DNA from: a virus
Direction: 5' to 3' (one strand)
Virus record (IMG/VR): IMGVR_UViG_3300017788_000140
Location: 1-27,150 of that record
Length of the DNA: 27,150 nucleotides
The notes under the pieces were generated by a model, which made no database searches, was not told where the DNA came from, and saw only the letters and a program-made list of their open reading frames with translations. The first letter of the stretch is position 1. Each line of letters begins with the position of its first letter. Made by a program: the position numbers and the translations under genes. This document shows, piece by piece, positions 1 through 27,150 of the stretch.

Positions 1-1289
1 TAATAGCCAACAGCAATATTATGTGAACCAGTATTTCCTTGGGCACAAAGTGCAAACGCACCCACTGCGGTGTTGTTGACCCCTGTGCTTACGCCAACAG
101 CAGCAAAGTACCCAATAGCAGTGTTGTAGTTGCATTTAGAATGCAGCAGAGCAGCGTGCCCCACTGCGGTATTGAAGTTTCCCGAAGTGTTTCCGTGTAG
201 GGCACAAAAACCTAAAGCATTGTTGGATGCACCGTTTATATTACAATGCAGTGCAAGCGCACCCACTGCGTTGTTGTAAGATCCGGTGGTGTTTGAGTAT
301 AGGGCTAGAGAGCCTATTGCAGTATTGAGCGATCCACTGGTGTTTCCTTGCAGTGCTTGCAAACCAACAGCAGTATTGTTTTGCCCAACGTCGTTGGAAA
401 AGAGAGCAGAGTGCCCCACTGCGGTGTTGTTTACACCGGTTGTATTGCAGTTCAGTGCGAGGCGACCGACAGCCACCAATCGACACCCCGTAGTGTTAAA
501 AACGGCAGCAGAATCACCAATTGCGGTGTTTTCGCTTGTGGTGTTACAGAGCAGTGCATTAGTACCAACAGCAGTATTTCGTATACCAACACTGTTGGAA
601 CACAGTGCGTTAACACCAACCGCAACATTGTTACACCCAGTAGTGTTGGCACACAGTGCCTGCATCCCTACTGCTGTGTTGGATGTTCCACTGGTGTTTG
701 CTTTCAAAGCAAGAGTACCCACTGCGGTGCTGTTTACACCAGTAGTGTTGGCACACAGAGCACACCTACCAATCGCAATATTGTTTGATCCAGATGTGTT
801 GGACAACAAAGATGCAACACCAATAGCAGTATTAGACACGCCTGTAGTGTTGGCAGACAGTGCACTACCACCAACAGCAACGTTGTTGTCTCCAAAGGTA
901 TTGCTCGAAAGAGAATTGCAACCTACTGCGGTGTTGGAAGAGCCGGTGGTGTTTGAACGCAAAGCACAACTACCAACAGCAGTATTACTGTTTGCGTTAT
1001 TTACTGGAAGAGTACAATGACCAACAGCGGTATTGTCTGTACCCAAAGTATTTCCGCAAAGAGCAGACCACCCAACCGCAGTGTTTAAAGAACCTGTGGT
1101 GTTGCAGCACATGGCTAGATCACCAATAGCCACATTTCTACACCCAATAGTGTTTAGTTCTAGCGTTCCATGTCCCAATGCTGTGTTGCTTGCTCCAGTG
1201 GTGTTACTGTGCATTGCACTGGCACCCATAGCAGTATTAAAGCAACCCGTTGTGTTGGCAGTGAGCGCGTCTCTACCCACAGCAACATT
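1..1289 (-). repeat. 51-bp coding tandem repeat of the tail fibre (about 25 units)
   Basis: Reading the minus strand from 1289, units of 17 codons follow one another with consensus N-T-A-V/I-G-x-x-A-L-x-x-N-T-T-G-x-x. I count 25 complete units and a partial 26th. Three units are 16 residues and one is 18. The protein pattern is well kept but the DNA units differ at many synonymous sites, so the array is old and maintained by selection on the protein. Confidence 0.9.
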
Positions 1290-1733
1290 CTGTCGCACAC
1301 CACTGCTTTGTACACCACCACCATTGCCTATAAACACTGAAGACGTGTCACTTTGCACCCCGTTGTGAATGCCAATTCCGTCAATGGTTGCGCCGTTTAT
1401 GACTGTTAGTCTTCCAGCCGCCCACAAATCAGAAGCAAAGGTTGCACCACGCGAAATGTACGCAAACGAACCACTTAATCCCGCAGAAAAACCAACAAAC
1501 CCGTAAAAGGTGTGACCCGTGCTATTAATGTTTGGGGTCAAGAACGCAGACCACACTCCAGCAGTGGTGTATGTGGCTCCTACTGTACCACTGTCAACTG
1601 CATCGTAAATGCGTAACTTGTTTAGTTTGTAGACAGCAGTATTGGTGACATCCTTCCAGTAATTGAAAGTGTCGCTCAATTGTACTTCAGGAATGGTGTA
1701 CGTGTTTAGGTCTGGTCCTGTGCTGCCGGGCAT
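1..1733 (-). CDS. Tail fibre with 17-residue repeats (partial, C-terminus off the left edge)
   Basis: The frame is open from an ATG at 1733-1731 to the window edge, giving 577 codons without a stop. Start support: an AAGGAG ribosome site about 8 bases upstream, and the preceding gene's TGA only 3 bases away. Residues 1-40 (MPGSTGPDLNTYTIPEVQLS, then DTFNYWKDVTNTAVYKLNKL) resemble the N-terminal attachment segment of marine phage fibres. Residues of about 40-148 are Gly/Ser/Thr-rich. From about residue 149 the chain is a regular array of some 25 copies of NTAVGxxALxxNTTGxx. Such repeats are known in proteins annotated as tail fibres and are expected to fold as a stacked beta structure, probably trimeric. 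It is the last visible gene of the baseplate operon, so a host-contacting fibre is the natural role. Twenty cysteines fall in the repeats, which is unusual. The C-terminal tip or chaperone domain is outside the window. Confidence 0.85.
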   Translation of the reverse strand, partial: MPGSTGPDLNTYTIPEVQLSDTFNYWKDVTNTAVYKLNKLRIYDAVDSGTVGATYTTAGVWSAFLTPNINSTGHTFYGFVGFSAGLSGSFAYISRGATFASDLWAAGRLTVINGATIDGIGIHNGVQSDTSSVFIGNGGGVQSSGVRQNVAVGRDALTANTTGCFNTAMGASAMHSNTTGASNTALGHGTLELNTIGCRNVAIGDLAMCCNTTGSLNTAVGWSALCGNTLGTDNTAVGHCTLPVNNANSNTAVGSCALRSNTTGSSNTAVGCNSLSSNTFGDNNVAVGGSALSANTTGVSNTAIGVASLLSNTSGSNNIAIGRCALCANTTGVNSTAVGTLALKANTSGTSNTAVGMQALCANTTGCNNVAVGVNALCSNSVGIRNTAVGTNALLCNTTSENTAIGDSAAVFNTTGCRLVAVGRLALNCNTTGVNNTAVGHSALFSNDVGQNNTAVGLQALQGNTSGSLNTAIGSLALYSNTTGSYNNAVGALALHCNINGASNNALGFCALHGNTSGNFNTAVGHAALLHSKCNYNTAIGYFAAVGVSTGVNNTAVGAFALCAQGNTGSHNIAVGY

Positions 1734-1736
1734 CTG

Positions 1737-1925
1737 TCAGTTCTCCTTTTGGTGAGCGATACGCTCCTCCAAAACTAAAATACGGGCGTTCAGACTATCT
1801 ATTTGAGTTTCCAAATAAGAAATGCGCCGATCAAGCATTTCCTTCTCTTCAGCAGCCGTTATACGCGAAAGATCGGCTAACAGAACCACCCTTCCATCAC
1901 TGCTTTTTGTATATTTCGATGTCAT
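1737..1925 (-). CDS. Small coiled-coil protein between wedge/fibre protein and tail fibre
   Basis: A 62-residue protein starting MTSKYTKSSDGRVV. The start chosen is the ATG at 1925-1923, which overlaps the stop of the upstream gene as ATGA. An ATG six codons earlier (1943) would overlap by 22 bases and is less likely. Residues 20-60 alternate charged and hydrophobic positions (EEKEMLDRRISYLETQIDSL and onward), as in a parallel coiled coil with Leu/Ile core positions. There is no signal peptide or membrane segment. It sits 3 bases before the fibre gene and is probably co-translated with both neighbours. I do not recognise a family. A trimeric linker or fibre-assembly partner is a guess from position and coiled-coil character only. 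Confidence 0.7.
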   Translation of the reverse strand: MTSKYTKSSDGRVVLLADLSRITAAEEKEMLDRRISYLETQIDSLNARILVLEERIAHQKEN

Positions 1926-4900
1926 ACTGTACGGAAACTGCAAACCTTTAGATTGCGTACAGACGGCAATTTTTCATAAACTTTGGAACTGCCTGTCAGG
2001 TCTGTGGTGTACACCAGTTTTACTTGGTATGCCCGTGTAACCGCTCCTCTAGAGTTAAACCAAGCCCACTTTGTGGGACGGAAGTCGTACTCATTTGCAG
2101 ACAGGTCTGAAGACGAAGTGAACGGATATCTCGGGCTTCCCAATCCATCAACCGCAACCATTTCTACCCAAGACTTTGTAAACAACTCATTCTCTCCGTT
2201 GTCACTCCAACGAACGTACGCTTTTACCTGCGAACCTTGCGGTGAACACACTTCTGCGTCAACAAACACCCCATCGGAGCGAAGATTGTGTGGAAGCGCA
2301 ACAGATTTGGTAACGTATCCTGATGTTGTAGCATTGGTACTAGTACACAACATCTCGGCTCCAACCACAAGTGCTAGAGACGAGTCCACAACCGGCGAAA
2401 TGTACCGTTTGCTTGGTCGGGTAAGAGTAACTGTTGCGTTCTGCGAAGCAGTGAAAACAGTTCCCAAATATTTGTTTTGGTTGTTTTCTACTGTGGTTCC
2501 TCCTACTGCATAAACCGCAGTGCAGTCTTGGGGAACTATTTCAGGAACTGTTAGTTTAATCACTTGGCAATTAGCAACATCGAGTCCAGTGAATGTTGCT
2601 ATTCCGGATGCGTATCCACTAACAAACTCACACCGATCCAAAGAGAACGCAACATCGGTTGCCAAATCTTGTGCCATTGGTCCCACACTTTGTGGTTGGA
2701 ACAATGTTCCCACCAGTGGATTGTCGTTTCTGCCCCCATAGGTAAGATTCACCCCAGAATCGTTAACTCTGATTTCGTAATTCTTGCTGTTTGTCAGCAC
2801 AGCAATAGCGTACTCACCAGGTTCTAGGTATATCGGAGACGCAAACGTAAATGTGGTTCCTACAGGAGTCGTGGACGTTCCAACAAATCCTGTGCTCACC
2901 TGACTAGGCATAAGCGTCACTGTGCTCAACGGAACACTAACAGAAGGCGACGGATATCCGTTGATGGTAGGACGTAACTGAAGTGTAATTGGCAACGAAG
3001 AGTCTTTCTTCGAGAAATACAGAGTAACACTCTTAAGGAATATACCTTCCGGAGTGGTCTTCTTGTCCACAAAGAAAGTTTGACACAGTGGATCTGTCCA
3101 CTGGTTGTTGCCAACCGTGTCTTCAATGTTATCGTAAGACACATCTCGGTTGAAGGGATCCTTTACAATTCCTTCACTACTAACGGTTTGGCGGCGATAT
3201 TCGGGGTTTCGTGTGGAGTACACACCATCGTATTTCTGACGAACAGAACCCGAGCAGTAGAACACTACATCGGACGCTTGAGTTGTGTTTTGTACTTCAG
3301 AACTGTCTGTGATACGAACTGCCTTTTCACCGGATAAATACACTCCGCTGCTTGTTGCAAACGTAGTTCCAACTGTTCCAGTACTGTCTGCTGAAAGTCC
3401 ACTTCGTACAAGAGTACCGTCCACATACAGATACAAGCCGCTCGAATTTGGACGCATACCGTATGCTGTTACACCAATAGTGTTGATTGGGATATACTGA
3501 ACCACTGTTCGATCAATAATTCTGTTGTCTACCGTTCTGTGGGTCGAACGGTCTAGCAGTCTAGAAGATCGAATAATCTCTTTGGTCTTTTGGTTTATAG
3601 GCGAAGCAGAACGACTAACAGAGGTTCTAGAATTACCCGAGTCTACCTTTGGGATAGAAGACTGTGAATTGCTCTTTGGAGCAGACAGTAGTCTTTTTTG
3701 AGCCTCATCAGAAACTTCTTTGCGAATCTGATCTCCAGTCCACAAATACTCCCAATCATTCCACTGTGTTCCAAATCCACGAGCGTCACCAGCATTAGAA
3801 GCAACCCAGTTATCGTTTTCTTGCACACTGTTTCCGTACACGATTGGGCGAATTGCTGTGTCGAATTTTGGTTCGTATTGTTTTGTCAGTTTCGCAAATC
3901 CAAGCCAGTTCACTGTTCCAGTTTGATTTACCGCAACACTACGATTGTATCCACTGTTGTTTACGTAAGAAACCGTGGAGTAGTCTAGTGTGATTAGTCC
4001 GTCAGAAGAAATGGTAAGTCCCGCAGTAAGCGAAGGCGAAGACAAAGAGGAGAGGTTGTGGGTAAAGAAAGGTCGTGATTCTCCGTACTCGTAATCAACC
4101 GAAACTCGGTGATCGGGATCTACCACGTCTCCGCCAGCGTGTCCACGGAAATCGTCTGCGTAAATAGAAGTTTTGATCGGTTCTTCGGTTAGGGTTCCAC
4201 CCAATACAGTAGTGGTTCCTCCAACAGTAAGATATCCGTCCACCACACCCTTGATCTGTAGTGATTCTATTTGAGATTCTGCCAAAGACAGTCTGCTAAA
4301 CACTTCAACAGAGTCAATTCTCTTTTCTACTCCGCTAATGTCTGCCATTGTGTATCGTCGCACATCATTTTTGTTTACGATAACGTCTTTTGGCGAATGC
4401 GTGTATGCAGGCAACAGCATTGTTGCTACGGTCAACGAATTTTCTGTTTCTGGTGGAGACTGGGGCGCAAACTCCGCAGCCCCTGTGTCAATATCAAACG
4501 CACAAGACAAATCTGATGGATTTATCTTCAAACTTAAGCGGTCTAGTCTGGGAAGGTAGTTGCTCCACGAAGCACTTGTTGCAGAGCAATTTTGATAATC
4601 TCCGTATGGTTTAGACAGAATGCTGTCGTGGCTTATTCCACTGTGACGGAAATCCAAGCAGTTTGCCAAAGAAACAGTTCTGCCTGTTTTGGGATTTGTA
4701 AACAGCGGAATTTCTTCGTACGAAATTCCCGAGTACGAATGCCTTCCAACAAACGGACCAAATTCTGTTCCACTGTGAACAAAATACTTGTAACTCGCAC
4801 CAAGTGTTAATGCAGTACCAGAAACATAAGACCCTGCTCCAGCAGGAAGAGCAGTACCTTCCTTTGATTTCTTTACAATCAAAGCAGCGTGATCGTACAG

Positions 4901-7030
4901 TGTTTCACGACCGCCGTCATCCAATTCAAAATCGTTTAGAGCGTTTGCGCCGTTAACTGTAACAGCAGACACACTATACACATCTCTCTGTGGTAACGTG
5001 AATCCAACTCTACCGTTGATAGTGGTAAATGTATACGCCCCACTAGAAATAGTGGCGTTCGTGCTTGTTTTAATTCTAATGGAGTTAGAGGTCATGTCCG
5101 GAGTATACTTGTACGGTAACAACATCCGTATTGACGCCGCTCCAGTGAATCCTGTAGGAGCACCAACAACAGTCATAACCAAATTGCTTCCACTCTTACT
5201 GACTGCAACTCCAGTAACAGGATCAGAGGAATTCAAGTTTGATGGAATAAAAGCCGATCCAGTATTTCCTGCTCCAGCCGCAATTGTTCCTGTAATGAAA
5301 GAATATTTTGAAATGGTGGAGCGTGCTGACGTAGGACTTGAAGTAAGGTCTGGAGCAACATCCAAATACGTGGAAGACGGAACTCCATTAGGCAAATCAA
5401 TTGCAGACGGAGTAACCGTGTAAGTAGTAGTGTTTGTTCCAGAATTGTACGAAACCGTTATTGGGTTTGATCCGCTTGTGCTTGTTTTACTCGCCACGAC
5501 CCCGTAAAAACTCAAAGACACTACACCACTGACCCCTTGGGTGGGAGACAGTTCATACACCAAACAACTATCGTTTTCGCCCGTCCCTCCCACAGCACCA
5601 AACGTTGATCCTGAAGAAGGAGAGAAAATTCCCCAAGTGTGTCCTGAAGTAGTACCGTACATAACAGCAGTAGAAGCCCCCGCAATCACAGATCCAGAGC
5701 AAACACCGTACAAGTAAGCGGAGTACGTAAATCCTGCTGAAGCACCAAACTGGGGAACAAGCCCGTGAACTTGGGCACGACCAATCACACTTCCACTAGA
5801 ATTTCTGAAGTGAATAGTAGCGTTGCCGCCGTTAATGCTGTTATAGTTATTGAAAAGAGTAACGCCGTAATTCTTGTAGTCAAAACACAGCCCTGATAGA
5901 ACGTTACCTGTGTTGAAAACAAAACTGTTAGACACAGTCTCGGTGGATCTTGCTTTAGAAATTCCCAGTATGGTTGGATATTTTGTTTCTACCTCTTGAC
6001 CAAACACATACGCCTTACCAGGACCAACAATAACGTCTAGATTTTCTGAAGAGGAAGCGTCCTTGATAGAAACATCAAATGGCGAAACAATATACGAACC
6101 CGACTCATCGAATGTACGACGCTCAAGAGTTTTTGCAATGTCTCCATATACAACACGATCAACCTTCTTTGTAACTTTTCCGTCTTGAAAACGAAGCAGT
6201 TCTATAAAGTCGTCGTTCGTATCAGACACTTCGGTTTGACCCAAAGTAAGATCCAAAACCATTCTGTCTGCACCAGGAGCACGATAGTTTGGAGAACCCA
6301 AGGACGGATCCAACAAAGAAGTGTCCGAAGCAGAAGTCACAACATTCTTTTCAATAGAGAACCCGATCTTTTTGTCGAGTCCTGCAAGGGTTACCCCGCC
6401 GCTTGCCATCAAAAAGTCTCTATAGTTTCCCGAAACTGTATATGGGGTAAAATTTTGATCTTCATTGCGTACAAATTGACCGTCAACGTAAAAGATTCCG
6501 TCTCCAACAGTTACCAGTTTGCAAACACCGTTGTGAGACGCACCCGAAGCAACATACGGAGAGTACCCTGCACCGGAAGCAGTGGTTAGTCCAAGAGTAA
6601 CACCTGTGTTTGGTATTGCTCCACCGTAACCACTAACGTAATCAACAACCACAAAGAGTTTGTCGTCGTATTCAGGGGCAATTACATGAGCAATCGTTCC
6701 TGATGCTGTTGCTCCGTAGTAAATCGTTCCACCAACAAGAGTGTCCCAATCATCAGAATCAAAAGCGGAAAAGGGACTTCCACTACCAGTATTCAACCCT
6801 AAAAAACTGGTGTTTCTTACTGTTATAGGAGCACCAACAACTCGGGATCCGTTCTTGAACAGATGATCTCCGACCTTTGATATCTGATCCTGCAACAGGG
6901 ACTGAATTTGAGTTAGTTCGCGTGCTTGGATTGCGTATCCAGGACGGAAAAGTAGTCGCAAAAACCTTTTTTCTGAATCAAAATCGTCGTAGTAGGGAGA
7001 AATGTTAAAGATGGTAGGATCGTAACCCAT
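1922..7030 (-). CDS. DUF4815-type large baseplate/fibre structural protein
   Basis: A 1,702-residue virion protein. The N-terminus (SPYYDDFDSEKRFLRLLFRP, then GYAIQARELTQIQSLLQDQI) is the hallmark of the DUF4815 structural proteins of marine T4-like phages. Further family-typical stretches are a Trp-rich segment near residues 1075-1097 (GFGTQWNDWEYLWTG), RTVVQYIPIN...YGMRPNSSG near 1177, and TDPLCQTFFVDKK near 1312 followed by a beta-rich domain. The chain is Ser/Thr/Gly-rich without a signal peptide, as expected for a cytoplasmically assembled baseplate-periphery or fibre protein. It follows gp8, the place held by gp9/gp10 in T4, so a wedge-to-fibre connector role is inferred. The ATG at 7030 is 15 bases after the gp8-like stop and has only a weak GAGAAAA ribosome site. 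It ends in an ATGA overlap with the next gene. Confidence 0.88.
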   Translation of the reverse strand: MGYDPTIFNISPYYDDFDSEKRFLRLLFRPGYAIQARELTQIQSLLQDQISKVGDHLFKNGSRVVGAPITVRNTSFLGLNTGSGSPFSAFDSDDWDTLVGGTIYYGATASGTIAHVIAPEYDDKLFVVVDYVSGYGGAIPNTGVTLGLTTASGAGYSPYVASGASHNGVCKLVTVGDGIFYVDGQFVRNEDQNFTPYTVSGNYRDFLMASGGVTLAGLDKKIGFSIEKNVVTSASDTSLLDPSLGSPNYRAPGADRMVLDLTLGQTEVSDTNDDFIELLRFQDGKVTKKVDRVVYGDIAKTLERRTFDESGSYIVSPFDVSIKDASSSENLDVIVGPGKAYVFGQEVETKYPTILGISKARSTETVSNSFVFNTGNVLSGLCFDYKNYGVTLFNNYNSINGGNATIHFRNSSGSVIGRAQVHGLVPQFGASAGFTYSAYLYGVCSGSVIAGASTAVMYGTTSGHTWGIFSPSSGSTFGAVGGTGENDSCLVYELSPTQGVSGVVSLSFYGVVASKTSTSGSNPITVSYNSGTNTTTYTVTPSAIDLPNGVPSSTYLDVAPDLTSSPTSARSTISKYSFITGTIAAGAGNTGSAFIPSNLNSSDPVTGVAVSKSGSNLVMTVVGAPTGFTGAASIRMLLPYKYTPDMTSNSIRIKTSTNATISSGAYTFTTINGRVGFTLPQRDVYSVSAVTVNGANALNDFELDDGGRETLYDHAALIVKKSKEGTALPAGAGSYVSGTALTLGASYKYFVHSGTEFGPFVGRHSYSGISYEEIPLFTNPKTGRTVSLANCLDFRHSGISHDSILSKPYGDYQNCSATSASWSNYLPRLDRLSLKINPSDLSCAFDIDTGAAEFAPQSPPETENSLTVATMLLPAYTHSPKDVIVNKNDVRRYTMADISGVEKRIDSVEVFSRLSLAESQIESLQIKGVVDGYLTVGGTTTVLGGTLTEEPIKTSIYADDFRGHAGGDVVDPDHRVSVDYEYGESRPFFTHNLSSLSSPSLTAGLTISSDGLITLDYSTVSYVNNSGYNRSVAVNQTGTVNWLGFAKLTKQYEPKFDTAIRPIVYGNSVQENDNWVASNAGDARGFGTQWNDWEYLWTGDQIRKEVSDEAQKRLLSAPKSNSQSSIPKVDSGNSRTSVSRSASPINQKTKEIIRSSRLLDRSTHRTVDNRIIDRTVVQYIPINTIGVTAYGMRPNSSGLYLYVDGTLVRSGLSADSTGTVGTTFATSSGVYLSGEKAVRITDSSEVQNTTQASDVVFYCSGSVRQKYDGVYSTRNPEYRRQTVSSEGIVKDPFNRDVSYDNIEDTVGNNQWTDPLCQTFFVDKKTTPEGIFLKSVTLYFSKKDSSLPITLQLRPTINGYPSPSVSVPLSTVTLMPSQVSTGFVGTSTTPVGTTFTFASPIYLEPGEYAIAVLTNSKNYEIRVNDSGVNLTYGGRNDNPLVGTLFQPQSVGPMAQDLATDVAFSLDRCEFVSGYASGIATFTGLDVANCQVIKLTVPEIVPQDCTAVYAVGGTTVENNQNKYLGTVFTASQNATVTLTRPSKRYISPVVDSSLALVVGAEMLCTSTNATTSGYVTKSVALPHNLRSDGVFVDAEVCSPQGSQVKAYVRWSDNGENELFTKSWVEMVAVDGLGSPRYPFTSSSDLSANEYDFRPTKWAWFNSRGAVTRAYQVKLVYTTDLTGSSKVYEKLPSVRNLKVCSFRTV

Positions 7031-7045
7031 GTAGTTTTTCTCGTA

Positions 7046-9493
7046 TTAGAACCCGATTCTGATTCGGAACTCTTCCTCTTGCCCAACTATTCTGTTGATG
7101 GGCTTTATGTTGTTTATGTATACTATTTCCCCAGAGTGAATATCTATTTGCGGACCACACAATCCCGAAACCACATATCCTTGATTGATATCTCCTGTCT
7201 CTGTGTTTAATGCAGCCAAAGACGCACCGTACACAGTGCTAGTTTTGAAGTTGCCAAATGTATCCGAAAGGTATAATCGTCCATTTGTTACTGTGTCGCG
7301 TTCCCATTTATACACCGTTCCTGAAGCGTAGTCGTAGAGATACGATCCACTAACGCCCTGCTGGACAAAATCACCATTCTCCCATGTAGTGTCTGTGAAG
7401 TCAGAAAGACCTCCACGACTCATACTCAAAACTGTGAGTCCTGTGTAGACTGGTGCTGAAGCAGTTTCAAGGTAAGGAGTACTGATACTTATCATTTTGA
7501 AAAACGGTCCTGCTGTACCGCCTTCTGTTGCAGCAGACGCTCCAAAGTAAACAGAAACGTCTTCCCCATACGCCAAAGACACACCAGAAATCAGAGCAGT
7601 AATTCCACTTAACGCTCCAGTAATTTGCAAATTATTGCTCGACCCCTTCACAAAAGCATTTTGCGTTACCCGAACATTCAATTTTTTAGATTCAGCAAAA
7701 ACAATAGTGCCCGCTGATGTGATTCCAAATGCGTAACTAATACCTCCCAAAGCACCAATAGAGATGCCAGCAGGAATAGTTTGGGTTACTATTTCTCCTA
7801 CCAAAAATCCTGTTTTGGGAGACGCCAAAGACAGGATATAGTTGTCCAGTCTATCGTTCCAAACAACAGGAGCCGCACCAGTGTTTGTAACTTTAATCTG
7901 AACTTGCGTTTCTCCGCCAACAGTGTTTACTATGGGGGTTGTTTGGGTTACAGGGAAAGACGCGTAACTTTCGTTGCCTATTACGAAATTATTGTTCGTT
8001 CCTGGAAAGTACTGCGATTCAAACTGGGTATCTGTGGAATACGACGCTCCGGTGTACAGCAGAATCATGTCTCGGTAAAAAGTTACTTCTTTACCAGCCA
8101 AAGTACCACTACCGTCTCCCAAAACAGGATTTTTAATCAAACCAAACTGGCGGTACTCGCCTCCCACGGGAATACCACCCACATCATCGTCGCCCAAATC
8201 AACAAGCATGATGATGTCTTTCACATTGAGTTCTTGCAAAATATTTGAGCCGTGTCCACCCTTGGGAGCCAGTATTGCTCTCATTATTGGGTGCACAGTT
8301 TCACCAGTATCAGTGCCTTCAGGAGAATTCTTTGAACTTACTACCTGAACAACCGCTTTACTATAGTTTTCTCCGCCATCAATAAGTTCCACACCAGTGA
8401 TCTGTCTCCACGTTGATTCTCCACTTACTCCCAAAACAGGGAAGCAGTACGCGCCACTCCCGTCTCCACTTATTCTTGCGTGAGGAATAATGTCGTAATA
8501 CACTTGAGCAGCACCACCAGGATAACTGAAAGAAAACGGCTCGTGCTCTCCACGAACGGTGAAGGTGTACTCTGAAGAACTAGAGGTCACTCCGTGAATA
8601 ATTCCGTACTTGTTGACATCATTGGGATTTGTTCCGGTTCCGCTGACTTCAACAATTCTCAAAAGGTATCCAACATACTTGTCGGTGTCACTTTGAGGCA
8701 GGGTAAATTGATTGGTGTTTGTACTGGAAGTTATTGTTATGTAATTTCCTACACCAAAAGAAGCAGACGCCGCAGTACTGCCTGTAAGACCAACACTGAA
8801 ACGCGAGCCGTACTCACTTCCCAAGTAAGTAGCAGCAGACACTCCCCCATTGCTCACAAACTCCACACGTGTAATTTCTCCACGAACAGCAGTTCTTTGA
8901 GCACTGAACTGTAAAGACGTTTCAGTGTCTGATGTATCGGTAACCAAATCACGTTCAACAACAATATAATTAACAGGAACATAATCAGCAAGTTCATACG
9001 GTAAAAGAGATGGTTTGATACTAGCCAAGTACTTCCATGTGTAGTCGTCACCGTAAGTTACCGCTGTACTACCTGTATGTGATGGCTCGATGGTTGACGG
9101 GTTTCCTTTGAGTGAAACACCCAAACATTTGTATATTTTATCTGTAGACGTAACGACATAAAACAATTTTGGATCGTCTTCGTCAAACAGTTGAACAGTA
9201 TCATCATAAGCATCGTAAACTGTTCCAGAATTCCAAGGAATTCTAGGTAGAGCAAAAACAATTTTGGATGGATCTAGTTTTTTGTAGCCAATCATACACC
9301 GCATAGTGGTGTACTCTTCTGCAACAGTGTCTCTTGGCGTAAGCGGAATAACGTCCTCACCTACTGCTCCAGTCGCACCCCAAGGAATATCCTTTCCAAC
9401 AAACAGAAAGTATTGATTCCTGTTTTCAGATATTTCGTTGAATAGGGCTTCTGCGTATGCTCTATTTAAAGATGACTTTAGCAAAACTGGCAT
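7046..9493 (-). CDS. 8: Baseplate wedge subunit gp8-like
   Basis: An 815-residue protein whose N-terminal 200 residues match the gp8 wedge family: YFLFVGKDIPWG near residue 28, MRCMIGYKKLDPSKIVFALP, NSGTVYDAYDD near 89, YKCLGVSLKGNPSTIEPSHT and YTWKYLASIKPSLLPYELAD followed by VPVNYI. In T4 gp8 forms a dimer in each baseplate wedge arm. T4 gp8 has 334 residues, so this version carries a large Gly/Ser/Thr-rich beta extension, as in aquatic relatives. The start is firm: a GGAGGA ribosome site stands about 9 bases before the ATG and the previous stop is 5 bases away. Its place right after the gp7-type gene agrees with the T4 order 6-7-8. Confidence 0.85.
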   Translation of the reverse strand: MPVLLKSSLNRAYAEALFNEISENRNQYFLFVGKDIPWGATGAVGEDVIPLTPRDTVAEEYTTMRCMIGYKKLDPSKIVFALPRIPWNSGTVYDAYDDTVQLFDEDDPKLFYVVTSTDKIYKCLGVSLKGNPSTIEPSHTGSTAVTYGDDYTWKYLASIKPSLLPYELADYVPVNYIVVERDLVTDTSDTETSLQFSAQRTAVRGEITRVEFVSNGGVSAATYLGSEYGSRFSVGLTGSTAASASFGVGNYITITSSTNTNQFTLPQSDTDKYVGYLLRIVEVSGTGTNPNDVNKYGIIHGVTSSSSEYTFTVRGEHEPFSFSYPGGAAQVYYDIIPHARISGDGSGAYCFPVLGVSGESTWRQITGVELIDGGENYSKAVVQVVSSKNSPEGTDTGETVHPIMRAILAPKGGHGSNILQELNVKDIIMLVDLGDDDVGGIPVGGEYRQFGLIKNPVLGDGSGTLAGKEVTFYRDMILLYTGASYSTDTQFESQYFPGTNNNFVIGNESYASFPVTQTTPIVNTVGGETQVQIKVTNTGAAPVVWNDRLDNYILSLASPKTGFLVGEIVTQTIPAGISIGALGGISYAFGITSAGTIVFAESKKLNVRVTQNAFVKGSSNNLQITGALSGITALISGVSLAYGEDVSVYFGASAATEGGTAGPFFKMISISTPYLETASAPVYTGLTVLSMSRGGLSDFTDTTWENGDFVQQGVSGSYLYDYASGTVYKWERDTVTNGRLYLSDTFGNFKTSTVYGASLAALNTETGDINQGYVVSGLCGPQIDIHSGEIVYINNIKPINRIVGQEEEFRIRIGF

Positions 9494-9498
9494 TACTT

Positions 9499-12400
9499 TT
9501 ATCCTCCAAGCCGTTCGTATGTATCTTCGGTCAAAACAGTTCCGTCTGCCAGTCTTGTGCCTTCTGATTTGTACAATATACCGTACAAGTTTATAAAATC
9601 TTCTATGGTCACAGACCCAAAAGAAACCCCAGACAAAACACGTGTGCTACCAACAGTATTCGGGTGTTTTGAAATAGACCAAAATCCAGTAGTGATTCCA
9701 TACAGGTCACCACTTGGTGCACTTCCAGCATAAGATGCAGGCAAAACACGATCCAAACGGTATTTTCTAGACAGATACGAAGACACTATATGCCGTTCCG
9801 TTTCACTCAAGACTCTGTCGTAGATAATCACTTCGTATATCACGCCCGAGAAGGAGTACGACACGTTGTTTAGTGCGTTTGTTACCCACGAAGCAGCAGT
9901 TATTCCTACACCAGAATCCAAAAGGGGCAAACAATACGAACCAAATCGACTCAATGAAATTGCATTTGTGTTGTACGCAATTTCAGCAGCAGGAAGATTG
10001 AATACACTAGAACCGCCTGGACTACCAGGAGTAGCAATTCGTCTTGCAGTATCACTCGACAAGTTTCTACTTTCATTTCCCGAATAGAAAGACCGTATCC
10101 TTCCGTCTGGTTCACGCAACCATTCACCCAAAGCAATGTGTTCCAATGACACACCACTTGTTGTACTCACAAAAGGATTGTACGCAATTCTAGCCGATGT
10201 AGTGCTACCAACATTTGTTCGCAATCCCACCAATCCAGTGTCTGGTGGGTACAACAACGCACCAGAACCGCTAATATAGTAGTACAATGCGTTATTAGGC
10301 GGAACGCGATTAGAAAAAACAGGATCTATATTAGAGTAACTTCGGTGATATAAAGCGTGATCAGTTTCCCCACCACTAACTGATGTGAGTAAGGTGGAAA
10401 CTGTACCCAACTCCAACTGTGGACCCCATATGTGCACTGTTGCGGAAGAGTTTATAGTTCCTATTCCACTCAAGCCCTGTCGTATACCAATGGTGACCAA
10501 TCCTCCGTTGCTGAACGCAGTTTCTGTAATTACAAACCGCCGCCAACTAGTGGTCAGAGTACAAACAATATACGACGATCCTGCCACATGGCGAATCAAA
10601 ATCTTTTCTCCGCCTACTGTGCCTTTCAGCCACACGGAGAACGTATATTTATTGCCTGCGACAATATCTGAAAAGGTTAACGATTTATTAGAAAAATCAC
10701 TGGTACTAGTACCACTGCCAGAATTAAACGTAATAGAAGACGCAGTAGTGTTTCCGTTTGGATCAGTAGCATTAGAATTTTCTACTGGATTTACCCCAGT
10801 TCCTTGAATCGAATCCCCCCACAAAGAAACACCCGCAACAGTAACGAAATTTCCACCAGATGTACTCATAAGAGGATAGTACATTGTAGCAGGGCTGAAC
10901 TGATGGAAAGACCTGTCCGAAGACACGAAACCCAATCCGTAATGGGAAGCAGTATATCCAGCAGAAGTGGTTCCTGCTCGGAAGGCAATAAACACTGTCA
11001 TGTCTTTTGTCAGAGTTAGACCTTTGGACAGAGTAAAGAATTGTCCAGACAGTATTTTCTCTCCAGTTCCCCCTGGTTGGAAAGGAATTTCGCTGGAAAG
11101 CGCACCCAAAGTTGTTCCTGCTGTGTGTCCACCACAGACTCCTGCTTGAAACCACACCGTATTTGGTCCGTAAACAACACCACCATTAAACTGTATTCCG
11201 GTACGTCCTTGAATTCCTCTATCAGCAACAACAAGAGTTGGTCGGAGTTTGTCTACTGTTATTCCTGTATAAGAAGGATTAGTCGTCCACATTGACCACT
11301 TGGGAGGCAATGCGTGATTTTCAGACGGAGACGCATCTCTCCAAATGTCCATACATCTTCCCGTAATCATGGATGCACCACACACACCGATATTTTCAGG
11401 CTTAAGCCAAAGCGTTAAACCACTAATATTAAAAGGAGACTTGTCCACGGCGGTAGGTTGCAAAGCACTCTCCTTTGAACCAATCCATGCAGTAAGTCCT
11501 CCCAAAGGTCCACCCAAAGGATTGTGTGCTGTTCTACCTCGCTCTAAAACGAATGAATACGTGTATCCCAAGTCTGCTACAGTAGACCCACCATTGGTAA
11601 ATGAAGTTCCCAACGGCGCAGTTTTACCGTTGGGTCCAAGTTCAGCAGTGCTTCCAATATACGGATTGTAACCTATGGGATATAAATCTCCTGTGGTTCC
11701 GTAGGTGACTCCGCCAAAATTGACAAACCAAGTTCCCACTGTAATACCGGTTGCACGAAGATCAGTAGTTGTTCCTAGAGTATAAGGTGTGTAATTTCCT
11801 ATGACAGGAATAGAAACACGTTCAATCTGTGAAGATCCACTTGCACTAGCGTCTGCTTCTGCATTTAGAAGAATGGATCCCCACATCTTCATTCCAGCAG
11901 GGTGAACCAGTTTTTTCAAAACAGAAAAGTAACGATCTATACTAATTGAAGATCGCAATTCATAAGAGTACTCTTGATAGTAATCTCCGTCATACATCTT
12001 CCCCAACGAAGACACCTTCCCGCGATCTCCTTTATAGTATCCCGGATATCGTGTAACTGCTGTGGGGGTAAACAAGATCGTAGAAGTTGCGTTTACTCCG
12101 CTCTCACTAACTACGACTCCTGTGACTGACGAGAAAAAGTTGATCCCAGAGTTTTCGATTCTGATTCTAGTAACACCTCCGCCAATACCAGTCTGTTCTA
12201 CTCTGGCAGAAAATCCAACTCCGTCTCCACCTGAAATGTAAACAACATCACCTATCCTATAGTTTTGTCCCTTTGTTGTAACAAAAAACTCTCCAAGAAC
12301 ACTAAAGGTAACTTCCTCTATGGGGTTAATTGTAACCGCAGAAGGAGGTATAAGTGTTATGGATTTGTTCGGAGAAAAGTTCCCAACCAAATCTTTCAAA

Positions 12401-13026
12401 AAAAGTTCCGTAATAGGAACTCCGTCTTGATAGTATTTGTAAACTCGCTCAATCGTAGCGTATCCAGATGGAACACCGAGTGAAGCGTACTGCACAGCAG
12501 TTCCACCAACCAAGAGGTAATGATCCACTTCTCTGTCCCCGCGTGTCACCTTCACAGAAAGTTCTTCTATCCATTGCCCATCAGAAGCCTTGATGATGTC
12601 CGTTTTTGGATAGTAAAACTCAACGTCGCTGTCATATAGAACCCTGAACAAAAACTTGTAGGAACTTTCCGTCCCTTTGTTTCCGTAAAAATCACGAATT
12701 TTCTTCAGAAGGGTTTTTTTGTTTGGAGTTCTACCCAATTCATCAATGGTGAGTACTTCAGGAAATGAATCCAAATACAGACTCTTGAAGTGAGAGAAAA
12801 ACTCCTCTGCATTTTTGTCTACGTCAAAAACCGTATCCAATTTACCCACCACGTAACTGGGCTTGCCTTCAGAGTCCATCCACTCATAATACGCTTTAAT
12901 GAATAGCACTAATTTTCTGTAGTCTGAGCGCGCAAAAAGCGGAAACTGCTCCTCTATGAACGGAGCAATAATACTTTCCAGTTTTTCTGCGGGTGAGTTT
13001 AGAAATATGCTCTTGAAATCAGACAT
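9499..13026 (-). CDS. Probable gp7-equivalent wedge protein with LamG-like and carbohydrate-binding domains
   Basis: A 1,175-residue protein lying between gp6 and gp8, where T4 has gp7 (1,032 residues). Residues 1-390 look like the conserved structural part of marine T4-like phages: FIKAYYEWMDSEGKPSYVVG, then a KKIRDFYGNKGTESSYKFLF segment and FYYPKTDIIKASDGQW, ending near LVHPAGMKMWGSILLN. From about residue 532 the character changes: SGLTLWLKPENIG, WRDASPSENHA, GIQFNGG, and near 1060-1092 VIIYDRVLSETERHIVSSYL, typical of LamG/concanavalin-A-like folds. Inside that fold, about residues 745-885, lies a segment like phage CBM4/9 modules (NKYTFSVWLKG, then SSATVHIWGPQLELG). The wedge role rests on synteny and N-terminal resemblance. 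Binding of host or surface glycans by the C-terminal half is inferred. The stop of gp6 is 1 base upstream and GAGAGG precedes the ATG. Confidence 0.72.
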   Translation of the reverse strand: MSDFKSIFLNSPAEKLESIIAPFIEEQFPLFARSDYRKLVLFIKAYYEWMDSEGKPSYVVGKLDTVFDVDKNAEEFFSHFKSLYLDSFPEVLTIDELGRTPNKKTLLKKIRDFYGNKGTESSYKFLFRVLYDSDVEFYYPKTDIIKASDGQWIEELSVKVTRGDREVDHYLLVGGTAVQYASLGVPSGYATIERVYKYYQDGVPITELFLKDLVGNFSPNKSITLIPPSAVTINPIEEVTFSVLGEFFVTTKGQNYRIGDVVYISGGDGVGFSARVEQTGIGGGVTRIRIENSGINFFSSVTGVVVSESGVNATSTILFTPTAVTRYPGYYKGDRGKVSSLGKMYDGDYYQEYSYELRSSISIDRYFSVLKKLVHPAGMKMWGSILLNAEADASASGSSQIERVSIPVIGNYTPYTLGTTTDLRATGITVGTWFVNFGGVTYGTTGDLYPIGYNPYIGSTAELGPNGKTAPLGTSFTNGGSTVADLGYTYSFVLERGRTAHNPLGGPLGGLTAWIGSKESALQPTAVDKSPFNISGLTLWLKPENIGVCGASMITGRCMDIWRDASPSENHALPPKWSMWTTNPSYTGITVDKLRPTLVVADRGIQGRTGIQFNGGVVYGPNTVWFQAGVCGGHTAGTTLGALSSEIPFQPGGTGEKILSGQFFTLSKGLTLTKDMTVFIAFRAGTTSAGYTASHYGLGFVSSDRSFHQFSPATMYYPLMSTSGGNFVTVAGVSLWGDSIQGTGVNPVENSNATDPNGNTTASSITFNSGSGTSTSDFSNKSLTFSDIVAGNKYTFSVWLKGTVGGEKILIRHVAGSSYIVCTLTTSWRRFVITETAFSNGGLVTIGIRQGLSGIGTINSSATVHIWGPQLELGTVSTLLTSVSGGETDHALYHRSYSNIDPVFSNRVPPNNALYYYISGSGALLYPPDTGLVGLRTNVGSTTSARIAYNPFVSTTSGVSLEHIALGEWLREPDGRIRSFYSGNESRNLSSDTARRIATPGSPGGSSVFNLPAAEIAYNTNAISLSRFGSYCLPLLDSGVGITAASWVTNALNNVSYSFSGVIYEVIIYDRVLSETERHIVSSYLSRKYRLDRVLPASYAGSAPSGDLYGITTGFWSISKHPNTVGSTRVLSGVSFGSVTIEDFINLYGILYKSEGTRLADGTVLTEDTYERLGG

Positions 13027-13027
13027 A

Positions 13028-14890
13028 TCAACCTCTCAAGTTTTGCTTACGAATCACTTGAGGAACAACAGTAACACTCACAGAGTCAGTGTAACCACGA
13101 TTTAATCTCATAACACTGTTTTCAAACACAAACAAATCAGAGTTTCTAGGCTGAACCGTAACAGCAAAGAATACATCTGAAGTTATTGGAGAGAACTTTG
13201 ATCCAAAAGACAGTATCCCTGCATCGTAATCTATTTCTCCTATTTTCGGATAGATGATGCGTTTACCCAAGACAGCATCAGTTGACACTAGGTCTAAATG
13301 ACCAAATCCATCGTCTTCCACTGTAACACTCTCGTACACGTTTCCATCCACTCCAACGTGTTGGAAAGTAGTGCTGTATGCAACAGAAGTGTGAATTCTC
13401 ATGTCTGTAGAAACAACTGACGAGTGTCCTTCGTGTGGATGGTAGATTGGATTTTTGAAGTCTATCGAAAACCCCTTTCTGTCAATCATACTCGCAAGAC
13501 TTACTCGCTTTCTCATTTTTATTGTGGTCTGATTTCCCAAAATAGAGGTGTCTAATTCGTTTATACCTTCTGTTACTTTGGACAAATACAGATTGCTTCC
13601 AAACCGTTCTAATTCGTTGGCAGAATACGCAAACAGATAAGCAGTGACCAGTGCCTTTATAGTAGATGCAGACAAGTTACTTGCATCTGGATTTTGAGTA
13701 ACCAAACAATCTAAAATAACATCAGTGTATTCAGGATCAACTACCTCGGGAGTTATGCTAACAACCGAAGCAGTTTCTTTAAGTCTCCGAGCAACACTTT
13801 CCTTTTCATCTCTAGTTAAAATCGCACCAGATCGTGTTTTGATTGCGATATACACTTTACCGTACTGCGGAGGAACCACAGTTTCCCCGCCGTATACCAA
13901 AATAGAATCTGCACTGGGATATATTTCAGAAACTTTGGTTATGTAATCGTCTTCTGTGACTGCTCTGGACTGTGATTGGTAGAACCGAGGAGCCATAAAT
14001 TTAATCTTTGACACGCTTTCGGGTTCAGATCCTCCCGAAGACTGCGATAGAGTTGCAATGTTTCCCAATCCAGAAACCGAGGACGTAAACGTAGTGATGC
14101 CGTTTCCAATCTCTCCGTTCGTTTCTAGATACTCAATTGTGACAAGACTTCCATCCGTTGGTCTTTTACCTAAAAAGTTGTCACCAAAAAACAAATCATA
14201 AATTCCTAGTTCTCTTTCTTGCAAAAAGAATACAGTAGAATCTCCAGTCAGATTGATGTAGTCAGTACTGTACTGCCAAACATCCGAAGCCCCAGTAGAA
14301 TCATTGGGTGAAGCCTGAATTCGTACCTGAATAGTACTAACATCTGCCTTGTTGTTTGGTATGACCAAATACGAACTACTCTTTCTGTTGCTGTCATAGA
14401 TGTAAGTAATACGACGTAAAGTTCCTTCGTAAACAGGAACAGATTCAAATTGCTGTGTTTCGCCGTTTGCGTACACTGCATCCAACAACACAAACTTGAA
14501 TTGAGAACCATCTGAATCCGCACCCAAAAACTCGGTTCCTCGGGTCAAATATGTGCTGTTTGTTGCTGCTGATGCGGATATTCCTAGAATTGCTTTTGCT
14601 GATCGGATAGATCCAGGAACGTATCCCAACGTTTTTGCATGAGACACAACAGATTTTCTTAAGGTAGCACTGTCTAAAAATGCTTCATTTGCTACCATGT
14701 TTGCATAGAATGCTTGATAATGAGTGTTGTATGCCAACACATCTAAAATCGTATTGAGAACGGATCCGTCAAAGTTATAGTCTTTGAGTGTATTTTGAGA
14801 AGACAGGAACTCCTTAAGAGAAGCCTTTGCCTCTTCAAAATCCAATCCCAAAAGATTGAAAGAATTTCCCTTATTGATAGCCATTGTCAC
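13028..14890 (-). CDS. 6: Baseplate wedge subunit gp6 (baseplate J family)
   Basis: A 620-residue protein close in length to T4 gp6 (660). In the contracted and extended baseplate gp6 forms the ring of wedge dimers that joins wedges around the hub. Recognisable features are the N-terminal YNFDGSVLNTILDVLAYNTH and AFLDSATLRKSVVSHAKTLG stretches, and the central J-like segment AVTEDDYITKVSEIYPSADS followed by PPQYGKVYIAIKT and VVSITPEVVDPEYTDVILDC. The first possible start is a GTG at 14890, whose GTGA overlaps the gp25 stop. An ATG two codons later (14884, MAINKG) is the alternative, and one AAGGAC site at about 14896-14901 could serve either. The gene directly follows gp25, its known partner in the wedge core. 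Confidence 0.9.
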   Translation of the reverse strand: MTMAINKGNSFNLLGLDFEEAKASLKEFLSSQNTLKDYNFDGSVLNTILDVLAYNTHYQAFYANMVANEAFLDSATLRKSVVSHAKTLGYVPGSIRSAKAILGISASAATNSTYLTRGTEFLGADSDGSQFKFVLLDAVYANGETQQFESVPVYEGTLRRITYIYDSNRKSSSYLVIPNNKADVSTIQVRIQASPNDSTGASDVWQYSTDYINLTGDSTVFFLQERELGIYDLFFGDNFLGKRPTDGSLVTIEYLETNGEIGNGITTFTSSVSGLGNIATLSQSSGGSEPESVSKIKFMAPRFYQSQSRAVTEDDYITKVSEIYPSADSILVYGGETVVPPQYGKVYIAIKTRSGAILTRDEKESVARRLKETASVVSITPEVVDPEYTDVILDCLVTQNPDASNLSASTIKALVTAYLFAYSANELERFGSNLYLSKVTEGINELDTSILGNQTTIKMRKRVSLASMIDRKGFSIDFKNPIYHPHEGHSSVVSTDMRIHTSVAYSTTFQHVGVDGNVYESVTVEDDGFGHLDLVSTDAVLGKRIIYPKIGEIDYDAGILSFGSKFSPITSDVFFAVTVQPRNSDLFVFENSVMRLNRGYTDSVSVTVVPQVIRKQNLRG

Positions 14891-15300
14891 CTAGTCCTTT
14901 CGAGAATTATAGTGACTTTTTGTGATTCTCGCACCTCTGCTATACTGTACTCAACCGAAACCATGTACGAATTAGCATCAGGATCAGAAACAACGTCTAC
15001 CAACAGAGTTCCGATTCTAGGCTCGTGTCTGCGAAGTGTTTCTACTATTCTATCTCGGATTTCCAGTGCAGTTACCTCGTCCATAGGCTCAAAAAGTAAA
15101 GCCCGAAGAGAACAACCTAGTCTTGGTTGGAACAAACGCTCTCCAAAAGAAGTATTGAGGAGGTTTCGTATCGACTGCTTTACTGCATTAAGGTTAGTAA
15201 CAAGTAGAGCATCCCCTGTTTTAGGATTGCGATTAAACAAAAAATCCACATCACTGTGTATTGGTGAAGAAGAATTTGTGTTTACTATCCTAACCGGCAC
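14887..15300 (-). CDS. 25: Baseplate wedge subunit gp25 (GPW/gp25 family), GTG start
   Basis: A 137-residue protein of the usual family length (T4 gp25 has 132). It carries the family signatures FGERLFQPRLG at residues 53-62 and the EPR knot motif at 93-95 (RRHEPRI). Gp25 nucleates sheath assembly and locks the wedge core together with gp6 and the gp53 region. The start is a GTG at 15300-15298. It is supported by AAGGGAGA at 15308-15315, 7 bases upstream, and by the absence of a better ATG. The gene begins 16 bases inside the end of the upstream membrane-protein gene, so translation is probably coupled. Confidence 0.95.
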   Translation of the reverse strand: MPVRIVNTNSSSPIHSDVDFLFNRNPKTGDALLVTNLNAVKQSIRNLLNTSFGERLFQPRLGCSLRALLFEPMDEVTALEIRDRIVETLRRHEPRIGTLLVDVVSDPDANSYMVSVEYSIAEVRESQKVTIILERTR

Positions 15301-15980
15301 TGGTCTGTCTCCCTTTGGTTCGTCAGGTGAGCGTTTACGGTTTTGCTGCTGCTTTCTATGACCTGCTCCACCGAATGCTCCGAAATGCCGTCCTTCTCAA
15401 TTTGATCTAGCCCATCAGCAGAACACCACTGGCAGCACACAAATCCTAAAGGCGTTACTCCGTCCATGCACCGCAACGGACTAACAGTAAAGAACAGCAC
15501 GTTATTTATCTCAAAACTTGAACGGAATGCGGACTCAAGCAGCGTCTCTACACGAATAATTCGGTCAGGCGATTGGTCAAGAATACGCACAACATCAATG
15601 TATCGGTTCAGCAGAACGTCCTGTGACTCAATCATCATGCTCTTTACCCCGTTTGCACACGACTCATGGGTAACAGATATGCGCTTAATGGAACTGCCGT
15701 CAGCAAACTTGCCCCCGTTATGAAACTGAAACACCAAGCAACGAGACGCACGAACAGTCACGCGTAGTTCGGTGAGGTGTTCGTGAACGCGGGTGTGGCG
15801 TATCACAGCGTGAGACTCCTCTACCTTGGCTGCTTCTTCTATTTTCTTTTCTGTCTGCTTGCGGTTACGGATCACCCCAACAACACCAATACCGACTCCC
15901 ATTATCAGTACACCCAAAAACTCGCCCCACACAAGCGCAAGGTCTGTTGCTGATTTGAGAAATTCGGTAATGCTGTTCAT
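15285..15980 (-). CDS. Membrane-anchored protein with possible GAF-like domain, unknown role
   Basis: A 231-residue protein not recognised among T4 baseplate parts. Residues of about 17-37 (VWGEFLGVLIMGVGIGVVGV) form one membrane span followed by RNRKQTEKK, so by the positive-inside rule the C-terminal domain should face the cytoplasm. Residues 41-75 are a charged helix. Residues 76-200 hold a compact alpha/beta segment with SRCLVFQFHNGGKFADG at 80-95, THESCANGV, and later NNVLFFTVSPLRCMDGVTPL then GFVCCQWCSADG. This pattern recalls GAF/PAS-type small-ligand domains, but I cannot assign a family. It overlaps the preceding gene by ATGA and gp25 by 16 bases, so it is expressed with baseplate genes. 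Alternatives: a holin-like or lysis-timing protein, or a membrane factor for baseplate assembly. Confidence 0.8.
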   Translation of the reverse strand: MNSITEFLKSATDLALVWGEFLGVLIMGVGIGVVGVIRNRKQTEKKIEEAAKVEESHAVIRHTRVHEHLTELRVTVRASRCLVFQFHNGGKFADGSSIKRISVTHESCANGVKSMMIESQDVLLNRYIDVVRILDQSPDRIIRVETLLESAFRSSFEINNVLFFTVSPLRCMDGVTPLGFVCCQWCSADGLDQIEKDGISEHSVEQVIESSSKTVNAHLTNQRETDQCRLG

Positions 15981-16762
15981 CTGAAACTTGTGCCTCCTGA
16001 ACTTGAGAGCGCAGATCGAACCGTATTTGTAAATTGCGGATCCACCAAGTTAACCGTCGCGTCCACGCTTAACTGGTTGCACGGATCATCACTTTCGGAA
16101 ATTATGTTGCTCATTAGATTTATGGAGGTAACCTTGTCTATGAACGACAGGGCTTCTGCCAGTTTAGCCGTGGCAGCGTCAACAGCACCGTTCACCGCAG
16201 CGTTTGCTGCGTCTATTTTTTGAAATATCCCGTCCACTTCTGCTTGGAAAGCAGAAATACTGTCTACTATTGCAGTTCCTGATCCTGGATCTAATTGATT
16301 TAGAAGTGCTTCCATATCAACCTGTGCTGATATGAGTGTATTGATAGACAGTTTACCATCGTCTTGAATCATGTTTAGCCCCACCCCAATGTCCACTCCC
16401 TCTATGCCAAGAGCACATTGGAACTGCCCATACAGGTTCAGACTACTGATCATTCGAGCCAACTGTTTGGGGTCTTTGTATTTTGCACACTCTTGATCAA
16501 ACTTACTGACCGCAGATCCAACTGCCGCGAATCTAGACTGTGCGGCTTCCAAAGACGGTAATACTACAAATAGTGGATCGCTAGCAGTGCCGTTAGCAGC
16601 AATAAGTCCTGCTACGCGAGAGGAGTTTTTACCTAACAATACACCAGCAGCAGCAATAGAGGTTTCGTTAGGCTTTGTGAGCAGGTTCTGAAAATCATTC
16701 AAACCGAATGTGAGAACGCTTTTTTCCCCGTCAGTTAGTTTTTGTTTACACGGACACGTCAT
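15977..16762 (-). CDS. Unrecognised 261-residue protein after the PAAR tip
   Basis: The protein begins MTCPCKQKLTDGEKSVLTFG, with a CPC pair at residues 3-5. The middle is helical and Ala-rich (AFQAEVDGIFQKIDAANAAV near 168-187, followed by NGAVDAATAKLAEALSFIDK). The C-terminus is Ser/Gly-rich (SALSSSGGTSFR). No signal peptide or clear membrane span is seen, although residues 30-75 are fairly hydrophobic (IAAAGVLLGKNSSRVAGLIA). The gene starts 3 bases after the PAAR stop, with GGGG as a weak ribosome site, and ends in an ATGA overlap with the membrane protein. I do not recognise a family. Its place next to spike and PAAR suggests a hub-associated or ejected protein, or a chaperone for them. 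This is inference from position only. Confidence 0.78.
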   Translation of the reverse strand: MTCPCKQKLTDGEKSVLTFGLNDFQNLLTKPNETSIAAAGVLLGKNSSRVAGLIAANGTASDPLFVVLPSLEAAQSRFAAVGSAVSKFDQECAKYKDPKQLARMISSLNLYGQFQCALGIEGVDIGVGLNMIQDDGKLSINTLISAQVDMEALLNQLDPGSGTAIVDSISAFQAEVDGIFQKIDAANAAVNGAVDAATAKLAEALSFIDKVTSINLMSNIISESDDPCNQLSVDATVNLVDPQFTNTVRSALSSSGGTSFR

Positions 16763-16765
16763 GGT

Positions 16766-17032
16766 TTACCCCGCAAATAGTGTGGTTGAAGTTGTGGGGG
16801 TGTGCCCACAACTGGCTTGACTTGCACCAGTACATATGGGAGTTCCATTAACTACAAAATTTGGACTACCCTGAATCATAACTGCATTATCGTGTTCGTT
16901 GTTTCCGTGATCTTCCACAGGATTACCTTCAACGGAAACAGGAAATCCGTCTAAAAACAAGGTCGGATTACCCACGAGGATTGTTCCCCCTGCGCTGTCA
17001 ATATTTGCTCTGCATACTCCGAATCCTGGCAT
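16766..17032 (-). CDS. PAAR-domain spike tip protein (T4 gp5.4-like)
   Basis: An 88-residue protein with the PAAR layout: Gly/Asn-rich turns (GGTILVGNPTLFLDGFPVSV), then EGNPVEDHGN at 36-44, SPNFVVNGTPICTGASQASC at 56-75 and CGH at 75-77. His42, His47, Cys67 or Cys75 and His77 are candidates for the metal site that rigidifies PAAR cones. These proteins cap the beta-helix of VgrG/gp5 spikes and form the membrane-piercing point. The length fits a stand-alone PAAR tip with no fused effector domain. The gene is 3 bases after the spike gene, with GAGG upstream of the ATG, as expected for partner subunits. Confidence 0.93.
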   Translation of the reverse strand: MPGFGVCRANIDSAGGTILVGNPTLFLDGFPVSVEGNPVEDHGNNEHDNAVMIQGSPNFVVNGTPICTGASQASCGHTPTTSTTLFAG

Positions 17033-17035
17033 GAG

Positions 17036-18139
17036 TTACCTCAAGTTTACCCGCTTGGGTTTGACTACTGGCTCTCCCGAGTTTACTTCAATACGCTTAC
17101 CTTGTTGCATGACCATTACAGCAGAGTCGGTCATAAACGAAATGGTACGCCCAGAAAATCCTATGTTTCCATCAGTGTAGAACTCCAGTGTTTTAGCAGA
17201 CGCTTTAAAGTCGCCCTCCACCTGTAGATTCACATTTGCGTTTGCAAGAATATCTGCATTCCCGTTAATCTGAAGGTTTACCCCGCCACCAATAGTGACA
17301 TTCATTCCGCCCTCAATAACCAACTCAACGCCCGAACCACCTGCAATATGGATCTTCTTGTTACCGTGCACTATTTCGTAGTCGTCTCCAACCACTCGCT
17401 GTACACGGGTTCCGTCAGGGTTGTTCTGCCATCCGTTGCCTATTTCAGTAAATGTTCCCGATTCGTGATAGTCGTGCAACCGTTCCGCACCAAGAGTGTC
17501 GTCCACTTCCCGCACGTGACCACTCTCACTAAAACTCACGTGATTGCGCGGATACTGGGCTGCATAGGGAGTTGGCGGCTCTGACCACGAAGACTTTGAT
17601 TTCATGTCAGGAGTGCTCTGCACATTCTTCTTTACCGTAGCAATTTTCTGTGTCACGATGGTACTCTGCATTTGGGTAGGATCAGAGTTTCGTGCAAGAC
17701 GATTGGTGTCTTGTTCGCCCACTACCGAGACACCAATAGGAAACATTCCTGATTGAACATCTTCAGGTTTTACTGGATATCTACCAGTGGGATCAGAAAA
17801 CCCGTCCACTGTGTTTGCAATATTCTGCGGAATGCCACCAAAAGAACCAATCACAATTGGATCTTGTGCGTCTTCTCCGTCTCTAAAGAAACCGAACACA
17901 TGAGATCCAACCAAAAGCCCAGTGGGAGACGCACCCACACCCGAAAGTGCAGCAGAGGTAATTGGCTGCATTGGATACGCCCAAGGCAAATCTACGGTCG
18001 GCAATTCTACTTTGTTGTGAGAATGAAATCCAAATATTCTAACCCTACACCTTCCTAATTGAAGAGTATCCATAACGTCTTCGACAACGCCATGCCACCA
18101 CACAAAACCCTCTTTTCCTAGAAAGCCTTTCATAGTCAT
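17036..18139 (-). CDS. 5: Baseplate hub spike, gp5-like, without lysozyme domain
   Basis: A 367-residue spike protein. Residues of about 14-105 form the gp5/VgrG OB-fold (WHGVVEDVMDTLQLGRCRVR, then FGFHSHNK, VDLPWAYPMQPITSAALSGV and VGSHVFGFFRDGEDAQDPIV). Residues of about 195-260 hold the conserved stretch FSESGHVREVDDTLGAERLH, then YHESGTFTEIGNGW. From about 260 on come short alternating beta repeats (VELVIEGGMNVTIGGGVNLQ and onward to NIGFSGRTISFM), the trimeric beta-helix needle. T4 gp5 (575 residues) has a lysozyme domain between OB-fold and needle. Here that region is about 90 residues of low-complexity linker with no lysozyme motif. The start at 18139 overlaps the hub gene stop as ATGA. 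An internal ATG two codons later (MKGFLG) is possible. The PAAR tip gene follows directly. Confidence 0.92.
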   Translation of the reverse strand: MTMKGFLGKEGFVWWHGVVEDVMDTLQLGRCRVRIFGFHSHNKVELPTVDLPWAYPMQPITSAALSGVGASPTGLLVGSHVFGFFRDGEDAQDPIVIGSFGGIPQNIANTVDGFSDPTGRYPVKPEDVQSGMFPIGVSVVGEQDTNRLARNSDPTQMQSTIVTQKIATVKKNVQSTPDMKSKSSWSEPPTPYAAQYPRNHVSFSESGHVREVDDTLGAERLHDYHESGTFTEIGNGWQNNPDGTRVQRVVGDDYEIVHGNKKIHIAGGSGVELVIEGGMNVTIGGGVNLQINGNADILANANVNLQVEGDFKASAKTLEFYTDGNIGFSGRTISFMTDSAVMVMQQGKRIEVNSGEPVVKPKRVNLR

Positions 18140-19461
18140 ACCCCCATACAGGTTTTAGAAAGTTCGTACTTGCAAACATACGCACTAGTAAATTCGTGTT
18201 TAACAGAGGTAATCAAGTACTCTCCGCTGAAATTTTTATCGTAAACAGCAGGATCGAAAAAAGAATCTGACTGTATTCGTGATATGTCTAATGTGATAGT
18301 ATCACCAACTCTTCTTCGTGAATCACCATACGCTACCATTGCTACTTTGTGTGTAAGCAAAGATCCCGAGTGGTGTTTTCGTTTCAAGAAAATATTTTCG
18401 TATTGAAAATTGTCGGAAATTGCAACCCCTTTATTTTGAGTAGTAAATGAAGTGGTTGGCAGGTAGAAATACACTGTTCCACTAGAGCGCAGTTTGTCCG
18501 CCTCGCTAGTTTCCTGCTTGAAGAAAGGTTGCGTGCCAAATTTTGGTTTGGATTCAAACACATCGCTCTCTAAAAATTGTGTTTCTCTTGCTTGCTTTCT
18601 AACCAAATCGTGAACCACCAATTTAGAAGACACCACTCCAGATGATATGGTGTTTGCAACATCAAACCGACCAATGTCTTCAAGCATGAGAACTTTGTGA
18701 TAACGAGGGGGCAAAGCGGTGGAAAAAGAAACAGACTCTGATTGATTTTCCCCAACAGCAAGATTAGGTGGGGCGTAAACGTATCGGGGAATGTTTTGTT
18801 TGCCGTCTTCTGCTATTTTACGGAAACTTTTGTAAGAGTATCCGTCTAAAGTTTCATAGAAGAAATATGGTGTGTACTCTTTTCCTATGTCAGAAAAAGA
18901 ACGAGAAGCAAGCCAAGACACTGCTTTGAAAGGAGTGTATGCAGCAGGAACAACCAAAGAGTAATTGTCTTTGGTGGTTTCTATGAATAGACGATCTTTC
19001 CATACACTTTCAGGAAAGTGTTTTTCAAATATGGAACTAACCATAGTTGAGGTATTGCCCTTTAGCGAGTATCCACAGAATTGAGAGTAGTTAAGGTAAC
19101 CACCCACACTCATCAGGTGCAGAGTATAGGATTGGCTTTTTGCGGAAGAACCTATTCTAACCGTATCCATCTTATACACTCTGAATTGCAGACGAACCGG
19201 AGTCAAATTGTCAACATCTGTCTTAAATACGATCTCGACCGACTCCTGTCCCGAGATCGGGAGTCTTTCAGGGAAGTTTAAAGAATCTTCCACATACACT
19301 TTAGCAGTAAGATACGGAGAAAAAATATCTTCGTACACCTCAAACTTTGCAACTAATCCACGAAGGTCTACTTTGTTTCCACTAACAAGAGAAGTAATAG
19401 AGAATGACTCTAGTCTATAGTCTCCTGCTTTGAGTAGTGATGAGCCGTGATTCGTAGTCAT
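18136..19461 (-). CDS. Baseplate hub protein, gp27-like
   Basis: A 441-residue protein placed immediately before the spike gene. The N-terminal part (YRLESFSITSLVSGNKVDLR, then KFEVYEDIFSPYLTAKVYVE and LPISGQESVEIVFKT) resembles the tube-like barrel domain of gp27/VgrG/gpD hub proteins. The middle (KGNTSTMVSSIFEKHF near 152, TPFKAVSWLASRSFSD near 192, YTPYFFYETLDGYSYKSFRK) and the C-terminal YLITSVKHEFTSAYVCKYEL stretch are as seen in marine T4-like hub proteins. T4 gp27 has 391 residues. It would form the trimeric hub ring that joins tube to spike. Sequence conservation in this family is low, so the assignment rests on these motifs plus the gene order hub-spike-PAAR. The stop overlaps the spike start by four bases. 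Confidence 0.78.
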   Translation of the reverse strand: MTTNHGSSLLKAGDYRLESFSITSLVSGNKVDLRGLVAKFEVYEDIFSPYLTAKVYVEDSLNFPERLPISGQESVEIVFKTDVDNLTPVRLQFRVYKMDTVRIGSSAKSQSYTLHLMSVGGYLNYSQFCGYSLKGNTSTMVSSIFEKHFPESVWKDRLFIETTKDNYSLVVPAAYTPFKAVSWLASRSFSDIGKEYTPYFFYETLDGYSYKSFRKIAEDGKQNIPRYVYAPPNLAVGENQSESVSFSTALPPRYHKVLMLEDIGRFDVANTISSGVVSSKLVVHDLVRKQARETQFLESDVFESKPKFGTQPFFKQETSEADKLRSSGTVYFYLPTTSFTTQNKGVAISDNFQYENIFLKRKHHSGSLLTHKVAMVAYGDSRRRVGDTITLDISRIQSDSFFDPAVYDKNFSGEYLITSVKHEFTSAYVCKYELSKTCMGV

Positions 19462-19464
19462 ACA

Positions 19465-20379
19465 TCAAGACTCTAACAGAGATTTCAGTTCTTCTTCTGC
19501 TTGTGATTTGTATCGTGGATTCAAAACTCGTATAGTTCTTTTCAGTTCGTTTTGTTCTGTTTCATAAACAGTATTAGACAAAGAATAGATGTTAACAGAA
19601 TCACCAGAGATACCCATGTACTCACCAATGTAAGTTTCGTACAATTGAACTGTTTCGTCTGGTACACCATAGCATAAGCCACCACTATCCACTATTGGAT
19701 ACGGATCTTTATCTCCACCCAAATGACCACGCAAGTAAGAATAAGAATTGGTCTGTTTGGACAAAGGATCCACAATCACGGATTCTACTGCTCCACAACT
19801 TCCAACGGGTCTAGACAACTGAAAATGATGAACCGCTAGGTCTTGACGGTCCACTCGGTGTATAAACACTTCGTATGTTGTACCAATACCGTTATTGACG
19901 TAGGCAGTTCCAACAACAAACGAACCAGAAATAGGTACAGTAATTCTGCAAAATTCGGGTTCGTAGTTTAGAACCTCTGCTGAAATTCCTTCTTGGTGAA
20001 GACTGTTCCCCTGTCCAACAGAAGTAGAATAAAAGAAAGAACCAGTGCTTCCGCTTGTAATGTAAACCGAGTATCCAGAATATTTTTGATTGATGTGGTC
20101 TTGAAGCACAGAATACGATTTGCACCAACCGTGATATGGATCAACAATATTGTTGGTCAACAAAACTAGCCAGTGATATCGAGGATCACCATAGACTCGA
20201 TCCGCTATGTGTTCGGGTCTTTCTCCGTCTCTAATGTCATACTCTAAAAATGCTCCTCTGCCGTCTTTGATTTCTTCGGACAAAGAGATCCTACGGAGCA
20301 GATTACGAACAAAAACCGTTTTGTTCTCATCTCCAAACGGAAGACTGTACTCTACAAATGGAAACTTGGAGAAATACAT
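19465..20379 (-). CDS. 53: Baseplate wedge subunit gp53
   Basis: A 304-residue protein. The family signature is clear in the first 90 residues: YFSKFPFVEY at the start, a RNLLRRI segment, then YDIRDGERPEHIADRVYGDP at 47-66, RYHWLVLLTNNIVDPYHGW at 67-85 and a tyrosine-rich helix. Residues of about 46-80 are the LysM-like fold known in T4 gp53 (196 residues), which holds adjacent wedges together. The remaining 200 residues are a longer beta-rich tail, as in aquatic relatives. The C-terminus is helical and acidic (KSQAEEELKSLLES). The gene starts 2 bases after the tube-cap gene, with AAGGAT inside the end of that gene as ribosome site. Confidence 0.93.
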   Translation of the reverse strand: MYFSKFPFVEYSLPFGDENKTVFVRNLLRRISLSEEIKDGRGAFLEYDIRDGERPEHIADRVYGDPRYHWLVLLTNNIVDPYHGWCKSYSVLQDHINQKYSGYSVYITSGSTGSFFYSTSVGQGNSLHQEGISAEVLNYEPEFCRITVPISGSFVVGTAYVNNGIGTTYEVFIHRVDRQDLAVHHFQLSRPVGSCGAVESVIVDPLSKQTNSYSYLRGHLGGDKDPYPIVDSGGLCYGVPDETVQLYETYIGEYMGISGDSVNIYSLSNTVYETEQNELKRTIRVLNPRYKSQAEEELKSLLES

Positions 20380-20381
20380 TA

Positions 20382-21818
20382 TCAGTATCCTTGGTCCACA
20401 ACTTCTCTGGTGTTAGCAGTAATTTCTGTCATTGACATAGAAAGAGTAATCGCTGTAGGAGAATCATTCTTGAAAGAAGAGAACACTGCATTGGGTGTGT
20501 AGTCTACCGATATGCTGTTTACAACACACCTAGCAATTTTAGGAATATACGGATTCTCCTGAAAGGATCCTGCTCCTCCACTGGTGTTGTAGGACAAGAA
20601 CTTCACTACAAACTCCGCAGGAACTCGCAGATTCACAGCAACAAGGGAAGACTCTGTTCCCTGAACAGCCTCGTCTTTCGCTGGATGAGCATGATATCGA
20701 ATAGTTTTGATAAGGTCTTTGAGTGCTTCGGTTTCTTGTTCATTTTTAGGATACAATTCCCAAGAAAATGTAAATGTTCTCATGTCCTTCTGCTTGAACA
20801 GTTTTTCCAGTCGAGGATTTACTATTGTTCCTCTTCCTGAAGAGGTAGCAGTTCCTAAACCACCAGGAAGGGCTTGAATTGCTGCTGCCTCAAGACCTTG
20901 AGTAACCGCATCCAAAAGAGATCCTGCTCCCTGCGTTGATTCTAACACTCCCTTGACACCTCTCATTCCACCGGTTTCTTCAAACACAAAGGAGTCCTCG
21001 TTGTTGATTTTTGTGCAGAATGGAAGATACACGGAAACCATTTGATCATAAACTGGTTCCGCTTGAAGTGCTTGTGTAGCGGCTACTGCACCAGAACCAA
21101 CCCCAGCACCTATCAAACCGGCGCCAGCGGCACCTACTAGTGCTCCTTTTCCTCCCCCAAAGATGAATCCGCCGACCCCCCCAACAATAGCAGAGACACT
21201 TCCTACTACTCCTCCTGCTCCAGCCGCAGAGGATTTACTCAAAACACTGTTTATTCTGTCTTGAATTAGTAATCGCTCGTCTTCGGTTTTACCGATTTTT
21301 CCTATGCTATTCAGGTCATTCAAAGAGGTCTGTTCCGAATCTATCTTTCTCTCTAGGATTTGTTTTGCTCTTGATGGATTCCGAAACATCTCTTCTGCTG
21401 TTTTGGGGTCAGAAGAGTAAAGAGAAGACGCTGCTATGGTGTTCTGCAAAAGAGAACCCCTACCACTAGACAGTTTACTGTTTATGTTTTGAAGACGATC
21501 TAAAGATTCTTTTGTGTCTCTCTTTGCTTTCTCTAGGTTGTCCGCAAGGTCTTTTCTTTCCCACCTCCAGTAAATTTTAAACTGCATCACATGAGGATAC
21601 TCACCACTGCTAATGTCTAGTGGGAACCTTATTACTTTCGGTGTGGTATATGTGCCCTTAATGCCTCCACCACCCTCTAGGGCTGCGACAAAAGGATCCT
21701 GATTAGTATCAGTGCTCCTAGCACCCAAAGTTGATTGAGACGGGGATCTGTTTGTAGACCCAACTACTCTTGGTGTAGGATTGTTTGATTGATTTTCGTT
21801 TGGAGGAGTTATTGCCAT
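20382..21818 (-). CDS. Baseplate tail-tube cap/initiator, gp48/gp54-like
   Basis: A 478-residue protein and the first gene of the minus operon. The C-terminal half has the look of gp48/gp54-type proteins of marine T4-like phages: MRTFTFSWELYPKNEQETEA near residue 345, LKDLIKTIRYHAHPA, VPAEFVVKFLSYN, IPKIARCVVNSISVDYTPNA near 430, and a final AITLSMSMTEIT strand. These proteins sit on the hub and start tube polymerisation. The N-terminal 190 residues are polar and helical (AKRDTKESLDRLQNINSKLS). Residues of about 195-248 are a long Gly/Ala run with many GxxxG spacings, resembling a membrane-active or glycine-zipper segment. I cannot tell gp48 from gp54. The ATG at 21818 follows GAGAAAC as a weak ribosome site, and a late-type promoter element lies about 22 bases upstream. 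Confidence 0.82.
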   Translation of the reverse strand: MAITPPNENQSNNPTPRVVGSTNRSPSQSTLGARSTDTNQDPFVAALEGGGGIKGTYTTPKVIRFPLDISSGEYPHVMQFKIYWRWERKDLADNLEKAKRDTKESLDRLQNINSKLSSGRGSLLQNTIAASSLYSSDPKTAEEMFRNPSRAKQILERKIDSEQTSLNDLNSIGKIGKTEDERLLIQDRINSVLSKSSAAGAGGVVGSVSAIVGGVGGFIFGGGKGALVGAAGAGLIGAGVGSGAVAATQALQAEPVYDQMVSVYLPFCTKINNEDSFVFEETGGMRGVKGVLESTQGAGSLLDAVTQGLEAAAIQALPGGLGTATSSGRGTIVNPRLEKLFKQKDMRTFTFSWELYPKNEQETEALKDLIKTIRYHAHPAKDEAVQGTESSLVAVNLRVPAEFVVKFLSYNTSGGAGSFQENPYIPKIARCVVNSISVDYTPNAVFSSFKNDSPTAITLSMSMTEITANTREVVDQGY

Positions 21819-21840
21819 TTTTTGTTTCTCGGTGCATACC

Positions 21841-21848
21841 TATCTATA
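21841..21848 (-). promoter_or_regulatory. Candidate T4-type late promoter element for the minus-strand baseplate operon
   Basis: The minus strand reads TATAGATA, one mismatch from the T4 late consensus TATAAATA. It ends 22 bases before the ATG of the first operon gene, leaving room for a leader of about 15 bases. It lies within the 29-base divergent gap and overlaps the gp4 ATG on the other strand. The position is convincing, but the motif is short and AT-rich, so chance is possible. Confidence 0.45.
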
Positions 21849-22288
21849 TGGCATACAAAGGTATATTTAACCCCCAAGACCCCTCAAAGTACATGGGCGA
21901 TCCCATGAAGATATGCTATCGCAGTATGTGGGAACGTCGATTTATGAAGTACTGTGACACAAACCAAAACGTACTCCGTTGGGGATCGGAAGAAGTAATT
22001 ATACCGTATTGGAGTCCAGTTGATCGTCAGCGGCATCGGTACTTTGTAGACTTTATTGTTGAGATGAAGACTCCTGATGGGGTAAAAACTCTTCTGATTG
22101 AAATCAAGCCAAAGAAGCAGTGCAGTGAGCCAAAGAAGCGGAGTCGAGTCACACGAGGGTATATTTCAGAAGTCAAGACTTGGATGGTAAACAAAGCCAA
22201 GTGGGAAGCAGCGACCGAAGCCGCAAAGACTAAAGGGTGGGAGTTCAAGATTCTTACTGAAGACGACCTATTCAAGAAGTCCAAATGA
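21848..22288 (+). CDS. 4: Head completion protein gp4, TnsA-like nuclease fold
   Basis: A 146-residue protein (T4 gp4 has 150). Conserved stretches from the chosen start: MAYKGIFNP, YRSMWERRFMKYCD at 24-37, SEEVIIPY at 47-54, HRYFVDF at 63-69, LLIEIKPKKQ at 82-91 and KGWEFKILTE near the end. Glu29, Asp68 and the Glu85-x-Lys87 pair form the E-D-ExK set expected of TnsA/restriction-type nucleases. Gp4 acts on packaged heads before tail joining. The frame is open upstream to 21785. The ATG at 21848 is chosen because family members start MAYKG-like, but it has no good ribosome site. A TTG at 21812 lies 5 bases after GGAGG and would add 12 residues. It ends in an ATGA overlap with the next gene. 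Confidence 0.9.
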   Translation: MAYKGIFNPQDPSKYMGDPMKICYRSMWERRFMKYCDTNQNVLRWGSEEVIIPYWSPVDRQRHRYFVDFIVEMKTPDGVKTLLIEIKPKKQCSEPKKRSRVTRGYISEVKTWMVNKAKWEAATEAAKTKGWEFKILTEDDLFKKSK

Positions 22289-22890
22289 ACGACGAACTGG
22301 AAAAAATACTAGACGACACCACCAGTGAACTGGGCGGAACAGACCAGTCGTATACGGAATTGCTTCAATTTTTTCAAAGCAACAAAACACTGCTCATCCC
22401 GCCTCGACTGCTTCAGGGACAACTGGTTTTCTTTACATACAAGCCCATCAGCGAGTCGTTCCGTAAACGCGGAGGACACTACGACTCGTATCCACTGGTG
22501 GTTGTAACCAAATCGGGCAGAGACGGATTTGAGGGAGTGAATCTGCACTTCTTGTCTCCAAAGTGGAGAGAGTTCCTATTCACCCAAATGATGGAAAACC
22601 TAGCAACCATTCCGAGCAAACAAAGCGAAGACTGGAGAACTCGATTCGTACTGAAGGAAAACACTCTACCTAGTTCTGCTCGATTTAGATTATACAAACC
22701 GTGTTTCCGTCGATATCTATGGGAAGGGGTAAAGCGTAGACCTGTGATTATTCCTTTCGACTTTTGGAGTGACATTGTTCAAGCAAAACTAGAAGGCTTC
22801 AAGAGCACAGAAACCGGAACCCGTCCAAAGCGCATTCAACGCGAAACCGTATTTGCACGCACATACAGACGATTCATAAGGGGAGATTAA
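22285..22890 (+). CDS. Conserved-looking phage protein between gp4 and tube protein, function unknown
   Basis: A 201-residue soluble protein. It begins with an acidic helix (MNDELEKILDDTTSELGGTD). Then come LLQGQLVFFTYKP near 42-54, YDSYPLVVVTKSGRDGFEGV near 66-85 followed by NLHFLSPKWREFLF, and FRLYKPCFRRYLWEGVKRRP near 133-152. The end is strongly basic (RPKRIQRETVFARTYRRFIR). The pattern of FF-YKP, PLV, GVNLHFL and KPC-RYL recalls a protein widespread in T4-like phages of aquatic hosts, which I remember only as hypothetical or tentatively as a DNA-end protector. I cannot support that role from the sequence. The basic tail would suit nucleic-acid contact. It starts inside the gp4 stop (ATGA) and its stop directly abuts the tube gene ATG, so the three are one operon. 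Confidence 0.8.
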   Translation: MNDELEKILDDTTSELGGTDQSYTELLQFFQSNKTLLIPPRLLQGQLVFFTYKPISESFRKRGGHYDSYPLVVVTKSGRDGFEGVNLHFLSPKWREFLFTQMMENLATIPSKQSEDWRTRFVLKENTLPSSARFRLYKPCFRRYLWEGVKRRPVIIPFDFWSDIVQAKLEGFKSTETGTRPKRIQRETVFARTYRRFIRGD

Positions 22891-23460
22891 ATGGCATTCC
22901 TACAATCAGGCATAGGGTCAATGATGCAATCCATAATAGAGTCGGGGGTTGCTTACGGAAATCGGTATGAAGTACTGATACTGCCTCCGCCAATATTGAG
23001 AAGCGGAGTTTCCCCACAATCATTGAGTATACGGTGCTCTAACGCAACCATTCCAAACAAAACACTAGGCACGCAATCTAATAGATTATACGGTCCTGCT
23101 AGAAACTTTCCATTTGAAATATCTTATGCGGGCGAAACGAATCTATCGTTTTTGCTGTCGGCGGACTTACGAGAACGACAATTTTTTGATTCTTGGATAG
23201 ACTCTATTTCAGATCCATCTTCATACAAAGTAGAGTTTTACGATAATTATGTAACCGAAGTACAAATCATAACCTTGGGTAAAGACGATAGCCCAAGTCA
23301 CATCTTGTATTTGGAAGAAGCGTATCCTAAAGCCATAGGCGAAATACAACTGGGCTTCGACAAAGACGGAGACATAATGCAACAGGAAGTTACGTTTGCT
23401 TATAGAAAATTTCGTTCCTCATATTCAACATACGCTCCTTTGGTTGGACCTGTTACTTAA
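22891..23460 (+). CDS. Tail tube protein, T4 gp19 family
   Basis: A 189-residue protein of the gp19 tube family (T4 gp19 has 163). Family features: NRYEVLILPPP near residue 24, IRCSNATIPNKTLGTQSNRL near 47-66, YGPARNFPFEISYAGE, a conserved LSADLRERQFFDSWIDSIS stretch near 89-107, YKVEFYDNYVTEVQIITL, LEEAYPKAIGEIQLGFDKDG near 140-160 and VTFAYRKF near the end. It forms hexameric rings of the inner tube or a specialised ring at the baseplate. The first 20 residues are an extra helix. Because main tube and sheath genes usually sit together elsewhere and no sheath gene is seen here, this could be a paralogue used at a tube end. GGGGA lies 8 bases before the ATG, which directly follows the upstream TAA. 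Confidence 0.88.
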   Translation: MAFLQSGIGSMMQSIIESGVAYGNRYEVLILPPPILRSGVSPQSLSIRCSNATIPNKTLGTQSNRLYGPARNFPFEISYAGETNLSFLLSADLRERQFFDSWIDSISDPSSYKVEFYDNYVTEVQIITLGKDDSPSHILYLEEAYPKAIGEIQLGFDKDGDIMQQEVTFAYRKFRSSYSTYAPLVGPVT

Positions 23461-23498
23461 AAAGAGATACATATTAGATCATTACTATTGAGGATAAA

Positions 23499-24203
23499 AT
23501 GAACAAACTAAATCTTGCTGCTCTACCAGAATACACCATGACTCTTCCCGTGTCGCACCTGACTGTGAAATACCGACCATTTGTAGTAAAAGAAGAAAAG
23601 GTTCTTCTCATAGCACTACAATCGTCAAATCAAAACCAAATAAATGACGCTATTCGTAATGTAGTGTCTGCGTGTACAAAAGGAGTTGTAGACACAAAAA
23701 AATTGTGCACAGCAGACACAGAATACGCATTTCTTCAAATACGCTGCAAATCCGTGGGAGAAGAAGTAAAACCTCAAGTATTGTGCGGAAAGTGCAACCA
23801 ATCAACCAATTATAAGATTCGCTTGGACGAAATCTCGGTTAAACAAACAGACAAGCAGACGACAACTCCCGAAATCAAATTGTCTGACAACATGACAGTA
23901 ATCATGCGATATCCCTCAATGCACGATCTAGACTACAACCTATCAGAGGTTGAGATGGTAATAGAGATGACAAAAAAGTGCATTGAAAGTTTTATCGTAA
24001 ACGAAGAAGTCATACTGTCCAAAGACTTGGACTCGAAGGAGATATCTGATTTTGTAGAGAATCTTCTTCCAGATCAATTTGAAAAGGTAGTTATGTTCTT
24101 CAAATCCATTCCCGAACTAAAGTACTGTTTTTCGTTCAAATGCCCTCATTGTGGGGAACAGAACAAAATAGAATTGGAAAGTGTTACTGATTTTTTTCGC
24201 TAG
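23499..24203 (+). CDS. 26: Baseplate hub / tail assembly protein gp26-like, zero-frame product
   Basis: A 234-residue protein of the T4 gp26 baseplate family (T4 gp26 has 208). Signatures: LPVSHLTVKYRPFVVKEEKV near residues 17-36, LLIALQSSNQNQINDAIRNV, CTADTEYAFLQIRCKSVGEE near 69-88, and the cysteine pairs CGKC near 95 and CPHC near 214, which could jointly bind zinc. The C-terminal helices (IEMTKKCIESFIV, FEKVVMFFKSIPEL) are also typical. Gp26 is required for hub assembly, and its place before the tape measure gene suggests a tail-assembly chaperone role. A 38-base gap, the longest in the window, precedes it, with GAGGAT as ribosome site. The last codons are GAT TTT TTT CGC TAG, which form a strong -1 slippery site leading into the short downstream frame. 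Confidence 0.9.
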   Translation: MNKLNLAALPEYTMTLPVSHLTVKYRPFVVKEEKVLLIALQSSNQNQINDAIRNVVSACTKGVVDTKKLCTADTEYAFLQIRCKSVGEEVKPQVLCGKCNQSTNYKIRLDEISVKQTDKQTTTPEIKLSDNMTVIMRYPSMHDLDYNLSEVEMVIEMTKKCIESFIVNEEVILSKDLDSKEISDFVENLLPDQFEKVVMFFKSIPELKYCFSFKCPHCGEQNKIELESVTDFFR

Positions 24204-24228
24204 CCCTCTGCCATAACACGTTGGGGGC
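24191..24228 (+). promoter_or_regulatory. Programmed -1 ribosomal frameshift signal
   Basis: The heptamer T TTT TTT at 24191-24197 is phased with the gp26 frame exactly as X XXY YYZ. After a 5-base spacer containing the gp26 TAG, GCCCTC (24203-24208) can pair with GGGGGC (24223-24228), giving a 6-bp stem with one G-U pair and a 14-base loop. GGAAAG at 24176-24181 could act as the upstream stimulatory ribosome contact known from dnaX. The minus-one frame is blocked by TGA at 24188 just before the slip site, so it can only be entered here. Confidence 0.72.
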
Positions 24229-24385
24229 ATATTTCCAATTAAACTTTGATCTAATGCAGCACCACAACTACTCCTTGGAGGAGGTAGAAAACCTAATTCC
24301 TTGGGAGCGAGAAGTCTACATAACCCTGTTGATGAACTATTTGAAAGCAGAGAAAGAACGAGTTCGTAAACGGAAAGGATCCTGA
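24197..24385 (+). CDS. Frameshift extension of gp26 (short tail-assembly chaperone domain, gp51-position)
   Basis: The -1 frame is open for 62 codons from the slippery site to TGA at 24383. It encodes SLALCHNTLGAYFQLNFDLM, then QHHNYSLEEVENLIPWEREV and YITLLMNYLKAEKERVRKRK. The NYSLEEVENLIPWEREVYI pattern, followed by a charged helix, resembles the short helical domains encoded between hub/chaperone genes and tape measure genes in T4-like phages, where gp51 acts. The only in-frame ATG (24254) has no ribosome site and would cut off the YFQLNFDL part, so production as a gp26 fusion of about 296 residues is the better reading. This parallels the G/GT pair of lambda, where the frameshifted product loads the tape measure. 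Whether separate initiation also occurs is unknown. Confidence 0.72.
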   Translation, partial: SLALCHNTLGAYFQLNFDLMQHHNYSLEEVENLIPWEREVYITLLMNYLKAEKERVRKRKGS

Positions 24386-24392
24386 TTTTTTT

Positions 24393-24419
24393 GCCATGAA
24401 TGAAGGATAAACACATGGC
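24393..24419 (+). promoter_or_regulatory. Possible start-codon hairpin before the tape measure gene
   Basis: GCCATG (24393-24398) is the inverse complement of CATGGC (24414-24419), with a 15-base loop. The loop contains the AAGGAT ribosome site (24403-24408), while the ATG at 24415 is within the stem. A four-codon frame ATG AAT GAA GGA TAA starts at 24396. The hairpin could damp or time translation of the large gene. The stem is only six base pairs. Confidence 0.4.
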
Positions 24420-27150
24420 TACAGGTAACGAGGTATATCAGCAACTAATTGCAGACGCAAACGAAGCGTTTCAGTACGCAGAGCGTGTTCTTGAAAAAGC
24501 ACGTAAGGGTCGTAACCCAAACGGAACTTACATAGCGGCAACCGCAAGACCTCGCGCAGTTCGTGCAGCAGAAAAACAAGTAGCCAAGGCAGAAGCCGCT
24601 ATTCTTGCTGCGTATAAAACCGCAAACGACTACGACACAAAACAAAAGGCTAAAGCCGAACGCGCAGCGGAACGAGAACGTGCCAAAGCCGAACGCGCAG
24701 CGGAACGAGAACGTGCCAAAGCCGAACGCGCTGCGGAACAAGAACGTGCCAAAGCCGAACGCGCAGCGGAACGAGAACGTGCCAAAGCCGAAAAGAACCG
24801 TCTGAACACACCATCATCAGAAACACAAACACCGAATAGCGAAGTAGACGAAGTAGAAGTAAGTGGAGACGAGGGCGAGAGGAGCGAGGGGACAGCGACT
24901 TCTGAAAATAAGTCAGTGTTGCTAGAGGCACTGAAGTCAAGACGTGCTGAACTAGGTTCTGACACAGAACTAGAAACTGTAGTTTTGGGTTCAGAAGAAA
25001 ATGTTGGATTGCGAGACATAGCCCAAAAATTCATAAACGAAAATCCTTCTCTATTTGATGCAGAAAAACTTTCAGGTCTTGCAGCCAGAGAACTAATACA
25101 ACAAGCGGTTACTTTATCCGAAGACGCACTAGAAGCAACAGATTCTAGAACCGCTTCGGTATACTTGGTAAGACTAAAAAGTATACTAAAGATTGCAAAG
25201 TCTGCGAAAGGATCCATAGCAGACGCCACAGCAGAACAGATAGAATCTCTACTAACTCCAGTAACCAAGGTATTGGAAAAGAAAACCACATTCCAAGCAA
25301 GAATAAAAGAGAATATCAAAGACTACCTGATTACCCTCCCTGAAAGACTGTTGGCTAACATTCCTGTTGTTGGTGGATTGCTTTCGGAAACAGCAAAGCG
25401 AAAAAGAGAACAAAAAGAATCAGAAGAACAGTATTTGGGTGCATTGGGTAAAAGAATTTCAAGAAGAGCAAGCGGAAATATAAGCGGTTACTTGGATTTC
25501 CCAGGACAATTTGCCAAGAGAACAAAGAAAACTGCAACAAGTGTATCTGAAACACTGAATCCCAGTAACAGCGTTATACCCTTCCCTCGTACCGCACAAT
25601 ACGCAGAACAAACAATACCGTCTTCTATACCAAATACAGCACCAATATCTGCTGTATCATCACCAAAAAATGGTGGCACACCTGTTACATTTGAAACCAC
25701 GCCACTGTTGAGTGTTCTCAAGCAAATATTAGAAACACTGCGAGGTGGCAAAACTCCGATTGCGACAGAATCAACCTCCGCAGGAACAAGTATTAGCGAA
25801 CTTGGTGGTCAGGAATATGGATCTCAAGCAGAATCACCAACAGAAGCACTCAACAGCATAAGTGCAGCAATCGGAAACAGAGGAACAACAAAAGACGGAA
25901 CCATTTTAGGGTACTTGAAAAAACTCATAGAAGAAAAAATGGGAGTTGGCGAAGGAAGTGAAGGAGAAAGTAGTGGACCACTATCTTTTCTGTCAGATTT
26001 ACTACCCAGTTTTGGAAGAAGAAGTCGAATTGGTCGTTTGTTCCGAAAAGGAAGAATACTCACTAAACGCAGTTTTGGAAGGAGAAGTCGAATTGGTCGT
26101 TTGTTCCGAAAAGGAAGAATACTCACTAAACGCATAGCGTCAAAATTACGTGCTTCTCGATTGGGAAGAATGACAGGAAGAGCATTTGGTGCTGCCCGAG
26201 GTTTGGGTAGTCGTGCATTTGGTGCTGCCCGAGGTTTGGGTAGTCGTGCATTTGGTGCTGCCCGAGGTTTGGGTAGTCGTGCATTTGGTGCTGCCCGAGG
26301 TTTGGGTAGAGGTCTACTAGGAGCCGCTAAAGAAATGGGCAGCAAAGCAGTGGGATTGGCAAAATCTGTGGTTCCATCAGCAACAAAAGCATCAGGAGGA
26401 TTCTTTTCGTCTATAGGAAAAGGAATTTCTGGTGCATGGGGGTCTGTTGCAGAAACTGCGGCAAAATTGAATCCAATAAAGGCGGCATCGGACGCAGTAA
26501 AGAGCGGAGCAGGAAAAATAGTAAAGGCGATCATATCCATTCCTGGTCTTGGTGCTGCTATCAGTGCTGGAATAGGAGTAATGGACATTATGAATATCAA
26601 AAATGACCAATCACTTACTCCAGAAGAGAAAAAAGAAGCAATTGGAAAAAGTTTGGTTGGAACTTTAGGATCTGCTCTTGGGAGTGTTGGCGGTGGAGCA
26701 CTCGGAACTCTAATACCTGTACCAGTTTTGGGTACAGTTTTGGGTTCTATGGGAGGCGCACTCGCAGGAGAATGGTTGGCAGGGCAACTGGCAGAATCAA
26801 TCGGAGGCAGAGGAATTTATGATTTAGTAGAATCAATTCCTGGTATAGGAAGCACAATCGCTGTTGATTCCCAATCCGAAGCAATGAACCCTCAATCTCA
26901 AGCAAATGAGGTTGATGGAACTATACAAGGATCAAACACAAACACATACTCTTCTCAAAACACGTCATCTTCTAACGTAACAGAAGGAAAACTTCTACCC
27001 ACGGGTACAAATCCGCAAAGTGAAGTCGGAAAACAGGTTGCTGCAACTGCCGGTGCTAGAAATGAACTCTCTGAAGTCACTTCTCAGTCGGTACAATCTC
27101 AAGGAGGAGCAGTTCTGAACACCAACTCTACCTCCAACACAAACATCTCA
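24415..27150 (+). CDS. Probable tape measure protein (partial, C-terminus off the right edge)
   Basis: The frame is open for 912 codons from ATG 24415 to the window edge. AAGGAT lies 6 bases upstream. An in-frame ATG at 24400 lacks a ribosome site. Residues 1-125 are Ala/Glu/Arg/Lys-rich helix with four 11-residue repeats at 80-123. Residues 125-330 are helical and acidic. Residues 330-530 are Ser/Thr/Pro-rich. Residues 532-573 hold two copies of a 21-residue cationic unit, and 590-633 four copies of AFGAARGLGSR. Residues of about 704-725 and 745-795 are Gly/Ala-rich hydrophobic helices that could enter a membrane. Large size, helix and repeat content, hydrophobic segments and the position right after a frameshifted chaperone pair all point to the tape measure (T4 gp29 role, though T4 gp29 has only 590 residues). 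A peptidoglycan hydrolase domain could follow beyond the window. No sequence family is recognised. Confidence 0.72.
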   Translation, partial: MATGNEVYQQLIADANEAFQYAERVLEKARKGRNPNGTYIAATARPRAVRAAEKQVAKAEAAILAAYKTANDYDTKQKAKAERAAERERAKAERAAERERAKAERAAEQERAKAERAAERERAKAEKNRLNTPSSETQTPNSEVDEVEVSGDEGERSEGTATSENKSVLLEALKSRRAELGSDTELETVVLGSEENVGLRDIAQKFINENPSLFDAEKLSGLAARELIQQAVTLSEDALEATDSRTASVYLVRLKSILKIAKSAKGSIADATAEQIESLLTPVTKVLEKKTTFQARIKENIKDYLITLPERLLANIPVVGGLLSETAKRKREQKESEEQYLGALGKRISRRASGNISGYLDFPGQFAKRTKKTATSVSETLNPSNSVIPFPRTAQYAEQTIPSSIPNTAPISAVSSPKNGGTPVTFETTPLLSVLKQILETLRGGKTPIATESTSAGTSISELGGQEYGSQAESPTEALNSISAAIGNRGTTKDGTILGYLKKLIEEKMGVGEGSEGESSGPLSFLSDLLPSFGRRSRIGRLFRKGRILTKRSFGRRSRIGRLFRKGRILTKRIASKLRASRLGRMTGRAFGAARGLGSRAFGAARGLGSRAFGAARGLGSRAFGAARGLGRGLLGAAKEMGSKAVGLAKSVVPSATKASGGFFSSIGKGISGAWGSVAETAAKLNPIKAASDAVKSGAGKIVKAIISIPGLGAAISAGIGVMDIMNIKNDQSLTPEEKKEAIGKSLVGTLGSALGSVGGGALGTLIPVPVLGTVLGSMGGALAGEWLAGQLAESIGGRGIYDLVESIPGIGSTIAVDSQSEAMNPQSQANEVDGTIQGSNTNTYSSQNTSSSNVTEGKLLPTGTNPQSEVGKQVAATAGARNELSEVTSQSVQSQGGAVLNTNSTSNTNIS
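24652..24783 (+). repeat. Four 33-bp tandem repeats encoding an 11-residue coiled-coil unit
   Basis: Four adjacent 33-base units encode KAERAAERERA, at residues 80-123 of the probable tape measure. Units 1, 2 and 4 are identical at the DNA level. Unit 3 differs at two bases (GCA to GCT, CGA to CAA). Nine bases of a fifth unit follow. An 11-residue period fits a hendecad coiled coil. Codons GCG, GCC and CGC are commoner here than around it. Confidence 0.93.
26008..26133 (+). repeat. Two 63-bp tandem repeats encoding a 21-residue cationic segment
   Basis: Two adjacent 63-base units differ by one base (AGA to AGG) and encode the same 21 residues, starting SFGRRSRIGRLFRKGR. Nine of 21 residues are Arg or Lys, spaced with Ile, Leu and Phe, so each unit could form a cationic amphipathic helix. 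The near identity shows a recent duplication. Confidence 0.93.
26182..26313 (+). repeat. Four 33-bp tandem repeats encoding AFGAARGLGSR
   Basis: Four adjacent 33-base units. The first three are identical in DNA and the fourth differs only in its last codons (Gly-Arg-Gly instead of Gly-Ser-Arg). Each encodes an 11-residue unit, the same period as the block at 24652-24783 but unrelated in sequence. The units lie at residues 590-633 of the probable tape measure, 48 bases after the cationic repeats. Confidence 0.93.

Follow-up and report, generated by a model that had tools for sequence, protein, structure and literature searches.

Organization of the gp26-type locus

The window analyzed in this study is a 27,150-nucleotide stretch of viral DNA (positions 1 to 27,150 of IMG/VR record IMGVR_UViG_3300017788_000140) that carries a T4-like tail module. 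Homologues of head closure, DNA end protector and tail tube proteins are encoded on the plus strand 5′ of a gp26-type gene, and the baseplate genes reside on the minus strand. Among the latter lies a 231-amino-acid ORF (15285-15980, minus strand) that has a membrane-type segment at its N-terminus as well as an FQFHNGG motif and matches only the families phrog_30125 and phrog_14038, both of unknown function. An open-ended ORF at positions 3-1733 (minus strand) carries many repeats of the type N-T-A-V/I-G-x-x-A-L that resemble trimeric adhesin head repeats, and it probably encodes a tail fibre or adhesin.

The gp26-type ORF ends with the codons ACT GAT TTT TTT CGC TAG, and the features that surround this 3′ end are listed in Table 1. 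Because a TGA triplet closes the −1 frame directly 5′ of the T run, this frame opens only at the putative slip site and cannot be entered from an upstream start codon. The same opening of 10 nucleotides, comprising the −1 frame TGA and the heptamer, is common to most relatives. Within the −1 frame, the earliest potential starts are TTG (codon 9) and ATG (codon 20, position 24254). A first-pass annotation of this DNA had read these features as a programmed −1 frameshift that fuses the gp26-type protein to a short C-terminal domain (domain 2). The phase of the seven-T run, the TGA that precedes it and the 62-codon −1 frame that lacks a usable start of its own were all recognized correctly. The spacer of five bases was also correct, but the TAG codon that had been placed within it runs on into the stem.

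Table 1. Features at the 3′ end of the gp26-type gene and in the region that follows
Feature	Position	Strand	Remarks
gp26-type gene, short form (TAC-N)	23499..24203	+	234 aa; two CxxC zinc-ribbon-like motifs; ends ...DFFR*
−1 frame TGA, immediately 5′ of the putative slip site	24188..24190	+	
Putative slippery heptamer T_TTT_TTT, in zero-frame phase	24191..24197	+	read GA[T TTT TTT] CGC TAG
5-nt spacer CGCTA	24198..24202	+	
Zero-frame stop TAG, ends the short form	24201..24203	+	straddles spacer and stem
6-bp stem-loop, candidate frameshift stimulator	24203-24208 with 24223-24228	+	GCCCUC/GGGGGC
−1 frame C-terminal domain (TAC-C, 'gp51' domain; domain 2)	24197..24385	+	62 codons (24197-24382), TGA 24383-24385
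Large ORF 3′ of the domain, putative tape measure protein	24400..27150	+	runs past window end; at least 917 codons

The large ORF that follows domain 2 has its likelier start at ATG 24415, which is preceded by GAAGGA. We infer that it encodes the tape measure protein from its position, its size, its Ala/Lys/Glu-rich repeats and a weak glycine-zipper match; a family search with this ORF returned no match naming a tape measure. Near-perfect in-frame tandem repeats of 33 bp and 63 bp are present at positions 24652-24792, 26007-26134 and 26182-26309, and recent changes in these repeats would alter tail length if the ORF is indeed the tape measure gene.

Family identity and predicted fold

The gp26-type protein matches essentially the entire PF12322 (T4_baseplate) profile (positions 2-219 of 219, 1.4e-56), with a score of 192 bits relative to a curated cut-off of 24.5 bits, and also matches phrog_150 (8e-60). 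Domain 2 matches phrog_634, a family labelled 'baseplate hub assembly catalyst' (3.6e-25), and weakly matches the C-terminal end of phrog_150. A sub-threshold Pfam match of the 62-amino-acid domain to Stealth_CR2 (0.067) was treated as chance.

An AlphaFold model of the gp26-type protein has a pLDDT of 88. The best solved fold for residues 1-86 is that of the HK97 tail assembly chaperone (2ob9), which aligns over 85 of 107 residues and shares 11% identity with the gp26-type protein. This chaperone ranks first of 998 aligned chains with a Z score of 7.1, the next chain scoring 5.1, although a value below 8 is insufficient on its own to establish a shared fold. Domain 2 is predicted to be helical (helices 2-22, 27-31 and 35-61); a fold search with this domain alone gave no strong match (best Z 3.5), and a PDB sequence search with profiles of gp26 and domain 2 gave nothing meaningful.

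Conservation of the heptamer and of the reading-frame relation

Relatives of the locus were collected from IMG/VR (80 sequences, with gp26 identity as low as 36%), and 78 of these reach the junction between the two coding regions. Domain 2 lies in the −1 frame in every one of the 78 independent loci that carry both parts. An in-phase T_TTT_TTN heptamer is present in 65 of 65 sequences checked (52 non-redundant sequences comprising the window and IMG/VR loci, plus 13 named phages), 0 to 24 nucleotides 5′ of the zero-frame stop codon. The 65-sequence set spans cyanophages and phages of Methylophilales, rhizobia, Pseudomonas, Stenotrophomonas, Aeromonas and Vibrio, and the conservation of the heptamer that the first-pass annotation had proposed to check at homologous loci is seen in all of these sequences.

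The heptamer is not expected to arise by chance, because an in-phase T_TTT_TTY occurs only once in the 8303 codon positions of the other ORFs in the window; it occurs twice in 11805 codon positions of gp26 bodies. No variation occurs in the ten bases GATTTTTTTC among 30 sequences compared from the window's clade. Third positions in the last 60 gp26 codons of this clade differ in 57% of pairwise comparisons, which is near saturation, and in the same genes GAT accounts for 47% of Asp codons and TTT for 57% of Phe codons. The product probability calculated for the heptamer is tiny, but it was not taken as a P value since the sequences share ancestry.

Since the frame break falls within a homopolymer, a single gene might have been split falsely by a sequencing or assembly error, or might be decaying as a pseudogene. 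However, the same frame relation recurs in 78 independent contigs and in 13 named phage genomes, and the −1 frame is under strong coding constraint. Conservation across the 78 loci rules out an assembly error, and we regard the probability of this explanation as a whole as negligible.

Homopolymer runs can also cause slippage by RNA polymerase. If the polymerase adds or drops a U at the seven-T run (24191-24197), some mRNAs would encode the fusion in frame. Many other clades, however, carry only six T nucleotides followed by C or G, which is short for polymerase slippage. What is retained is the in-phase X_XXY_YYZ form rather than the length of the run, and in the window's clade a stem is located downstream at a spacing typical of ribosomal frameshifting. 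Transcriptional slippage is therefore extremely unlikely.

Coding pattern of the −1 frame upstream of internal start codons

Domain 2 could instead be a separate small gene whose translation begins at the internal ATG (24254) or restarts at a start codon overlapping the gp26 stop. It is annotated as a separate gene in syn9 (gp13, 'T4 gp51-like'), C48C1, Melnitz-1 and phiM7. An ATG at codon 19 or 20 is frequent among relatives, and stop-overlapping ATG codons (TAATG or TGATG) exist in Schizotequatrovirus, Menderavirus, Pootjesviridae and Vibrio ackermannviruses. However, the codon-20 ATG is absent from seven relatives (L010, L033, L036, L052, L054, L090 and L126). Among these, no start codon of any kind is found within the first 30 codons of the −1 frame in L090 and L126, and no ATG, GTG or TTG is found before about codon 33 in L033 or codon 44 in L036. 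In the window, a search 5′ of ATG 24254 revealed no Shine-Dalgarno-like sequence.

The 18 codons between the slip site and the common ATG have a coding pattern in the −1 frame. Sequences differ here by 0.166, 0.153 and 0.444 at the first, second and third positions of the −1 frame, respectively, and this third-position excess indicates that codons 5′ of the ATG are translated. The residues they encode are conserved as a −1 protein with the pattern SxALxHNTLxxYxxxNF. Furthermore, a separate gene would leave conservation of the heptamer without purpose, even though the heptamer is kept in lineages that carry TAATG or TGATG (L089, L121, L124 and L125), and in T4 gp51 the domain is truly fused at the same point. 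Given the lack of a conserved start and the −1 coding upstream of the ATG, we reject a separate gene as the general explanation and consider it very unlikely.

Homologues bear on the frameshift proposal in two further ways. Domain 2 is in the gp26 frame in none of the single-copy group, and an in-frame fusion was observed only as the second paralogue of T-even-type phages, in agreement with the first-pass reading. A few lineages carry the stop-overlapping ATG, a possible separate start, in addition to the heptamer.

Domain 2 is unannotated in S-MbCM100 and ACG-2014b and is begun at an internal ATG in syn9. Cyanophage records in our collection miss the −1 domain or start it internally (L083:1505-1684, L084:1505-1684 and L085:1552-1695). 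Many genome records thus omit or mis-start the second domain, indicating that annotation pipelines miss the frameshift.

A candidate stimulatory stem-loop in the window's clade

Stimulators of −1 frameshifting are expected about 5-9 nucleotides downstream of the slip site, and the stem in the window begins at 5 nucleotides. Its predicted stability is −12.1 kcal/mol, with a z score of −1.6 for the 35-mer and a non-significant −0.4 when 65 nucleotides are folded. The 6-bp stem has 92.7% of its cells paired across the window's clade, with a single covarying pair (a C-G to G-C double change), and shuffle and slide controls favour the stem with modest support. In other clades it is missing or weak. 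Another stem occupies almost the same position in three relatives (L033, L036 and L052), and most sequences from cyanophages and from Vibrio and Aeromonas phages form weak structures only. The stem-loop proposed in the first-pass annotation can form, but its restriction to one clade and its weak covariation led us to reject it as a universal element. It is plausible as a candidate clade-level stimulator.

Lineages with other arrangements

In the Ackermannviridae (SeSz-1 and 15 relatives), domain 2 also lies in the −1 frame, which is open from before the gp26 stop codon, and no ATG, GTG or TTG is found in this frame for about 10 codons after that stop. The heptamer is replaced by GAG/GAA ATT TTC ATT TAA. 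Loci of this type that lack the canonical heptamer are L086:3290-3340, L093-L107, L091:3155-3175 and L123:1900-1920. A −1 domain in the absence of a canonical heptamer would imply an unusual shift site or a coupled restart. Two Vibrio phages of the same branch, 1.255.O and K441, carry CTT TTY together with TAATG; no relatives of K441 gp26 were found in IMG/VR.

Schizotequatrovirus, Menderavirus and Pootjesviridae carry both the heptamer and an ATG that overlaps the gp26 stop. The heptamer accompanies TAATG or TGATG at L089:2486, L121:1962, L124:1890 and L125:1207. Since the two elements coexist in several lineages, both a fusion and a free domain 2 could be produced. A broader proposal, that the gp26/gp51 locus uses more than one route to domain 2 (fusion, free domain, unusual shift or restart, and gene duplication), strikes us as tentative and rather unlikely. 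If true, the locus would present a natural range of different ways to set a single protein ratio.

Relation to T4 gp26 and gp51

PF12322 covers both T4 gp26 (residues 1-206 of 208) and T4 gp51 (residues 1-201 of 249). The C-terminus of gp51 matches phrog_634 and aligns to domain 2 where a frameshift would join the two coding regions elsewhere. Therefore, T4 gp51 is a gp26 paralogue with domain 2 fused in frame, and T4 gp26 carries neither the domain nor the heptamer. The 3′ end of T4 gene 26 reads GAG TTC TTT GAG TTA CTA TAA, with TTC TTT in place of the heptamer, and gene 25 follows.

Two PF12322 copies are present in all six T-even-type genomes (T4, Apostate, leB, Whisky, G004 and G005), and a single copy is present in each of the 17 other genomes. 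T-even-type two-copy loci in our collection are L082, L130, L131, L132, L117 and L120. An unrooted tree places gp26 and gp51 of the T-even-type phages in one cluster (96/96 support), separate from the single-copy phages. These data fit a gene duplication in the T-even lineage that took the place of the frameshift.

T4 gp26 is thus the homologue of the short form and T4 gp51 the homologue of the long form, and because these paralogues both match nearly the full PF12322 profile, T4 keeps the two forms as two genes. T4 differs from the window in that its paralogous genes are on opposite strands, the heptamer is lost, and gene 25 rather than a tape measure gene follows gene 26. The first-pass annotation was correct in describing gp26 and gp51 of T4 as separate, but its description of them as hub genes requires correction. 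Both proteins have been described as chaperones of hub assembly, and the particle lacks gp51 even though this protein is required (PMC3004832). The name tail (tape-measure) assembly chaperones suits the two proteins better than that of hub parts.

Proposed expression and function of the two forms

Conservation of the heptamer, its phase and the frame relation, coding constraint in the −1 frame, the lack of a conserved start, copy-number complementarity with T4 and the best fold match all point to a chaperone pair resembling lambda G/GT. The match to the HK97 tail assembly chaperone, the listing of T4 gp26 and gp51 as chaperones and the position before the probable tape measure gene likewise point to a short and a long chaperone. 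On the strength of these comparisons, in which every test agrees with the G/GT-like strategy of the first-pass annotation, we consider it very likely that this T4-like phage makes its pair of tail assembly chaperones from the locus, as a short form and a −1 frameshifted long form.

Ribosomes very probably slip back by one base at the seven-T run to yield the longer tail-assembly helper. We infer that most ribosomes would stop at the TAG at 24201 and release the 234-amino-acid short form. A minority would slip on T_TTT_TTT, probably aided in the window's clade by the stem-loop 5 nucleotides downstream, and then read 62 codons to produce a long form (TAC-NC) of about 295 amino acids with a helical C-terminal domain. 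The predicted fusion across the slip junction in the window is ...DFFSLALCHNTLGAYFQ. If the pair acts as lambda gpG/gpGT do, the N-terminal part common to both forms would coat the product of the neighbouring tape measure gene, tail tube subunits would be recruited by the rarer C-terminal domain, and both forms would leave before the tail is completed. T-even-type phages would make the same two products from two genes, the short one from gene 26 and the long one from its paralogue, gene 51.

Comparison with known chaperone systems

Vladimirov, Gautam and Davidson (2022, Virology 566:9-15) reportedly found conserved frameshifting in several groups of T4-like phages, with T4 itself using genes 26 and 51. 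A search of the literature found no papers that join the term 'baseplate hub assembly catalyst' with frameshifting.

Articles that cite this work (Vladimirov et al., 2022; PMID 34826709) mention polyT slippery sequences in the TAC-N genes of T4-like phages (PMC12846349), and some T4-like phages in which a short gene is accompanied by a longer fusion gene (PMC10885494). Judging from these citing articles, the link between T4-like phages and the general chaperone scheme, which the first-pass annotation had put forward and which our data support, was already published in 2022 (PMID 34826709) and is not new.

Production of a short chaperone and an extended form by −1 frameshifting is known from lambda gpG/gpGT and analogous systems (Levin 1993; Xu 2004, 2013, 2014; reviewed in PMC5009743), and T4 was named as an exception to the G-T scheme in 2016 (PMC5009743). 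Like lambda G/GT, the window locus appears to encode a short form and a C-terminally extended form from adjacent frames, although our searches found no sequence relation of the gp26 locus to lambda gpG/gpGT. The gp26-type protein differs from these chaperones in its larger size (234 aa), its zinc-ribbon-like CxxC motifs and its shift site, T_TTT_TTT. Its top structural match, the HK97 chaperone 2ob9, corresponds to residues 1-86, and the rest of the protein, about 150 residues that include the zinc-ribbon region, extends beyond this match.

As represented in PMC10885494 and PMC12846349, the T4-like chaperone genes of Vladimirov et al. (2022) differ in nothing essential from the window locus, whose clade carries a stem-loop immediately 3′ of the slip site. 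The locus thus appears to be a further case of the published arrangement, and a clean and widely conserved one. It connects gp26 and gp51, poorly understood hub proteins of T4, with the general scheme of tail chaperones in long-tailed phages.
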